Source: Tepiditoga spiralis
Lineage (GTDB): Bacteria > Thermotogota > Thermotogae > Petrotogales > Petrotogaceae
DNA: 64,000 nucleotides
Direction of reading: 5' to 3'
Assembly (NCBI RefSeq): GCF_014701195.1
Contig: NZ_AP018712.1
Location: forward strand, 514,501 to 578,500
The number at the start of each line of letters is the position of its first letter. The first letter of the stretch is position 1. A model generated the notes under the pieces. The model searched no databases, was not told the origin of the DNA, and saw only the letters and a list, made by a program, of their open reading frames with translations. Position numbers and translations under genes: made by a program. Of this stretch, positions 1 to 64,000 are shown piece by piece.

Positions 1-1
1 G

Positions 2-145
2 AAAAATAAAAATTATGATGCAATTATAATAGCTTCATTTAGACATTATGAAGAAATATTGAAAAAAGCAAAAAACTTTGGATTAAAAAATATACAAATT
101 TTTAAAATAGACAATGAAGGAAAGGTTTCATTGAAGGAGGCTTAA
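2..145 (+). CDS. 3' end of an unidentified gene (truncated by window start)
   Basis: An open frame runs from the window edge to a TAA at 143-145, giving 48 codons with the usual Lys/Asn/Ile-rich composition. It ends two bases before the WbpE-like ATG, and the GGAGG serving that ATG lies inside its last codons, so the two genes are almost certainly cotranscribed. The tail alternates hydrophobic and charged residues (YDAIIIASFRHYEEILKKA) like a strand-helix unit of an alpha/beta fold. The context suggests a polysaccharide-biosynthesis protein, but the fragment is too short to name. Confidence 0.6.
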   Translation, partial: KNKNYDAIIIASFRHYEEILKKAKNFGLKNIQIFKIDNEGKVSLKEA

Positions 146-147
146 AT

Positions 148-1299
148 ATGAAAGTACCACTTTTTGATATGACAAGGCAGTATGAAAAAATAAGAACTGA
201 AGTTTTAAATACAATTGATGAGATTTTTAAAAGCGGAAAGGTTGTTCTTGGAAAACATGTAAAAAATTTAGAAGAAAATATAGAAAAATATATGAATGTT
301 AAAAATGCAATTGGTGTTGCAAATGGTTCAGATGCACTTGTTATTGCTGTAAAAGCTTTAAATTTAAATCCTGGTGATTATGTAATAACAACACCTTACA
401 CATTTTTTGCAACTGCAAGTTGTATAGTTAGAAATGGATTAACTCCAATCTTTGTGGATATAGAAGAAAAATATTATAACATAGATTTAAATGAAGTAGA
501 AAGAATTTTAAAAACACATCCACAAAAAGAAAAAATAAAGGCAATAATACCTGTTCATTTATTTGGAAAAACAGTTGATATGAAGAAGTTATTAGAACTC
601 AAAGAAAAGTATAATTTAAAAGTAATAGAAGATACTGCACAAGCAATAGGAGCTGTTTGGTACGATGGAGACAAAAAGATATATGCAGGAACTGCAAGTG
701 AGTTTGGAACTATATCATTTTTTCCAACAAAAAATCTTGGTGGATATGGTGATGGTGGAATGATTGTATCAAACAATGACGAACTCTCTCAAAAAGCAAA
801 GTATTTGAGAGTTCACGGAGCATCAAAAAAGTACTATCATGATGAAGTTGGATTTAATTCAAGACTTGATGAAGTACAAGCAGCTATACTTGACATAAAA
901 TTAAAACAGTTAGATGAATACATAGAAAAAAGAATAAATGTAGCAAAAATATACAAAAAGCTATTTACAGAAAATGGACTAAATGAATACATAGAGTATC
1001 CAGAAGTATTTAAAGATAGAACGCACGTTTATCATCAATATGTTATAACTTTAAAGAGTGGAAATAGAGATGAACTATTTAAACATTTAAAAGAAAACGA
1101 AATTGGAACTTCAATATATTATCCAAAAGGACTTCATCTTCAAAAATGTTTTGAAGATCTCGGATATAAAGAAGGAGATTTTCCTATTACAGAAAAAGCG
1201 TGTAAAACAACAATAGCTCTTCCAATATTTCCAGAATTAACAGAAAAAGAGCAAGAACATGTTGTAAAAACAATAAAAAATTATTTTAAGGGGGAATAA
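148..1299 (+). CDS. wbpE: DegT/DnrJ/EryC1/StrS-family sugar aminotransferase, WbpE-like
   Basis: PLP-dependent aminotransferase of nucleotide sugars, 383 aa, the usual family length. Visible family signatures are the cofactor-region stretch ANGSDALVIA, the EDTAQAIGA segment and the Schiff-base lysine in FFPTKNLGGYGDGG, followed by HGASKKYYHDEVGFNSRLDE. In the WbpA-WbpB-WbpE pathway this enzyme transfers an amino group from glutamate to the 3-keto group of UDP-GlcNAc-uronate. The next two genes encode WbpA- and WbpB-like proteins, which supports that substrate over other DegT targets. A GGAGG at 136-140 sits about seven bases before the ATG. Substrate is inferred from neighbours; the family call is firm. 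Confidence 0.88.
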   Translation: MKVPLFDMTRQYEKIRTEVLNTIDEIFKSGKVVLGKHVKNLEENIEKYMNVKNAIGVANGSDALVIAVKALNLNPGDYVITTPYTFFATASCIVRNGLTPIFVDIEEKYYNIDLNEVERILKTHPQKEKIKAIIPVHLFGKTVDMKKLLELKEKYNLKVIEDTAQAIGAVWYDGDKKIYAGTASEFGTISFFPTKNLGGYGDGGMIVSNNDELSQKAKYLRVHGASKKYYHDEVGFNSRLDEVQAAILDIKLKQLDEYIEKRINVAKIYKKLFTENGLNEYIEYPEVFKDRTHVYHQYVITLKSGNRDELFKHLKENEIGTSIYYPKGLHLQKCFEDLGYKEGDFPITEKACKTTIALPIFPELTEKEQEHVVKTIKNYFKGE

Positions 1300-1301
1300 A
1301 A

Positions 1302-2606
1302 GTGGCATTAATAGATAAAATAAATGATAAAACAGCAAAACTTGGAGTAATAGGTCTTGGATATGTTGGACTACCTCTTGCAGTAGAAAAAGCAAAGGCT
1401 GGATACAATGTAATTGGATTTGATGTTCAAGAAAGTAAAGTTAAGATGGTAAATGAAGGTATTAATTATATAGGTGATGTTGTAGACAGTGAATTAAAAG
1501 ATTTAGTAAAAAATGGAAAAATAAAAGCAAGCACAAATTTTGATGAACTTGAAAGTTGTGATGCTGTTATGATATGTGTGCCAACACCACTCGATAAATT
1601 TAAACAACCAGATTTAACTTATGTTGAAGCATCAACAAGAGAAGTTGCAAAGAGAATTCACAAAGAAATGCTCGTTGTTTTAGAAAGTACAACTTATCCT
1701 GGAACAACTGAAGAAGTTATGCAACCAATACTTGAAGAAAGTGGATTAAAAGCAGGAGAAGATTTTTATCTTGCATTCAGTCCAGAAAGAGTGGATCCAG
1801 GAAATATAAGATTTAAAACTAAAAATACTCCTAAAGTAGTAGGAGGTGTATCAGAAGCTTCAACAAAAGTTGCAAAAGCTTTATATGAAAGTATATTAGA
1901 TGCAGAAGTATTCTGTGTTTCTTCACCAAAAGAAGCTGAAATGGCAAAGATACTTGAAAATTCTTTTAGAATAGTAAATATAGCCTTTATAAATGAAATG
2001 GCAATAGTTGCAAAAAAAATGGGAATAAACTTGTGGGAAGTAATAGATGCAGCTGCAACAAAACCATTTGGATTCATGCCATTCTATCCAGGTCCAGGAG
2101 TTGGCGGTCACTGTATACCAATAGATCCATTTTATTTGACTTATAAAGCAAGAGAATACGATTATCATACAAGAATAATTGAGATGTCTGGAGAAATAAA
2201 TGATTATATGCCAGAATACGTTGTAGAAAGAGTAATGGACTTGTTGAATGAAAATAAAAAGTGTATGAATGGCGCAAAGATAGTAATGCTTGGTATAGCA
2301 TATAAAAATGATATAGATGATATGAGAGAATCTCCAGCATTAAAGGTTTTAGAACATCTTGAAAAGAAAAGAGCAGATGTTACAGTAGTTGACCCTTGGG
2401 TAGCTGAATTTAAATGGAATGGAGATACTGTAAAAACAGTTGAATTAACAGAAGAATTATTAAAAAATGCTGATGCAGTAGTTGTAACTACAGGTCACAC
2501 AAATATAGACTACGACTTTGTTGCAAAAAATGCTAAAATAATCTTTGATACAAAAAATATAATGAAAAATGTAAAAGAAAATAGAGAAAAGATAGTTATA
2601 TTATAG
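1302..2606 (+). CDS. wbpA: UDP-N-acetyl-D-glucosamine 6-dehydrogenase (WbpA-like)
   Basis: NAD-dependent nucleotide-sugar dehydrogenase oxidising C6 of UDP-GlcNAc to the uronic acid, 434 aa. The Rossmann motif GLGYVGLPLA lies near residues 18-27, followed by ICVPTPLDKFKQPDL, ESTTYPGTTEE and FSPERVDPGN. The catalytic cysteine is Cys271 in PGPGVGGHCIPIDPFYL. It starts with GTG at 1302 behind GGGGGAA, two bases after the previous stop, so coupling is likely. The VDPGN and GGHCIPIDP wording resembles WbpA/WecC-type enzymes more than UDP-glucose dehydrogenases. It supplies the substrate for the WbpB-like enzyme that follows. Confidence 0.9.
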   Translation: MALIDKINDKTAKLGVIGLGYVGLPLAVEKAKAGYNVIGFDVQESKVKMVNEGINYIGDVVDSELKDLVKNGKIKASTNFDELESCDAVMICVPTPLDKFKQPDLTYVEASTREVAKRIHKEMLVVLESTTYPGTTEEVMQPILEESGLKAGEDFYLAFSPERVDPGNIRFKTKNTPKVVGGVSEASTKVAKALYESILDAEVFCVSSPKEAEMAKILENSFRIVNIAFINEMAIVAKKMGINLWEVIDAAATKPFGFMPFYPGPGVGGHCIPIDPFYLTYKAREYDYHTRIIEMSGEINDYMPEYVVERVMDLLNENKKCMNGAKIVMLGIAYKNDIDDMRESPALKVLEHLEKKRADVTVVDPWVAEFKWNGDTVKTVELTEELLKNADAVVVTTGHTNIDYDFVAKNAKIIFDTKNIMKNVKENREKIVIL

Positions 2607-2616
2607 GGGGAAAAAC

Positions 2617-3684
2617 ATGCTAAGATGGGCAATAATAGGTTGTGGAAGAATAGCAACTAAAAAACATACAGAAGCAATAATAAACAATAAAGAAAATATA
2701 GAGTTAGTAGCTGTTGCAGATATAATAGAAGAAAGAGCAGAAACCCTTGCAAATATAATAAAAGATGCTGGACTAAAAAAACCAGAAATTTATACAGATT
2801 ACAATGAAATATTAAAAAGAAAAGATATAGATGGAGTATCAATAACAACAGAAAGCGGAAAACACTATGAAATAGCAATGAAAGCTATGAACAATGAAAA
2901 ACACGTTTTAACAGAAAAGCCTATGGCACTATCTACAAAACACATGGATGAAATGATAAAACTTTCAAAAGAAAAAAATTTAAAACTGGGAGTATGTTTT
3001 CAAAATAGATTCAATCCTCCCGTACAAGAACTTAGAAAGAAAATTGAAAATGGTGATTTTGGTGAGTTATTTCATGGTCAAATATCTATTAGATGGAATA
3101 GAAATAAAGATTATTATGAACAAGCAAAATGGAGAGGAACATGGGAGATGGATGGAGGAACTCTCATGAATCAATGTACTCATGGAATAGATTTACTAAT
3201 ATGGACCTTTGGTGGAGAAATAGAATCCATAACAGGAAGAATAGAAAACTTCAATCATGATTACAATGAAGCAGAAGATTTTGGAAGTGCAATAGTAAAA
3301 TTTAAAAATGGTGGAGTTGGAATAATAGAAGGAACAGCAAATGTTTATCCAAAAAACTTAAATGAAACTTTATCGGTATTTGGTGAAAAAGGAAGCGTTG
3401 TTATAGGTGGTCTTGCAGTAAACAAAATAGAAACTTGGAAGTTTGAAAATGAAGATGGACATCCTTATCAATCATTGCCAGATCCAGATACTGTATATGG
3501 TGCAGGACACATTCCACTTTACAAAGATTTCATTGAAGCAATCAATGAAAATAGAAAACCATATGTTAGTGGAGAAGATGGGAAAAAAGCAGTTGAAGCT
3601 GTATTAGCAATTTATAAATCATCAAAAACAGGAAAGACTATAAACTTTCCATTTGAATTTTCATCAATAGAAATGAAAAAATAA
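2617..3684 (+). CDS. wbpB: Gfo/Idh/MocA-family oxidoreductase, WbpB-like
   Basis: NAD(P)-dependent sugar oxidoreductase, 355 aa. It begins with the dinucleotide-binding motif GCGRIATKKH, has the family EKPMAL motif near residue 100, and a C-terminal substrate domain with GGTLMNQCTHGIDLLIW carrying the His/Asp pair. In the WbpA-B-E route WbpB oxidises the 3-hydroxyl of UDP-GlcNAc-uronate, setting up the WbpE transamination. It starts 10 bases after wbpA behind GGGGGG and is the last gene of this operon. WbpD (N-acetyltransferase) and WbpI (epimerase) are not in view and could lie upstream. The family is certain; the exact substrate rests on context. Confidence 0.85.
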   Translation: MLRWAIIGCGRIATKKHTEAIINNKENIELVAVADIIEERAETLANIIKDAGLKKPEIYTDYNEILKRKDIDGVSITTESGKHYEIAMKAMNNEKHVLTEKPMALSTKHMDEMIKLSKEKNLKLGVCFQNRFNPPVQELRKKIENGDFGELFHGQISIRWNRNKDYYEQAKWRGTWEMDGGTLMNQCTHGIDLLIWTFGGEIESITGRIENFNHDYNEAEDFGSAIVKFKNGGVGIIEGTANVYPKNLNETLSVFGEKGSVVIGGLAVNKIETWKFENEDGHPYQSLPDPDTVYGAGHIPLYKDFIEAINENRKPYVSGEDGKKAVEAVLAIYKSSKTGKTINFPFEFSSIEMKK

Positions 3685-3708
3685 CAGACGTTGTCTGTTA
3701 TTTTTTTT
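3680..3708 (+). terminator. Intrinsic terminator of the wbp operon
   Basis: A 10-bp perfect stem (AATAACAGAC, loop GTT, GTCTGTTATT) is followed by a run of T. It starts inside the wbpB stop region. An in-frame TTG at 3691 of the next ORF lies within this hairpin, which excludes that codon as its start. Confidence 0.9.
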
Positions 3709-3759
3709 ACTTATATCTATTATAAACTTGTTTATTATTATTCAATTACTCAATTGTGT

Positions 3760-3778
3760 TATAATAAAACAGAGGTGA
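3760..3778 (+). promoter_or_regulatory. -10 box and ribosome binding site of the AAA-ATPase/nuclease gene
   Basis: TATAAT at 3760-3765 is followed by AGAGGTGA at 3771-3778, well placed for the ATG at 3784. No good -35 is seen 16-18 bases upstream. If this is the promoter, the transcript has a very short leader. Confidence 0.5.
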
Positions 3779-3783
3779 TCAAA

Positions 3784-5493
3784 ATGAAAAAAGTACCATA
3801 TGGACTTCAAAATTTTAAAAAAATACGAACTGAAAATTTTTACTATGTAGATAAAACTAAGTATATAGAAATAATTGAAGATATGCCAGAATCATATATA
3901 TTATTTTTAAGGCCAAGAAAGTTTGGTAAAAGTTTGTGGCTCGACACTATGAGTAAGTACTACGATGTTAAGTACTCAGATGAGTTTGATACTATCTTTA
4001 AAGACTTATACATACAAAAACATCCAACACCTAAAAAAAATAGTTATCATATTTTAGAGTTTAATTTTTCTGGATTGAATACAGACAGTAAAGAAGAGTT
4101 GAAGTATGGATTTAAAGATGAAATTTATGAAAAATTAGATACTTTTATATATAAGTACAACTTAAATATTACATTAGACAAAAGTAAAAATGAACCTTCA
4201 GAACTTTTTAGAGAGTTTATAAACAAATATAACAAACTAAACTTAAAAACAAAAATATACTTATTAATAGATGAATACGACCACTTTGCAAATGAACTTT
4301 TGAGTTTTAAACTCGATGAATTTAAAAATATCGTCAGTAAAACAGGTTTTGTTAGAAAGTTTTATGAAGTAATAAAAGAAGGAACACGATCTGTTATAGA
4401 CAGACTATTCATAACAGGAGTAGCACCAATAACCTTAGATAGTTTAACGAGTGGATTCAACATCTCAAAAAACATGTCAACAACTTTAGAATTAAATGAA
4501 ATGATGGGATTCACTGAAAGTGAAGTCAAAGATATTCTGAAAGAATATCAAATAAATGATGATATTTTACAAGATATGAAGTTTAGCTACAATGGATACA
4601 TGTTCAATAAACATGCAAAAAAAAAGGTTTATAACAGTGATATGGTCTTATACTTCATCTCTGAATACAACAGAGAAAAGAGAAAACCAGAAGATATAAT
4701 AGATATGAATATAGCAAGTGACTATAAAAAAATACAAAATTTATTTAAACTTGGTGAAATCGTTGGAATAAATACAGAAAAAAATAGCCATGAAGTTGTA
4801 AATGAACTTTTGAATGAAATACTATTAAACTCAAAAACAGAAATAGAAGTATTAACACAAGCCTTTAACATGGAAAGAAAACTCGATATAAAAGATATAA
4901 AAACCTTACTCTTTTATTTAGGATTTTTAACCTTTGAAAAAGAAAACTTTTATACATACTTAAAGATACCAAACTATTCAATGAAAAAGTTATATTCAGA
5001 GTACTTTGTAGAATCAATAGAAGATAGAGCAAAGAGTTATATAAATACAGAAAAGTTAGAACTTGCAGTAAAAAGGATAGTAATAGATGGAAACATAAAC
5101 CCATTTGCAAATGAAATAGAAAATGTATTGAAAAAACTATCAGACAGAGACTTTCAAAGCTTTAGTGAAAAACATATAAAGATGCTACTGTTTAGTTATT
5201 TAATCTTAACCCCCTGGGCATACGTTAAAAGCGAGTATCCAGTAGAAAGTGGATACATAGATTTAGCAATGTTTAAAAGATACGAAGAAGTACCCTACAA
5301 TGCAATAATAGAATTAAAATACATAAAAAAGAAAGACTATACAGAAAAAATATATCAAGAAAAGATAAAAGAAGCAGTAAATCAAATAAAGAGATATGAA
5401 AAAACCATAAACAAAGAGTTCAATGGGCCATTAAAAAAAGTAGTGATGGTCTTTGTTGGAAGAGAATTAAAGTATCTTGATGAAGTTGAATAA
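3784..5493 (+). CDS. AAA-ATPase-like protein with C-terminal PD-(D/E)XK nuclease domain (pfam09820/DUF1703 type)
   Basis: 569 aa when started at ATG 3784, which has AGAGGTGA upstream; longer in-frame starts lie in the previous terminator. The N-terminus MKKVPYGLQNFKKIRTENFYYVDKT and FLRPRKFGKSL (Walker-A-like) are the hallmark of this family. LLIDEYDHFAN is the Walker-B-like segment. The C-terminus carries a nuclease-type acid pattern, YIDLAMF then AIIELKYIKK. The family is common and multicopy in many anaerobes and its function is unknown. It is clearly diverged from the three near-identical paralogs at 41.5-47.6 kb, so it is not a recent copy of them. It stands alone between a terminator and fabG. 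Confidence 0.82.
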   Translation: MKKVPYGLQNFKKIRTENFYYVDKTKYIEIIEDMPESYILFLRPRKFGKSLWLDTMSKYYDVKYSDEFDTIFKDLYIQKHPTPKKNSYHILEFNFSGLNTDSKEELKYGFKDEIYEKLDTFIYKYNLNITLDKSKNEPSELFREFINKYNKLNLKTKIYLLIDEYDHFANELLSFKLDEFKNIVSKTGFVRKFYEVIKEGTRSVIDRLFITGVAPITLDSLTSGFNISKNMSTTLELNEMMGFTESEVKDILKEYQINDDILQDMKFSYNGYMFNKHAKKKVYNSDMVLYFISEYNREKRKPEDIIDMNIASDYKKIQNLFKLGEIVGINTEKNSHEVVNELLNEILLNSKTEIEVLTQAFNMERKLDIKDIKTLLFYLGFLTFEKENFYTYLKIPNYSMKKLYSEYFVESIEDRAKSYINTEKLELAVKRIVIDGNINPFANEIENVLKKLSDRDFQSFSEKHIKMLLFSYLILTPWAYVKSEYPVESGYIDLAMFKRYEEVPYNAIIELKYIKKKDYTEKIYQEKIKEAVNQIKRYEKTINKEFNGPLKKVVMVFVGRELKYLDEVE

Positions 5494-5497
5494 ATAA

Positions 5498-5550
5498 CTC
5501 CTTATTATGGCACAATGTTGCTTTATACAATATAGTAAAAAAATAAGGAG
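5498..5550 (+). promoter_or_regulatory. Inverted repeat that can mask the fabG ribosome binding site
   Basis: CTCCTTATT at 5498-5506 is a perfect complement of AATAAGGAG at 5542-5550, which contains the fabG Shine-Dalgarno sequence. If the transcript begins upstream of 5498, the two arms could pair across a 35-base loop and block ribosome entry. The loop contains TATACA and TATAGT, so a promoter inside it would remove the upstream arm. Confidence 0.4.
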
Positions 5551-5559
5551 GCTAATAAT

Positions 5560-6294
5560 ATGAAATTAAATGAAAAAATAGCAATTATAACTGGTGCATC
5601 AAGAGGTATAGGTTACGAAATAGCCAAAAAATTTGTAGAAAATGGTGCAAAAGTAATAGCTTTTGATGTTAATGAAGAAGGATTAAAGCAAGCAAAAAAC
5701 ACTTTAAATAATTACTATCCATATGTTGTTGATGTTACTGATTCTAAAAAAATAGATGAAACAGTAAAAAAAATTAACTCTGAATTTGGAAAAATAGATA
5801 TATTAGTAAATAATGCCGGTGTAACTAAAGATACACTTCTTGTAATGATGAAAGAAGAAAACTTTGACTTTGTAGTCAATATAAACTTAAAAGGTGTTTT
5901 TTTAGTTACTAAATCTGTGGCAAAAGTTATGAGAAAACAAAAATCAGGAAATATAATAAATATTTCAAGTATAGTTGGAATTGAAGGAAACATAGGACAA
6001 ACTAACTATGCTGCAACTAAAGCAGGGGTTATTGGAATGACAAAAACATGGGCAAAAGAAATGACTATGCGAGGTGAAAATGTTAGAGTTAATGCAATTG
6101 CTCCTGGATTCATACAAACTGCTATGACAGATAAATTAAAAGATGAAATGAAAGAAGCAGCAATAAATAGAATGTGTATAAAAAGACTTGGAACAGCAGA
6201 AGATATATCAAAAACAGCATTATTTTTAGCTTCTGATGATTCAGCTTATATAACAGGTCAAGTAATTAGAGTTGATGGTGGAATAACTTTATAA
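5560..6294 (+). CDS. fabG: Short-chain dehydrogenase/reductase, 3-oxoacyl-ACP reductase (FabG)-like
   Basis: 244-aa classical SDR. It has the NADP-binding TGASRGIGYEIA motif near residues 12-23, DVTDSKK, the NNAGVTKDTL motif, catalytic Ser in NISSIVGIEGNIGQ and Tyr/Lys in NYAATKAGVIG. The C-terminus YITGQVIRVDGGITL is typical of FabG. Length and motifs fit beta-ketoacyl-ACP reductase of type II fatty acid synthesis. No other fab genes lie nearby, so a different SDR substrate remains possible. The Shine-Dalgarno AAGGAGG lies at 5545-5551, nine bases from the ATG, and may be sequestered as described above. Confidence 0.8.
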   Translation: MKLNEKIAIITGASRGIGYEIAKKFVENGAKVIAFDVNEEGLKQAKNTLNNYYPYVVDVTDSKKIDETVKKINSEFGKIDILVNNAGVTKDTLLVMMKEENFDFVVNINLKGVFLVTKSVAKVMRKQKSGNIINISSIVGIEGNIGQTNYAATKAGVIGMTKTWAKEMTMRGENVRVNAIAPGFIQTAMTDKLKDEMKEAAINRMCIKRLGTAEDISKTALFLASDDSAYITGQVIRVDGGITL

Positions 6295-6300
6295 TTTTTA

Positions 6301-6309
6301 TGGTATAAT
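6301..6309 (+). promoter_or_regulatory. Extended -10 promoter element of cheX
   Basis: TGGTATAAT is a TGn extended -10, 31 bases before the cheX ATG and just after the fabG stop. An extended -10 can work without a good -35, and none is visible here. Confidence 0.5.
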
Positions 6310-6340
6310 TTTTACGTGAGAGAAAGAGGAGGTAAAAATT

Positions 6341-6805
6341 ATGGTAGACATAAAAATTGTAAATGCTGTTTTATCATCTTTAACTGCAACTTTTAAAGCA
6401 GCAGCAAAAAGTGTTGTTAAACTTCAAAAACCTGAATTAGTAAAAGATATTGGAGAAACAAGAGCAATAGTATCTACAATTGGTTTTAATGGCGTTCTTG
6501 AAGGAAATGTTATTTATACACTTTCAGAAGATACAGCAAAAGGCATTGTTGGTAATATGATGGGTGGAATGATGGAAATCACAGAAATAGATGAACTTGC
6601 TTTGAGTGCCATTGGTGAGCTTGGAAATATGATTTCAGGTGCAATAGCAATTTCTCTTGAAAAAATTGGCTATCCAATAAATATAACTCCACCTTCTGTT
6701 GTACGTGGTGCTGATATGACAGTTAGTGTTAATGGAAGTATTTTAAAGTTTTCTGGTTTCATTGAAGAAACAAAAGAAATAGATGTTTATATGGTTATAA
6801 AATAA
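6341..6805 (+). CDS. cheX: CheX, CheY-phosphate phosphatase
   Basis: 154 aa, the full family length. CheX dephosphorylates CheY-P to terminate the chemotactic signal. The conserved helix with catalytic Glu and Asn is seen as LALSAIGELGNMISGAIA (E..N in GELGNMISG). The surrounding alpha/beta/alpha pattern with GVLEGNVIYTLSEDTA also fits the CheC/CheX/FliY superfamily. Only one E..N helix is present, as expected for CheX rather than CheC. It forms a single-gene unit between an extended -10 and a strong terminator. The chemotaxis receptor at 28.7-30.4 kb is the only other chemotaxis gene in the window. Confidence 0.88.
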   Translation: MVDIKIVNAVLSSLTATFKAAAKSVVKLQKPELVKDIGETRAIVSTIGFNGVLEGNVIYTLSEDTAKGIVGNMMGGMMEITEIDELALSAIGELGNMISGAIAISLEKIGYPINITPPSVVRGADMTVSVNGSILKFSGFIEETKEIDVYMVIK

Positions 6806-6810
6806 TAATA

Positions 6811-6844
6811 AACTACTACATTTTTTATATGTAGTAGTTTTTTT
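6811..6844 (+). terminator. Intrinsic terminator after cheX
   Basis: AACTACTACA, a nine-base T-rich loop, then TGTAGTAGTT and TTTTT form a 10-bp perfect stem with a T tract. It lies between convergent genes and may also stop the minus-strand methyltransferase. Confidence 0.85.
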
Positions 6845-6845
6845 A

Positions 6846-7511
6846 TTAAATAGTAAAACTACTTTTAAAGTATAATAATGCTCCATTTTCATAATTATAA
6901 GATTTAAAATTAAATCCATTTTTTTCAAAAATTGATTCCAACTTTTTTTCAGAATATAAAGTACCATTAATTTTACTATTTCGATAATTTTTTTCTGGTA
7001 CAGGAACAACACCTATAAATACACCTTTATCTTTCAAAACTCTTTTAATTTCTGTTAAGACTTTATCTAAGTCATTAAAAAAATTTATAGCCAAATTACA
7101 CAAACACACATCAAATTTATCATCTTCAAAAGGTAATTCTGAAGCATTTGCAAGATACAGTTCAAAATTTTGAAAACCATTTACATTTAAATTTTTAATA
7201 GCATTTTTTAATAATCCTTTACTAATATCTATACCATAATAAAAATTTGATTTATTTAAAAACTTAGATATAGAAGCATTTCCACATGCCAAATCTAAAA
7301 TAATAAAATTATCAAATTTTTTAAGTTCAGAGTTAAAAAAATCATAATGTTTTTCAAGAGAACTACCAAATTTTTTAGGAAACACTGATTTTTTCATTAT
7401 ATTATCATAAAAAAAAGAAAAAAGATCTCCAAGCCACGGTTTGTATTTTAACAACTTGTTAGATTTATAAATATAATTAATATTACCTTTCTTAACAACT
7501 TCAAAATTCAT
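6846..7511 (-). CDS. Class I SAM-dependent methyltransferase
   Basis: 221 aa. Motif I is visible as IILDLACGNASISKFL near residue 70, the acidic end of strand beta2 as YYGIDISKG, motif II as ANASELPFEDDKFDVCLCNLAINF, and motif III as EIKRVLKDKGVFIGVVP. This is the Methyltransf_11/25 type of UbiE- and ubiquinone-like methylases; small molecules are the usual substrates. The first 55 residues, rich in aromatics, are not part of the core fold. The ATG has AGGGAGTGAG upstream. It is a lone gene convergent with cheX, and the context gives no clue to the substrate. Confidence 0.75.
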   Translation of the reverse strand: MNFEVVKKGNINYIYKSNKLLKYKPWLGDLFSFFYDNIMKKSVFPKKFGSSLEKHYDFFNSELKKFDNFIILDLACGNASISKFLNKSNFYYGIDISKGLLKNAIKNLNVNGFQNFELYLANASELPFEDDKFDVCLCNLAINFFNDLDKVLTEIKRVLKDKGVFIGVVPVPEKNYRNSKINGTLYSEKKLESIFEKNGFNFKSYNYENGALLYFKSSFTI

Positions 7512-7742
7512 AATCTCACTCCCTATTTTTTTAAATAAGCTATGGAATTACATATAATTTCACGTTTCACCTTCAAGAGTGTATCTTTTCTAATTCAAAT
7601 TGTACTCTTCGGGCTATCTCGTGTCAAGATACATGCAAATACAAAAACTGAGTTTGTATGTTTATTATTAAATTTTGAAAAAACACAAAAAAGTGATAAA
7701 ATATTAAACTATACACATTATTTTTTATGGGAGGTTATCTTA
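7512..7742 (+). promoter_or_regulatory. Intergenic region with inverted repeats and the pit promoter
   Basis: The region holds a likely promoter for pit: TTGAAA at 7675-7680, a 16-base spacer, TAAAAT at 7697-7702. Upstream, 7560-7640 is less AT-rich than its surroundings and contains two overlapping inverted repeats: AAGAGT 7575-7580 with ACTCTT 7604-7609, and TGTATCTT 7580-7587 with AAGATACA 7626-7633. These could be mutually exclusive stems, an operator or a decayed element. No coding gene is supported here. Confidence 0.5.
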
Positions 7743-8678
7743 GTGATTTATTTTTTAATTCCAGCTATATTTTTGGGTTGGTCTTTAGGTTCAAATGATG
7801 CAGCAAATCTTTTTGGTCCACCAGTTTCAAGTGGTATAATTAAGTATAAACATGCTATAATTATAGCTTCAATATTTGTAGTTCTAGGAGCAATAATTGG
7901 TGGAGCTGCAGGTCTTAAAACCATTGGTGGACTTACTGATATAAATCTTAGAGAATCATCTATATCATTATTTGGTGCTGCATTAACAGTTACTTTTATG
8001 ACTTTTTTAGGATTACCAGTTTCAACTTCTCAAGCAGTTGTTGGTTCTTTAGTTGGTGTTGGAATGCTTAGAGGATCTGTTGATTTGAGTAAATTAATAA
8101 AAGTTGTAATATCTTGGGTTGGTACGCCGATTGGTGCTTTAATAATTGCATTTTTTGCTTATAAAATTGTTTCATATTTTTTTAGACAATTTTTAAGTGT
8201 ACAAAAACAAGATATCTTCATAATAGTTGGTACTTGGGCTGTTGGAATATATGGATCATATTCACTTGGTGCAAATAATGTTGCAAACGTAACTGGAGCA
8301 CTAGTTGGAAGAAATGAATTATTTACAATTCCATTAATGGCTACTATTGGTGGTCTTTCAATAGCTTTTGGTATACTAACTTTTAGCAAAAGAGTTATGA
8401 TGACTGTTGGAAAAGGAATCATAGAACTAGATCACTTTTCTTCAATGATTACAATTTTTGCTGCATCAGCAACAGTTTGGATTTATTCATTAATAGGTGT
8501 CCCTGTAAGTAGTTCACAATCAATAGTTGGTGCTATTATAGGTATAGGCTTTGCAACTGGTACAAAGACAGTCGATAAAAAAGCAATATTTAAAATTGTA
8601 TCTGGCTGGGTTTCAACGCCAGTTCTTTCAGGTATAATATCAGTGATAGTAACATTAATTATGGAGGTGATTTTATGA
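7743..8678 (+). CDS. pit: PiT-family inorganic phosphate transporter
   Basis: 311 aa from GTG 7743, which has GGGAGG at 7729-7734; upstream in-frame codons lie in the promoter region and lack family similarity. Low-affinity phosphate symporter of the inner membrane. The twofold repeat signature of the PiT family is seen as GWSLGSNDAANLFGP near the N-terminus and SYSLGANNVANVTGAL in the middle. About ten hydrophobic segments are present, with duplicated GLPVSTSQAVVG and GVPVSSSQSIVG loops. Its stop overlaps the ATG of the DUF47 gene (ATGA), the standard pit-DUF47 pair. Confidence 0.9.
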   Translation: MIYFLIPAIFLGWSLGSNDAANLFGPPVSSGIIKYKHAIIIASIFVVLGAIIGGAAGLKTIGGLTDINLRESSISLFGAALTVTFMTFLGLPVSTSQAVVGSLVGVGMLRGSVDLSKLIKVVISWVGTPIGALIIAFFAYKIVSYFFRQFLSVQKQDIFIIVGTWAVGIYGSYSLGANNVANVTGALVGRNELFTIPLMATIGGLSIAFGILTFSKRVMMTVGKGIIELDHFSSMITIFAASATVWIYSLIGVPVSSSQSIVGAIIGIGFATGTKTVDKKAIFKIVSGWVSTPVLSGIISVIVTLIMEVIL

Positions 8679-9316
8679 AATTTTTCTTTGGAAAAAAAGA
8701 AGAACATATAATAGAAATGTTTAAAAAGCATTTAGATCTTGTAGATGAAGGTATAAAACTTTTAACTGAACTGTCTGAAACTTATATGGAAGGAAAATGC
8801 ATAGAAGAATTAACAGAAAAAGTTAGATCAAAAGAACAAGAAGCAGATTTATTAAGAAGAGATGTTGAAACTGTAATGTATAAAGGTGCCTTTTTACCAA
8901 ACTTTAGAGGAGACTTACTTGGTATAATAGAAAGTGTTGATAAAGTAATAAACAAAGCTGAAACAGTTGCAGATATTTTTTATATACAAAAACCACGCAT
9001 ACCAGAAGATTTTAAAATAGAAATAGTAAAACAAATGGGAAAGGTGGATCAAACTTATTTAGCATTAAGAGAAGCCATTAAACAAATGTTTGAAAATGTT
9101 GAAAAAGTTCCTGAACTAATAAAAAATGTTGAAGTTTATGAACATGAAGAAGATGTTGTTGAAAAAGGGTTGATAAAAAAAATATTTGAATCTGATATGG
9201 AACTTGCAGAAAAAATTCATTTAAAAGAATTAATTTTAAATATAGGAGACATTGCAGATAGAGCAGAAGATTCATCAGATAGAGTAGAAATAGTAATGTT
9301 AAAAAGAAGCATATAA
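8675..9316 (+). CDS. DUF47-family (PhoU-like) phosphate transport regulator
   Basis: 213-aa all-helical protein of the TIGR00153/DUF47 family, distantly related to PhoU. Visible features are the acidic metal-binding-type stretches SKEQEADLLRRDVE and EHEEDVVEKGL, and the C-terminal NIGDIADRAEDSSDRVEI. Family members are regularly translationally coupled to PiT transporters and are thought to regulate them; the four-base overlap with pit fits this. There is no membrane segment, so it is cytoplasmic. Followed immediately by a strong terminator that closes the two-gene operon. Confidence 0.88.
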   Translation: MKFFFGKKEEHIIEMFKKHLDLVDEGIKLLTELSETYMEGKCIEELTEKVRSKEQEADLLRRDVETVMYKGAFLPNFRGDLLGIIESVDKVINKAETVADIFYIQKPRIPEDFKIEIVKQMGKVDQTYLALREAIKQMFENVEKVPELIKNVEVYEHEEDVVEKGLIKKIFESDMELAEKIHLKELILNIGDIADRAEDSSDRVEIVMLKRSI

Positions 9317-9343
9317 AAAAATAGGGCTAAGCCCTATTTTTTT
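9315..9343 (+). terminator. Intrinsic terminator of the pit operon
   Basis: ATAGGGC (9321-9327), loop TAA, GCCCTAT (9331-9337), flanked by A6 and T6. The symmetry would let it act in either direction. Confidence 0.92.
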
Positions 9344-9381
9344 AATGTATAATTTATATATAATCATGCACGGAGGATAAA

Positions 9382-9945
9382 ATGTTTGATATTTTAAAAA
9401 CAAATATAAATGGAGTATATATATTAAAACCTAAAGTATTTAAAGATAATAGAGGTTTTTTTATGGAAAGTTGGAATAAAAAAGATTTTTTTAATATTGG
9501 AATAAAAAAAGACTTTGTACAAGATAATCATGTCCAAAGTAAAAAAGGAGTTTTAAGAGGACTTCATTTTCAAACAAAACATAAACAAGGTAAATTAATA
9601 AGATGTATTAATGGAAAAATATATGATATCTCTGTTGATTTAAGAAAAAATTCAAAAACATTTGGTAAATATTTTAGTGTTTTATTATCAGATAAAAATA
9701 AAAATATGCTTTATATACCAGAAGAATTTGCCCATGGATATCTTGTTTTGTCAGATAAAACAGAAATTTTATACAAAACAACAGACTATTATTATCCAGA
9801 GTATGAATCTGGAATAATTTGGAATGATAAAACTTTAAATATTAATTGGAACTTAGATAAATATAAAATTAAAAAAAGTGAATTGATATTATCGAGTAAA
9901 GATCAAAAATTACCTGATTTTAATGAATATTTGAAAATATATTAA
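9382..9945 (+). CDS. rfbC: dTDP-4-dehydrorhamnose 3,5-epimerase
   Basis: 187 aa, full length for RfbC/RmlC. This cupin enzyme epimerises C3 and C5 of dTDP-4-keto-6-deoxyglucose in dTDP-L-rhamnose synthesis. Family motifs are visible: FMESWNKKDF, the catalytic His in GVLRGLHFQ, GKLIRCINGKIYDISVDLR, YIPEEFAHGYLVLSD and the Tyr-rich YKTTDYYYPEYESGIIWND. CGGAGG lies just upstream of the ATG. rfbD follows after 30 bases. rfbA and rfbB are not in the window, so the rhamnose operon is split or these two serve a related deoxysugar. Confidence 0.9.
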   Translation: MFDILKTNINGVYILKPKVFKDNRGFFMESWNKKDFFNIGIKKDFVQDNHVQSKKGVLRGLHFQTKHKQGKLIRCINGKIYDISVDLRKNSKTFGKYFSVLLSDKNKNMLYIPEEFAHGYLVLSDKTEILYKTTDYYYPEYESGIIWNDKTLNINWNLDKYKIKKSELILSSKDQKLPDFNEYLKIY

Positions 9946-9999
9946 ATATATTCTGAATATTATTAATGTAATAATATGTTATACTATACGATATATGAG

Positions 10000-10827
10000 G
10001 TGAAAAAAATAAAAATATTAATAACAGGTTCAAATGGGCAACTTGGAGTTGAGTTTCAAAAATTTTTTGAAAAAATTAATATAAATTATATTGCAGTTCC
10101 TCATAAGAAATTAGATATAACAAATATATCCAATTTGTATGAAGTATTAAAAAATAAAAATATAACTCATATTTTAAACTGTGCATCATACAATGATGTT
10201 GATAAAGCAGAAAAAAATTCAAAGCTTGCTTATAAAACAAACGCTCTTGGAGTAAAAAACTTATCTTTAATATCTAATAAAATAAATGCTAAACTTATAC
10301 ACTTTTCAACAGATTATGTCTTTGATGGAAGTAAAAATAATCCATACAACATATTTGATACTCCAAACCCAATAAATGAATATGGAAAAAGTAAGTTGAT
10401 AGGAGAAAAATATTTAAAAAAATTGTCAAAAAATTATCTTTTAATAAGAACATCTTGGCTTTTTGGCGGAAATAAAAATTTTATAAAAAAAGTTTTGGAG
10501 TGGAGTAAAAAAGAAGAAATTCGTGTATCTTACAATGAAGTTAGTTCACCAACATATACTTTGGATTTAGTCAAAGTTACATTTTTTCTTATAAAACAAA
10601 AAAGTTTTGGAACTTATCACATAACTAATACACCAACTAATAGATATGAATGGGCAAAATTTATATTAAATAAAATAAAATACACTGGAAAAATTGTTAA
10701 AGTAAAAAAAGAAGTTTTTAACTTACCTGCAAAAAGACCAAATTATTCAGTTTTACTCAATAATCATGAAGTAAAAATATCAACGTGGCAAAAATCTACA
10801 AATAATTATTTGAGGTGCATATTATGA
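10000..10827 (+). CDS. rfbD: dTDP-4-dehydrorhamnose reductase
   Basis: SDR-type reductase for the last step of dTDP-L-rhamnose synthesis. Motifs: ILITGSNGQLG (NADP binding), NCASYNDVDKAEKN, STDYVFDG, the Tyr/Lys pair in NEYGKSKLIGEKY and RTSWLFGG. The start is unsettled. An ATG at 9976 has no ribosome site. GTG 10000 (used here, 275 aa) is itself part of the only Shine-Dalgarno sequence, AGGTGA at 9998-10003. That site is ideally spaced for ATA at 10009, which would give the family-typical N-terminus MKILITGSNGQLG. Its TGA overlaps the ATG of the MFS gene. Confidence 0.88.
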   Translation: MKKIKILITGSNGQLGVEFQKFFEKININYIAVPHKKLDITNISNLYEVLKNKNITHILNCASYNDVDKAEKNSKLAYKTNALGVKNLSLISNKINAKLIHFSTDYVFDGSKNNPYNIFDTPNPINEYGKSKLIGEKYLKKLSKNYLLIRTSWLFGGNKNFIKKVLEWSKKEEIRVSYNEVSSPTYTLDLVKVTFFLIKQKSFGTYHITNTPTNRYEWAKFILNKIKYTGKIVKVKKEVFNLPAKRPNYSVLLNNHEVKISTWQKSTNNYLRCIL

Positions 10828-12062
10828 AATTTAAGAAAGATAAACAGTACTATAAGTTTTGTATGTATGGCTTTTTTAAAAACTTAAGATTTTTTGAACC
10901 ATTTTTAATACTATTTTTTTTAGAAAAAGGATTAAATTACTTTCAAATAGGAATACTTTATGCAATTAGAGAAATTTCAACTAATATATTAGAAATTCCA
11001 ACAGGTATAGTTGCTGACTCAATTGGAAGAAGACGAACAATGATCTCTTCTTTTTCTTCTTACATAATATCCTTTATCTTTTTTTATTTATCAAAAAGTT
11101 ATTGGCTTTTTATCTTAGGAATGGTATTTTTTTCTTTTGGAGAAGCCTTTAGAACTGGAACACACAAAGCTATGATTTTTGAATACTTAAAAATTAAAGG
11201 ATGGGAAGACTATAAAGTTGATTATTATGGACACACAAGATCATCTTCACAGTTTGGATCAGCTGTTTCATCATTAATAGCTGCTTCAATTGTATTTTTT
11301 AGTAAAAACTATAGTTTAATATTTTTATTTTCAATAATTCCATACATAATGGATTTATTATTAATGATGACTTACCCTAAAGAATTAGATGGTGAATTAA
11401 AAACATTTGATGAGAAAAAATTAAAAAATAATTTTAAAAAGGTAATAAAAGATTTTATATTATCATTTAAAGATATTAAATTACTAAAAGCCGTTTTAAA
11501 CAGTTCTATTTATACTGGTTACTATAAAGCAGTTAAAGATTATTTACAACCTGTTTTAAAATCATTTGCACTCACACTCCCTTTGTTTTTAACATTTAAA
11601 AATGAACAAAGAGAATCTTTAATAATAGGAGTTGTTTACTTTGTAATTTTTATTTTTACTGCATTTGCAGCAAGGTTTTCTGGAAAGTTTGCAAAGATAT
11701 TTTCATCTTTTTCGAAACCACTTAATATCACTTTGATAATTGGACTTAGTTCTGGAATAGTAGCTGGTTTATTTTATGATATTGATTTAAGAATTTTATC
11801 TATAGTTTTTTATTTATTGATTTATATGCTTGAGAATCTTAGAAAACCACTTGGTGTTGCTTATATTAGTTCATCATTAAACAAAGACATTTTAGCTACT
11901 ATTTTATCTGCTTCATCTCAAATGAGTACTATAATTGTTGCTTTATCTTCTATAATTCTTGGATTTTGTGCAGATGTTTTTGGACCTGGTAATGCTATAA
12001 TAATTCTTTCAGCTTTATTATTAATTTTTACTCCTTTGTTTTTAATAAAAGAAAAAAAATAA
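10824..12062 (+). CDS. Major facilitator superfamily transporter
   Basis: 412 aa from ATG 10824 (ATGA overlap with rfbD, TGAGG upstream); a GTG at 10815 lies inside that ribosome site. About twelve membrane segments are visible. The motif between TM2 and TM3, PTGIVADSIGRRRTM, is the MFS motif A. The rest, including YGHTRSSSQFGSAVSSLIAA, resembles the DHA1-like or poorly characterised bacterial MFS proteins. The short central loop (KELDGELKTFDEKK) separates the two six-helix halves. Coupling to rfbD is probably positional; substrate unknown, and drug or sugar efflux are both possible. Confidence 0.8.
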   Translation: MKFKKDKQYYKFCMYGFFKNLRFFEPFLILFFLEKGLNYFQIGILYAIREISTNILEIPTGIVADSIGRRRTMISSFSSYIISFIFFYLSKSYWLFILGMVFFSFGEAFRTGTHKAMIFEYLKIKGWEDYKVDYYGHTRSSSQFGSAVSSLIAASIVFFSKNYSLIFLFSIIPYIMDLLLMMTYPKELDGELKTFDEKKLKNNFKKVIKDFILSFKDIKLLKAVLNSSIYTGYYKAVKDYLQPVLKSFALTLPLFLTFKNEQRESLIIGVVYFVIFIFTAFAARFSGKFAKIFSSFSKPLNITLIIGLSSGIVAGLFYDIDLRILSIVFYLLIYMLENLRKPLGVAYISSSLNKDILATILSASSQMSTIIVALSSIILGFCADVFGPGNAIIILSALLLIFTPLFLIKEKK

Positions 12063-12103
12063 TAACTGTTTAATAATTAAACCACTGAAAAGGGAGGTCT
12101 TTT

Positions 12104-13345
12104 ATGATAAAAGTAAAAGAGTATATAAAAAACGAAGTAAAAGAAGCATATGGCTGTACGGAGCCCGCTTCAGTTGCTTTAACTGTTGCTCGGGCATGTC
12201 AAGAAACAGATGAAAAGGTAGAAAATATATTTATTGAAACGAGTAAAAGTATATACAAAAATGGAATGGCTGTTAAAATTCCTGGAACTAATGGTCAAAG
12301 AGGCAATATAATTGCAGCAGCATTGGGAAGCAAATTAAACAACATAAGTTTAGAAATTTTTAAAGGATGTACTTCAAATATAGTAAAAGAAGCCTTAAAA
12401 ATGGTTAATGAAAAAAAAGTATCTGTGAAATGCTTATATGAAAAAAGTGGAGTTTATACAAAGGCAACAATAAAAACTAAAAACCATGAAATTATTACAA
12501 TAAGTGAAGGAAAACATGATTTTATAAGTTTGGTTTTAAAAGATGGAAAAGAAATATATAAAAATGAATATATAGAAGAAGATTCAATTAAATACTTTGA
12601 ACTAAAAGATGGAATTGTTGATGAAATATTAAATTCTTTAAAAACACTTGATGAAAATGATTTAAATTTTATAACAAAAGGAATAGAAATGAATTTAGAT
12701 GCAGCAAATAAATGTATAAAAGAAGAAATACCAGGTCATGAACTTTTAAAAAATTTTGAAGACTGTGATATGAATGAAATAAGAAAATGTGCCATGGCTG
12801 CATCAGCAGCAAGAATGGATGGCGCTTTTGTTCCAATTATGAGTAGTGGTGGAAGTGGAAATCAAGGAATAGTAACTACAGTTCCAGTTGGTATTTTAGG
12901 AAAAAACTTAAAAAAATCAAAAAAAGAAATAGCAAAAGCAGCAGTAATAGCTCATTTAATTTCTGGTTATATAAAAGATAAAGTTGGAAAGTTAGCTCCA
13001 ATTTGTGGAGCATTTTTTTCTGCAGGAGCTGGTGCAGCAGGAGCTTTAACTTGGCTAATGGGAGGAAATATAGGACAAATCGAACAAGCAATTGAAACTA
13101 TGCTTTCAAATACAACAGGAATTATGTGTGATGGAGCCAAAGAAAGCTGTGCATTTAGAGTTGGAACTGCCGTTGCAGAAGCACACGCTGCAGCAATAAT
13201 GGTCTTAAAGAAAACTCATGTGGCGTGTTCAGAAGGATTTATTGATTGTTCTCTTGAAAAAACAATAGATAATGTTGTTAAAATAAATAAGGCCTTTGAA
13301 AATTTAGACAATACATTAATAAAAATTATAGAAGAAAGGTATTAA
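12104..13345 (+). CDS. UPF0597 / L-cysteine desulfidase-like protein (serine dehydratase alpha superfamily)
   Basis: 413 aa, full length. The N-terminal VKEAYGCTEPASVALTVARA and the GCTSNIVKEAL segment carry conserved cysteines, and the C-terminal half has MSSGGSGNQGIVTTVPV, CGAFFSAGAGAAGALTWL and MCDGAKESCAFRVGTA. Family members (CyuA/YhaM, methanogen CdsB) hold a [4Fe-4S] cluster and release sulfide, ammonia and pyruvate from L-cysteine, without PLP. A role in cysteine breakdown or sulfide supply is inferred from the family. GGGAGG precedes the ATG. It is transcribed alone and ends in a long palindrome. Confidence 0.85.
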   Translation: MIKVKEYIKNEVKEAYGCTEPASVALTVARACQETDEKVENIFIETSKSIYKNGMAVKIPGTNGQRGNIIAAALGSKLNNISLEIFKGCTSNIVKEALKMVNEKKVSVKCLYEKSGVYTKATIKTKNHEIITISEGKHDFISLVLKDGKEIYKNEYIEEDSIKYFELKDGIVDEILNSLKTLDENDLNFITKGIEMNLDAANKCIKEEIPGHELLKNFEDCDMNEIRKCAMAASAARMDGAFVPIMSSGGSGNQGIVTTVPVGILGKNLKKSKKEIAKAAVIAHLISGYIKDKVGKLAPICGAFFSAGAGAAGALTWLMGGNIGQIEQAIETMLSNTTGIMCDGAKESCAFRVGTAVAEAHAAAIMVLKKTHVACSEGFIDCSLEKTIDNVVKINKAFENLDNTLIKIIEERY

Positions 13346-13380
13346 TCAACGTGAGTTCTCAATGAGAACTCACGTTGATT
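13344..13380. repeat. 18-bp near-perfect palindrome after the desulfidase gene
   Basis: The left arm 13344-13361 and right arm 13363-13380 are exact complements around a single base (AATCAACGTGAGTTCTCA on the left). It probably terminates the upstream gene, but only a weak T-rich stretch (ATTCTGTTT) follows. Its length, symmetry and low A/T content relative to neighbours also fit a protein-binding site or small repeat element. Confidence 0.75.
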
Positions 13381-13475
13381 CTGTTTGAAATTTTAACATT
13401 ATATTCATTATATTTTTATGTTATAATATATATTATAGTAAATAAATTATATTAATTAAACTCGGAGATGATAAA

Positions 13476-15551
13476 ATGAAAAAATTTTTCATACTAATAT
13501 TTTTATTAATTTTAATAAATAGCTTCTCATTAAAGATAAGGGCTGGAACATATTCAAATATACCAGTTTCATTTGAAGAAAATGATGGAAAAATAGTTGG
13601 TATTTTTTCAGAAATACTAAATTATATTGCAAAAAAAGAAGGATGGAACATAGAATATACTTTACTTCCTCAAAATATACAAATGAAAAGACTTTTAGAT
13701 GGAAAAATAGATTTATCATTTGCATATGGAATTACAGAAGAAAGAAAAAAATTCTATGAATATAATAAAGTTTTTGTAATGAATGACTGGGCTACTGTTT
13801 ATACAAACTTATCTGATAAAGATTTAAATTATTTTTCTATGCAAAATAAAAAAGTTGGAGTTATGAAAACTGACATTTATTATGATGGACCTGTAGGAAT
13901 CAAAAATATACTTAAAAATTTTGAAGTTAAATGTAATTTTGTTGAATATGATACTTATGAAGATATTTTTAAAGCTCTTGAAAAAAAAGAAATTAACTTT
14001 GGTGTAGTTTCAAGATTATATGGAGTAATGAGTCAAAAAAAATATAATGTAAATGCTACAGCTATGATTTTTAACCCAATTAACTTATATTTTTTATTTA
14101 AAAAAGATGCACCAATAAACAAGAAAATAATTCCTATATTAGATAAATATTTATTTGAATTAAAAAATAAAAATGATTCTTTTTATTATAAAATAATAAA
14201 TAAGTATATAGAATCAACTGTTTCAAATAAAATACCAATTTGGATTTATTATATCTTTGGATTTATTCTTTCTGTAATAATAATTCTTATAATAACAGTT
14301 TACTTTATGAAAAAAATAATAAATAAAAAAACTAAAGATGCTTTAAAACAAAAAGAAGAAGTAGAAGCTGCCTATGAAGAACTTCAAGCTTATAATGAAG
14401 AATTAACTGCTAATCAATCTGAATTAGAAGATTTATATGAATTTTCTGAAAAAGAAAAAGAAAAATTTAAAAAATTATTAGAAATAAACTCTAAAATTCC
14501 ACAGTATATTAATTTAAACGATTCAGTATTTATTTCTGAACTTTTAAATGTATCAATTAAAATATTAGATGGAAATTATGGTATTGCATTTAAATTAGAT
14601 AATGATTGTTTATATTTTTTAAGTGCTTTTGGTCATGAAATTAATAATTTTAAAGATTTAAAATTAAAAAATTTTTTTAATCGATTAGAAATAACCAAAT
14701 TAAAAAATATAAAAAGAATGATAAAAGAAAATACTCCTCAAGAAAATAAAGACAAAATAAATGGATACATACTTGAAACAGAATATTCTATTATAATACC
14801 TTTTGTTATTGAAGGAAAAACTAATTTTATAATCACCATAGATAAAATAAAAGGTGACTTTGAAAAAGACTTTTTAGAAATTTCACGAGCTTTAAGAGGA
14901 TTCATTGAAACCTTATTAAAAGTAAAATCACAAAATCAAGAATTCAGAAGCTCTTACACAAACTTTGCAAATAGACTTGCCATGATTGCAGAAGCACACG
15001 ATGATATAACAGGGAATCACATAAATAGAGTTGGTGTTTTATCTGAATTTATTGCACAAAAATTAAACTTAAGCAATGATTTAATATTTGAAATTAAAAA
15101 TTTTGCACCACTTCACGATGTTGGAAAAATATTTATTCCAAATGACATATTAGGAAAAAAAGGACCTTTAACAAAAGATGAATGGGAAATTATGAAAAAA
15201 CATACAGTTTATGCAAGAAGACTTCTAGGAAAAAATAAATATTTTCAAACTGCATTAAATATAGCTCTTTATCATCATGAAAAATACAATGGTAATGGCT
15301 ATCCATTTGGTATACAAGGAGAAGAAATACCAATTGAAGCTGCTATAGTTTCCGTAGTCGATGTTTATGATGCTTTAAGATCAAAAAGACCTTATAAAAA
15401 AGAAATGAAACATGAAGAAGCAATGAAAATAATATTTGAAGGAGATGAAAGAACTAATCCATCAGATTTTAATCCAAAAATTTTAAGAATATTTGAAGAA
15501 AATTCAGATGAAATAAAAATAATATATAATTATTTATTAAAAAACAAATAG
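13476..15551 (+). CDS. Membrane sensor with periplasmic solute-binding domain and HD-GYP phosphodiesterase domain
   Basis: 691 aa. Order: signal peptide (1-20); SBP_bac_3-like periplasmic domain (about 20-245, with VSFEENDGKIVGIFSEIL and GKIDLSFAYGITEERKKFYEY); membrane segment (about 252-280); coiled coil (285-335); a GAF-like stretch; HD-GYP domain (about 500-691). Catalytic motifs are intact: HD in FAPLHDVGKIF, HH in LYHHEKYNGNGYPFG and the D of SVVDVYDALRSKRPYK. It probably degrades cyclic-di-GMP in response to a bound small molecule. A TATAAT lies at 13422-13427 and CGGAG precedes the ATG. The PAS/GGDEF gene starts within its stop region, so the two are coupled. Confidence 0.88.
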   Translation: MKKFFILIFLLILINSFSLKIRAGTYSNIPVSFEENDGKIVGIFSEILNYIAKKEGWNIEYTLLPQNIQMKRLLDGKIDLSFAYGITEERKKFYEYNKVFVMNDWATVYTNLSDKDLNYFSMQNKKVGVMKTDIYYDGPVGIKNILKNFEVKCNFVEYDTYEDIFKALEKKEINFGVVSRLYGVMSQKKYNVNATAMIFNPINLYFLFKKDAPINKKIIPILDKYLFELKNKNDSFYYKIINKYIESTVSNKIPIWIYYIFGFILSVIIILIITVYFMKKIINKKTKDALKQKEEVEAAYEELQAYNEELTANQSELEDLYEFSEKEKEKFKKLLEINSKIPQYINLNDSVFISELLNVSIKILDGNYGIAFKLDNDCLYFLSAFGHEINNFKDLKLKNFFNRLEITKLKNIKRMIKENTPQENKDKINGYILETEYSIIIPFVIEGKTNFIITIDKIKGDFEKDFLEISRALRGFIETLLKVKSQNQEFRSSYTNFANRLAMIAEAHDDITGNHINRVGVLSEFIAQKLNLSNDLIFEIKNFAPLHDVGKIFIPNDILGKKGPLTKDEWEIMKKHTVYARRLLGKNKYFQTALNIALYHHEKYNGNGYPFGIQGEEIPIEAAIVSVVDVYDALRSKRPYKKEMKHEEAMKIIFEGDERTNPSDFNPKILRIFEENSDEIKIIYNYLLKNK

Positions 15552-15562
15552 GAGTGAAAATA

Positions 15563-16450
15563 ATGCAAATAAACTATAAAATATTTGAAAATATTATAAA
15601 GAGCATGGAACTTGGAATATATATACTAGATTGGAAAAAAGAAATAGTTTATTGGAATAAAGGTGCAGAAAAGATAACAGGTATAACAAAGGATGAAATA
15701 GTTGGAAATAAATTTAAAGAAGAACTTCTAAAGTATTCTGATAAAAATGGAAATTTTTTAAATACTCTTGAAACACCTTCTATGAAAACAATTGCTGATG
15801 GAAGAGAAAGAATAGAAAAACTTTACATTCAAATAAAAAACAAAGAAAGAATTCCTATAGAAGTTCAAGTTTATCCATTAAAAAATGAAGAAAATCAAAT
15901 TATTGGCGCATTTGAAGTTTTTATAGATATATCTGAAGAAGAAAGATTAAAAGAAGAATATGAAAAATTAAAAAGAGATGCTTTTATAGATGATTTAACC
16001 GGAATACCAAATAAAAAATATATAAACAAAAAATTAAGAGAGTTATATGATGATTACAAAAGATATAAATTAGATTTTTCTGTATTATTCTTAAAAATTA
16101 AAAATTTTAACTCTTTAGTAGAAAAAAATGGTAAAGTTTTTTCAGAAAAAGCTTTAAAACAAGTTGCTAAAAAGATTTCTTCAATTACAAGATCATCTGA
16201 TTTTTTTGGATTTTGGGAAGGAAATACTTTTATATTGATACTTAGATTTGTAAATAATACGCAAGTTTTAGAAATAGCAAATAGATTTAATTCTAATCTT
16301 AAAAATATTGAAATTGATGAAACTAAGTTAGAATTTTTATTTGGTGGAAGTATAATTACAGAAGAAGATACTATAGAAACACTTTTAGAAAAAGCAGAAA
16401 AAAAATTACTAGAATCTGAAACAGATAAATATGAAAATATAAAATTATAA
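15563..16450 (+). CDS. PAS domain protein with degenerate GGDEF domain
   Basis: 295 aa from ATG 15563, served by AGGAG 15550-15554; a GTG at 15554 overlaps that site. A PAS domain covers roughly residues 8-120 (GIYILDWKKEIVYWNKGAEKITG, IPIEVQVYPLKNEENQIIGAFEVFIDI), then a short linker leads into a GGDEF-like domain starting DDLTGIPNKKYINKKL. The active-site loop reads GFWEGNTFILI where an active cyclase has GGDEF, so diguanylate cyclase activity is unlikely. It may bind GTP or act as an adaptor to the HD-GYP protein upstream, since HD-GYP and GGDEF domains are known to interact. Confidence 0.82.
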   Translation: MQINYKIFENIIKSMELGIYILDWKKEIVYWNKGAEKITGITKDEIVGNKFKEELLKYSDKNGNFLNTLETPSMKTIADGRERIEKLYIQIKNKERIPIEVQVYPLKNEENQIIGAFEVFIDISEEERLKEEYEKLKRDAFIDDLTGIPNKKYINKKLRELYDDYKRYKLDFSVLFLKIKNFNSLVEKNGKVFSEKALKQVAKKISSITRSSDFFGFWEGNTFILILRFVNNTQVLEIANRFNSNLKNIEIDETKLEFLFGGSIITEEDTIETLLEKAEKKLLESETDKYENIKL

Positions 16451-16470
16451 AAATTTACGGAGGGATTTTT

Positions 16471-17748
16471 TTGAAAAAATTTTTATTTATCTTTTTTATG
16501 CTAATTTCATTACTTTCTTTTTCAAGATATACGCTAAACATGCATGTTTATGGTGATATTCCAAAAGATTTATTTAATTCAGTAATAAATGATATAAGAG
16601 CTTTTGTAACCTCTTCAAATAGATTCATTGTTTTAGGAGAGGTAAACAAAAAAGAAATATCAACAGAATTAATTCTTTCTAGTATTTTTAACAATGATAA
16701 AGATAATAACTTAATAAAATCATCTGATTTAAATTTAAGCATAAAAGTTTTTAATTATAGCCTTTCAAATCAAGAAACTTCATTTAACTATATATTAAAC
16801 AATAATAGTGGTAATTTTATTAATAAAAATGGAGTTTATATAAAAGTAATTGTTGGAAATTATTACAAATATGATGTTAAAACAAATAGTTATATACAAG
16901 ACGAATATGGTAAGTATGTAAAAGCAACAAATGAAAAGTTCTATGTTGCTTCTAATTTTTATTCTTTTTTTCCACATAAAGTAAAAAAAACAAAACTATC
17001 TTATGATATTTCTGTCACTTTAACAAACACTAATGATAATAAAATTCTTTATAGCAAAACTATAAAAAATGCAAAAACTATTACAACAGAAAACTATGGA
17101 TATTCAAGTTTATATAAGAGTTTTTTTAAAAAACAAAATCCTAAAATAGCTGTTTATAACAATAATGAAGTTGGTTATGCTATAAGTAATAGCTTAAAAT
17201 ATATTTTTCCCATAAAAGCAAATGTTATAGATATTGACAAAACAAATGTTTATTTATCTGTTGGTGAAGATGAAGGTATTTTAAAAGGATATATATTTAA
17301 AGCTGAAAATAATGGAAAAAAAGCTTATTTAAAGGTTGAAAATGTAAACGCAAATACATCAGAAACTAAAATAATAAATATAGATTATGGAATGAACTTT
17401 AAATATAATATGCCAGTAAAAGAAGCTTTTTCTCTTCCTTTTATAAGTCCTTTTATTTTTCAACTTTCTTATGAATTTGAACCAACCTTTGGTATTGGTT
17501 TAAGAAACTATGATATATATGGAACAACAACAGCTTATTGTATTGCAAACTTTAATTTTAAATTCAATATAAAACAAATTGAATGTGGTTTTTCTTTATA
17601 CAAAAATAAAAATTTAAATTTCTATTTGAGAAGTGGTATCAATAGTTTAAATATATTTGGTGGAATTGAATTAGATATTTTAAATCATTTTGGTCTATTT
17701 ATTGATTATTCAAATGACTTTAATTACGGAGCTAAAATATTTTTCTAG
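16471..17748 (+). CDS. Exported protein of unknown function with possible C-terminal beta-barrel
   Basis: 425 aa, TTG start behind CGGAGGG. A signal peptide (1-18) is followed by an Asn/Tyr/Lys-rich region with short strands. Around residues 230-310 lies a segment like that of the next gene, FPIKANVIDIDKTNVYLSVG then GILKGYIFKAE, resembling the FlgT C-terminal type fold. The last 110 residues alternate polar and hydrophobic (FNFKFNIKQIECGFSLYKN) and end in Phe (AKIFF), the pattern of outer-membrane beta-barrel ends. It has the same layout as the following gene and looks like a diverged tandem paralog. No known family is recognised across the full length. Confidence 0.65.
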   Translation: MKKFLFIFFMLISLLSFSRYTLNMHVYGDIPKDLFNSVINDIRAFVTSSNRFIVLGEVNKKEISTELILSSIFNNDKDNNLIKSSDLNLSIKVFNYSLSNQETSFNYILNNNSGNFINKNGVYIKVIVGNYYKYDVKTNSYIQDEYGKYVKATNEKFYVASNFYSFFPHKVKKTKLSYDISVTLTNTNDNKILYSKTIKNAKTITTENYGYSSLYKSFFKKQNPKIAVYNNNEVGYAISNSLKYIFPIKANVIDIDKTNVYLSVGEDEGILKGYIFKAENNGKKAYLKVENVNANTSETKIINIDYGMNFKYNMPVKEAFSLPFISPFIFQLSYEFEPTFGIGLRNYDIYGTTTAYCIANFNFKFNIKQIECGFSLYKNKNLNFYLRSGINSLNIFGGIELDILNHFGLFIDYSNDFNYGAKIFF

Positions 17749-17758
17749 GAGGATTAGT

Positions 17759-19756
17759 GTGAAAAAAATAATACTTTTAATGTTTTTAATTTTTTCTATA
17801 CTTACATATTCTAAAACAATAGCTGAATTTATTGAAATAAACAGAGAAACAAATATAAACTTTGATGAAATATCAAAAATTCTTGAAAATAAGTTTGGTA
17901 ATTTTACTTTTGTTAAAAGGCAAATATCCTACAACTCTAAACTCACATTTAATATTTTTAAAAATCCTAATATAGCTGATTATGGAATTTATATAAAAAT
18001 AAACAATATAAAAAAAGAAGAAAAAATAACTAAAAATGTTTTATTTATAAGAAATGATAATTCTGGAACTTATGTTTATTTTAAAAATATTTATGTTCCA
18101 ATAACAAGTAAAAAAAGATACGATTATGATGGTAAAAACTATTTTTTAAGTAAAAATGGAAAGTATATATATTTAGATAACTATCTTTGGGCAAAAAATG
18201 AAGAAGATAAGTTTATTGAATTCTCTGGTTATTACAAAAAAGAACTTAAAACTATAAAAACATATAAATACTCTTTAAATGGTATATATGAACTTGTTGA
18301 CTTTAAAACTAGCTTTGTCGTGTCTTCTGGATCCTTAAACACATCATCATCAAACAAAGAAACATTAATAAAGTCTAGCTTAAATAAAATAAACTTTAAT
18401 TTTAAAAAATTCTATAATGAAAAACCTAAAATAGCTTTATACATATCTAAAAATGGTTATGAAAGTATAGAAAATAAGCTTTATGACTATATAAGAACAA
18501 ATTTTGAAAATGATGGAAGATATGCAGTTTTAGATAGAAATAATTTAGATAAATTATTTGAAGAAAAAAAACTAGATATGATAACAAAAAACACAAATAA
18601 AGTTGCTTCAAATTTTAAGAATGTTGAATACATAATTCTCTTACAGGTTAATATGTATAAAAAAGAAAAATATTCAACATATAATGAATATAATTTTTTA
18701 AATAATGTATACGGTGAATATAGTAATAATTATAAACTGGATGTAGGTACATACTACAACGAAGTTAAAAATAAAGATAAAATAACTTATACTCCATCTG
18801 CAACAGGAATTTATGTTAAAACCATAAAAACTCCTTGGGATAGAAAACCTAAATATCTAAATATAAAAAATTTTTATACTAAAATTGGAAATGTTGACTT
18901 AAAAGAAGACATAATATTAAATTATACTTATAGAATAATAGATTTAAAAACCGCAACACTTTTAGGTGAAAAAACAAATTCAATAAATAAAGATTTGTAC
19001 TTATCAAAACCAACAAATTTTTATGGAGGAATAGAAAGTGATATTGAAAGCACTGCAATAAATTCTATTGTATACAATATTTCAAAAGATATGTCTTATA
19101 ATATTATGACTATTTTTCCAATAAGAACAACTGTAAATAAAGTTATAAACAACGAAGTTTTTATAAATAGTGGTTTGAACTACGGAGTTCTACCATTTAG
19201 TATATATAGAATTATAGATAAATACAAAACAATTGGTCAAGTTAGAGTTGTACTCCCCATGCTAAAAGAATCAAAAACAAAAATTATTTCATTAAAAGAT
19301 AAAAACTCTATTCCAAAATCAGGAGATCTTGCTTATGAAGACTTTTATTTTATAAAACCTCTAGGATTTTCTATTGGTATTAATTCATGTGGTTTGGAAA
19401 ATTTTGGTTTTGAATTTAAATATCGTTTTTTTAATATATACAATGAAACTAAAAGTTTTATTTCTTTTATAAACTCTTATAATATTCAAAATATTACAGA
19501 TGAATTTAATGAAATATATAAAAAATATGAAACTAATTTTAATTTGAGTTTAGGCTTTAATTTGTTTTCTACAAATTATTTAAATGTTTTTGCTGGTGGT
19601 GGAATTATTTATTTTCTTGATAAAAGCAGTTTAAACATTTATCCAATGTTAGAAATAAATAGTTTAAAAAAAGATAAAAACTTTTCAATTTATTTTAGAG
19701 TTTCTTATACAAATAATACTATTGAAGAATTAGTTGGTTTTGAAACAGACTTTTAG
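17759..19756 (+). CDS. Exported CsgG-like protein with possible C-terminal beta-barrel
   Basis: 665 aa from GTG 17759, with AGGAGG at 17747-17752 overlapping the previous stop. Signal peptide 1-20. Residues about 225-310 match the CsgG/curli-assembly fold: KPKIALYISKNGYESIENKL, YIRTNFENDGRYAVLDRNNLDKLFEEK and VEYIILLQVNMYKK. A strand-rich domain near residues 455-520 (FPIRTTVNKVINNEVFINSG) has a counterpart in the upstream paralog. The final 120 residues look like beta-strands and end in Phe. There is no lipobox cysteine, unlike true CsgG. A role in envelope assembly or secretion is inferred; substrate unknown. Confidence 0.65.
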   Translation: MKKIILLMFLIFSILTYSKTIAEFIEINRETNINFDEISKILENKFGNFTFVKRQISYNSKLTFNIFKNPNIADYGIYIKINNIKKEEKITKNVLFIRNDNSGTYVYFKNIYVPITSKKRYDYDGKNYFLSKNGKYIYLDNYLWAKNEEDKFIEFSGYYKKELKTIKTYKYSLNGIYELVDFKTSFVVSSGSLNTSSSNKETLIKSSLNKINFNFKKFYNEKPKIALYISKNGYESIENKLYDYIRTNFENDGRYAVLDRNNLDKLFEEKKLDMITKNTNKVASNFKNVEYIILLQVNMYKKEKYSTYNEYNFLNNVYGEYSNNYKLDVGTYYNEVKNKDKITYTPSATGIYVKTIKTPWDRKPKYLNIKNFYTKIGNVDLKEDIILNYTYRIIDLKTATLLGEKTNSINKDLYLSKPTNFYGGIESDIESTAINSIVYNISKDMSYNIMTIFPIRTTVNKVINNEVFINSGLNYGVLPFSIYRIIDKYKTIGQVRVVLPMLKESKTKIISLKDKNSIPKSGDLAYEDFYFIKPLGFSIGINSCGLENFGFEFKYRFFNIYNETKSFISFINSYNIQNITDEFNEIYKKYETNFNLSLGFNLFSTNYLNVFAGGGIIYFLDKSSLNIYPMLEINSLKKDKNFSIYFRVSYTNNTIEELVGFETDF

Positions 19757-19897
19757 TTAAAAAACAGTAAACAAAGAATATCTCATTAACTTAAGTTTTA
19801 CTTTTATTTAATAATCATTTAAATTTTATGTTTTTTCATTAACATAATAAAGATAAAATTTTAATGAAAATATAAGTTGAATAAAGGAGGAGTTTTT

Positions 19898-20557
19898 ATG
19901 AAAAAAATTATTGGTTTAGTGGCAGTATTAATGATGTTAGTTATGAGTTTTGGTGCTTATCCATATTGGCATGGTTTAAATGATCCTGCTTATACACATG
20001 CTGTAAATGGTAATGTTAATTTAAATAATAAAACTGTAGATGTTATGGTTTATCAATGGATTTCAGCAACATTTGTTTCAAGAGAAACATTTAGAACAGT
20101 TCGTGGAGCAAAAGACCTTCAAGGAAATCCTTTAACAGATGGTATTTTAATAACAAAGCCTGGTATAGTTAATGATGTTCTTCTTGGTGGAATTGCACTT
20201 TATTCAAATGGTAATGTTGATATAACAGTAGGAGCAACATCAAATTACGCACCAGCAGGAAAAACAAATATGAACGATAAAATTAGAAATTTAAAATTAA
20301 AAACATATAATTCTATAAATAATAGTGTAGTTAAGTTTACAAAATCAATAGTAGATGCTGATCCTCTTGCTGGTTATACACTTAGTAATCAAAATAATAT
20401 TGCAAAAGTTTCAAATCTTATAGGTAATAGAAATAATGGAACTTATGGACCAGAATTTGCTATACTTGCTGATATAAATGTTCCAAATAATTTTGGACCT
20501 GGTGACGATTATGTTATTTCACTTGATATTTCAGTTGCACCAAAAACAAAATTCTAA
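19898..20557 (+). CDS. Small secreted protein of unknown function
   Basis: 219 aa from ATG 19898 (AAGGAGG at 19884-19890; an upstream in-frame ATG at 19877 lies before that site). The signal peptide MKKIIGLVAVLMMLVMSFGA is clear. The mature part is rich in Asn, Val and Thr with alternating strands (NVNLNNKTVDVMVYQWISAT, VISLDISVAPKTKF), as in all-beta surface or fibre subunits; cysteine is absent. No family is recognised. It follows the CsgG-like gene and is closed by a strong terminator. A surface or toga-associated role, perhaps as cargo of the exported pair upstream, is only a guess. Confidence 0.7.
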   Translation: MKKIIGLVAVLMMLVMSFGAYPYWHGLNDPAYTHAVNGNVNLNNKTVDVMVYQWISATFVSRETFRTVRGAKDLQGNPLTDGILITKPGIVNDVLLGGIALYSNGNVDITVGATSNYAPAGKTNMNDKIRNLKLKTYNSINNSVVKFTKSIVDADPLAGYTLSNQNNIAKVSNLIGNRNNGTYGPEFAILADINVPNNFGPGDDYVISLDISVAPKTKF

Positions 20558-20565
20558 AAAATAAT

Positions 20566-20601
20566 AAAAAAATGGTTGAGTTTTAACTCAACCATTTTTT
20601 T
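20566..20601. terminator. Bidirectional terminator between convergent genes
   Basis: AATGGTTGAGTT and AACTCAACCATT form a 12-bp stem around TT, flanked by A and T runs, so it can stop both the secreted-protein gene and the minus-strand yraN operon. Confidence 0.92.
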
Positions 20602-20603
20602 AT

Positions 20604-20936
20604 TTAAAATCTTTGAGATTTATAATGATTAATCTTACCATCATAATTTACAGATATAACATCAATTCTTGTTTCTGAAAACTCTATATTAGAATTTTGT
20701 ATAAAAATTTGAGCAACTTGAGAAATTTTTAATAATTTTTTTCTATTAGCTCTATAAGCTGGATCAGATAATTTATCTGTACCTCCTTTTACTTCAACAA
20801 AAATAAGAACATCATCTTTTTTACAGATGATGTCAATTTCTCCAAATTTAATTTTAAAGTTTCTTTTTAATATTTTATACTTATTCTTTTTTAAATAAGT
20901 ACAAGCTATATCTTCATATACTTTTCCATTAGCCAT
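20604..20936 (-). CDS. YraN/UPF0102-family endonuclease-like protein
   Basis: 110 aa, normal length. The restriction-endonuclease-like core is visible: E in GKVYEDIACTYLKK, D in FGEIDIICKKDDVLIFVEVKGG giving the E-D-EVK pattern, then AYRANRKKLLKISQVAQIF. Family function is unsettled; a nuclease or Holliday-junction role has been proposed. It is the last gene of a minus-strand operon and its ATG overlaps the gatC stop by eight bases. Confidence 0.88.
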   Translation of the reverse strand: MANGKVYEDIACTYLKKNKYKILKRNFKIKFGEIDIICKKDDVLIFVEVKGGTDKLSDPAYRANRKKLLKISQVAQIFIQNSNIEFSETRIDVISVNYDGKINHYKSQRF

Positions 20937-21216
20937 GTATACTTGGTATTTTTAATAGATCATTTTTTATTTCTGGAAATTCATTTTTTATTTTTTCTGT
21001 ATTTTCAAATAATACAGGATCATCTTTATGAACTACTGTTTTAAGTTCATTTGAAATTGGTGAATACATCTCTTCAACATTATCTACATTTATTTCATCT
21101 AATTGAGACATGTATTCAAGTAGGTTTGATAAATCTTTTTCAATAACCTTTTCCTCTTCTTCTGTTAATTCAATATTTGCTAATTTCTCAAGTTTTTTAA
21201 TATCACTTTTTAACAT
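20929..21216 (-). CDS. gatC: Asp-tRNA(Asn)/Glu-tRNA(Gln) amidotransferase subunit C
   Basis: 95 aa. GatC stabilises the GatCAB complex that amidates Glu-tRNA(Gln) or Asp-tRNA(Asn). Family features: IKKLEKLANIELTEEEEKVIEKDLSNLLEYM then QLDEINVDNVEEMYSPI, with the C-terminal PEIKNDLLKIPSIHG ending like the usual FVVPKVI segment. AAGGAGG precedes the ATG. gatA and gatB are not in the window. The gltX at 50.2 kb is consistent with a transamidation route if it is non-discriminating. Confidence 0.88.
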   Translation of the reverse strand: MLKSDIKKLEKLANIELTEEEEKVIEKDLSNLLEYMSQLDEINVDNVEEMYSPISNELKTVVHKDDPVLFENTEKIKNEFPEIKNDLLKIPSIHG

Positions 21217-21227
21217 ATTATCCTCCT

Positions 21228-21611
21228 TTATGTTGTTAATTCAACAATTATTTTATCATCGTCAAAAGTTAAATTTTTTAATACTATATTTTTGGTTATA
21301 AGATTTTCTGGAACATAAACAGCCATCATGCTTGAAGTTATTTTTATATTTTGAGGCAAAGATTTTGTATTTATCTTATCAAGAGGTAAATTGTGTTCAA
21401 ACATATAAGTACCATTTAAATAATAAGGTTTTTCTTTTATCTTTATGTAATACTTAAACATTAAAGCATTTATCTTTATTGTATCATTTTCAAAAATTAA
21501 TTTTGTTGTTGAATTAAATAAAAGTTTTAAAAATGGAGATTTGTTTTTTAATGTTTCTGAAATTATTTTTTTTAGTGTTTTGGAGTCTATTTTAAAGTAA
21601 GCATCTTTCAT
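21228..21611 (-). CDS. Hypothetical protein
   Basis: 127 aa, not recognised. It starts MKDAYFKIDSKTLKKIISET with a helix, then shows alternating strands (KIKEKPYYLNGTYMFEHNLP, KNLTFDDDKIIVELTT). No signal peptide, membrane segment or cysteine pair. It lies between gatC (11 bases) and another unknown (11 bases) in one minus-strand operon with good ribosome sites. The strand pattern and the ending resemble its neighbour, so the two could share a fold, possibly of the lipid-binding type, but this is not supported by a motif. Confidence 0.7.
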   Translation of the reverse strand: MKDAYFKIDSKTLKKIISETLKNKSPFLKLLFNSTTKLIFENDTIKINALMFKYYIKIKEKPYYLNGTYMFEHNLPLDKINTKSLPQNIKITSSMMAVYVPENLITKNIVLKNLTFDDDKIIVELTT

Positions 21612-21622
21612 TATATCAACTC

Positions 21623-22069
21623 CTAATCATATAAAATATTTAAATTTAAATTTTTATTATCTAGCTTAAACTCATAAAATTTTAGATTTTTAAGAGTACC
21701 TTTAATTGATTCATCTAATTTCAAATTATTAAAATTTATTGTTATTTCATCATCATTGGATGAAATAGAATTAGTAACTTCTGTTACTATTAAAAATAAT
21801 CCTTCTAATATTTTTTTTAAACTCTCATCTCCACCAAAAACAAATCTTAAACTCCCTGATGCTAAACTGTTTGGAGTCTCTAATATTTTTACATTAGATT
21901 TAAAATTCACACTTTTTCCAAAAACATCAAATTCACTTTTAAAAATCAGTCCATCTTTTACAAGTTCTATGTTTAAATTTTTAATTTCCTTGATATTTGT
22001 TGTTTTTATAATGTTTTTAAACACACCATTAATAAAATCCTCCGATACTTTAAGCTCGATCCCCTCCAT
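21623..22069 (-). CDS. Hypothetical protein
   Basis: 148 aa, not recognised. Starts MEGIELKVSEDFINGVFKNI; the rest is strand-rich (LVKDGLIFKSEFDVFGKSVN, DDEITINFNNLKLDES) with one central helix (ESLKKILEGLFLIVTEV). Cytoplasmic by sequence. First gene of the minus-strand operon that continues through a second unknown, gatC and yraN; divergent from yfcE. GAGG lies just upstream of the ATG. Real coding is supported by operon spacing and codon use; function cannot be assigned. Confidence 0.7.
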   Translation of the reverse strand: MEGIELKVSEDFINGVFKNIIKTTNIKEIKNLNIELVKDGLIFKSEFDVFGKSVNFKSNVKILETPNSLASGSLRFVFGGDESLKKILEGLFLIVTEVTNSISSNDDEITINFNNLKLDESIKGTLKNLKFYEFKLDNKNLNLNILYD

Positions 22070-22181
22070 TTTTCATCCTCCCAAAATTAATAATATCACT
22101 ATAAATTATACCACTTTTTGTTATATTTGTGTGATAAAATATATAATAAAAGATTATTTTTTAATAACTGGAGGAATAAAA

Positions 22182-22742
22182 ATGATACTTGGAATAATGA
22201 GCGACACACATGGATCTTTATCTTATTTTAATAAAGCTTTAAAAGTTTTAAACAAAGTAGATAGATACATTCATTTAGGTGATTTTTTATATCATGGACC
22301 AAGGAATCCATTACCCGATGGATATAATCCAAAAGAATTGGCAAAAGAATTAAAAAAATTAAAATACTCTTATGTTACTGGTAACTGTGATGCACAAATA
22401 GATAATTATGTTTTAGATCTTCCAGAAGTAAAACCATATTCAATGGAAAGTTATGAAAATTTTAAAATTTTAATGACCCATGGTTTTACCCCAACAATAG
22501 AAGAAGCTATTGAACTTGCAAATAAAAATAACTGTGATATTTTAATACACGGACACACGCATATTTCAAAGATAGAAAAAAGAAATAACTTAATAATTTT
22601 TAATCCTGGTTCAACAGCTCTTCCAAAAGAAAATACCCCAAATAGTGTTGGAAAAATCACTATAAATAATAACACTATGATATTAGAACTTATCGATCTT
22701 GAAACCGGAAACATATATAAGAGGAAGGAGATAAGTAAGTGA
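22182..22742 (+). CDS. yfcE: YfcE/MJ0936-family metallophosphodiesterase
   Basis: 186 aa from ATG 22182 with TGGAGG upstream; the in-frame extension before it lies antisense to the preceding gene. All metallophosphoesterase motifs are present: GIMSDTHGS, HLGDFLYHGPRN, VTGNCD, MTHGF, ILIHGHTH and NPGSTALP. Members hydrolyse phosphodiesters with Mn or similar metals; physiological substrate is unknown. Its TGA overlaps the GTG of the MFS gene (GTGA). Confidence 0.9.
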   Translation: MILGIMSDTHGSLSYFNKALKVLNKVDRYIHLGDFLYHGPRNPLPDGYNPKELAKELKKLKYSYVTGNCDAQIDNYVLDLPEVKPYSMESYENFKILMTHGFTPTIEEAIELANKNNCDILIHGHTHISKIEKRNNLIIFNPGSTALPKENTPNSVGKITINNNTMILELIDLETGNIYKRKEISK

Positions 22743-23830
22743 ATGAAACTAAAAGTTTAAAATTTCTTATTATTTTACCATTTTTAAGTGTTTTTTTTCA
22801 GGTTGGTATACTTTCATCTGGGCCTCAATTACAACAAATGTATGGAAATTCTTTTTACACAAGTACTTTTATAGCAATAACCCCATTAATAACTATGATT
22901 TTTGGATCTTTATGGGGACCTATATTAAAAACTCTTGGTGAAAAGAAAACATTTGGTGTAGCCTTATTAGGATGGATTTTATCTTTAATATTGATTACAA
23001 TATTTCTATCAAATCCTATATTAGGTATAATTTTTAGAGGCATGCAGGGGATATTTGATGCAGTATTTTTTTCTATAGCACTTGCTGGTGTTTCAAAATC
23101 ATCAATTGAAGGTAATTTAAAAGCAAAGTACTATGGAGCAATAGAATTTATGGCAAGTTTTGGATCTATAATGGGACCTTTAATTATAGGAACAGGTTTT
23201 GTTTTTAATCCAAAATATGTTCTTCTTTTAGTAATTATTATTGTTTCGCTATATGCAATACTTGGATATAACATTATTAAAAACATAAAAATAGATACTG
23301 TTGAAACTAAAAAAGGAAAATTTTCTCCAAAGATATTTTTAGCTACTTTTTTTGGAATTGTAATCTTATCTACCATAGTTAGTAATCAAGCTGTATTACC
23401 AGGATTTGGAGAAAATTCTTTTAACTCTCCAATAGTTGGAAAATTTCTTGTTTCAATATTTGGAACATTTATAATGCTTGGAAACATGTTGAAACACAAA
23501 ATAAAAGGGGTTAAATACTGGATTCCAATGATAGCTTCTGTTATGTTGTTTATTGCATATATATTCATAAACTTTGTATTTGTATATCTTTTATTCACAA
23601 TGATAACAGGGTTCTTATTGGGTCTTTCATTAACTATGAGTAGTGAATATGCATCTAAGCTATCAAAGGGTTTTGAAGAAACTGGTATGACTGTTTATTC
23701 TTCATTGAGAATAAGTGGAAATTTCTTAGGTCCGTATCTTGCAGGAATGTTTACACACTCAAACTTAATAATAATAATGAGTGTACTAACATTAGCTTCA
23801 ACAGGATTTTTAAAGGTTTCTAAAGAATAA
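22739..23830 (+). CDS. Major facilitator superfamily transporter
   Basis: 363 aa, GTG start behind GGAAGGAG and overlapping the yfcE stop. About eleven hydrophobic segments; SGPQLQQMYGNSFYTSTFIA and FGSLWGPILKTLGEKKTFG correspond to TM1-TM2 and a weak motif A. It is shorter than the usual 390-420 aa but looks complete. Substrate unknown; it shares no evident similarity with the MFS gene at 10.8 kb beyond the fold. Confidence 0.78.
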   Translation: MNETKSLKFLIILPFLSVFFQVGILSSGPQLQQMYGNSFYTSTFIAITPLITMIFGSLWGPILKTLGEKKTFGVALLGWILSLILITIFLSNPILGIIFRGMQGIFDAVFFSIALAGVSKSSIEGNLKAKYYGAIEFMASFGSIMGPLIIGTGFVFNPKYVLLLVIIIVSLYAILGYNIIKNIKIDTVETKKGKFSPKIFLATFFGIVILSTIVSNQAVLPGFGENSFNSPIVGKFLVSIFGTFIMLGNMLKHKIKGVKYWIPMIASVMLFIAYIFINFVFVYLLFTMITGFLLGLSLTMSSEYASKLSKGFEETGMTVYSSLRISGNFLGPYLAGMFTHSNLIIIMSVLTLASTGFLKVSKE

Positions 23831-23842
23831 GGGGGAATATTT

Positions 23843-24532
23843 ATGGAAGAGTTGAATCAGGTTACTAAGTTTATTTCAAATTATTATGATGTTTTAATAT
23901 CTTCATGGTATGTTTTGTTTCCAATAGCAGCATTTTTTGTATTTTTTTCAAAACTATCATCAAAAATATCAATATTTTTAATTGGTATGTATATGTCATA
24001 TACTATTTTAATACCTTACGCAATGAAGTTAGAACAAATAAAAAATTTATTAGAAAAGTATACAGATTATAAATTTATGATCTTTTTAATCGTTAGTATT
24101 ATATTTGGTATTATCTTTTATAGTTTAGTTAAAGTAGCAATAATAATAAGTGGTTTTACAATGGGTGGTTTACTTGGATTTGCACTTGGAAATTTCTTAG
24201 TCTCATCAAATCCAGAATTTTTAACAAAATTACCATTTGATAGCTCTTATATCCCTTGGATGGGACTTGTAATTATAGGTCTTATAGTAGCCTTTATTAT
24301 CTCCAAAGACTTTGAAAAAATGATAGCAGCTCTTTCTGTAATCTTTGGATCTTTAATGATGAGTTTTTATACATTATTTTTGCTTGAAAAATACTCTTCT
24401 TTAAAAATTGGAGATAATACAATTTTAATGAGTCTTGAAAGTATAAGTAGACCAGAAACAATAACATTTTTAGGTTGTTTTATTGTTTATATGGCAATTG
24501 GCTTCTTTTTTATAATGAGAAAAGGAAAATAA
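23843..24532 (+). CDS. Integral membrane protein of unknown function
   Basis: 229 aa with about seven membrane segments (for example WYVLFPIAAFFVFFS, FMIFLIVSIIFGIIFYS, WMGLVIIGLIVAFII, FLGCFIVYMAIGFFFIM). The glycine-rich SGFTMGGLLGFALGNFLV helix and layout resemble DUF4203/TMEM198-like proteins, but that is a weak match by eye. GGGGG precedes the ATG, 12 bases after the MFS stop, and the ogg gene follows after three bases, so the genes are cotranscribed. No catalytic motif is seen. Confidence 0.7.
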   Translation: MEELNQVTKFISNYYDVLISSWYVLFPIAAFFVFFSKLSSKISIFLIGMYMSYTILIPYAMKLEQIKNLLEKYTDYKFMIFLIVSIIFGIIFYSLVKVAIIISGFTMGGLLGFALGNFLVSSNPEFLTKLPFDSSYIPWMGLVIIGLIVAFIISKDFEKMIAALSVIFGSLMMSFYTLFLLEKYSSLKIGDNTILMSLESISRPETITFLGCFIVYMAIGFFFIMRKGK

Positions 24533-24535
24533 AAA

Positions 24536-25159
24536 ATGGATTTAGTAAAAGAATTGTTTAACATAAAACCAGAATGTAATACTTTAGTGGAAAATAGATT
24601 TAAAGAATTTGAAAATCTTGGAAAAAATGGAAGTGAAGAAGATTTATTTTCTGAATTATCCTTTTGTGTTTTAACTGCAAACTGGAGTGCTAAAGGTGGA
24701 ATACGTGCTCAAAAAGAAATTGGAAATGGCTTTATAAATTTATCTGAAGAAAAATTAATTGAAGCCTTAAAAAGTGTTGGCCACAGATTTCCAAAAGCAC
24801 GAGCTAAATATATTGTCAGCAACAGATGGATAATTGGAAATTTAAAAGCTTTAATAAAAAAAGATCCTTTTGAAGCAAGAGAATATATTGTTAAAAATAT
24901 TAAAGGTATAAGTTGGAAAGAATCTAGTCATTTTTTAAGAAATTGTGGTATTTCTAACCTTGCTATTTTAGACAAACACATAATGAGATTGATGATAAAA
25001 GCAGGTCTTTTAAATGAATTACCAAAATCTGGTTGGTCAAAGAAAAAGTATATTGAAATAGAAGAAAAATTAAGACCAATTTCAAAAAAATTTGAAGAAC
25101 CTATTGGCAAGTTAGACTTGTATATGTGGTTTATGGCTAAAAAATCTGTAGACAAATAA
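24536..25159 (+). CDS. ogg: N-glycosylase/DNA lyase, Ogg2-type 8-oxoguanine repair enzyme
   Basis: 207 aa, the compact length of the archaeal/Thermotoga Ogg2 family. It removes 8-oxoguanine and cuts the abasic strand. The helix-hairpin-helix region is GISWKESSHFLRNCGIS with the catalytic Lys in SWKESSHF, and the catalytic Asp lies in LAILDKHIMRLM. The N-terminus ELSFCVLTANWSAKGGIRAQKEIG is typical. This family's spread among archaea and Thermotogota supports the taxonomic guess. It ends the plus-strand operon starting at yfcE. Confidence 0.9.
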   Translation: MDLVKELFNIKPECNTLVENRFKEFENLGKNGSEEDLFSELSFCVLTANWSAKGGIRAQKEIGNGFINLSEEKLIEALKSVGHRFPKARAKYIVSNRWIIGNLKALIKKDPFEAREYIVKNIKGISWKESSHFLRNCGISNLAILDKHIMRLMIKAGLLNELPKSGWSKKKYIEIEEKLRPISKKFEEPIGKLDLYMWFMAKKSVDK

Positions 25160-25226
25160 TTTTGACAATTATTTAACATTGAATAAAAATATTAGTGATA
25201 AAATTCGTTGTAAAGGAGGGATGCAA

Positions 25227-25421
25227 ATGCCAATATACAGATACGAATGTACAGAATGTGGTCATGATTTTACGGTAATGCACTCTATGAATGAAACACC
25301 AAATATAAAATGTGAAAAATGTGGAGCACCTGCAAAAAGAATAATAGGAAAGGTTGGCATTTCATTTAAAGGATCAGGTTACTATATAAATGATTCTAAA
25401 AAAACCGCCTCTACCAAATAA
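25227..25421 (+). CDS. FmdB-family zinc ribbon protein
   Basis: 64 aa from ATG 25227, where AAGGAGG (25213-25219) has a seven-base spacing; the ATG at 25221 is too close. The zinc ribbon is complete, CTECGHDF and IKCEKCGAPAKRIIG, and the start MPIYRYECTECG is the family form. FmdB was named as a putative regulator; the role in most bacteria is unknown. The region upstream carries a separate in-frame stretch without family similarity. Confidence 0.85.
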   Translation: MPIYRYECTECGHDFTVMHSMNETPNIKCEKCGAPAKRIIGKVGISFKGSGYYINDSKKTASTK

Positions 25422-25451
25422 TAAATTAACTTAAAAGAAACATCCTTTTTC

Positions 25452-25480
25452 TTGACAAAAAGATTCAATTATTGTATAAT
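25452..25480 (+). promoter_or_regulatory. Consensus promoter of tRNA-Lys (and probably the infC operon)
   Basis: TTGACA at 25452-25457, 17-base spacer, TATAAT at 25475-25480: a perfect sigma-70-type match, 12 bases before the tRNA 5' end. No other convincing promoter lies between the tRNA and infC, so it may drive both. Confidence 0.9.
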
Positions 25481-25491
25481 ATTCACGTTGT

Positions 25492-25567
25492 GGGCTATTA
25501 GCTCAGCTGGTAGAGCGGCTGACTCTTAATCAGTAGGCCGCAGGTTCGAATCCTGCATGGCCCACCA
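25492..25567 (+). tRNA. tRNA-Lys (anticodon CTT)
   Basis: 76 nt with encoded CCA. Acceptor GGGCTAT pairs with ATGGCCC (one G-U). The D arm contains AGCTCAGCTGGTAGAGC, the anticodon arm TGA-CTCTTAA-TCA places CTT at 34-36, and the T arm has GCAGGTTCGAATCCTGC. It reads AAG codons (Lys). No other tRNA is adjacent. Confidence 0.97.
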
Positions 25568-25706
25568 TAATACTTTTAAAAGCGGAAGTCACCCAAAGTT
25601 CTTCCCACCCCGGGCAAATGAGCCGTCAGAGGTTTTTTAATAAAAATAAAATTATTTACATAGAAAACGGGTGGCATAATGCCACCCGTTTTTAATTAAT
25701 ATAAGG
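25568..25706 (+). promoter_or_regulatory. infC-rpmI-rplT leader with attenuator-like alternative pairing
   Basis: The 139-base space between the tRNA and infC is far more GC-rich in its first half than the genome. It contains CCCACCC at 25604-25610, which is complementary to GGGTGG at 25669-25674, the left arm of the terminator hairpin ahead of infC. Pairing of these would form an antiterminator. Leaders of this operon are known to be controlled by L20 in Firmicutes by a similar switch; whether this RNA binds L20 is inference. Confidence 0.65.
25664..25693 (+). terminator. Terminator hairpin in the infC leader
   Basis: AAACGGGTGGCA, loop TAA, TGCCACCCGTTT then TTT. It is a strong stem with a T run ending 14 bases before the first possible infC start, so transcription into infC requires read-through. 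Confidence 0.88.
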
Positions 25707-26252
25707 ATGGTGATACCAATAGCCAAAGACGGTGCTATTAGGAATGATTCAATTAGAGCAAGAGAGGTACTTTTAATAGATGATAAAGGCGAAAAAAAAG
25801 GAGTAGTTTCAACAAGAGAAGCATTAAGACTCGCTAATGAAGCAAATCTTGATCTTGTACTTGTTTCACCAAATGCAAGACCACCAGTTGCTAAAATAAT
25901 GGATTACGGAAAGTTCAAATATGAAAAAGAAAAGAAGGAAAAAGAAACTAAGAAAAAACAAAAAAAGCAATTAGTTAAAGAAATGAAGTTTAGACTTAGA
26001 ATTGATGAACACGATTTCATGACAAAAGTAAATAGAATCAGAACTTTTATAAATGCAGGAAACAAAGTTAGAGCAGTAATAATGTTTCTTGGAAGAGATA
26101 TTATGTTTAAAGATAGAGGAAAAGATTTAATTGAAAGAATAATAAAAGAAACAGCTGATATAGCTAAAGTAAGTAGAAACATAAAAGTTGCTGGAAGAGA
26201 TATGGATATATATCTTGAACCATTAGAAGAAAAACCTAAAAAGGAGGATTAA
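25707..26252 (+). CDS. infC: Translation initiation factor IF-3
   Basis: IF-3 prevents premature subunit joining and checks initiator tRNA and start codon. Family motifs: IRAREVLLIDDKGEKKG, ANLDLVLVSPNARPPVAKIMDYGKFKYE, the Lys-rich linker and the C-domain VRAVIMFLGRDIMFKDRG. The outermost ATG 25707 (used here, 181 aa) directly abuts AAGG, and GTG 25710 lies inside GGTGAT (25709-25714). That ribosome site is correctly placed only for ATA at 25719, giving MAKDGAIRNDSIRARE. A rare start would match the known autoregulation of infC through AUU in E. coli. Confidence 0.93.
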   Translation: MVIPIAKDGAIRNDSIRAREVLLIDDKGEKKGVVSTREALRLANEANLDLVLVSPNARPPVAKIMDYGKFKYEKEKKEKETKKKQKKQLVKEMKFRLRIDEHDFMTKVNRIRTFINAGNKVRAVIMFLGRDIMFKDRGKDLIERIIKETADIAKVSRNIKVAGRDMDIYLEPLEEKPKKED

Positions 26253-26254
26253 CA

Positions 26255-26461
26255 ATGGCTAAAATAAAAGTTAAAACAAAGAGTGCTATGAAAAAAAGAT
26301 ATAAAGTAACTGGTTCTGGTAAAATTGTAAGATACAGAAGAAGCCACACAGGACACAATTCAGGATTTAAATCAAATACAAAAATGAGAAGATTACAAAA
26401 ACAAACAGAATTAACTAAAACATTGTTAAAACAAACAGAAAGAGCTATGGGTCGCGCTTAA
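26255..26461 (+). CDS. rpmI: Ribosomal protein L35
   Basis: 68 aa, very basic. The family core MAKIKVKTKSAMKKRYKVT then HTGHNSGFKSNTKMRRL is present, slightly longer at the C-terminus than typical. AAGGAGG lies in the infC 3' end. Second gene of the infC-rpmI-rplT operon; a protein of the large ribosomal subunit. Confidence 0.95.
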   Translation: MAKIKVKTKSAMKKRYKVTGSGKIVRYRRSHTGHNSGFKSNTKMRRLQKQTELTKTLLKQTERAMGRA

Positions 26462-26488
26462 ATAAAAAATAGGAAGGAGAGATAATAA

Positions 26489-26845
26489 ATGAGAGTAAAA
26501 AGAGCCGTTACTGCAAGAAAAAAGAAAAAATTTTATTTGAAAAAAGCTAAAGGATACCGTGGAGCATTAAGTAGAAGATATGTGCTTGCAAAACAGCAAT
26601 TTTATAGATCAGGTGTAAAGGCTTACGCAGGAAGAAAAGATAAAAAAGGTGATTTTAGAAGATTGTGGATCACAAGAATTAATGCAGCTGCAAGACTTCA
26701 AGATATGAAATACAATGAATTAATTCATGGTTTAAAACTTGCTAATGCAAATATAAATAGAAAAATGCTTGCTGAATTAGCAGTAAGTGATATTGAAGCA
26801 TTTAACGCTTATGTTGCACTTGCAAAAGAAGCATTGAATAAATAA
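26489..26845 (+). CDS. rplT: Ribosomal protein L20
   Basis: 118 aa. Family motifs: [40 protein letters not shown]-like [19 protein letters not shown] and [18 protein letters not shown]-type region. Binds 23S rRNA early in 50S assembly and, in other bacteria, represses its own operon through the leader. GGAAGGAGAG precedes the ATG; a strong terminator follows. Confidence 0.96.
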
Positions 26846-26853
26846 TATAAAAT

Positions 26854-26890
26854 AAAAAAACAAACTCAAAATTTTTGAGTTTGTTTTTTT
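26854..26890. terminator. Bidirectional terminator between rplT and the HD-GYP gene
   Basis: ACAAACTCAAAA and TTTTGAGTTTGT pair around one base and are flanked by A and T runs. It serves rplT and the convergent minus-strand gene, whose stop lies in its right arm. Confidence 0.9.
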
Positions 26891-28649
26891 ATTTTAAGCT
26901 ATTATATAATTTATCTATTTCATTATGATACCTTTTAAAAACTTCTAAAATTAATGGATTAAAATCCGTTGGTTTTGTTCTATTGTCTCCATTTACAAGG
27001 ATATTACAAACTTCTTCATGTGAAAAAGCTTTTTTATATGGTCTTTCAGAACGTAAAGCATCATAAACATCTGCAAAAGATACTATTTGAGCCTCTATTG
27101 GTATTTGATCTCCAATCTTTCCAAATGGATATCCTTTTCCATTGTATTTTTCATGATGATACATTGCAATATTTCTTGCTACTTTATATTCCTCTCCATC
27201 ACCAATTAACTTTCCACCATCAATTGGATGTTTTTTTATTATTTCAAACTCATCATTAGTTAGCTTTCCAGGTTTTCTTAAAATTTCTATTGGAGTTAAT
27301 ATTTTTCCAATATCATGAAGCGGGGCAAAGTACTTTATATCTTTAATAAAATCATCATTTAAATTTAATTTTTTTGCTATAAATTCAGAAAGAGAGGCAA
27401 CTCTATCTATATGATTTCCAGTATCATCATCATAACTTTCAGCTATTTTAGACAATTGCTTTGAAAAATAATAGTTTTCTTCTTTTAATTTTTTGTTCTT
27501 TTTTTCTATTTCATTATAACTATTTTCAAGAGCTTCATTCATTGCTTGTAATTCTTCTGTGTATGCAGATATTTCTTGAGTCATTTCAGTAAAACCTTTT
27601 GAAAGATTAATTAATTCATATGGTGATTTTTTATTTAATTTTATTTCAGCAATAGCAGTTAAATCTTTTTCTTCAGTATACTTTTTTATAGACTTTGAAA
27701 TACTTTCAATTGATTTAATTAAAGGATTCGAAACTCTATGTGCAACAATTAATCCTATTATTAAAGATACAAAAATTGCAATTACAAATGAAAAATATAT
27801 TGGTATCATATCTTTATATATTATTTTTTTATTAAAATCAACTTTTATTATTAAGTCATTTTCAATTGGTAAAAAATAAGTTTCTTTAAAATCATTTTTA
27901 AGTATTATTTGTTCATTGTTTTTTAAAGAACTTATTTGATTATCATTTAATTCTAAATCATAATTAAAAAAATCATCAAACTTATATACTTTTATACTTT
28001 CTATTACATCATATTGCTTTGTTAAAAGATCAGTAAATTTTTGAGTATTTTTTAAAAAAAACTCATCATTTCCAAGTTTTACTTCTAATCCAAAGATATA
28101 TTTATCTAAATTTAAAAAAGAATACTTACTATCAGTACTATCTAATGTATCAGTTATCCTTTTTGAATTAGTATTATTATTTATTAACTTTAATAAATTG
28201 TTTTTTAAATCTATGTATTTATCACTATTCATTTCGGAATGATATAAAACATTTTTCTTATCATCAAATAATATGTATTCTATTTTTGGAATTGGAAGTT
28301 TCAATTTTTCAAAAACATTTTTTAAATCGTCAAAAATATACTTTCCTTTTTCCAAATCTTGCGATTGAATAGTATAATTTTTTTCATACAAATTATTTAT
28401 ATTATCAAAAATGCTATTTATAGCTAAATTATACTTATTTTCTGAACTCTTAGAACCTTTTGTAGAAATTCCAAATATTTCCATTATACTTGAAATTGCC
28501 AAATCTTTTTTTTGATTGTAGTTTTTTTCAATTAAATTTCTTGTTAATATATTAGATAAGAAAAAAAGAATAAGAGCTACAGAAAGTAGTGACATTATTA
28601 CTATTTGAAAAATAGAAAATCTAATACCTCTTTTTATTTTAAAATTCAT
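26889..28649 (-). CDS. Transmembrane HD-GYP domain phosphodiesterase
   Basis: 586 aa. Order: membrane segment (12-34), extracytoplasmic sensor of about 230 residues without a recognised family, second membrane segment (about 270-292), HAMP-like region, coiled coil (TEELQAMNEALENSYNEIEKK), HD-GYP domain (about 400-586). Motifs intact: FAPLHDIGKIL, MYHHEKYNGKGYPFG and SFADVYDALRSERPYK. The catalytic domain closely resembles that of the protein at 13.5-15.6 kb, while the sensor is different. Expected to hydrolyse cyclic-di-GMP. TGAGGTGA precedes the ATG. The chemoreceptor gene lies upstream in the same direction but a hairpin separates them. Confidence 0.87.
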   Translation of the reverse strand: MNFKIKRGIRFSIFQIVIMSLLSVALILFFLSNILTRNLIEKNYNQKKDLAISSIMEIFGISTKGSKSSENKYNLAINSIFDNINNLYEKNYTIQSQDLEKGKYIFDDLKNVFEKLKLPIPKIEYILFDDKKNVLYHSEMNSDKYIDLKNNLLKLINNNTNSKRITDTLDSTDSKYSFLNLDKYIFGLEVKLGNDEFFLKNTQKFTDLLTKQYDVIESIKVYKFDDFFNYDLELNDNQISSLKNNEQIILKNDFKETYFLPIENDLIIKVDFNKKIIYKDMIPIYFSFVIAIFVSLIIGLIVAHRVSNPLIKSIESISKSIKKYTEEKDLTAIAEIKLNKKSPYELINLSKGFTEMTQEISAYTEELQAMNEALENSYNEIEKKNKKLKEENYYFSKQLSKIAESYDDDTGNHIDRVASLSEFIAKKLNLNDDFIKDIKYFAPLHDIGKILTPIEILRKPGKLTNDEFEIIKKHPIDGGKLIGDGEEYKVARNIAMYHHEKYNGKGYPFGKIGDQIPIEAQIVSFADVYDALRSERPYKKAFSHEEVCNILVNGDNRTKPTDFNPLILEVFKRYHNEIDKLYNSLK

Positions 28650-28697
28650 ATTATTTCACCTCAAATAAATTATAACATATTTTAAGGTTATATAATA

Positions 28698-28730
28698 TTT
28701 AAAACTAAGCACATTGTGCTTAGTTTTAAA
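28698..28730 (-). terminator. Hairpin terminator after the chemoreceptor gene
   Basis: TTTAAAACTAAGCACA and TGTGCTTAGTTTTAAA are perfect complements (16 bp) around one base. It sits 10 bases beyond the receptor stop on the minus strand; the T-rich arm and following AT-rich bases fit an intrinsic terminator. Confidence 0.75.
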
Positions 28731-28739
28731 TATAAATTA

Positions 28740-30398
28740 TTAATTTAATTTAAATTGCTTTACAATAGCTGCTAATCTATCAGAAAGCTCTAATGTTTTA
28801 GTAGTTTCAGAAGTTATTGTTTCTATATTTGCAGTATGTTCTTCAGTTGCAGCAGTTATTTCTTGAACCGATCCATTTACTTTAACAGAATTATCTGAAA
28901 GTTCAGTCATTGCATTAGCTATTTCATCGACTGAAGCGGTTTGTTCTTGAACAGCTGCTGCAATACTCTCTAACTTTGCCGTTATATCTTTAACAGATTT
29001 AAGAATCTTTTTTAAATTTTTACCAGCTTCATTTGATAAATCAGATCCTTCTTCAACTTTTTTATTTACTAAATTTGAAACATTCATTGCTTCATTCGAT
29101 ACTTTAATTATTCCTTCAACAACTATTTTAATTTCATCTGCAGCTTTTCTACTTTCTTCAGCTAAAACTCTAACTTCTTCTGCAACAACTGCAAATCCTT
29201 TTCCTGCTTCTCCTGCTCTTGCTGCTTCTATAGCTGCATTCAATGATAAAAGATTTGTTTGTTCTGCTATACTTGCTACAGTTTCTACAAAGTTACTTAT
29301 TTTAGCTGAACTATCATTAAATTCTTTAACAACAGTTTCTATTTCTTTTGTAACTTCAGTTATTTCAACCATTTTATCTATAGATTTTTTAACTGTATTA
29401 CCAGCTTCTTCTGCTTCCTCTGTTGAATCATGACCAAATTGCGCAGCTTCTGTAGCTTCATCTGCAATTAACTTGGTTGCTGATGAGATTTCTTCAATTG
29501 AAGCTGTTGTTTCTTGTATTGCTGCAGTTATACTCTCTATTTCAGTAGATATTTCTGCAGTTGCAGTAGTTGTTTCTTGAGTTGCTTCTGCTGTTGATTC
29601 TAAAGTTTCATTTATATCTTTCATTGAATTTTTTAAATTTATACTTTCTTCTTTTATATTTTTCATATCTTTTACTAATTGATTATGCATTGTTTTAAAA
29701 ATATTTATTAATTGACCAAGTTCACTCTTATCTTTTGTTTTTGGAATTTTTACATTGTAATTTCTTTCTGATAAATGCTTAGCATAATTCATTAATATAA
29801 TTAAAGTATTTGCAAGAGATCTTATTAAAATCCAAGATATAGTAATTCCAATAAAAAAAGATATTATAATAATATAAATTCCTATTTTTTTAGAATTTTT
29901 AATAATATTTTCATTTTTATTACCAAAGTCATCTACTGACTTTTCTATTGCTATTTGAAGTTTACTAAATGCTGAAATTGCATCATTGCCAACTTTTTTA
30001 AAATTTTTTACATTATTTTTTATTTCTTCAACAGATTTATATGTTTTTAAAAGAGATAAATATGTATTTATTTTATTTATTGCTTCTTTCTTTAAAGTTT
30101 CATCTTTATTTTCTATATTTAATCTTGATATATCTTCTATTAATTTTTTCATTTTTTCTTCAGCATTTGTTTTTAAAGCAATATCATTAAAAGCCAAGTA
30201 TTCCGCTATAAGTTTTCTACTTTCCATAAATACTGTAGAATAATTACCTATATTTTTTAAGTTTTTCATATAAACAGAGGTTAATTTATCCTCATTTTTT
30301 AAAACGGTAGAGAAAAAATTGTTAGACATCACAAAGAAAATAAGCTGTAAAAGTATTAATACACTCACTAATAAAAAAACTTTAGTTTTTATCTTCAT
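28740..30398 (-). CDS. Methyl-accepting chemotaxis protein
   Basis: 552 aa from the ATG at 30398, behind AAGGAGGG; the longer frame overlaps the promoter. Order: membrane segment (about 7-29), helical periplasmic four-helix-bundle-type sensor (30-180), second membrane segment (about 183-207), HAMP, methylation helices, and the conserved signalling tip with [20 protein letters not shown] and [19 protein letters not shown]. The Ala/Glu/Thr-rich adaptation helices are typical. Ligand unknown. It should work with CheA/CheW outside this window and with the CheX at 6.3 kb. Confidence 0.92.
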
Positions 30399-30443
30399 TT
30401 TTTTCCCTCCTTCAACATTAATTATATTAAGTAATACAAAATG

Positions 30444-30473
30444 ATTATAACATAAAAATATTTTATATGTCAA
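30444..30473 (-). promoter_or_regulatory. Promoter of the chemoreceptor gene
   Basis: Reading the minus strand: TTGACA at 30473-30468, 18-base spacer, TATAAT at 30449-30444. The ATG is about 45 bases downstream. Confidence 0.8.
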
Positions 30474-30780
30474 ATAAATAATATTTATGTTAATTTTTAA
30501 ATTCTTTTTTTTTATTATATTGTATTTAAAATTAAAAAACTATTTTATTTTATATTTGTTTTTATAATATTTTTGTTTGTAATTTTTTAATTATAAAAAT
30601 TTTTTTCTAAATATAAATGTATTATAATTTTAAAATAAAAGAGATTTTTTAAACTAAATAGCAATATTATTGTTTATTTATTAAAAAACTTAAGTTTAAT
30701 TGTTTGTAAAAATTATTAAGATATGATTAAATTTATTTAGTAAGGTTTACAAATAATATATGTGTATCGGGGGGATGGCC
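30474..30780. other. Intergenic region, extremely AT-rich
   Basis: About 300 bases between divergent transcription units, over 85 percent A/T by eye. It must hold the promoter of the proline operon, but no single -35/-10 pair stands out; TTTACA at 30746-30751 is one candidate -35. No ORF, RNA gene or clear repeat is seen. Confidence 0.5.
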
Positions 30781-31083
30781 TTGAGAATACAACAACATCC
30801 AATTTTAAAATTTAAAAAAGAAAATCGGGTGAACTTTTTATTTGAAGGTAAAGAAGTTTATGGATATGAAGGTGAAACAATTGCAGCGTCTTTACACGCA
30901 TTAGGTATTTGGGAGTATGGAGAAGGAGCACATTCACATACACCAAGAGGTTTATTTTGTGCTATTGGACACTGTTCTTCTTGTTTAATGAAAGTAGATG
31001 GAGTACCAAATACAAGAATTTGTGTAACTAAAATTAAAGAAGGAATGATTGTTGAAAAACAACATCCAAGGGGGAGTCTATAA
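30781..31083 (+). CDS. (2Fe-2S)-binding subunit of a proline dehydrogenase complex (HcnA/SoxA-N type)
   Basis: 100 aa from TTG 30781, five bases after a G-rich ribosome site (30769-30775); ATGs at 30760 and 30775 are before or at that site. The protein is the small ferredoxin-like subunit with VNFLFEGKEVYGYEGETIAASLH and the cluster cysteines in FCAIGHCSSCLMKVDGVPNTRICVT. In sarcosine oxidase this is the N-terminal part of the alpha subunit; in HcnA and archaeal dye-linked proline dehydrogenases it is separate. First gene of a five-gene operon, overlapping the next by one base (TAATG). Confidence 0.85.
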   Translation: MRIQQHPILKFKKENRVNFLFEGKEVYGYEGETIAASLHALGIWEYGEGAHSHTPRGLFCAIGHCSSCLMKVDGVPNTRICVTKIKEGMIVEKQHPRGSL

Positions 31084-32690
31084 TGATTGATACTGATGTT
31101 TTAATCATTGGTGGAGGTCCCGCTGGAATTTCTGCAGCAATTTCTGCTGGTGAAAATAATCTTGATGTAACTCTTATAGAAGAAAAAGATATCTTAGGAG
31201 GTCAATTAGTAAAACAAACGCATAGATTTTTTGGTTCTAAAGAAGAACATGCAGGAACAAGAGGTTTTGACATATCTAATGAATTAAATCAAAAAATAAG
31301 AGATCTAAAAAATATAAAAGTTATGCTTGAAGCTACTGCAATGGGTGTTTATGAAGATGGAATAGTCACTGTTCTTCATGAAGAACATATGAAAAAAATA
31401 AATCCCAAAAAAATTATTATGGCAACAGGTGCATTTGAAAAATTTCTTGCATTTGAAAATAATCATTTACCTGGTATTTTTGGTGCTGGTGCAGTGCAAA
31501 CTTTAATGAATCTTTATGGAATATTACCTGGAAAAAAAGTATTAATGATTGGTTCAGGAAATATTGGTCTAATAGTTTCTTATCAACTTGCTCAAGCTGG
31601 TGTAGATGTTGTTGGAGTAATAGAAGCTTCTCAAAATATTGGTGGTTATATGGTTCATGCATCAAAATTAAGAAGAATGGGAATACCAATTCTAACAGGT
31701 CATACAATAAAAAAAGCTCTTGGAAAAAATAAAGTAGAAGGAGCAATAATATATGAACTCGATAAAAATTGGAATGAAGTAAAAAATTCAGAGAAAAAAA
31801 TAGAATGTGATGTCATATGTATTTCTGTTGGATTGAGTCCAATGATAGATTTATTTAGTCAGGCTGGTTGTAAAACAAAGTATATTGGAGAACTTGGAGG
31901 AAATATACCTTTGAGAAATGAAAATATGCAAACTACAAATCCAAATATATATGTTGCTGGAGATGTTGATGGAATAGAAGAAGCAACAGCAGCTATGCTT
32001 GAAGGAGAAATAGCGGGTTTAAATGCAGTATTTTCAATAACAAAAAATAATGCATTAAATAAAAAAATAAAAGAAAAAAAAGAAAGTTTAAATAGTCTAA
32101 GAGCAGGACCAACAGGAGAAAAAATAAGAAAAGGGCTTTTAAAAATGAATTTTGATGTTAAAGTAGAACATCAAAATAATACTAAAATAGAAATAAATAT
32201 TTTAAAAAAAACGGGTGTAGCTTCAAAAGAAATTATAAATGAAAAGCTTCCATCTGAAGAAAGATTAAATAAAGGCCCTGCAGCCATATTTGAATGTTTT
32301 CAAAAGATACCTTGTAATCCATGTGTTCATAGTTGTCCATATGGAGCTGTAATACCTTTTAAAGATATAAATGATATTCCATACGTAGATTATGATAAAT
32401 GTGTTGGATGTGGTATTTGTATAAGTTCTTGTCCAGGACTTGCAATTTTTGTAGTCAATAAAAATTATACAAAAAATACATCAACAATAAGCTTACCATA
32501 TGAATTTTTACCGAAACCAGAACCAAACGATACAGTTGATGTTTTAAATAGAAAAGGCGAAAAAATATGTAAAGGTAAGATTATAAGGGTTTTAGATGGA
32601 AAAAAACAAGATCATACAACTGTAATCACAGTTGAAATTCCAAAAGAATTTCACATGGAAGCACGAAACATAAAGGTGGCGATTTCATGA
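31083..32690 (+). CDS. FAD/NAD-linked oxidoreductase subunit with 4Fe-4S ferredoxin domain
   Basis: 535 aa. The N-terminal FAD motif VLIIGGGPAGISAAISAGE and the second nucleotide motif KVLMIGSGNIGLIVSYQLAQAG are of the pyridine nucleotide-disulfide type; NPNIYVAGDVDGIEEATAA closes the FAD site. A C-terminal insert carries two ferredoxin motifs, CNPCVHSCPYGAV and CVGCGICISSCPGLAI. It corresponds to the alpha subunit of HcnB/SoxA-type dehydrogenases, and to the subunit passing electrons to an acceptor in archaeal proline dehydrogenase. The 4Fe-4S pair suggests ferredoxin or another low-potential carrier. Overlaps the next gene by four bases. Confidence 0.87.
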   Translation: MIDTDVLIIGGGPAGISAAISAGENNLDVTLIEEKDILGGQLVKQTHRFFGSKEEHAGTRGFDISNELNQKIRDLKNIKVMLEATAMGVYEDGIVTVLHEEHMKKINPKKIIMATGAFEKFLAFENNHLPGIFGAGAVQTLMNLYGILPGKKVLMIGSGNIGLIVSYQLAQAGVDVVGVIEASQNIGGYMVHASKLRRMGIPILTGHTIKKALGKNKVEGAIIYELDKNWNEVKNSEKKIECDVICISVGLSPMIDLFSQAGCKTKYIGELGGNIPLRNENMQTTNPNIYVAGDVDGIEEATAAMLEGEIAGLNAVFSITKNNALNKKIKEKKESLNSLRAGPTGEKIRKGLLKMNFDVKVEHQNNTKIEINILKKTGVASKEIINEKLPSEERLNKGPAAIFECFQKIPCNPCVHSCPYGAVIPFKDINDIPYVDYDKCVGCGICISSCPGLAIFVVNKNYTKNTSTISLPYEFLPKPEPNDTVDVLNRKGEKICKGKIIRVLDGKKQDHTTVITVEIPKEFHMEARNIKVAIS

Positions 32691-32956
32691 ATGATGATAA
32701 TATAATAGTTTGTAGATGCGAAGATATAACTATGAAAGAAATTAGAGATGCAATAAAAGAAGGTTTTACAACTTTAGAAGAAATAAAAAGAGTATTGAGA
32801 GCCGGTATGGGACCATGTCAAGGAAAAACCTGTGGTCCAATAATAGCAAGAGAAATCGTAAAAATGACTGGAAAATCAATGGAAGAAGTAATGACTCAAA
32901 AACTAAGACCCCCATTTGGTGGAATAACTTTTAAAGAAGTGATTAATGATGAATAA
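32687..32956 (+). CDS. BFD-like (2Fe-2S)-binding protein of the proline dehydrogenase complex
   Basis: 89 aa. The BFD-type [2Fe-2S] motif is complete: IIVCRCEDITMKEIRDAIKEG then RAGMGPCQGKTCGPIIAREI, giving C-x-C and C-x4-C. In related complexes this segment is the domain linking the two flavin subunits; here it is a separate gene between them. The C-terminus RPPFGGITFKEV is typical of the fused versions. Overlaps both neighbours. Confidence 0.87.
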   Translation: MNDDNIIVCRCEDITMKEIRDAIKEGFTTLEEIKRVLRAGMGPCQGKTCGPIIAREIVKMTGKSMEEVMTQKLRPPFGGITFKEVINDE

Positions 32957-34076
32957 AGCATATGTAGTAATAATAGGAGGAGGAGTAACTGGATGTTCAA
33001 TAGCTTATAACTTAGCTAAAAAAGGCATTAAAGATATTATTGTACTTGAAAGAAAGTACTTATCATATGGTGCAACTGGAAGATGTGGAGCTGGAATTAG
33101 ACAACAATGGGGAACGCATCAAAATTGTATTTTATCAACAGAGAGCATAAAAATATTTGAAAATATGAATGAAATTCTACAAACAAAAAGAGATATCGAA
33201 TTAAAACAAAAAGGTTATTTACTGTTAGCATATTCAGAAAAAGAATTAAAACAATTCAAAAAAAATATAGAAATTCAACACGAGCATAACATTCCTTCAA
33301 CATTAGTAACACCAGAAGAAGCAAAAGAAATTGTACCAATGCTCAATACAGAAAATATTATAGGTGGAGCATTTTGTCCAACTGATGGACATGCAAATCC
33401 TTTTCTTGTAAATCAAGCATATGCTGACGCAGCAAAACGACTTGGAGTTAAGTTTATAAAAGCAGAAGCACTTGGAATAAAGAAAAAAGAAAGTAAAATA
33501 ATTGGTGTAGAAACAAATAAAGGATTTATAGAAACAACACGTGTTGTAAATGCAGCAGGCTCTTGGTCTAAAGAAATAGGAAGTATGGTTGGAATTGATT
33601 TGCCAGTTTATTCTGAAGTTCATGAAATACTTGCAACAGAACCTGTAAAACCAATTTTAAATCCTATGGTTATGTCATTTTCACATAATTTTTATTGTCA
33701 GCAAACACCACATGGATCTTTTATCATGGGAATGAGTCCAATTGAAAAAGTAAAAGATGTTTCATGGCAATTTTTAGAAAGGATGACAAAAAAGATTTCA
33801 ACACTATTACCGCCAACAAAAAATCTTAGAATAGTTAGACAATGGTCAGGATACTATAATATTTCTCCAGACAAACAGCCAATAGTCTGTGAATCAGAAG
33901 AAATAGAAGGCTTTTATATGGCAATAGGATTCAGTGGACATGGATTTATGTTATCACCAGCAGTTGGAATTTTAATGTCAAATATAATATTAAAAGAAAA
34001 ATTACAATGGGATGTAACTCTTGATATAGGAAGATTTAAAAGAAAAGAAATTATAGAAGAACCATCAGTAGTTTAA
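32946..34076 (+). CDS. FAD-dependent amine dehydrogenase, proline dehydrogenase catalytic (beta) subunit
   Basis: 376 aa, DAO/GlcD-like glycine oxidase fold. FAD motif VVIIGGGVTGCSIAYNLAKKG, then LSYGATGRCGAGIRQQWG, VVNAAGSWSKEIGSMVG and the C-terminal GFSGHGFMLSPAVGILMSN. This is the substrate-oxidising subunit, equivalent to SoxB/HcnC and to the beta subunit of dye-linked L-proline dehydrogenase. The adjacent P5C dehydrogenase gene makes proline the most likely substrate; hydroxyproline or sarcosine are alternatives. Starts ATGATG, overlapping the preceding stop. Confidence 0.85.
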   Translation: MMNKAYVVIIGGGVTGCSIAYNLAKKGIKDIIVLERKYLSYGATGRCGAGIRQQWGTHQNCILSTESIKIFENMNEILQTKRDIELKQKGYLLLAYSEKELKQFKKNIEIQHEHNIPSTLVTPEEAKEIVPMLNTENIIGGAFCPTDGHANPFLVNQAYADAAKRLGVKFIKAEALGIKKKESKIIGVETNKGFIETTRVVNAAGSWSKEIGSMVGIDLPVYSEVHEILATEPVKPILNPMVMSFSHNFYCQQTPHGSFIMGMSPIEKVKDVSWQFLERMTKKISTLLPPTKNLRIVRQWSGYYNISPDKQPIVCESEEIEGFYMAIGFSGHGFMLSPAVGILMSNIILKEKLQWDVTLDIGRFKRKEIIEEPSVV

Positions 34077-34093
34077 AAAACAGGAGGGATAAA

Positions 34094-35722
34094 ATGAATT
34101 CAATTAATTTGTATGAAATGCCAAAAAATGAACCAATCTTAGGATACTTACCAGGTAGTAAAGAAAAAAAAGAATTAAAAGAAAAGTTAAAAGAACTTGA
34201 AAACAAAGTAATAGAAATTCCTGCAATAATAGGCGGAAAAGAAATAAAAACCGGAAATACAAAAGATATATTCATGCCACACGATTTAACTCATAAAATA
34301 GCAACTGTTCACATGCTTGGTGAAGAAGAAGTTAAAATGGCAATAGAAAGTGCTATGAATGCTAAAAAGATTTGGGATAAGTACACATGGCAAGATAGAG
34401 TTTCTATCTTTAGAAGAGCAGCAGAACTACTATCAACAACATGGAGAAGTACATTAAATGCTGCAACAATGATGTGCCAAAGTAAAAATGTTTTTCAAGC
34501 AGAAATAGATTCAGCATGCGAATTAATAGACTTTTTTAACTTTAATTCTTATTATTTAACACAACTATATAAAGATCAACCAATATCACCAAAAGGAATA
34601 TGGAATAGAGTAGAATATAGACCACTTGAAGGCTTTGTTTTTGCAGTAACTCCTTTTAACTTTTCATCAATAGGAGGAAACCTACCAACGGCACCAGCAA
34701 TTATGGGAAATACAGTTCTTTGGAAACCCGCAAGAACACAGTTATATTCAGCATACTTTACAATGAAATTATTAATAGAAGCAGGCGTTCCTGAAGGTGT
34801 AATTAACTTTTTACCTGTTTCAGGTTCAATAGTTGGAGAAGTAGTATTAAAACATCCTGATCTTGCAGGAATTCACTTTACAGGTTCAACGGGAACATTC
34901 CAATATATGTGGAGAACCGTAGGAGAAAATATTTCTAATTATAAAGCATATCCAAGAATAGTTGGAGAAACTGGTGGAAAAGACTTTATGGTTGTTCACA
35001 AATCTGCGGAAAAAAATGAAGTTCTTACAGCTTTAATAAGAGGTTCCTTTGAATATCAAGGACAAAAATGTTCAGCACTCTCAAGAGCATACATTCCAGA
35101 AAGTATGTGGAATGAAATAAAAGATGAATTAATAGAAAAAACTGATAATTTAAAAATGGGAAATCCTGAAGACTTTACTAATTTTATAAATGCAGTAATT
35201 GATAAGGCATCATTTGATAAAATAAACTCTTATATAAAACATGCAAAAGATAGCAGTGATGCAGAAATTATTGCAGGAGGAAAATCAGATGATACAAAGG
35301 GATACTTTATAAGGCCAACAATAATAAAAACAACAAACCCTCATTTTAAAACTATGGAAGAAGAAATATTTGGCCCTGTATTAACAATATACGTTTATTC
35401 AGATGAAAAATATGAAGAAACACTAGAACTATGTGATAAAACATCAATATATGGATTAACAGGAGCCGTTTTTGCAAAAGATAGAAATGCAATATTACTT
35501 GCCAATGAAAAGTTAGTAAACGCAGCTGGAAACTTCTATATAAATGATAAACCAACAGGAGCAGTAGTTGGTCAGCAACCATTTGGTGGAGCAAGAGCCT
35601 CTGGAACAAATGATAAAGCAGGAAGTGCCATGAACTTATTGAGATGGACATCTATGCGATCTGTAAAAGAAAACTTTAATCCTCCTAAAAGTTATGAATA
35701 TGGATTCATGCAAGAAAAATAA
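34094..35722 (+). CDS. L-glutamate gamma-semialdehyde (1-pyrroline-5-carboxylate) dehydrogenase
   Basis: 542 aa, long ALDH form similar in length to ALDH4A1/PutA-C. It oxidises the semialdehyde from proline to glutamate with NAD. Motifs: EYRPLEGFVFAVTPFNFSS, GNTVLWKPARTQLYS, HFTGSTGTFQYMW, the glutamate in IVGETGGKDFMVV, catalytic Cys in EYQGQKCSALSRAYIPES and EEEIFGPVLTIYVY. CAGGAGG precedes the ATG, 17 bases after the beta subunit. With the four upstream genes it forms a complete proline-to-glutamate pathway without the usual PutA PRODH. Confidence 0.92.
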   Translation: MNSINLYEMPKNEPILGYLPGSKEKKELKEKLKELENKVIEIPAIIGGKEIKTGNTKDIFMPHDLTHKIATVHMLGEEEVKMAIESAMNAKKIWDKYTWQDRVSIFRRAAELLSTTWRSTLNAATMMCQSKNVFQAEIDSACELIDFFNFNSYYLTQLYKDQPISPKGIWNRVEYRPLEGFVFAVTPFNFSSIGGNLPTAPAIMGNTVLWKPARTQLYSAYFTMKLLIEAGVPEGVINFLPVSGSIVGEVVLKHPDLAGIHFTGSTGTFQYMWRTVGENISNYKAYPRIVGETGGKDFMVVHKSAEKNEVLTALIRGSFEYQGQKCSALSRAYIPESMWNEIKDELIEKTDNLKMGNPEDFTNFINAVIDKASFDKINSYIKHAKDSSDAEIIAGGKSDDTKGYFIRPTIIKTTNPHFKTMEEEIFGPVLTIYVYSDEKYEETLELCDKTSIYGLTGAVFAKDRNAILLANEKLVNAAGNFYINDKPTGAVVGQQPFGGARASGTNDKAGSAMNLLRWTSMRSVKENFNPPKSYEYGFMQEK

Positions 35723-35731
35723 ATAACTTTA

Positions 35732-35764
35732 AAAACAGGATAATTCAAAGAATTATCCTGTTTT
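35732..35764 (+). terminator. Intrinsic terminator of the proline operon
   Basis: AAAACAGGATAATT, loop CAAAG, AATTATCCTGTTTT: a 14-bp perfect stem with T-rich 3' flank. Confidence 0.92.
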
Positions 35765-35963
35765 GTTTATTATTAAATAAAAATTTTGGAAAAAATATCA
35801 GTTAAAGTTATTTTTAAGAGACCATAAAAAGTTGCAAAAGGCTATTTATTACAAAAAATTATACTAAAAACTTCTAAAATTTACTCTTAAAGCTTATTTC
35901 TTTATAGTCGATAATTCTTATGGAAATACTTTAAAAATAATAACTAATTTTATTTATTTTTAC

Positions 35964-36015
35964 CTTCCAAGAAGAGCCGTTTACACAAAATTTTTTATGC
36001 TACCTCTCATTTTCG
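35964..36015. mobile_element. Possible remnant of an IS256-type terminal repeat
   Basis: GAGCCGTTTACACAAAATTT followed by TTTATGCTACC resembles the TTTACACAA-rich ends of IS256-family elements. A related TATGCTACC occurs at 46007-46016 downstream of the transposase tail. No transposase remains here. The match is by eye. Confidence 0.35.
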
Positions 36016-36086
36016 TAACTTTTCTGATTTTTAATTTACTGTTTACATATTTTATTTGACATTCCCTTTCTTTTTTTTATTTTTTT

Positions 36087-36118
36087 AAGTCTTGTACTCC
36101 TATTGGTAGTTTTTTCAT
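36087..36118 (-). pseudogene. 5' stub of an AAA-ATPase/PD-(D/E)XK nuclease paralog
   Basis: 32 bases are identical to the start of the paralog at 46072-47604 and encode MKKLPIGVQDL on the minus strand from ATG 36118, then the frame stops within two codons. The usual AGAGGTGAT ribosome site upstream is replaced by unrelated sequence. It is the scar of a lost fourth copy or a recombination end point, directly downstream of the peptide cluster. Confidence 0.75.
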
Positions 36119-36223
36119 TTTTATTCTATCAATTGTTTTTGATTTTTAATTTGTTTATCTCTGGTAGTATCTTGTTCATTATTTTACGTATCATTTTTGA
36201 TAATAATATAACTCAATGATATA

Positions 36224-37819
36224 TCAACTTAAATATAAATGTTTACTACATAAAAAATTTATTACTTCATCATTGTGAGAAATAATAATGCATGTTTTAT
36301 CTTTTAATTCTTTTTTTAAATATATTAATATTTTTTCCTTTGTATTTTTATCTACTTCTTCTAATGGTTCATCTAATATTATAAAATCTTTTTTACTCAG
36401 TATAGTTCTTGCAAGTAATATTCTTGATTTTTCTCCACCAGATATATTTTTCCCATTTGATTGTAATTTATAATTTAAATCAAAATATTCTAATGACATT
36501 TTTTTTAGTATTTTTAAAACTTCTTCTTTGCTTATATTTCTACCCATATTTATATTTTCATAAATAGTATTTTCAAATATATATGAATCTTGAGATAGTA
36601 TAGTCATACAATTCAAAATGCTTTTTTGTGATATTTCTTTTATATTCTTGTTATTTATGTATATTGTTCCCAATTTTGCTTCTATTTCTTTAATTATCAA
36701 CGAAATAATTGTAGATTTTCCACTCCCTGAAGGAGCAATAATTCCAAGTTTATCATATTTTTCTATATACATATTAAAATTATTTAAAATATTTTTATCC
36801 TCAATATTTATGCTAATGTTATTTAGAGATATAGTATTAATATCTTTTATTTCATATATTTTTTCATTACTTTTAGTATTTGTTTCACTATATAATATAT
36901 CTACTGCTACAAAGCTATTTCTAATATCACTAATTATTGAATTTAAATACATTATTGGTTCTGATATCATTTTAGAATAAACGACCAATATAATCAATGT
37001 TCCAATTGTTATTTCCTTATTTATTACTAAATTTAAAGAAAAAACAAATATAAATAATTCATAAATTACTCTTGAATAATCTAAAATCATAAAAAAATTA
37101 ATAAAATCTCTGGATAATATCTTAACTTTTTTTCTTTTTATTTTATCATATAAAGTATAGTTCCTTTTATTTTCTTTATTAAAAGCAAAATAATTTATTA
37201 TTTCTATTTTTCCATTTATCGTATCCTCAGTATCATCAAAATATGTCATATATCCTTTTTCAACATTACTTATATTTTTTAAATAATAGTTATTTGCATA
37301 TTTAAATATAAAAAATGAAACTGTTATAATGAAAAAAGTAGAAAAACCTATTATATAATTTAAATTAAACATGATAATACTTATTATTATTAACCTAAAT
37401 AAACTAATAAAGCTAGTCATACTTTCTAAACTAAATATAGATATAAAACTATCTATTTTAGTAGTTAAAATATCACTGTAATATTCTGTTCCATTTTTAT
37501 TAAAATTATAAAAATTTTTATTTAATATATTATATAATAATTTCTTTAATACATTTCCACTTGCTTTTAATTTTAGTATAGAACTTTTATATTCAAAATA
37601 TGATTTTAAAAAAAAACATAATATAGTTAAGCTTGCCCATAAAATTATATTTTTAATAGAAATTAATTTATTACTCTGAATTATATCTATTATATTTTTA
37701 TATACTAAAGGAATTGTTAGCATTATTAAATTTACAATCATATAAAATATCAGTATAAACATTAATTGAATAATCAATTTTTTATCTATCTTTTTTATTA
37801 AAAATTTTAATTTATACAT
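36224..37819 (-). CDS. ABC exporter half-transporter (membrane plus ATPase domains), second of pair
   Basis: 531 aa from ATG 37819; the GTG at 37828 lies too close to AGG. Five or six membrane segments occupy residues 1-300, the ATPase 330-531. Walker A is GIIAPSGSGKSTII, the Q-loop MTILSQDSYIFEN, the signature ISGGEKSRILLART, Walker B DFIILDEPLEEVD and the H-loop IISHND. There is no C39 peptidase domain, so any leader cleavage is done elsewhere. It overlaps the upstream half-transporter by eight bases, forming a likely heterodimer. Part of it is duplicated at 45201-45566. Probable exporter of the modified peptide. Confidence 0.87.
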   Translation of the reverse strand: MYKLKFLIKKIDKKLIIQLMFILIFYMIVNLIMLTIPLVYKNIIDIIQSNKLISIKNIILWASLTILCFFLKSYFEYKSSILKLKASGNVLKKLLYNILNKNFYNFNKNGTEYYSDILTTKIDSFISIFSLESMTSFISLFRLIIISIIMFNLNYIIGFSTFFIITVSFFIFKYANNYYLKNISNVEKGYMTYFDDTEDTINGKIEIINYFAFNKENKRNYTLYDKIKRKKVKILSRDFINFFMILDYSRVIYELFIFVFSLNLVINKEITIGTLIILVVYSKMISEPIMYLNSIISDIRNSFVAVDILYSETNTKSNEKIYEIKDINTISLNNISINIEDKNILNNFNMYIEKYDKLGIIAPSGSGKSTIISLIIKEIEAKLGTIYINNKNIKEISQKSILNCMTILSQDSYIFENTIYENINMGRNISKEEVLKILKKMSLEYFDLNYKLQSNGKNISGGEKSRILLARTILSKKDFIILDEPLEEVDKNTKEKILIYLKKELKDKTCIIISHNDEVINFLCSKHLYLS

Positions 37820-39443
37820 TTTTATCACAACCTATTAAAACTTTTTTATTTAATTCAATTTTTTTATTTCCTAAACTCAATACATCTTTATCATGGCTTA
37901 TAATAATAACTGTTTTATGTTTAATATATTCTTTCATAAATAATATTAATTCATCTTTTAAAGATTTATCAATACCTCTAAGTGGTTCATCTAATATTAT
38001 AACTTCTGGGTCATATACAATTAATCTTGCTAAAGCTACTCTCATTTTTTCTCCACCAGATAAAAAATTTCCACTCTTACCGACTGTATAATCTAAGTTA
38101 TAGTTATTCTTTTCAAACCATGTTTTTAATCCACAATATTTAAGAATTTTTATTATTTCTTCGTTTTCAACTTTCATATCTGATAACAATATATTATCTT
38201 TTATAGATCTATTAAATATATAAAAATCTTGACTAAAAACACCTATTTTAACGTTTTTTTCTATACTTATTTTTCCGGAATCTGGATTTAATATACCTAA
38301 TATTAAATTTATTAAAGTTGTTTTTCCAACACCACTTTTTCCATAAATAGAAATTTTATCACCTTTATTAATTTTTAAATTGAAATTTTTAAATATATTC
38401 TTTTCTTTATATTTAAAACTTATATTATCTATATTTATATATTTAAATTCATTTTTTTGTTCGTAATAACTCTTATTTAAATTTATTTTACTTTTATCAA
38501 AAATATAAAGTATTTTTTTCATATGATTTGGAAATGACTGCAACCATTTTATATTTTCATAAATATATGTAGCTTTTGTACTTACTATTGTTAAAAACTG
38601 TGTTATTAAAATAGTTGTACCAAATGAATACTTTCCTTTTATGAATAAAAGGAAAGCTATTGATGTACACAGTATTTCTGAAATTGAATTTATAAAATTT
38701 AGTGTGTTAGAAATTATAAAATCACGTTTTTTATATTTATTAAATTCATTTTTATATACATTATAATTATCTATAATTTCTTTGGATACTTTAGAATAAT
38801 AATTAAAGTATTTAATATCTTTTTGTCCTTTTAAATTAGTATTTAAAATAGAATAAAAATGTCTATATTTTTCTTGCGCTTTATTATAATAAGGTATTAC
38901 ATTTTTTTCTCTATATAAATTAATTAATATGTTTAATATAGAAGATATTAATATAATAATTGACATAGTAAGAGAATAATAAGCAAGTATAATAAAAACA
39001 GCAATTGCATTAAAAATTTCTGCTGGTAATGTATACAAAAAATCTAAAAATAATACAGAAATTTGTTTCATATCATTTTTTAATATACTCATCCAATATC
39101 CAGATTCTTTATCTTTATAGTCTTTATTATTTAATAATAGTATACTTTTATATATTTTATTATTGAACATTTGAATGAGTGATTCTTTAACCTTTATATT
39201 TATTAAACTCATTATTTTTATTGATAAATATCCTAATATTGTTAATGATACATATAAATATATTTTATGACTATTGTATTGATTTTTTTCTATAACATCT
39301 ATGATTTTTCCATACAAAAATGGTAAAATAATAAATATTGATACATTAATTATAGAAACAATCATATAAAATATATAATAAAATTTTATCTTCTTTGGAA
39401 AATAATTCCATAATTTTTTAAACAAAATAAAAAATTCTTTCAA
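37812..39443 (-). CDS. ABC exporter half-transporter (membrane plus ATPase domains), first of pair
   Basis: 543 aa from TTG 39443, six bases after GGAGGAG; the more distal TTG at 39458 is inside that ribosome site. About six membrane segments (1-310), then the ATPase: Walker A IYGKSGVGKTTLINLILG, signature FLSGGEKMRVALARL, Walker B EVIILDEPLRGID, H-loop IISHDKD. No peptidase domain. It follows the radical SAM gene with about 20 bases between them and overlaps the second half-transporter. Composition is even more AT-rich than most of the window, as for the whole cluster. Confidence 0.87.
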   Translation of the reverse strand: MKEFFILFKKLWNYFPKKIKFYYIFYMIVSIINVSIFIILPFLYGKIIDVIEKNQYNSHKIYLYVSLTILGYLSIKIMSLINIKVKESLIQMFNNKIYKSILLLNNKDYKDKESGYWMSILKNDMKQISVLFLDFLYTLPAEIFNAIAVFIILAYYSLTMSIIILISSILNILINLYREKNVIPYYNKAQEKYRHFYSILNTNLKGQKDIKYFNYYSKVSKEIIDNYNVYKNEFNKYKKRDFIISNTLNFINSISEILCTSIAFLLFIKGKYSFGTTILITQFLTIVSTKATYIYENIKWLQSFPNHMKKILYIFDKSKINLNKSYYEQKNEFKYINIDNISFKYKEKNIFKNFNLKINKGDKISIYGKSGVGKTTLINLILGILNPDSGKISIEKNVKIGVFSQDFYIFNRSIKDNILLSDMKVENEEIIKILKYCGLKTWFEKNNYNLDYTVGKSGNFLSGGEKMRVALARLIVYDPEVIILDEPLRGIDKSLKDELILFMKEYIKHKTVIIISHDKDVLSLGNKKIELNKKVLIGCDKNV

Positions 39444-39463
39444 AGTTTTCTCCTCCAAATGTT

Positions 39464-40810
39464 CTAATAACTTAATATTTCTTTTATATTGCTTTCTATA
39501 TAACTATATACTATTTCTTTGCATTTATCATTTTTATAAATATTTTCTTCATAACCTTCTATCATTCTCTTTCTTTGATCTGGACATAAACCTTTGCAAT
39601 ATCTCAAAAATTCACATGAAAGGCATTCCCCTTCATTAACTGTTAACAAAGATGCTTTTTCTACATAATCTAATCTATTTTTATTTCTTGATATTATTTT
39701 AAAATCATTATCAATAATTTCTTTTAATGTAGTATAAGCTTTATCTTTTTCATAAACATAATTCCAACATTTATAAACATTTCCAAAAATATCTATAACT
39801 AAATCATCATTATCACATTCAGCACTACAAAAAGCATTGACTCCATTATTTGATATTATTGGTTCTAAAAATTTATATTTAAATAATTTATGGGTAAAAT
39901 TATTTTTTATGTCTTTAAACTCATAATTAGTATATGAATATTCACTTCCAAAAACTCTAGATAAATCAATAAACAAATATTTACCAACAAATTTACTAAA
40001 TTTTTTATTTATAGTATCTATTAAATTATTTACTTGTTTAAAATTTTCTTTATCAATATTTATTCTAATAACTGTCTCAATTTTATTAGAAATTAATTTT
40101 TCTATATTATTTAAAATTTGATTATAAGTTCCTTTATTACTTTTTAATTTTCTACGATGATTATGCATATCTTTTTCACCATCTAGAGTGATTTGAATAT
40201 AACTTGTATTGTATTTTTTTAATTCGCTTATGAATTTATCATTTATTAAATATCCATTTGAAATAATTATATTATTAAATTCTATATCTTTTTCTTTTCC
40301 TAACTCATAATATTCTTTATTAATTTTGTTAATAAAATCGTATTCTAATGTTGGTTCTCCACCATACCATACAATTGTTATTTTTTTTAAATTATTATTT
40401 TTTATTTTATTATTAATATAATCACTCAAATTTTTTCTAAATTCATTTTTTGTTTTTTCATTAACATTAATATAATTATTTAAATTTTCTTTTTCAAAAC
40501 AATAAGTACAAGAAAAATTACATTTATTTGTAACAGCAATATCTATTTTTAAAGAATCACTTTTTAAATGTTTACTAATTAAATAATTATTTCTATTATT
40601 AAAATAAAAATTATTGTATTCATTTTTATCAATTATAAATCCGTTTTTTCTTAAAATATTAACTTCTTCATTCGAAAGTTTCTTTATATTTTTATTTTTT
40701 AAATGTTCATATGAATTTTTATCTAATTTTATTAAAGCACCATTTTCAGTATTTAAAATATAATAATTATTTTTTAAATAAAAAAAAGCCTTATTTTTTG
40801 TTAAAAACAT
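39464..40810 (-). CDS. Radical SAM/SPASM peptide maturase
   Basis: 448 aa. Residues 1-65 (AFFYLKNNYYILNTENGALI, LRKNGFIID) look like a small winged-helix or peptide-recognition domain. The radical SAM motif is CNFSCTYC with Cys97, Cys101 and Cys104 binding the [4Fe-4S]-SAM cluster, followed by WYGGEPTLEYDF. The C-terminal SPASM region has many cysteines, including CSAEC, KCWNY, GECLSCEFLRYCKGLCPDQR and KCKEI, enough for auxiliary clusters. Such enzymes crosslink Cys or other residues of ribosomal peptides. The 35-aa Cys peptide gene directly upstream is the likely substrate. AAGGAG precedes the ATG. Confidence 0.9.
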   Translation of the reverse strand: MFLTKNKAFFYLKNNYYILNTENGALIKLDKNSYEHLKNKNIKKLSNEEVNILRKNGFIIDKNEYNNFYFNNRNNYLISKHLKSDSLKIDIAVTNKCNFSCTYCFEKENLNNYINVNEKTKNEFRKNLSDYINNKIKNNNLKKITIVWYGGEPTLEYDFINKINKEYYELGKEKDIEFNNIIISNGYLINDKFISELKKYNTSYIQITLDGEKDMHNHRRKLKSNKGTYNQILNNIEKLISNKIETVIRINIDKENFKQVNNLIDTINKKFSKFVGKYLFIDLSRVFGSEYSYTNYEFKDIKNNFTHKLFKYKFLEPIISNNGVNAFCSAECDNDDLVIDIFGNVYKCWNYVYEKDKAYTTLKEIIDNDFKIISRNKNRLDYVEKASLLTVNEGECLSCEFLRYCKGLCPDQRKRMIEGYEENIYKNDKCKEIVYSYIESNIKEILSY

Positions 40811-40835
40811 ATTTTTTCTCCTTTATTTAATATTT

Positions 40836-40858
40836 AGGAGAAGCACAAAGCTCCTCCT
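40836..40858 (-). promoter_or_regulatory. Hairpin between the peptide gene and the maturase gene
   Basis: AGGAGAAGC and GCTCCTCCT form a 9-bp stem (one G-T pair) around a five-base loop, seven bases after the peptide stop. No T run follows on the minus strand. It may stabilise the peptide mRNA end or reduce expression of the downstream genes, which is common in peptide clusters. Confidence 0.6.
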
Positions 40859-40864
40859 ATTTAG

Positions 40865-40972
40865 TTATCTGTCTATTACTTTTCTACAAGGACCCAAATG
40901 AGAACATGGTCCGCATCCCATTGGAACATAAGCTCCTTTATCCGATTTTTCTGCTTTTATAATTACTTTCAT
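40865..40972 (-). CDS. Candidate ribosomally made, Cys-containing precursor peptide
   Basis: 35 aa plus TAA, ATG at 40972 with GGGAGG seven bases upstream, an unmistakable ribosome site. The N-terminal half is charged and leader-like (MKVIIKAEKSDKGAYVP); the C-terminal half is MGCGPCSHLGPCRKVIDR with Cys at 20, 23 and 29. It lies 54 bases upstream of the radical SAM/SPASM gene and is followed by two exporter genes, the classical layout of a radical SAM peptide cluster. There is no double-Gly cleavage site. I do not recognise the family. A small metal-binding or chaperone peptide is an alternative. Confidence 0.78.
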   Translation of the reverse strand: MKVIIKAEKSDKGAYVPMGCGPCSHLGPCRKVIDR

Positions 40973-41000
40973 ACAAAATCCTCCCTTCTCATTTATTTAA

Positions 41001-41030
41001 AACAAAGCCGGCTTTTGTTTTTTTTATCTT
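41001..41030. repeat. Imperfect inverted repeat in the precursor 5' leader
   Basis: AACAAAGCC and GGCTTTTGTT pair with one bulge and are followed by T on the plus strand and T-rich GTTTTAAAT on the minus strand. It could be a leader hairpin of the peptide transcript or a remnant terminator. Confidence 0.45.
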
Positions 41031-41162
41031 TATTATGAAAAATATTTTATAAAAATAATCTTTAATATTTTTAAGTTATTTTACTTATATTTCCAGTATT
41101 ACAAAAAACTTTATATGTATTTAATGTATCTTTGTGTTTGCTTTTTGTAAATTAGCACAAAT

Positions 41163-41192
41163 ATTATAGCAAAAAAAAAAAAAAAAAATCAA
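41163..41192 (-). promoter_or_regulatory. Promoter of the peptide cluster with homopolymeric spacer
   Basis: Reading the minus strand: TTGATT at 41192-41187, then a spacer of 18 bases, then TATAAT at 41168-41163. The spacer is almost wholly T: plus-strand A runs unbroken from 41171 to 41188 (18 bases, two shared with the -35). The predicted start is about 185 bases before the peptide ATG. No other good promoter is seen between here and the peptide gene. Confidence 0.6.
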
Positions 41193-41540
41193 CTATTTTT
41201 AGTGCACTAATTAATATTTTTACCTAAATATAATGTTTTTTTGATTAATTTATATCATTTATTTTTTTTTTTTATGTTATTAAATTTATATTAACTATTA
41301 ATATTTGTGAATTTAAATTTTATATTTTTTATAATGTTATTATTAATCATTTTTATTATAAAAGTTTGTGAAATTCCATTAAAATATTTTTTTTATAAAT
41401 ATTTTGATTTAATTTTTTATTATTGATGAAATATTAATATAAAAAATTTAAGTGTTTTTTTACTTTGATTTTTAACTATTTTTCATCATTACTTTCACAC
41501 TTTTATGGATAATATCTTTAAAAGTTATGAGTTTTTATAA
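41193..41540. other. Non-coding AT-rich spacer
   Basis: About 350 bases of extreme AT content with several long T runs and no ORF. The last 60 bases (from about 41480) resemble the sequence just beyond the second nuclease paralog at 43490-43540, so this flank was duplicated with the gene. Confidence 0.6.
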
Positions 41541-41565
41541 AAAAATATCCCAGCATCGCTGGGAT
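41541..41565 (-). terminator. Intrinsic terminator of nuclease paralog 1
   Basis: On the minus strand ATCCCAGC, loop GAT, GCTGGGAT, then ATTTTTTT, immediately after the stop codon. Confidence 0.9.
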
Positions 41566-43103
41566 TATATCTTTTCTATTTTGTATTCGTCTATGTTTCT
41601 TTTTTCTGAGTTTATGTTTATTCCTATTATATAAACTTCTTTCCCTTTGTACTTTTCATAGTACTTCATTTCTTTTATTTGATTTAAGGCTTTTTCTGCA
41701 CTCTTGTCTATCTTTATTTCCATTATGTATATGATGTCTTCTTCTATTACTATATCGCTTCTTCCTAAGTTCGTTAATTCTTCTGCTGTTACGTTCAATC
41801 CCGCTGATGCGAGTATTGTGTATATCAATGAATGATAGTAACTTTCTTCTTTTTTGTGCAAGTTGTATGGGATTGCACTTATTATTCTTTTTATTTCTTT
41901 TATTATTCCTTCTATGTCTTTTTCTTTTATTGCTTTCCATATTGTTTTGTTTATTTCTTTTATTTTTCCTCTTTCAAGTTCATAGTTTGCTTCTAATATC
42001 ATCTTTGAAAAGCTATTCTTTACTTCTATGTTTGGATAGTCTAATAGGTATTCATATTCCATTCCATATTGTTCTTTTCCTTTAAAAGTCAAATATCCTG
42101 CTTGTGTAAAGAATATACTTGCATTTGCTTCTTCTATTTCTCGGGTTGAAAAATCGAGTTCGCTCACTGGATACTTCACTAAGTCTTCGTATCTTATCTT
42201 CTTTCCTTTTATATATTCATACAAAAATGATGGTGAGCCACTTTCAAACCAATAGTTTTGAAACTTCTTTTTTTTAAAAAATTGTAGTATTGAAAATGGA
42301 TTGTATACACTATTTTCTCCATCAAATGAAAATCCATTGTAGTACATCTTTAAGTTTTTTAATAACTCTTTTTCTTCCATCTTCATTTCAATTGCTGTTT
42401 CTTTTATGTGTTCTTTAAAGTTACTTTCTAACTCTTCTTGTGTGTATCCCAACATCTGTGCGTATGTTTTATCTAATGATATATCATTTAAGTTGTTCAA
42501 TGCTGAAAATACTCCTGTTTTTGTGAATTTTGTTATTCCTGTCATGAATACAAACTTTATGTATTCGTCTTTTGATTTTATTTTTTTATAGAACTCTCTT
42601 AAAAATCTTCTTATTTTTTCTGCTTCTTCTTTATTGTTTAGATGTTCTAATATTGGTGATTCATATTCATCTATTAGTATTACTGTTCTTTCTTTATTTT
42701 TTTTATTTAAATCTTCTATTATATTTCCAAACATCGTTGGTAAATCTTTTGTTGTTGGTGTTATTCCTTCTTCTTTATATATTTTATTTATTTTATCTTT
42801 TAATGATTCTATAAATTCTTCATATGTGGTTAATGTATTATCTGACATATCTATTTTTATCACTGGATATTCTTTGAACTCCCATTTGTCGTATATGTAT
42901 GTACCCTTAAATAATTCTTTTTCTCCTTTAAACAGATAGTACAGTGTTGATACCGTTAAGCTCTTTCCAAACCTTCTTGGTCGAGATAAAAAATAAAATT
43001 TTCCATTTGTTACTAATTCATGTAAATATTTTGTTTTATCTATGTATATATAATCTGTTATTAACTCTTTAAAGTTTTGTACTCCTATTGGTAGTTTTTT
43101 CAT
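41565..43103 (-). CDS. AAA-ATPase/PD-(D/E)XK nuclease paralog 1
   Basis: 512 aa from ATG 43103 behind AGAGGTGAT. N-terminal ATPase-like region: LPIGVQNFKELITDYIYIDK, FLSRPRRFGKSLTVSTL (Walker-A-like), TVILIDEYESPIL (Walker-B-like) and FVFMTGITKFTKTGVFSAL. C-terminal nuclease: RSDIVIEEDIIYIMEIKID, giving D and E-x-K. Function of the family is unknown. Residues about 85-175 are nearly identical to paralog 2 but unlike paralog 3, whereas residues about 345-400 match paralog 3 and not paralog 2. It lies directly upstream of the peptide cluster region, in the same orientation. Confidence 0.85.
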   Translation of the reverse strand: MKKLPIGVQNFKELITDYIYIDKTKYLHELVTNGKFYFLSRPRRFGKSLTVSTLYYLFKGEKELFKGTYIYDKWEFKEYPVIKIDMSDNTLTTYEEFIESLKDKINKIYKEEGITPTTKDLPTMFGNIIEDLNKKNKERTVILIDEYESPILEHLNNKEEAEKIRRFLREFYKKIKSKDEYIKFVFMTGITKFTKTGVFSALNNLNDISLDKTYAQMLGYTQEELESNFKEHIKETAIEMKMEEKELLKNLKMYYNGFSFDGENSVYNPFSILQFFKKKKFQNYWFESGSPSFLYEYIKGKKIRYEDLVKYPVSELDFSTREIEEANASIFFTQAGYLTFKGKEQYGMEYEYLLDYPNIEVKNSFSKMILEANYELERGKIKEINKTIWKAIKEKDIEGIIKEIKRIISAIPYNLHKKEESYYHSLIYTILASAGLNVTAEELTNLGRSDIVIEEDIIYIMEIKIDKSAEKALNQIKEMKYYEKYKGKEVYIIGININSEKRNIDEYKIEKI

Positions 43104-43214
43104 TTTTATCACCTCTAATTTTTATTATACCATATGTTTTTATAGTACTATCTCTCATTATAATTTGATTTCTTAAAACTTCATATAATTTTTTTTATTG
43201 TTCACTCAAAAAAC

Positions 43215-43385
43215 AAAAAAAGTATCCTGTAAATTTTACAGGATACTTTTTATTGTATTGTATATTCCATTCCTTGTGGGGTGTCTTTTAATATAATTCC
43301 AACTTTCTTTAACTCTTCTCTTATGTAATCTGACATTTCATAATTTTTTTCTTTTTTTGCTTTTTTTTAATTTTTTGATACTTCT
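43215..43385 (-). pseudogene. Truncated copy of the cysS 3' end with its terminator
   Basis: Positions 43215-43367 are identical to 48761-48913, which is the cysS terminator, stop codon and last codons. At 43369 the match jumps to about 49073-49089 inside cysS, so roughly 160 bases are deleted across a T run. It then joins the dispersed element at 43386. The palindrome at 43221-43250 remains a functional-looking terminator. Confidence 0.88.
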
Positions 43386-43447
43386 TTTTTCCTTCCTGGC
43401 CCATTTTTCAATTGTATTCCTGGCTTACTTTTATTATACATTAAACA
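43386..43447 (-). repeat. Dispersed 60-bp element, copy 1
   Basis: Contains CCTTCCTGGCCCATTTTTCA followed by TGGCTTACTTTTATTATACA and TTAAACA. On the minus strand it reads as a TATAAT -10, a GCCAGGAA motif and an ATGGGCCAGGAAGG start-like sequence. Related copies lie at 47833, 48260 and 48588. It may be the promoter and 5' end of a lost transposase gene. Confidence 0.65.
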
Positions 43448-43536
43448 AAATACGTTTTTTAGAAAATTTGAATGGCGAATGTTTTATTTTTTCACTATTT
43501 TCCATCGTTACTTTCACGCTTTTTATGAGTTTTTAT

Positions 43537-43564
43537 AAAAAAATATCCCAGCACCCGCTGGGAT
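43537..43564 (-). terminator. Intrinsic terminator of nuclease paralog 2
   Basis: On the minus strand ATCCCAGC, loop GGGT, GCTGGGAT and a T run; nearly the same as the terminator after paralog 1. Confidence 0.9.
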
Positions 43565-45096
43565 TATATCTTTTCTATTTTGTATTCGTCTATGTTTCTT
43601 TTTTCTGAGTTTATGTTTATTCCTATTATGTAAATTTCTTTTCCTTTGTACTTTTCATAGTACTTCATTTCTTTTATTTGATTTAAGGCTTTTTCTGCAC
43701 TCTTGTCTATCTTTATTTCCATTATGTATATAGTGTCTTCCTCTATTACTATATCGCTTCTTCCTAAGTTCGTTAACTCTTCTGCTGTTACGTTCAGTCC
43801 TGCTGATGCTAGTATTGTGTATATCAATGAATGATAGTAACTTTCTTCTTTTTTGTGCAAGTTGTATGGTATTGCACTTATTATTCTTTTTATTTCTTTT
43901 ATTATTCCTTCTATGTCTTTTTCATATATTCTTTCATATATTGTGGTTTCTATTTGTTCTATTTCTCTTATTCCATAGTTTGCTTCTAATATTATCTTTG
44001 AAAAGCTGTTCTTTACTTCTATATTTGGATAGTCTAATATGTACTTTTCCCTCAATCCTAATCTTTTTATTCCTTTAAAGGTCAAGTATCCTGCTTGTGT
44101 AAAGAATATACTTGCATTTGCTTCTTCTATTTCTCGTGTTGAAAAATCAAGTTCGCTCACCGGATACTTCACTAAGTCTTCATATCTTATCTTCTTTCCT
44201 TTTATGTATTCATACAAGAATGATGGTGATCCACTTTCAAACCAATAGTTTTGAAACTTTCTTTCATTAAAAAATCTTAATATTGAAAATGGATTGTATA
44301 CACTATCTTCTCCATCAAATGAAAATCCATTGTAGTACATCTTTAAGTTTTTTAATAACTCTTTTTCTTCCATCTTCATTTCAATTGCTGTTTCTTTTAT
44401 GTGCTCTTTAAAGTTACTTTCTAACTCTTCTTGTGTGTACCCCAACATCTGTGCGTATTTTTTATTCAACGATATATCATTTAAGTTGTTCAATGCAGAA
44501 AATACTCCTGTTTTTGTGAACTTTGTTATTCCTGTCATGAATACAAACTTTATGTATTCATCTTTTGATTTTATTTTTTTATAGAACTCTCTTAAAAATC
44601 TTCTTATTTTTTCTGCTTCTTCTTTATTGTTCATATGTTCTAATATTGGTGATTCATATTCATCTATTAATATTACTGTTCTTTCTTTATTTTTTTTATT
44701 TAAATCTTCTATTATATTTCCAAACATTGTTGGTAAATCTTTTGTTGTTGAGGTTAGTCCTTCTTCTTTATATATTTTATTTATCTTATCTTTTAATGAT
44801 TCTATAAATTCTTCATATGTTGTTAATGTGTTATCTGACATATCTATTTTTATTACTGGGTATTCTTTGAACTCCCATTTGTCGTATATGTATGTACCCT
44901 TAAATAATTCTTTTTCTCCTTTAAACAGATAGTACAGTGTTGATACCGTTAAGCTCTTTCCAAATCTTCTTGGGCGTGATAAAAAATAAAATTTTCCACT
45001 TGTTATTAATTCATATAAATATTTTGTTTTATCTATGTATATATAATTTGTTATTAACTCTTTAAAGTCTTGTACTCCTATTGGCAACTTCTTCAC
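43564..45096 (-). CDS. AAA-ATPase/PD-(D/E)XK nuclease paralog 2
   Basis: 510 aa from GTG 45096 behind GAGGTGAT; a longer in-frame ATG at 45117 lies before that site. Same architecture as paralog 1, with FLSRPRRFGKSLTVSTL, LIDEYESPILEHMNNKEEAE and RSDIVIEEDTIYIMEIKID. The region around residues 345-395 (GIKRLGLREKYILDYPNIEV, EIEQIETTIYERIYEKD) differs from the other two, while flanking sequence is nearly identical, which points to module exchange. Catalytic residues are intact. It is monocistronic, with the duplicated exporter fragment upstream. Confidence 0.85.
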   Translation of the reverse strand: MKKLPIGVQDFKELITNYIYIDKTKYLYELITSGKFYFLSRPRRFGKSLTVSTLYYLFKGEKELFKGTYIYDKWEFKEYPVIKIDMSDNTLTTYEEFIESLKDKINKIYKEEGLTSTTKDLPTMFGNIIEDLNKKNKERTVILIDEYESPILEHMNNKEEAEKIRRFLREFYKKIKSKDEYIKFVFMTGITKFTKTGVFSALNNLNDISLNKKYAQMLGYTQEELESNFKEHIKETAIEMKMEEKELLKNLKMYYNGFSFDGEDSVYNPFSILRFFNERKFQNYWFESGSPSFLYEYIKGKKIRYEDLVKYPVSELDFSTREIEEANASIFFTQAGYLTFKGIKRLGLREKYILDYPNIEVKNSFSKIILEANYGIREIEQIETTIYERIYEKDIEGIIKEIKRIISAIPYNLHKKEESYYHSLIYTILASAGLNVTAEELTNLGRSDIVIEEDTIYIMEIKIDKSAEKALNQIKEMKYYEKYKGKEIYIIGININSEKRNIDEYKIEKI

Positions 45097-45200
45097 TTTT
45101 ATCACCTCTAATTTCATTATACCATATGTTTTTTTTATATTTATAGTACTATTTCTTATTATGATTTCATCATTTTCAAATTAAATAAAATTTCATATGA

Positions 45201-45566
45201 TTTTTTTCTTTTTATTTTATCATATAAAGTATAGTTCCTTTTATTTTCTTTATTAAAAGCAAAATAATTTATTATTTCTATTTTTCCATTTATCGTATCC
45301 TCAGTATCATCAAAATATATCATATATCCTTTTTCAACATTACTTATATTTTTTAAATAATAGTTATTTGCATATTTAAATATAAAAAATGAAACTGTTA
45401 TAATGAAAAAAGTAGAAAAACCTATTATATAATTTAAATTAAACATGATAATACTTATTATTATTAACCTAAATAAACTAATAAAGCTATTCATACTTTC
45501 TAAATTAAATATAGATATAAAACTATCTATTTTAGTAGTTAAAACATCACTGTAATATTCTGTTCC
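45201..45566 (-). pseudogene. 366-bp duplicate of part of the ABC exporter gene
   Basis: This stretch matches 37127-37492 without gaps and with only a few substitutions, so about 99 percent identical. It covers part of the membrane domain of the second half-transporter. One end abuts the transposase tail at 45567 and the other lies about 100 bases from the paralog 2 start. It has no start codon context and cannot make a transporter. Confidence 0.9.
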
Positions 45567-45743
45567 TTCAGGAAGGCTACCAAGACCAAATCAATATTCC
45601 CTAATGACGATGCTGTTCTTAAAAGTTTATACCTTACTACCAAAAACGTGACAAAAAAATGGACAGCACGGTTTCACAACTGGAACGCTGTTATTTCCGA
45701 ACAGTCCATCCTTTTCGAGGATCGTCTTAAAAACTACCTCTGA
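45567..45743 (+). pseudogene. C-terminal remnant of an IS256-family transposase
   Basis: 58 codons plus TGA reading FRKATKTKSIFPNDDAVLKS then LYLTTKNVTKKWTARFHNWN and SILFEDRLKNYL, which is the conserved end of IS256/Mutator-type transposases. The rest of the gene is missing; the cut falls exactly at the edge of the duplicated exporter fragment. Base composition is clearly richer in G and C than the flanks, indicating a foreign origin. Confidence 0.88.
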
Positions 45744-45772
45744 AAGTAGCTTGTAATCCTTAAAAACTCTAT

Positions 45773-45868
45773 ACTTTGTACCGGGCAGATGGGTTGTCGC
45801 CCTTACTTTGTACCGGGCAGATGGGTTGTCGCCCTTACTTTGTACCGGGCAGATGGGTTGTCGCCCTT
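45773..45868. repeat. Three perfect 32-bp tandem repeats of high GC content
   Basis: Units start at 45773, 45805 and 45837 and are identical. Each contains GTACCGGGCAGATGGGTTGT and CGCCCTT, about half G/C in a region otherwise near 25 percent. Each unit can fold through GGGC and GCCC. There are no spacers, so it is not a CRISPR array. It follows the transposase remnant by 30 bases. Confidence 0.9.
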
Positions 45869-46071
45869 TCAGTCATTGCAGTTTTTTACTGTAAAAGGGT
45901 GGTTTTACCAATTTTGCCTTATTTAATTCATACTATTCAGGAACATTTTTTTCATTTTCTAATAACTACATTTTTTTAAGATTTTTGTCGTTGTTTTCCA
46001 ATATTTATATGCTACCAGATATATCTAATACACACTAATCTTTACAGACTCATTTTCTTAATACTCTCAAA

Positions 46072-47604
46072 TTATACCTTTTCTATTTTGTATTCGTCTA
46101 TATTTCTTTTTTCTGAGTTTATGTTTATTCCTATTATGTAAATTTCTTTTCCTTTGTACTTTTCATAGTACTTCATTTCTTTTATTTGATTTAAGGCTTT
46201 TTCTGCACTTTTATCTATCTTTATTTCCATTATGTATATAGTGTCTTCCTCTATTACTATATCGCTTCTTCCTAAGTTCGTTAATTCTTCTGCTGTTACG
46301 TTTAGTCCTGTTGATGCGAGTATTGTGTATATCAATGAATGATAGTAGCTTTCTTCTTTTTTGTGTAAGTTGTATGGTATTGCACTTATTATTCTTTTTA
46401 TTTCTTTTATTATTCCTTCTATGTCTTTTTCTTTTATTGATCTCCACATCGTTTTATTTATTTCTTTTATTTTTCCTCTTTCAAGTTCATAGTTTGCTTC
46501 TAATATCATCTTTGAAAAGCTGTTCTTTACTTCTATATTTGGATAATCTAATAAATATTCATATTCCATTCCATATTGTTCTTTTCCTTTAAAGGTCAAG
46601 TATCCTGCTTGTGTAAAGAATATGCTTGCATTTGCTTCTTCTATTTCTCGTGTTGAAAAATCGAGTTCGCTCACTGGATACTTCACTAAGTCTTCATATC
46701 TTATCTTCTTCCCTTTTATGTATTCGTACAAAAATGATGGTGATCCACTTTCAAACCAATAGTTTTGAAACTTTCTTTCATTAAAAAACCTTAATATTGA
46801 AAATGGATTGTATACAGAATTCTCTCCATCAAATGAAAATCCATTGTAGTACATCTTTAAGTTTTTTAATAATTCTTTTTCTTCCATCTTCATTTCAATT
46901 GCTGTTTCTTTTATATGCTCTTTAAAGTTACTTTCCAACTCTTCTTGTGTGTATCCCAACATCTGTGCGTATTTTTTATTCAATGATATATCATTTAAGT
47001 TGTTTAATGCAGAAAATACTCCTGTTTTTGTGAACTTTGTTATTCCTGTCATGAATACAAACTTTATGTATTCATCTTTTGACTTTATGCTCACATAAAA
47101 GTCTCTCAATATTTCTCTATACTTTTCTGCTTTTTCTTTGTTGTTTATATTGTCTAATATTGGTTTTTCATATTCATCTACTAATATTACTACTCTTTCT
47201 TTTTGGGATAGTTTTATTATTAATTCATTGAATGCATATTTATAGTTTGTGTTTTCTATTGTTATTCCATATCTTTTCGCTTCTTCTTTTATTATTTCTA
47301 ACAAGCCATACTTAAAACTTTGTTCGTTCTCTGTTGAGACATCCAACAAATTTATTCTTATCACTGGATACTCTTTGAATTCCCATTTATCGTATATGTA
47401 TGTTCCTTTAAATAAGTCTTTTTCCCCTTTAAATAGATAGTACAGTGTTGATATCGTTAAACTCTTTCCAAACCTTCTTGGTCGAGATAAAAAATTAAAT
47501 TTTCCACTTGTTATTAATTCATGTAAATATTTTGTTTTGTCTATGTATATATAATCTGTTATTAATTCTTTAAAGTCTTGTACTCCTATTGGTAGTTTTT
47601 TCAT
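46072..47604 (-). CDS. AAA-ATPase/PD-(D/E)XK nuclease paralog 3
   Basis: 510 aa from ATG 47604 behind AGAGGTGAT, with TATAAT at 47629-47624 on the minus strand. Same ends as paralogs 1 and 2, but residues about 85-180 are replaced by a different sequence (IRINLLDVSTENEQSFKYGL, RVVILVDEYEKPILDNINNK, YREILRDFYVSIKSKDEYIK). Around residues 345-400 it matches paralog 1 almost exactly. ATPase-like and nuclease motifs are complete. The swapped block spans the Walker-B-like strand, so it could alter partner or substrate recognition. Confidence 0.85.
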   Translation of the reverse strand: MKKLPIGVQDFKELITDYIYIDKTKYLHELITSGKFNFLSRPRRFGKSLTISTLYYLFKGEKDLFKGTYIYDKWEFKEYPVIRINLLDVSTENEQSFKYGLLEIIKEEAKRYGITIENTNYKYAFNELIIKLSQKERVVILVDEYEKPILDNINNKEKAEKYREILRDFYVSIKSKDEYIKFVFMTGITKFTKTGVFSALNNLNDISLNKKYAQMLGYTQEELESNFKEHIKETAIEMKMEEKELLKNLKMYYNGFSFDGENSVYNPFSILRFFNERKFQNYWFESGSPSFLYEYIKGKKIRYEDLVKYPVSELDFSTREIEEANASIFFTQAGYLTFKGKEQYGMEYEYLLDYPNIEVKNSFSKMILEANYELERGKIKEINKTMWRSIKEKDIEGIIKEIKRIISAIPYNLHKKEESYYHSLIYTILASTGLNVTAEELTNLGRSDIVIEEDTIYIMEIKIDKSAEKALNQIKEMKYYEKYKGKEIYIIGININSEKRNIDEYKIEKV

Positions 47605-47832
47605 CTTTATCACCTCTAATTTCATTATACCATATGTTTTTTTAATTATATTTATAGTACTGTCTCTTATTATAGTTTCATTACTTTTTAAATCGTATTT
47701 ATATTTTTTTTTACGCAGCTATAAGCTGTGTTTTTTATTTCATTATTTTTGATCTAAATATTTTTTATATTTTTATGAGACTATATTTCAATTTTTTGTA
47801 TTTTCTATAATTATTTATGTATTTTGCAAGTG

Positions 47833-47873
47833 AAGAATAAGCCAAATTACAATTAAAAAATGGGCCAAAAAAA
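47833..47873 (+). repeat. Dispersed element, copy 4 (inverted)
   Basis: GAATAAGCCAAATTACAATT then AAAAAATGGGCCA is the opposite-strand version of the element at 43386. Here the ATG opens a 20-codon frame starting MGQKNKTLNKTTFQETLRVC and then a stop. TGTTTAATGTATAATAAAA, also part of the element, appears about 80 bases further on. Confidence 0.5.
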
Positions 47874-48047
47874 TAAAACGCTGAATAAAACCACGTTTCA
47901 GGAAACATTAAGAGTTTGTTAATATTATAATCTCTCCAATCTTTCTATATGTTTAATGTATAATAAAAAAGATAGTCTTCCGTATCAATTGAAAAATCAA
48001 AAAATAATTGATAGAATACATAAAAATGAAAGAAAAAAAGTAAAAAA

Positions 48048-48259
48048 TTATGTAATCTGACATTTCATAATTTTTTCTTTTTTTCTTGTGTTTATTAGTA
48101 CTTCCATTACTTTATCCATTTTTGAATCATTTGTTGTTACTTCGTTTTTTTCAAATATTCCTAATATTAGTCCCATTTCATTTTTTATTAAATAGTAGTT
48201 TTCTTTTATTTGTTGTTCATTTTTTTGTTATTGCTTTGTTTAAATTTTTTTTATACTTC
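48048..48259 (-). pseudogene. Second truncated copy of the cysS 3' region
   Basis: About 212 bases correspond to 48867-49089 of cysS with several substitutions and short deletions, so it is older than the copy at 43215. It ends at the same cysS position (ATACTTC) as that copy and joins the same dispersed element, showing that both derive from one fusion event. Confidence 0.85.
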
Positions 48260-48321
48260 TTTTTTTCTTCTTGACCCATTTTTCTTTTTTATTCCTGACT
48301 TAATTTTTTTATACATTAAAC
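48260..48321 (-). repeat. Dispersed element, copy 2 (diverged)
   Basis: CTTCTTGACCCATTTTTC, ATTCCTGACTTA and TTATACATTAAACAG align with the element at 43386 with several changes. Joined to the broken cysS copy on its left. Confidence 0.6.
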
Positions 48322-48370
48322 AGTTCCATGTGGGGATGCTTATATTATGTCTTAATATTTATGGTTTATA

Positions 48371-48502
48371 AATGTCCCCTTGAGGGGACGCGGTTTTATC
48401 GGTGGGGTGTGGAGCTTTCTAATTTTCTATATACTAATAAACAGCGAATATAACAACAAACAACATCCCTCCGTCCTTCGGACTCGCCCCTTCAAAGGGG
48501 CA
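48371..48502. repeat. GC-rich hairpin (MITE-like) element
   Basis: Three short perfect stems in 130 bases: GTCCCCT/AGGGGAC (48374-48389), GTCC-TTC-GGAC (48473-48483) and GCCCCTT/AAGGGGC (48486-48501), with CGGTGGGGTGTGGAGC between. Composition is unlike the genome. Such short repeats with complementary GC ends are typical of non-autonomous mobile elements. Confidence 0.6.
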
Positions 48503-48587
48503 CTTTTCTTTGGTAAAGACACACTGCTTTACATGAAATTTTAAAGGTGAAGTTTTCCATGGTATCCTCTCATCTTTTAAAAGGAGT

Positions 48588-48651
48588 ATTTTTTCCTTCC
48601 TGGCCCATTTTTCTATTGTATTTCTGGCTTACTTTTATTATACATTAAACA
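48588..48651 (-). repeat. Dispersed element, copy 3
   Basis: TTTTTTCCTTCCTGGCCCAT, then TTTCTGGCTTACTTTTATTA and TACATTAAACA: nearly identical to the copy at 43386 but with an unrelated left flank, which fixes the left boundary of the element near TTTTTTCCTTCC. Confidence 0.65.
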
Positions 48652-48762
48652 ATTATTTATATAAAACGATTTTAAACGATAACTTTTATTTAAAATATAC
48701 TATCTATAAAAAATAGAGTTGATATTTCACTGACAAGCAAGCTCACATGCTGGGCGCACTAA

Positions 48763-48797
48763 AAAAAGTATCCTGTAAATTTTACAGGATACTTTTT
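48763..48797 (-). terminator. Intrinsic terminator of the cysS operon
   Basis: AGTATCCTGTAAA and TTTACAGGATACT pair perfectly (13 bp plus flanking A/T) and overlap the cysS stop codon. A T run follows on the minus strand. Confidence 0.92.
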
Positions 48798-50187
48798 ATT
48801 GTATTGTATATTCCATTCCTTGTGGGGTGTCTTTTAATATAATTCCAACTTTCTTTAACTCTTCTCTTATGTAATCTGACATTTCATAATTTTTTTCTTT
48901 TTTTGCTTTTTTTCTTGTGTTTATTATTACTTCCATTACTTTATCCATTTTTGAATCATTTGTTGTTACTTCGTTTTTTTCAAATATTCCTAATACTGGT
49001 CCCATTTCATTTTTTATTAAATGGTAGTTTTCTTTTATTTGTTGTTCGTTTTTTTCTGTTATTGCTTTGTTTAAATTTTTTGATACTTCAAAGATTTTTG
49101 CTATTACTTTTGGTGTATTAAAATCTTCTGATAATGCTTCTTTCATATTGTTTATTGTTTGTTTCATGTACTCTGTATTTTTTATAAATGGTACTGTTCC
49201 ATTAAAGTATTTTTCTGCTTCTATTAAAGAGTTTTGTACTCTTGTAACTGATTTTTTTTGTTCTTCTAATCCTTCTTTTGTGAAGTCTAATGGTGTTCTA
49301 TAGTGTTTGCTCAATATAAATACTTTTGTTGTATCTGCTCCAAATTCTTTTACTACATCTCTTATTAGCCATATATTTCCTATTGATTTAGACATTTTAT
49401 CTCCTGATACTTTTATCATTCCATTGTGCATCCAATAATTTGCAAATTCTTTTCCATGTCTTGCCATTGATTGAGCTCTTTCATTTTCATGGTGTGGAAA
49501 TACTAAATCATTTCCTCCTGCATGTATATCAAATGTTTCTCCAAGTAATTCTCCTGACATAACAGAACATTCTATATGCCATCCTGGTCTTCCATTTCCC
49601 CATGGGCTTTCCCATGCAGGTTCTCCTGGTTTAGCATTTTTCCACAATGCAAAGTCAAGTGGGTCTTTTTTTATATCTGATACTTCTATTCTTGCACCAG
49701 ATTTCATATCGTCTATATTTCTGTGCGATAATTTTCCATAGTCTTTAAATTTTCTTACTTCAAAGTATACATCACCATTTGATTCGTATGCGTATCCTTT
49801 TTTTATCAAGTCTTCTATGAATTTTATTATTTCTTGTACATAATTTGTTGTTTTTGGATGAAAGTTTGATGCTCTTATATTTAAATTTTGTGCATCTTTC
49901 CAATATTGAGTTATGTATCTTTCGCTCACTTCTTCAAATGGTACATTTTCTTCTATTGCTTTGTTTATTATTTTGTCGTCTATATCTGTAAAGTTTTGTA
50001 CCATTGTTACTTTGTATCCTGTGTATTCTAAAAATCTTCTAAATGCATCAAATACTATCATTGGTCTTCCATTTCCAACATGGATCAAGTTATAAACTGT
50101 TGGTCCACATACATACATCTTTACTTCTTTTTCTTTTATTGGTTTAAATTCAACTAATTCACCTTTTAAAGTGTCGTATATTTTCAT
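48796..50187 (-). CDS. cysS: Cysteinyl-tRNA synthetase
   Basis: 463 aa, class I synthetase charging tRNA-Cys. HIGH-like motif HVGNGRP in [17 protein letters not shown], zinc ligands starting with that Cys and including CSVMSG and the [15 protein letters not shown] segment, and KMSKS in [12 protein letters not shown]. The C-terminus [20 protein letters not shown] is typical. It is the last gene of a long minus-strand operon; its ATG overlaps the gltX stop by four bases. Parts of its 3' end occur twice more in the window as broken copies. Confidence 0.96.
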
Positions 50188-51638
50188 AAATTCACCACTC
50201 TTTCGAGTCTTTCTATTACTCTTGCTCTTCCTATTAAGTGTATTGATTTTACTAAGTCTGGTCCATGAAATTCATTTGTTATGCTCTTTCTAAGTGCCAT
50301 ATAAAATGGTTTTTTTGCTGGTTTTGCTTCTTTCATTGCTATTTTTAAGTTTTCAAGTACTGTTTTTTCTGTCCATTCTTCATCATTTATAAATTTTTCA
50401 AGTGCTATTTTTATCGATTGTTTAACATTTTCTGCATTTAAGTATTCTAAAAATTCTTGATTTGTTTCGTCTATTTCAAAGTCTTTTATCAATATTGATA
50501 GTTCTTCTGGTACTTTTTGTAATTCTTCAACTGATGTTTTTATTAATTCAAAGGCTTCGAGCAACCATTTTTTATTGTCTTTACATTGTTCTTCAGTCAA
50601 CAATTTTGATTCTGTTATGAATGGTATGGATAGTTCATACAATTTTTCAACGTTTGTTTTTCTTATGTAATTTGCATTCATCCATTTCATTTTTACTTCA
50701 TCAAATACTGCTGGTGATGAATTTACTCTGTCTAAATCAAATTTTTCTATCATTTCAGATAATTCTACTATTTCTTTTCCTTCTGGATGTGACCATCCAA
50801 GTAAGGCTAAGTAATTTACTACTGATTCAGGTAAGTATCCTCTATATTTAAATTCTTCAACTGATGTCGCACCATGTCTTTTTGAGAGTCTTTTTCCATC
50901 TGTTCCGAGTATCATTGATACGTGAGCAAATTGTGGAAGAGGCATTTCAAATGCTTCATATATTGCAACTTGACGAAGTGTATTTGATAAGTGATCGTCT
51001 CCTCTTATTACATGACTTATTTGCATCAACATGTCGTCTATTACAACGGCATAATTATATGTTGGAAGTCCATTACTTCTCATAAGAACAAAGTCTCCTA
51101 TTGCTCCTTTTTTGAATGTAACGTCTCCTTTTATTAAATCTTTTATTGAATAATCTTTTCTTGGCATTTTAAAAAATACTACTGGTTTTAATCCTTTTTC
51201 TTCAAATTCTTTTCTTCTTTCAGGTGTATCATACTTTGATATTTCTTCATATGAATAGTGTGGCGGTTTACCTGCTGCGAGAAGTTCTTCTTTTATTTTA
51301 TCTAATTCTTCAGAGTATGCATATGCTTCATATGCTTTTCCTGATTCTATTAATTCTTTTGTTTTTTGTTTGTATATTTCTGTTCTTTCACTTTGTCTGT
51401 AAGGTCCAACTTCTCCTCCAACTTGTGGTCCTTCATCCCAATCTAATCCAAGCCATTTTAACGCTTTTATCAATTGTTCTTCTGATTCTTTTGTTGATCT
51501 TTCTATATCTGTATCTTCTATTCTTAAAATAAATTTTCCACCATTTTTTCTTGCAAATAAATAATTAAATAAGGCTGTTCTTGCACCTCCAACATGTAAA
51601 TATCCTGTTGGGCTTGGTGCAAATCTTGTTCTTATCAT
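50184..51638 (-). CDS. gltX: Glutamyl-tRNA synthetase
   Basis: 484 aa, class I synthetase. HIGH motif region [20 protein letters not shown], and KMSKS-type [20 protein letters not shown] precedes the ATG. Because gatC is present in this genome, the enzyme may charge both tRNA-Glu and tRNA-Gln, or a second gltX paralog may exist, as in Thermotoga. Two bases separate it from the Nudix gene, so it is cotranscribed. Confidence 0.95.
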
Positions 51639-51640
51639 TT

Positions 51641-52177
51641 TTATATTCCTCCCATTAATTTTGCTCTTGTATAAGCTGTTATTGTTTTTGCATCTGTTAT
51701 TGTACCATCTTTTATTTGCTCTTCAAATTCATTTATTTTAAGTTTTTTTACATTTATAAATTCATCATCATCCGTATTCATCGTACCATCTTTCAAATTT
51801 TTTGCCATATATAAATGTATTATTTCATTTGAAAATCCTGGTGTTGTGTATATGTATCCTAAATATATCCATTCATCTGCTTTTTTTCCTATTTCTTCTT
51901 CTAATTCCCTTTTTCCACATTCTAAAGGATCTTCATTTGGTGTATCAAATTTTCCTGCTGGTATTTCAATTAAGTTTTTTCTTATAGGAAATCTGTGTTG
52001 TTCAACTAAGTATACATTTTCATCTTCTATTGGTAAGATAGCAACTGCTCCTGGATGAACTACTAATTCTCTTGTTGTATGTTTTCCATCTGGAAGTTCT
52101 ACGGTATACTTTCTAACGTCCAATAATCTTCCTTTAAATATTTTTTCTTCAGTTAATTCTTTTTCTATTAATTTCAT
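51641..52177 (-). CDS. Nudix hydrolase, probable ADP-ribose pyrophosphatase
   Basis: 178 aa. The Nudix box is [20 protein letters not shown] followed by EEIG, matching G-x5-E-x7-RE-x2-EE-x-G closely. The N-terminal strands [20 protein letters not shown] and the loop [19 protein letters not shown] are typical of ADP-ribose pyrophosphatases (NudF type). It cleaves ADP-ribose or related nucleotide sugars. AAAGGAG precedes the ATG; one base separates it from the upstream phosphatase gene. Confidence 0.88.
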
Positions 52178-52178
52178 T

Positions 52179-53309
52179 TTAAATCTCCTTTTTTACAGCA
52201 AAAATAGTTATATCATCATCTGGTTTTTTACTTTCTATAAAATGCTCAAATTCTTCTTTTATTTTATTTATAATTATTTTTGGAGTTTTTTCTTGAATAT
52301 TTTTTATTAATTTAATTATCATTTCCATTGTGAATTCTTTGTTATTCTCATTTACCGCTTCTATTAAACCATCCGTATACAATAAAATTATATCATCTTT
52401 TTGAAAATCATATATTTTTTCAACTATTTCTTCTTCGTTTATCAAGTTCATTCCAAGTGGAAAATTTCCTTCGTTTATAACTTTTATTTTATCTGAAATC
52501 AACAAAGGTTCTCTATGTCCAAAATTACATATATTTGCTTTATTGTTTTCTATCTTTACAAATATCGCTGTAAAGTATGCTCCATCTGATAAATTAAAAA
52601 ATTTTCCATCATCTAATTTTTTTCCAAGTATTTTTAAATCTGTTATTCCGGTTGAAACAAGATTTTCTATTTGTTGTTTTATTAAAAGAGATAGCATTGC
52701 AGATGCTGCACCATGTCCTGATACATCTATAACATAAAAAATTGCTCCGCTTTCTATTGGTATTAATCCAAACATATCTCCAGAAACATTAAAAGATGGT
52801 TTGAAACACCAATCCATTGAAAGTCCATCTACTTTTTTTGTTTTTGGAAGCATTTCTATTTGAACCTTTTGAGCCATTAATAAATCTTCATTTACTTTTT
52901 TTATATATTCTCTCAATTCATTTTGAACATTGTATAAACCTGCATGTGTATTTATTCTTGCTATTACTTCTTTTATTTCTGATGGTTTTGTTATATAATC
53001 GATTCCACCAACATCAAATCCTTTTGCTTTATCTTCTGCATCGGTTAAAGCACTTAAAAATATAACTGGTATTCTTTTGGTTGATTCTTCTTTTTTTAAC
53101 ATTTTACACACTTCATAACCATCAAGTTCTGGCATCATTATATCTAAAAGTATTACATTTGGTTTTTCTTCTTTACAGAGTTTAAAACCTTCCATTCCAT
53201 TTTCCGCTTCAAAAACTTCAAACTTTGGAAGGTTTTCTTCAATTATTGTTTTTATAAACATCCTATTTATAGAAGAATCATCTATAACTACTATTTTATT
53301 TTTTTTCAT
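52179..53309 (-). CDS. Response regulator fused to PP2C/SpoIIE-type phosphatase (RsbU-like)
   Basis: 376 aa. Receiver domain 1-120: VVIDDSS, phospho-acceptor Asp in NVILLDIMMPELDGYEVC, VIFLSALTD and YITKPSE. A short helix links to a SpoIIE/PPM domain (about 150-376) with metal-site acids in VSGDMFG and FYVIDVSGHGAASAMLSLL and in ILLYTDGLIEAVNE. It probably dephosphorylates an anti-sigma antagonist in a partner-switching system when its receiver is phosphorylated; no partner is in the window. Overlaps cdd. Confidence 0.88.
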   Translation of the reverse strand: MKKNKIVVIDDSSINRMFIKTIIEENLPKFEVFEAENGMEGFKLCKEEKPNVILLDIMMPELDGYEVCKMLKKEESTKRIPVIFLSALTDAEDKAKGFDVGGIDYITKPSEIKEVIARINTHAGLYNVQNELREYIKKVNEDLLMAQKVQIEMLPKTKKVDGLSMDWCFKPSFNVSGDMFGLIPIESGAIFYVIDVSGHGAASAMLSLLIKQQIENLVSTGITDLKILGKKLDDGKFFNLSDGAYFTAIFVKIENNKANICNFGHREPLLISDKIKVINEGNFPLGMNLINEEEIVEKIYDFQKDDIILLYTDGLIEAVNENNKEFTMEMIIKLIKNIQEKTPKIIINKIKEEFEHFIESKKPDDDITIFAVKKEI

Positions 53310-53712
53310 TTAAATCATCACCGTTAAATCCATATGGAAGTAACTCTTTTGATGTTGTTTCCTTTATATCTCCTTGTAAGTTTGTAAGTACAACTTCATA
53401 ATCTCCAAATTCATATATAACTTGCCTACATGCACCACATGGACTTACTGGTCCTTCTGTATCCGCAACTACAACTAATCCTTTATATTTTCTTTTTCCT
53501 GCTGCATTTGCAGAAAAAATAGCATTTCTTTCTGCACATATAGAAAGTCCATAAGAAGCATTTTCAACATTACACCCAACAAAGATTTCATTATCTTCTG
53601 TTAATAATGCTGCACCAACTTTAAAATTAGAATATGGAGCGTAGGCATTTTCTCTTGCTTTCAAAGCTTTTTCATATAAAGTATTAAATATTTTTTTATC
53701 CAATTTCTTCAT
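53296..53712 (-). CDS. cdd: Cytidine deaminase
   Basis: 138 aa, converts cytidine/deoxycytidine to uridine in pyrimidine salvage. The zinc site is CAERNAIF with the catalytic Glu, and PVSPCGACRQVIYEF with two Cys. YAPYSNFKVGAALLTED is the family N-terminus. ATG 53712 lies very close to GGGAG, so TTG 53703, nine bases on, could be the true start. It overlaps genes on both sides. Confidence 0.93.
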   Translation of the reverse strand: MKKLDKKIFNTLYEKALKARENAYAPYSNFKVGAALLTEDNEIFVGCNVENASYGLSICAERNAIFSANAAGKRKYKGLVVVADTEGPVSPCGACRQVIYEFGDYEVVLTNLQGDIKETTSKELLPYGFNGDDLNEKK

Positions 53713-55021
53713 CTCCCTTGTTTTTACTTCTTATAGAAACTTTAACTTTATCTATTTTATTAACTGTAACTGAAATAACTTCAAATTCAAAGTTATCATA
53801 ACTAATTTTTTCTCCTGGTTTTGGGAATCTTTCTAACTGTTCTAATAAAAAGCCACTTATTGTTTCAAAATCTGTTTCAGGCATTTCTTCATCGAGTTCA
53901 CGTTCTATATCGTTTATTGGTGTAGAACCATTTACAAGTAATGTATTATCATCTATTCTGGTTATATTTGATTCTTCTATTACGTCATCGTATTCATCTA
54001 ATATTTCTCCAGTCAGTTCTTCTATTACATCTTCAAGAGTAACAAGCCCAGCTGTTCCACCATATTCATCAACAACTATTGCCATATGTATTCTATTTGA
54101 AAGAAAATTTTTTAAAACATCTTTTATTTTCATAGTTACTGGAACAAAGTATGGTTTATGAGCTATGGTTAATATATTTTTTGCTTTTAATTCTTCTTTT
54201 TCTTCTTCTATTATTTTAAAGATATCTTTTGCATAACATATTCCAACAATTGTATCTAATGATTCTCTATAAATTGGAAACCTTGAATATCCTTCTTCAT
54301 TTATTAATGAAACTAATTCCATTATATTTTCATCATCTTCCATTGCAACTATATCAACACGAGGTGTCATTATTTCTTTAACAGATGTATCTCTCATTTC
54401 TAAACTTCTTTGCATTAAATATTTTTCATCTTTTTCTATTATTCCTTCTTCATGACCTATATCTAAATAACTCATTATTTCATTTTCTGTTATAAATGGT
54501 GCTTCATTTATTGTGGAACCTCCAAAAATTCTTATTACTAAATTTGATACTCTTACTAATATCCATGCTATTGGTCTTAAAATATAATTTAATATATTTA
54601 TTATTTTAAATGAAAATTCAAAAAATTTTACTGTATTTTGTCTTGCATAAACTTTTGGAGTTATTTCACCAAATATTAGTATTAGGAGTGTTATAAATCC
54701 TGTTGCTATTCCAATTGCTAATCCTTGAGAGTTTGGAAATAATTTCGTTATAAAAACAGTTGTTAATGAAGCTGCCAAAATATTAACTATATTGTTCATT
54801 ATCAAAATTGTTGTTAAAACTTGATTTGGTTTTTTCAAAAATTTTTCTATTTGATTTTTTTTCTTTTCATCATCTTCATTTTCAACATAATCTTTTAATT
54901 TATGTTTACTCATTGCAGTCATTGCTGTTTCAGATGCTGAAAAAAATCCAGATAATAACAATAAAATTATAACTTCAACTAATGATATTAACACTCCGGT
55001 ACTACCAGATGGGTCATCCAC
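53696..55021 (-). CDS. CNNM/CorC-HlyC family membrane protein
   Basis: 441 aa, GTG start behind GAGAGGTG. An N-terminal DUF21 membrane domain with about four segments (VEVIILLLLSGFFSASETAM), then a CBS pair (REIMTPR-like KEIMTPRVDIVAME and IVVDEYGGTAGLVTLEDVIE) and the C-terminal CorC_HlyC domain (PETDFETISGFLLEQLERFP). Family members transport or regulate transport of Mg or other cations; the hemolysin name is historical. It follows yitT by about 30 bases in the long operon. Confidence 0.9.
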   Translation of the reverse strand: MDDPSGSTGVLISLVEVIILLLLSGFFSASETAMTAMSKHKLKDYVENEDDEKKKNQIEKFLKKPNQVLTTILIMNNIVNILAASLTTVFITKLFPNSQGLAIGIATGFITLLILIFGEITPKVYARQNTVKFFEFSFKIINILNYILRPIAWILVRVSNLVIRIFGGSTINEAPFITENEIMSYLDIGHEEGIIEKDEKYLMQRSLEMRDTSVKEIMTPRVDIVAMEDDENIMELVSLINEEGYSRFPIYRESLDTIVGICYAKDIFKIIEEEKEELKAKNILTIAHKPYFVPVTMKIKDVLKNFLSNRIHMAIVVDEYGGTAGLVTLEDVIEELTGEILDEYDDVIEESNITRIDDNTLLVNGSTPINDIERELDEEMPETDFETISGFLLEQLERFPKPGEKISYDNFEFEVISVTVNKIDKVKVSIRSKNKGDEEIG

Positions 55022-55050
55022 GACCGTACACCTCTCTTTTTTTATTTGTT

Positions 55051-55920
55051 TTATGAAATTTTTTTAAATCCATAACCAAGTGCTTCTTTATTTTCAAGTA
55101 TTACTGTAAAAGCTTTAGAATCAATTTCATTTAATAATGATTTTAATTCTCCTATTTCTGATTTAAAAATTGTAAGCATAATTACATTTTTTTCTTTATT
55201 GGTATATGTTCCAACACCTTTTAAATAAGTTACCCCTCTATCTAATTTTTCATATATTCCATCTTTTATTTTATCATATTTATCACTTATAATCAAAACA
55301 GTACGTGTGGAACTTAATCCATCTATAACACCATCTATAGTCTTTGCAACTATAAAAATAGCTATAAGTCCATACATTGGTAAAATTGGATTTATAAAAA
55401 ATGCAGTCATTGTAACTATGGCATCTGCTATCATCAAACCAGAACCTACTGTCATATGAAAATATTTATTTAATATCATAGCAATTATGTCTGTTCCGCC
55501 AGTAGTTGCTCCACGCCATATAACAAGTCCAAGACCTACACCACTTATAATAGATCCATAAACACTTGCCATTAAAACCATATCTATTGAATTAGTAGTT
55601 TCTATAGTTTTTAATATATTTTGCAAGCTGTATACATGTTCCATTATCCAAATAAAAAAAGATAATAGAACTGAAGAATATATACTTTTTACTCCAAATC
55701 CAAGACCCAATAGTTTAAATCCAAGTAAAAATAACACTATATTGTATATTAAAATTTGTATACTTAAATCCCAACCAAAAAGGGCTTTCATTCCTATTGA
55801 AAGCCCACTAACTCCACCAGCAACTATATTAAATGGATCTAAAAATAAAACTATTCCCAATGCAGTTAAAAAAGTTCCAAAGGTAATTATTGTATAATCT
55901 AAAAAATTTTTTTTTGACAC
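55051..55920 (-). CDS. YitT-family membrane protein (DUF161/DUF2179)
   Basis: 289 aa from GTG 55920, which has AGGTGGTGA at the right distance; the GTG at 55932 precedes that site. Five or six membrane segments (GTFLTALGIVLFLDPFNIVA, GVGLGLVIWRGATTGGTDII) and a C-terminal cytoplasmic DUF2179 domain (ISDKYDKIKDGIYEKLDRGV). The family is widespread and its transport substrate is unknown. Encoded just after dnaJ. Confidence 0.88.
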   Translation of the reverse strand: MSKKNFLDYTIITFGTFLTALGIVLFLDPFNIVAGGVSGLSIGMKALFGWDLSIQILIYNIVLFLLGFKLLGLGFGVKSIYSSVLLSFFIWIMEHVYSLQNILKTIETTNSIDMVLMASVYGSIISGVGLGLVIWRGATTGGTDIIAMILNKYFHMTVGSGLMIADAIVTMTAFFINPILPMYGLIAIFIVAKTIDGVIDGLSSTRTVLIISDKYDKIKDGIYEKLDRGVTYLKGVGTYTNKEKNVIMLTIFKSEIGELKSLLNEIDSKAFTVILENKEALGYGFKKIS

Positions 55921-55935
55921 CTTTGTCACCACCTA

Positions 55936-57051
55936 TTATATTTCAATTTTTTTTGCCTTTGCAAGTTCTTTTAATATTTTCTTTTCCTTTAATGATGGCT
56001 TATCTATTTTCACATTTAATTTAACGTATATATCTCCACGGCGTCTTCCATTAAATGTTGGCAATCCTTGATTTTTTAACCTTATTATAGTTCCAGGATT
56101 TGTACCTTCATTTATTTTTTCTATTATATCTCCTTCTAAAGTTGGTACTTTAATCTTTCCACCAAGAGCTGCTGTTACATAATCAATTGTTACTTCTGTT
56201 TCAAGATTTGCACCTTTTCTTATAAATTTATTGTTTGGTTTTACATTTATATGAAGTATTAAACTTCCATCTTGTCCACCATTTTTTCCAGCATGCCCTT
56301 TTCCTCTTACTCTAAATACATATCCATCTTCTACACCCGCTGGAATTGTTATATCTAATTTTTCTTTTTTTACTGTTTTTCCTTTTCCGTTACATACATC
56401 ACATTTTTCTTCTATTATTTTTCCTGTTCCACCACAAGTTGGACAAGGATATGTCTTTACAAAAGTACCAAAGAATGATCGTTGTTCTTCATGTATAGTT
56501 CCTTCTCCATGACATCTTGGACACGTTTTAAAAGCAGTTCCATTTTTTGCTCCTGTTCCATTACATGAAGTACATGTTTGATATCTTGAATATTCTAATT
56601 TTTTCTTAATATCATACAAAACATCTTTTAGCTCTAAATTTATGGTAGCGTGTATATCTTGTCCTCTTTCAGCTCTACTTTCTTCTCTTGCAGAACTTCT
56701 TCCTCCACCTCCAAAAAAGGTATCAAATATATCTGAAAATGGATTTCCTGAGTCTCCTCCACCTCCAAAAAAGTCTTGAAATATATCTTCAAAACCTCCT
56801 GCTTGTCCACCATTAGGCATTCCACCTTCTGGAACAAATCCAAATCTATCATATAATTTTTTCTTTTCTGGATTACTTAAAACTTCATAAGCCTCTTGTA
56901 TTTCTTTAAATTTTTCTTCTGCTATATGTTTGTTTTCCATATGTCTATCTGGATGCCATTCTTTAACTAATTTTCTATATGCTTTTTTAATTTCTTCTGG
57001 TGAAGCGCTTTTATCTATATTTAAAATTTTATAATAATCTTTTTTTTCCAT
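55936..57051 (-). CDS. dnaJ: Chaperone DnaJ (Hsp40)
   Basis: 371 aa, full type I DnaJ. J-domain 1-70 with HPD in KEWHPDRH; Gly/Phe region (GGMPNGGQAGGFEDIFQDFF); four zinc motifs CTSCNGTG, CPRCHGEG, CPTCGGTG and CDVCNGKG; C-terminal substrate domain. It stimulates DnaK ATPase and delivers unfolded proteins. Its ATG overlaps the grpE stop (TAATG). dnaK is not in the window. Part of the CIRCE-headed operon. Confidence 0.96.
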   Translation of the reverse strand: MEKKDYYKILNIDKSASPEEIKKAYRKLVKEWHPDRHMENKHIAEEKFKEIQEAYEVLSNPEKKKLYDRFGFVPEGGMPNGGQAGGFEDIFQDFFGGGGDSGNPFSDIFDTFFGGGGRSSAREESRAERGQDIHATINLELKDVLYDIKKKLEYSRYQTCTSCNGTGAKNGTAFKTCPRCHGEGTIHEEQRSFFGTFVKTYPCPTCGGTGKIIEEKCDVCNGKGKTVKKEKLDITIPAGVEDGYVFRVRGKGHAGKNGGQDGSLILHINVKPNNKFIRKGANLETEVTIDYVTAALGGKIKVPTLEGDIIEKINEGTNPGTIIRLKNQGLPTFNGRRRGDIYVKLNVKIDKPSLKEKKILKELAKAKKIEI

Positions 57052-57761
57052 TAGTTTTCACCTTCTTTGTTTGCCTCATTATTCGATTCTTTACTCACAT
57101 TTTCGTTCTTTTCTATTTTTTCATTTTCTTCTTTTTTTATTTTTGGTTTCACTGCAACCACAACTTTAGCTGGTTCTACAACAATATTATTTAATTTATA
57201 ACCAACGCTTTGAACATCATAAACATGATATTCATTTACTTCAGTAGTTTCAAATTTTTCAATAACTTCATGTTCAAATGGATCAAATTGACTTCCTTTT
57301 TCTGGCGAAATAAACTTCAAACCTGATTTTTCAAAAGCATTTACAAAATCTCTATAAACCATTTCTATTGCTTTTCCAAATTCTGGAGAATCTTTATATT
57401 TTAAAGATATACTCAATTTTTGAAATGGATTAATTAATTGTTTTATTACTGATTCTTTTGATTTTTTTTCAATATCTCTTTTTTCTCTTTCAACATAATC
57501 TTTATAATTTTCAAAATCAGATTTTAAACTAACTGCAGCATCTCTATACTTTAATTTTTCTTCATTTGATTTTTCTACTTCAGAAATTAACGTTTCATTT
57601 TGCTTTTTTATTTCATCTAGCTCTTTTTTTATTTGTTTTAAAGATACTTCTTTTTTCTTGCTTTCTTTTTTTGATTTTTTTTCTTCTTTCTTTACTTCTT
57701 TACTTTCTTCTTTTTTTATTTCTTGATCCTTCATTTCGTTTTTATTTTGTTTTTTTGGCAT
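57051..57761 (-). CDS. grpE: Nucleotide exchange factor GrpE
   Basis: 236 aa, longer than usual because both ends are low-complexity: about 45 Lys/Glu-rich residues at the N-terminus and a Lys/Glu/Asn tail. The core shows the long helix (LKSDFENYKDYVEREKRDIE), GKAIEMVYRDFVNAFEKSGL and FDPFEHEVIEKFETTEV. It releases ADP from DnaK. GGAGGTG precedes the ATG. Second gene of the heat-shock operon. Confidence 0.93.
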   Translation of the reverse strand: MPKKQNKNEMKDQEIKKEESKEVKKEEKKSKKESKKKEVSLKQIKKELDEIKKQNETLISEVEKSNEEKLKYRDAAVSLKSDFENYKDYVEREKRDIEKKSKESVIKQLINPFQKLSISLKYKDSPEFGKAIEMVYRDFVNAFEKSGLKFISPEKGSQFDPFEHEVIEKFETTEVNEYHVYDVQSVGYKLNNIVVEPAKVVVAVKPKIKKEENEKIEKNENVSKESNNEANKEGEN

Positions 57762-57827
57762 AAAAAAACACCTCCATATATTTTTATTTTTATTATTTTT
57801 ATTTTTTTTTAAAAAAAGCTTTTATTA

Positions 57828-58835
57828 TTAAAGATTTTTTGATATAATTTCAGAGAATCTAGATACATATTCTTTTAACACTTTATAAACTTTTTCATAG
57901 TTTTTATATTTGTCAGTTATTAATAATACTCTACCAATAGAATTTGAAGATAGACTATATGAAGTATTAAAAAATGAAAAATTTTTTAATGCTCTAGCAT
58001 TTAAGTCATCTCCAAAGAATATATTTATGTCATTTGAAAACTCTATTTTATCAAATATTTTATCTTTAATTTCATCATTTTCAACCATCATTGTTAAGCT
58101 TTCTATGCTCTCAATGTTGTTTTTACAATGAGAAATTATTTTTTCAAGACCAGTTACATGATACTTATTCCTTGAAAATTCATTTAATAAACTATTAATC
58201 ATTGAAAACATATTTTTTATTCTAATATCATCAGTTTTATACGATTCTGAATTTACAGCACTCAATAATTCTTGAATTGATTTTCCTGATAATCCTTTAT
58301 TTAACATTTTTTCTAATTCAGAAGAAATAGGAAGTCCATATTTTTCAACTGTTCTTGAAATAGTCATACCAAGATTTGTTAAAAAGGTTACAACATAATG
58401 AGACTCTGTTAAAGGGGTTACAACACATCTTGTTATAAAAACATACCTAGGATTTGGATATTCAAAAATAATCATACCTTCTAATATTTCCGAAACTATT
58501 TTAGACATGTTTTCTATCATTATGTTTAAGTCATAAAATTTATATTCCTTTGGTATGTCTAACATTTTTTCTGTTTTAGAGTAAACATCTTTTACAATTT
58601 CAAAATATAATTCTAAAGCACGATCAGATGGTATTCTTCCACCACTCGTGTGTTGTTGATAAATGTACTTTAATCTTTGAAGTTTTTGCATATCATTTCT
58701 TATAGTTGCACTACTTGCTTTTACTCTAGAGTATTTTAATACATCATCAGAACTAACTGGTTTTTTATATTTAATATAAATATCTACTATACTAAGTAAA
58801 ATATCTTTTTGCCTTTGGCTTAATACAATACCCAT
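57828..58835 (-). CDS. hrcA: Heat-inducible transcription repressor HrcA
   Basis: 335 aa from ATG 58835; the longer frame would run through the operator. Winged-helix N-terminus LSQRQKDILLSIVDIYIKYK, VSSDDVLKYSRVKASSATIR NDM in two pieces, then the HTH continuation QHTSGGRIPSDRALELYF; GAF-like C-domain. HrcA binds CIRCE and is kept active by GroEL, so the operon is induced by heat or misfolding. The CIRCE at 58838-58864 lies directly over its ribosome site, so it is autoregulated. Confidence 0.94.
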   Translation of the reverse strand: MGIVLSQRQKDILLSIVDIYIKYKKPVSSDDVLKYSRVKASSATIRNDMQKLQRLKYIYQQHTSGGRIPSDRALELYFEIVKDVYSKTEKMLDIPKEYKFYDLNIMIENMSKIVSEILEGMIIFEYPNPRYVFITRCVVTPLTESHYVVTFLTNLGMTISRTVEKYGLPISSELEKMLNKGLSGKSIQELLSAVNSESYKTDDIRIKNMFSMINSLLNEFSRNKYHVTGLEKIISHCKNNIESIESLTMMVENDEIKDKIFDKIEFSNDINIFFGDDLNARALKNFSFFNTSYSLSSNSIGRVLLITDKYKNYEKVYKVLKEYVSRFSEIISKNL

Positions 58836-58837
58836 AA

Positions 58838-58864
58838 TTATCACTCCTTTTTTTTGAGTGCTAA
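58838..58864 (-). promoter_or_regulatory. CIRCE operator (HrcA binding site)
   Basis: Minus strand: TTAGCACTC, nine bases, GAGTGATAA. This matches the CIRCE consensus with a single mismatch in the second arm. The second arm includes the GGAGTGAT used as the hrcA ribosome site. Confidence 0.95.
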
Positions 58865-58868
58865 TTAT

Positions 58869-58897
58869 ATGATACCAATAAAAATTATCATTGTCAA
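58869..58897 (-). promoter_or_regulatory. Promoter of the hrcA operon
   Basis: Minus strand: TTGACA at 58897-58892, 17-base spacer, TATCAT at 58874-58869, ending five bases before CIRCE. A second TTGACA occurs at 58914-58909. Confidence 0.75.
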
Positions 58898-58968
58898 ATA
58901 AAAATGTTGTCAAATAATAAAATTAGAGTTAAAATATATGTTGGAATATAAAAAATGGGGGGAATCAA

Positions 58969-60465
58969 ATGACTATTAGTAAAATTTTGGGATTATTAAA
59001 AAATGAAATAATAAAAAGCTCTATTAATCTCCCAGAAAATTTTGAAATAACATCTATAAAAGATAACTGTGAAAATGTAGAAAAAAACGATGTTTTTGTT
59101 GCAATAAAAGGGGAGATTTTTGATGGACATGATTTTATTCAAACATCTTATAAAAGGGGAGCTGTTTTATTTATAGTTGAAAGTGATAAAAATATTCCTG
59201 AGAAAGCTTCTTACATAAAAGTAAAAAATACAAGAAAGGCTTTATCAGAAATTGCTTTTAATTTCAGTAATATAAATTCTGATAATTTTAAAATTTTTGG
59301 TGTTACTGGAACTAACGGAAAGTCAACAACTGTATCTTTAATTCATCATCTATTAAGAGAATCAAAGAAAACATCTACTTTAATAGGAACTGTTGAAATA
59401 AAAATAAATGATGAAGTAATTGATGAACCATACAATACAACACCTGGTTCTTTAAAATTAGCTTCTATTTTAAAAGAAAGCAAAGAAAAAAATGTTGAAT
59501 TTATTAATATGGAAGTTTCTTCACATTCAATAGAACAAAAAAGAGTTGAAAATATAAAGTTTGATATAATAGCTTATACTAACATAACAAGGGATCATCT
59601 TGATTATCATTCGACATTTGAAGAGTATAAAAATGTAAAACTTTCTTTAGTTAAAAATTTAAAAAAAGATGGAAAAGTTATATTAAATATAGACAATTTA
59701 AAAAAAGAAGAATTAAAGAATGTAGATAAAGATAAAATTATAACTTATGGATTTTCTGAAGATGCTGATTATGTAATAAAAGATGTATCTAAAAGTATTT
59801 ATCAAATGAACTTTAAAATAAAGACACCTGAAGGATCAGAATTATCAATATATTCTTCTATTGTTGGAGATTTCAATGCTTCAAATATTACATTAGCATT
59901 AATTAGTACAAAATTAATGGGATTGAGCTACGAAGAAATAAAACATGGAATAATAACTTTTTCCGGTGTTCCAGGAAGATTTCAATTAGTTCCAAATAGC
60001 AAAAATTTAGGATTTTCTGTTGTAATAGATTTTGCTCATACTCCAGATGCTTTGGAACAAGTTTTAAAAACAGCAAAAGATATAACAACAGGCAGAGTCA
60101 TTATTGTTTTTGGAGCTGGTGGTCATGCTGATGTTGGAAAAAGAAAAATTATGGGTGCAGTTGCGAGTAAATATTCAGATATAACAATATTAACTACAGA
60201 CGATCCAAAAGATGATGATCCAGAAAAGATTATTGAAGATGTAAAAAAAGGAATAGACGTAAACAAAAACTTTATAGTAATACCAAACAGAAAAACAGCT
60301 ATAAATGCCGCAATAAACTTTGCTAATAGAGAAGATATAGTAATAATAGCAGGAAGAGGTCATGAGCTTTTCCAATTATTTGCAAAAGGAAAAAAGGTTA
60401 GATTCAATGATTTTGAAGTAGCTCATGAAATAATTGAAAATCTTAGAAGGAGCATGAAAAAATGA
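58969..60465 (+). CDS. murE: UDP-N-acetylmuramoyl-dipeptide ligase MurE
   Basis: 498 aa Mur ligase adding the third stem residue of peptidoglycan. ATP motif FGVTGTNGKSTTVSLIHHLL; NTTPGSLKL; carbamoyl-Lys and His region MEVSSHSIEQKR; DFAHTPDALEQVL. The specificity loop reads TTDDPKDDDPEKI, not the DNPR of meso-DAP enzymes, so lysine or another diamine is likely; Thermotoga MurE is known to use lysine. GGGGGG precedes the ATG. Starts the wall cluster, divergent from hrcA. Confidence 0.94.
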   Translation: MTISKILGLLKNEIIKSSINLPENFEITSIKDNCENVEKNDVFVAIKGEIFDGHDFIQTSYKRGAVLFIVESDKNIPEKASYIKVKNTRKALSEIAFNFSNINSDNFKIFGVTGTNGKSTTVSLIHHLLRESKKTSTLIGTVEIKINDEVIDEPYNTTPGSLKLASILKESKEKNVEFINMEVSSHSIEQKRVENIKFDIIAYTNITRDHLDYHSTFEEYKNVKLSLVKNLKKDGKVILNIDNLKKEELKNVDKDKIITYGFSEDADYVIKDVSKSIYQMNFKIKTPEGSELSIYSSIVGDFNASNITLALISTKLMGLSYEEIKHGIITFSGVPGRFQLVPNSKNLGFSVVIDFAHTPDALEQVLKTAKDITTGRVIIVFGAGGHADVGKRKIMGAVASKYSDITILTTDDPKDDDPEKIIEDVKKGIDVNKNFIVIPNRKTAINAAINFANREDIVIIAGRGHELFQLFAKGKKVRFNDFEVAHEIIENLRRSMKK

Positions 60466-61706
60466 CTCTTAGTGATCTAAAAAAAGCTAAGTATGTTTTT
60501 AAAATAAATTCAAATGAAATAGAAAAAAATGATGTTTTCGTAGCCTATGGAAAGGGGCACAATTATGTAAACGATGCGTTCAGTAAGGGCGCATCGTTTG
60601 CTGTTATTGATACAGAAGGAAAATATATAGGAAAAACAATAAAATTAAATAATACTACTTTAGATTTTTTAAACGAATCAGCTAAAATTTTAAACTCTAA
60701 AATGACAATAGCAATAACTGGTTCAAATGGCAAAACAACAACTAAAGAATGTTTGTATTATTTGTTGTCTCCTCATATGAAAACTTTTAAAACACCAAAA
60801 AATAAAAATACTGAAATAGGCATTCCATTGTCTATTTTTAACGAATACAACAATGAAGATGTTGCAATATTAGAAATGGGGTTAAGAAAACCAGGAGATT
60901 TAGAGTTACTTTCAAACGTATATAAACCTGATGTTGTGTTCATAACAAACATTGGCTCATCTCATATGGAATTTTTTAAAAATAAAGAAATGCTTTCAAA
61001 AGAAAAGATGAAAATAACTTCTGGTATGGACAGAGGATTACTTATATTGAATGGTGATCAAAACTTAAAAAATATTGCTCCAAAAAACTTAAATATTTTA
61101 ACTTTTGGTAAAAACGAAAACAATGATGGATACTTAAAAGATTTTTTTTATTATAAAAATAATACAAAAGTTTTTTATACACTGTTTGGTAAAGAATTAA
61201 TGTTAACTTTAAATGGAATTTGGACAGAAGGTCATCTTTTAGATCTTTTATCCGCAATTTTATTTACAGTTTTTATAAAAGTACCTTTAGATCCATCTGT
61301 ATTATCTCAAATAAATCTACCAGAAGGCAGATTTAAGCTATATGAACTAAAAAATAAAACAATAATAGATGATTCATACAATGCATCTTATGAATCTTTT
61401 ACAAATGGTTTTAAAACTCTAGAAAGATTAAAAGGAAAAAAAATATTAATAATGGGAGAAGTTTTAGAATCAGGAGACAAAAAAATAAATGAAAAAATAC
61501 TAAAAGAAACAAAAAATACTTTTGATGAAATTTATTTTTTTGATCCACAAAATATCTTTTCATCACTAAAGGTAAAAAAAATAAAATCATTTGAAGAGTT
61601 AAAAAAATTATTGAATGAATTAAAAGGAATAATATATATTAAAGCATCAAATGGAACAGGAATAAACTCTTTTTTAAAAGAGTATTTTAATAATAGGAGG
61701 CAATAA
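60462..61706 (+). CDS. murF: UDP-MurNAc-tripeptide D-Ala-D-Ala ligase MurF
   Basis: 414 aa, somewhat short for MurF (about 450). ATP motif IAITGSNGKTTTKECLYYLL, then KNKNTEIGIPLSIFN, AILEMGLRKPGDLELLS, TNIGSSHMEFF and IDDSYNASYESF. Adds D-Ala-D-Ala to complete the pentapeptide. Overlaps murE by four bases (ATGA) and mraY by one. The N-terminal domain is compact compared with other MurF proteins, accounting for the length. Confidence 0.94.
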   Translation: MTLSDLKKAKYVFKINSNEIEKNDVFVAYGKGHNYVNDAFSKGASFAVIDTEGKYIGKTIKLNNTTLDFLNESAKILNSKMTIAITGSNGKTTTKECLYYLLSPHMKTFKTPKNKNTEIGIPLSIFNEYNNEDVAILEMGLRKPGDLELLSNVYKPDVVFITNIGSSHMEFFKNKEMLSKEKMKITSGMDRGLLILNGDQNLKNIAPKNLNILTFGKNENNDGYLKDFFYYKNNTKVFYTLFGKELMLTLNGIWTEGHLLDLLSAILFTVFIKVPLDPSVLSQINLPEGRFKLYELKNKTIIDDSYNASYESFTNGFKTLERLKGKKILIMGEVLESGDKKINEKILKETKNTFDEIYFFDPQNIFSSLKVKKIKSFEELKKLLNELKGIIYIKASNGTGINSFLKEYFNNRRQ

Positions 61707-62641
61707 TGATATTAATTATCTCTTTAATTTCATTTTTTATTCTTATATATATTTATCGGGTTTATATAAATTTTGCAAAGAAAAAACAACTTGGACAATT
61801 TATAAGAAAAGAAGGTCCAGACCTTCATAACTATAAAGAAGGAACACCAACTGCTGGTGGAATATTTTTTACATTAACTATTTCTATTTTATCTTTAATT
61901 GCATTTTTTATAAATAAAGAATCAATTTATTTAATAGTTTCATTATCTTCAATAATGTACTCTTTAATTGGATTTATAGATGATTTTTTAAGTATTAATA
62001 GAAAAGAATCAACTGGACTAAAATCATTTGAAAAATTACTATTGCAATTAATTGTATCGTCAATATTATTTTTTGTAATAAATTATTTTAATTCACATGA
62101 TTATACAAATATACCATTTTTTAATCTTAAATTAAATTTTGGACTACTCTATCCAATTTGGGTAATTTTATATTTAGCTGGTATGTCAAATGCATCAAAT
62201 TTAACAGATGGACTCGATGGATTATCGGGTGGAATTTTTATAATATCAGCATTTTTTACAATATTAATAACTTCTGCACCAAAAGAATTATTATTTATAT
62301 TAATAATTCCCGTGATTGCTTATTTAATGTTTAATATAAAACCAGCTAAATTATTTATGGGAGATACAGGTTCTCTTGCACTTGGTGGAATTTTAGGAAG
62401 TATAGCAGTTTATTATTCTGCAGAATTTTTTACTATATTTACATGTTTTATATTCTTAACAGAAATGTTTAGCGTTATAATACAAGTAAGTAGCTATAAG
62501 ATAAGAAAAAAAAGAGTATTTTTAATGTCTCCTATTCATCATCATTTTGAATTAAAAAACTGGTCTGAAGAAAGAGTAGTAATGTATTTTTGGATTATAA
62601 ACTTTTTAATGGGCTTAATAGCTATTGGGGGTTTAAAATGA
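61706..62641 (+). CDS. mraY: Phospho-MurNAc-pentapeptide transferase MraY
   Basis: 311 aa integral membrane enzyme making lipid I on undecaprenyl phosphate. Motifs: KEGTPTAGGIFFTL, GFIDDFLSI, SNLTDGLDGLSGG, FMGDTGSLALGG and the PIHHHFE loop. About ten membrane segments. AATAGGAGG precedes the ATG. Its stop overlaps the murD ATG. Confidence 0.95.
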   Translation: MILIISLISFFILIYIYRVYINFAKKKQLGQFIRKEGPDLHNYKEGTPTAGGIFFTLTISILSLIAFFINKESIYLIVSLSSIMYSLIGFIDDFLSINRKESTGLKSFEKLLLQLIVSSILFFVINYFNSHDYTNIPFFNLKLNFGLLYPIWVILYLAGMSNASNLTDGLDGLSGGIFIISAFFTILITSAPKELLFILIIPVIAYLMFNIKPAKLFMGDTGSLALGGILGSIAVYYSAEFFTIFTCFIFLTEMFSVIIQVSSYKIRKKRVFLMSPIHHHFELKNWSEERVVMYFWIINFLMGLIAIGGLK

Positions 62642-63915
62642 ATATTTGTCTTGTAGGTTATGGAAAAAGCAATAAAAGTCTTTTAAAATTCTTAATTGAT
62701 CAAGCACACAATATTACTGTAAGTAATAATTCACCTTTTAATGAAGAAACAAAAAAGTACTTTAAAGAAAATAATGTAATATTTGAAGAAAAACATGGAG
62801 ATTTATTAAAAAATACTCAATTAGCTATAATGAGTCCTGGAGTATCCCCTGAAAGTATTGCTGGAAAAATTGTTCTTGAAAATAACATAAATTATACAAC
62901 TGAAATTGAATATTCATGGTCATTTATAAAAGGACAAAATCCAAATTCAATATTTATAGGAGTTACGGGAACTAATGGCAAAACAACAACAACGACATTA
63001 ATAAATCATATAATACAAGAATCTGATTATTCATCCATGACATGTGGAAATATTGGAAAACCTTTAATTGAATTACCAACTAATTTAAATTTTTATGTTG
63101 TTGAAGTTAGTTCATTTCAAATGTTTTGGTCAAAAAAATTTTTTCCTGAAATATCAATAATATTAAACCTTGCACCTGATCATTTAAATTGGCATAGAAG
63201 TATTGAAGAATATTATAATAGTAAATTAATTATGGCTGAAAGAACTTTAGCATCTGGTGGATTAGTTTTGTTAAATAAAAGTATAAAAACAAATAATTCT
63301 TCTGAAAGAATACTGTTTTTTGATAAAGAATTCATAAAAAATAACATATTAAATTATAAAAATATTTCTATAAAAATAGAAAATGATTTTTTAAATATGG
63401 AAATATACAAAGAAAATACAGTTGCAGCTATCTTAACAACATTAAATTTAAATATACCAAATTCTATAATACAAGAAGCAATTAAAACGTACTCACCAGA
63501 AAAACATAGATTAGAATTTTGTGGAAAAATAAATAATATAAATTTTTATGATGATTCAAAAGCAACAAATGTTCATGCAGCATACAATGCTTACTTGAGT
63601 TTTAGAAATAAAGATTATATTGCTATTTTATCTGGAGAACCTAAAAATGAAGATATGTCACAATTAATAGAAGAACTAAATAAAAATTCAATAGCTGTCT
63701 TTGTTTGTGGAGATATGAAAAAAGAAGTTAAAAAATATAATTACTCAAAAAAATTTTATTTTGAAGAAAATTTAAAAGACATAGTAAAAAAAGCTTTAAA
63801 CTTTAATACTAAAAATGTAGTATTATCTCCAGCTGGAGCAAGTTATGATTTATACAAAAATTATATAGAAAGAGGAAATGATTTCAAAAAATTTATTAAA
63901 GAGTTGAGAGAATAA
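62638..63915 (+). CDS. murD: UDP-N-acetylmuramoyl-L-alanine D-glutamate ligase MurD
   Basis: 425 aa from ATG 62638 (ATGA overlap with mraY, GGGGG upstream); an in-frame ATG at 62590 lies within mraY. Motifs: NICLVGYGKSNKSLL, SPGVSPES, GVTGTNGKTTTTTLINHII, VEVSSFQMFW, NLAPDHLNWHRS, DDSKATNVHAA and LSPAGASYDLYKNYIERG. Adds D-Glu to UDP-MurNAc-L-Ala. The next gene begins in its stop codon. Confidence 0.95.
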   Translation: MNICLVGYGKSNKSLLKFLIDQAHNITVSNNSPFNEETKKYFKENNVIFEEKHGDLLKNTQLAIMSPGVSPESIAGKIVLENNINYTTEIEYSWSFIKGQNPNSIFIGVTGTNGKTTTTTLINHIIQESDYSSMTCGNIGKPLIELPTNLNFYVVEVSSFQMFWSKKFFPEISIILNLAPDHLNWHRSIEEYYNSKLIMAERTLASGGLVLLNKSIKTNNSSERILFFDKEFIKNNILNYKNISIKIENDFLNMEIYKENTVAAILTTLNLNIPNSIIQEAIKTYSPEKHRLEFCGKINNINFYDDSKATNVHAAYNAYLSFRNKDYIAILSGEPKNEDMSQLIEELNKNSIAVFVCGDMKKEVKKYNYSKKFYFEENLKDIVKKALNFNTKNVVLSPAGASYDLYKNYIERGNDFKKFIKELRE

Positions 63916-64000
63916 TGGAAAAACAAATAAAAAAAAATATACTACTTTATTTAATTGTTTTAGGAATAACCCTAATATTTGGAATTTTTTTTGTATATAG
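63915..64000 (+). CDS. 5' end of a membrane protein gene, probably FtsW (truncated by window end)
   Basis: ATG 63915 overlaps the murD TAA by one base. 28 codons are visible: a basic start MEKQIKKN then a membrane segment ILLYLIVLGITLIFGIFFVY. In the usual order of this cell-wall cluster, ftsW follows murD, and a short basic tail before TM1 fits FtsW. Too little is visible to be sure. Confidence 0.6.
   Translation, partial: MEKQIKKNILLYLIVLGITLIFGIFFVY

Follow-up and report, generated by a model that had tools for sequence, protein, structure and literature searches.

A candidate radical SAM-modified peptide operon in Tepiditoga spiralis behind a putatively phase-variable T-tract promoter present in 12 genomic copies

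RiPP crosslinkers typically have small, Cys-rich precursors. Among described systems, Clo7bot (TIGR04333/TIGR04334) combines small Cys peptides with a SPASM maturase and a nearby ABC exporter gene, an arrangement resembling that of a locus in the window (the whole 64-kb stretch of DNA analysed here; GC, 25.6%), whose maturase is related. Short M-K-x-I-x-K-type leaders are common to the window peptide, to the annotated Clo7bot peptides (MKFIKKPARKFEEGFC... on Paraclostridium plasmids) and to peptides of two other genomes, G003 and G010, as judged by eye with no model fitted. However, one precursor is present here versus a tandem array in Clo7bot, and TIGR04333 did not match the window peptide up to E 10, although it recovered a positive-control peptide (L035, 4.9e-10); the name Clo7bot did not occur in the literature searched. 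The highest NCBIfam scores of the window maturase were to CefB (NF038107, 167.7 bits), TIGR04463 (163.8 bits) and Clo7bot (TIGR04334, 150.1 bits), far below the respective cut-offs of 600, 525 and 600 bits, and the Cys of the window peptide are spaced by 3 and 6, whereas those of CefA/CefB recur at every fifth residue. Foldseek ranked the SCIFF/ranthipeptide maturase CteB (5WHY/5WGG) first for the AlphaFold2 model of the window maturase (mean pLDDT 81), followed by anSME and TigE. CteB has a layout of radical SAM, SPASM and RRE, to which the window maturase, with its predicted RRE-like N-terminus, would correspond, but identity across the structural alignment is 18–19%, and the window precursor, with three Cys in 35 residues, has no SCIFF motif. 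The score against NF047865 (PapA/PapB) was likewise below cut-off (105.6 of 340 bits). As cut-offs were missed, membership of Clo7bot, CefA/CefB, SCIFF and PapA/PapB was rejected; no curated NCBIfam cut-off was reached, so the maturase would be a RiPP-crosslinking SPASM-like enzyme outside any named family.

Much of the outline of the operon (Table 1) had been given by a sequence-only reading. Its minus-strand 35-aa ORF with three Cys (Cys20, Cys23 and Cys29) behind GGGAGG was borne out base for base, and Pfam and the coordinates agree with it on the 54-base gap (40811-40864) between the peptide stop and the ATG of the radical SAM/SPASM gene and on the two ABC half-exporters without peptidase domains that follow. 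The lack of a double-Gly site in the peptide was confirmed on inspection of the sequence. That reading did not recognise the peptide family, nor do the models: NCBIfam gave zero matches up to E 10, and Pfam gave sub-threshold matches only. The T-tract promoter module escaped it because the module lies outside the stretch it described (40865-40972).

Table 1. Features of the window operon and genes faced by the 12 copies of the promoter module
Feature	Position	Strand	Details
ABC half-exporter 2, 534 aa	36224-37828	minus	No peptidase domain (Pfam)
ABC half-exporter 1, 548 aa	37812-39458	minus	No peptidase domain (Pfam)
Radical SAM/SPASM maturase, 448 aa, complete gene	39464-40810	minus	CxxxCxxC, seven SPASM Cys, RRE-like N-terminus
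Stem-loop, possible partial terminator, peptide/maturase gap	40835-40859	minus	-16.2 kcal/mol, z -4.4
Precursor peptide, 35 aa, MKVIIKAEKSDKGAYVPMGCGPCSHLGPCRKVIDR	40865-40972	minus	ATG start; core kept in G086
Conserved core CGPCSHLGPCRKVI, residues 20-33 of the peptide	40874-40915	minus	12/14 identical to G086 peptide
Ribosome-binding site GGGAGG	40980-40985	minus	ATG 7 nt further on
Promoter TTGA-T18-GC-TATAAT	41163-41192	minus	T tract 41171-41188 fills 18-bp -35/-10 spacer
Conserved promoter module, ~300 bp	41163-41472	minus	One of 12 genome copies
Copy, window			Candidate RiPP operon
Copy, L039			Second radical SAM gene, no peptide visible
Copy, L169	L169:1289-2725		PqqD-like + radical SAM/SPASM + 35-aa Cys peptide MDYKEPIVKVSKVVIEIDGCGKGTCNGKSRSVFCN; spacer 7
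Copy, L172	L172:12848-13072		Circularin A/uberolysin-family circular bacteriocin; TIGR03651 57.4 bits vs 30.7
Copy, L172	L172:3588-3749		Shortened second bacteriocin copy, behind T-tract module
Three copies, L171 and L173 (twice)			C39 peptidase-like + apolipoprotein N-acyltransferase-like + exported protein
Copy, L168			Exported peptide + CAAX-protease-like gene
Two copies, L170 and L174			Lipoprotein-like pairs
Copy, L175			Membrane proteins incl. CAAX-protease-like

A DNA pattern for CGPCSHLG had exactly two matches among 103 genomes of the phylum, one here and one in G086, which belongs to the same class but a different family, and the reversed pattern, run as a control, had none. The G086 match lies just upstream of the closest relative of the window maturase in the phylum (35% identity, E 5.5e-59), and the peptide there, MKEILPKKSQSVPIISGMCGPCSHLGGCRRVISS, follows a GGAGG site directly 5' of that gene. 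Between the two peptides the leaders have diverged, whereas the cores differ at two of 14 residues and carry 8 silent nucleotide differences; the best of 200,000 shuffles of the G086 peptide reached 9/14 core matches. On this sequence evidence the 35-aa ORF is a real gene, because its core is kept with silent changes beside a sister maturase in another family. The earlier reading had proposed looking for the same peptide–maturase pair in related genomes, and G086 supplies it, although the family so far has two members in the 103 genomes and the G086 maturase, on a 3.6-kb contig, has an interrupted reading frame, reflecting either an assembly error or a broken gene. A weak peptide match in G004 was dropped, its contig having no maturase. 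Searches for the peptide in plasmids and for the core pattern in viral contigs found none, no such peptide lies beside the best viral maturase relatives, and a scan of genome contigs returned a distant Omnitrophota relative only.

The maturase carries the radical SAM CxxxCxxC at residues 97–104 (C97, C101 and C104; PF04055, E 5.5e-20) and the seven-Cys SPASM motif (C328-x14-G-x4-C348, C396-x2-C-x5-C-x3-C409 and C430), which is invariant in the alignment. Its model begins with three strands and helices, an RRE-like part of approximately residues 1–60. A tree built from 31 maturases places the window and G086 enzymes in a clade of their own (support 100/99, stem 1.22). The same gene order recurs in G003, where a 34-aa peptide, MIEIIKPKKIIYHTNSCGVGGVSNCCPGTSSKLS, precedes a radical SAM gene and two ABC genes; its core is different. 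A similar peptide occurs in G010, and the maturases of G003 and G010 sit elsewhere in the tree. Sequence and gene order together make a new small radical-SAM RiPP precursor/maturase family very probable, with a subfamily of precursor and maturase outside all curated models and a short core open to testing. Further Cys-rich precursor families were seen beside SPASM maturases at L059, L060, L066 and L056 (MKWIERNDEYSEEFWCPCKGP..., MEFVNEPREENLFSFCDFG...), unmatched by NCBIfam where tested. On Sarcina plasmids, 20-aa one-Cys ORFs, MKLIGKSGLEVDSICGVQIG and MIILNEKKPLVLIDKCPARA, lie immediately 5' of a radical SAM gene (L034:2352-2414 and L036:5149-5211) and are possibly unannotated, very short precursors.

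Both exporters consist of ABC_membrane and ABC_tran domains, with no C39 peptidase domain found by Pfam in either, and by eye the Walker A, SGGE signature, Walker B and H-loop residues are intact in both ATPase parts. A stem-loop stands at the place in G003 equivalent to that in the window (z -5.0), and in the window it may keep maturase expression lower than peptide expression. Upstream, at 41565-47625, are three tandem AAA-ATPase_like/PDDEXK_9 genes. Recent duplications in a rearranging region are indicated by a 98.9% copy of 366 bp from the second exporter gene (45201-45566) and a 100% copy of the cysS 3' end (43215-43367).

The T18 tract is the longest homopolymer in the window (the next is 12). 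The module core, in the non-coding DNA 5' of the peptide gene, has exactly 12 copies in the genome and none in 102 other genomes with up to 3 mismatches allowed. Conservation stops just past TATAAT, beyond which the copies diverge; the whole 5' region of the window copy is shared only by the second radical SAM locus (88%). All 12 copies carry TAGTTGA, a T tract and TATAAT in this order, oriented to the downstream operon, and the spacers between TTGATT, an imperfect -35 box, and TATAAT measure 18 (window), 18, 16, 7, 16, 18, 11, 23, 13, 19, 17 and 16. Sigma-70 promoters have spacers of 15–20, the best being 17 +/- 1, and T. maritima promoters are recognised by E. coli RNA polymerase (PMC2412878). 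By the 15–20 rule, the promoter would be ON in eight copies and OFF in the remaining four. Similarity among the copies may be kept by gene conversion rather than selection.

None of the 12 copies stands before a housekeeping operon; all head operons of a peptide or secretion type (Table 1). Three face radical SAM loci, among them L169, a third candidate RiPP locus in the genome, whose promoter is predicted to be OFF. The three L171/L173 loci are near-identical, with a stand-alone C39 peptidase-like gene, disrupted in one of the three, and an exported protein with SDSQMSAVVGG. This distribution suggests a set of phase-variable peptide operons, each of which could be turned ON or OFF by slippage of its T tract, and the module, common to 11 further loci, is a more unusual feature than the peptide operon itself.

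A strict pattern (TTGA, T tract, G, TANAAT) occurs at 10 sites in five genomes of one sister genus (G005, G010, G015, G017 and G019; L196-L208, L214-L221) and at none in 15 other genomes of the family, and the reversed pattern had zero matches. The upstream block there is of other sequence and identical layout. Among six distinct loci, what lies downstream is a radical SAM gene in three, a small peptide-like ORF in one and an ABC transporter in one. Besides ranging from 7 to 23 between the copies here, tract length varies at three orthologous loci of the sister genus. T17 versus T16, upstream of a related radical SAM gene, is the sole indel in 3817 columns with 12 substitutions; T19 versus T20 falls in an 8891-bp stretch with 85 mismatches and three gaps, each of a single base; and T15 versus T19 stand behind the same neighbour gene. 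These lengths come from draft assemblies, in which homopolymers may hold sequencing errors.

We favour, with a probability of about 0.68, a RiPP operon with thioether-type maturation, export and a slippage-switched T-tract promoter. Minus-strand 40972-36224 would be the operon of a ribosomal peptide that the radical SAM enzyme alters; the precursor's leader of ~18–19 residues is probably held by the maturase through its RRE-like N-terminus. The SAM/SPASM part would then modify the core CGPCSHLGxCRxVI, most likely through thioether crosslinks from at least one of the three Cys, a plausible chemistry. The two half-exporters probably pair to export the peptide, and an unlinked protease would remove the leader. 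Transcription would start from the promoter with the T tract as its -35/-10 spacer, and slippage of the tract probably alters that spacer, switching each operon separately; the window copy, with its spacer of 18, would be ON. The earlier proposal of a radical SAM-modified ribosomal peptide stands on the pair conserved in G086, the peptide unmatched by models and the exporters free of peptidase domains; overall that reading is supported in part, with thioether crosslinking, export and a separate protease as its conjectural side. Placing the operon under a phase-variable promoter, as read from the sequence, is somewhat better than an even bet.

Other explanations of the peptide can be weighed against these data. 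That no family model matches would suit a chance ORF, a reading we rejected as having almost no probability given the conservation of the core in G086 with silent changes beside a sister maturase of another family, and given the shuffle test. A metal-binding or redox (metallophore-like) peptide, with CxxCxHxxxC offering four ligands and a modification other than a thioether, would account for the identity of all three Cys and the His in both peptides and for the match of CGPC to the active-site motif of thioredoxin. We consider it improbable, however, as CteB, the closest match among solved structures, forms thioethers, and the operon has exporters as neighbours, with zero uptake or metal genes. 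Anaerobic sulfatase maturases act at CxPxR, and a Cys oxidised to something resembling formylglycine, or another non-crosslinking change, would fit the presence of anSME among the best fold matches, the C-G-P in the core and a TIGR03942 score of 106.7 bits. That score is nevertheless far under the family cut-off of 349, the CxPxR position has no Arg, and a small Cys-rich precursor is a trait of RiPP crosslinkers; this alternative is very unlikely.

For the promoter, the module could instead be a duplicated AAA-ATPase 3' flank spread by recombination, with tract differences that are neutral noise or sequencing error. Nine of the 12 copies lie <=314 bp behind an AAA-ATPase_like gene, approximately 55 such genes (PF09820 matches) are present in the genome, and recent duplications abound in the region. 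Yet the other three copies lack an AAA-ATPase_like gene immediately 5', the AAA flank is also found without the module (L176 and L177), the conserved block stops at the -10 box with 12/12 copies facing an operon, and the layout recurs with different sequence in the sister genus. We therefore regard passive spread of an AAA-ATPase flank as unlikely, if the least remote of the alternatives considered, and retain the slippage-switched promoter as the preferred reading.

In its widest form, this reading is a combinatorial, phase-variable set of secreted peptides, in which 12 T-length switches give single cells different peptide sets, the sister genus does likewise with a diverged module, and the window operon contributes a new precursor family with the core given above; we put this at even odds. 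Promoter homopolymer switches have usually been described in host-associated bacteria. Here, a T-tract promoter set joins RiPP and bacteriocin genes, and a lineage of free-living type would thus be predicted to hedge its bets in making peptides. A limited literature search found no paper tying homopolymer promoter switching to RiPP operons or reporting it in Thermotogota. The closest described parallel is provided by the vlp genes of Mycoplasma hyorhinis, in which insertions and deletions in a promoter homopolymer tract cause ON/OFF switching (PMC10502178). Switching is known there and putative here; the vlp tracts are A tracts before surface lipoprotein genes, whereas those described here are T tracts before RiPP and bacteriocin operons in another phylum. 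What the two systems have in common is a homopolymer tract in the promoter of each gene of a set (PMC10502178).
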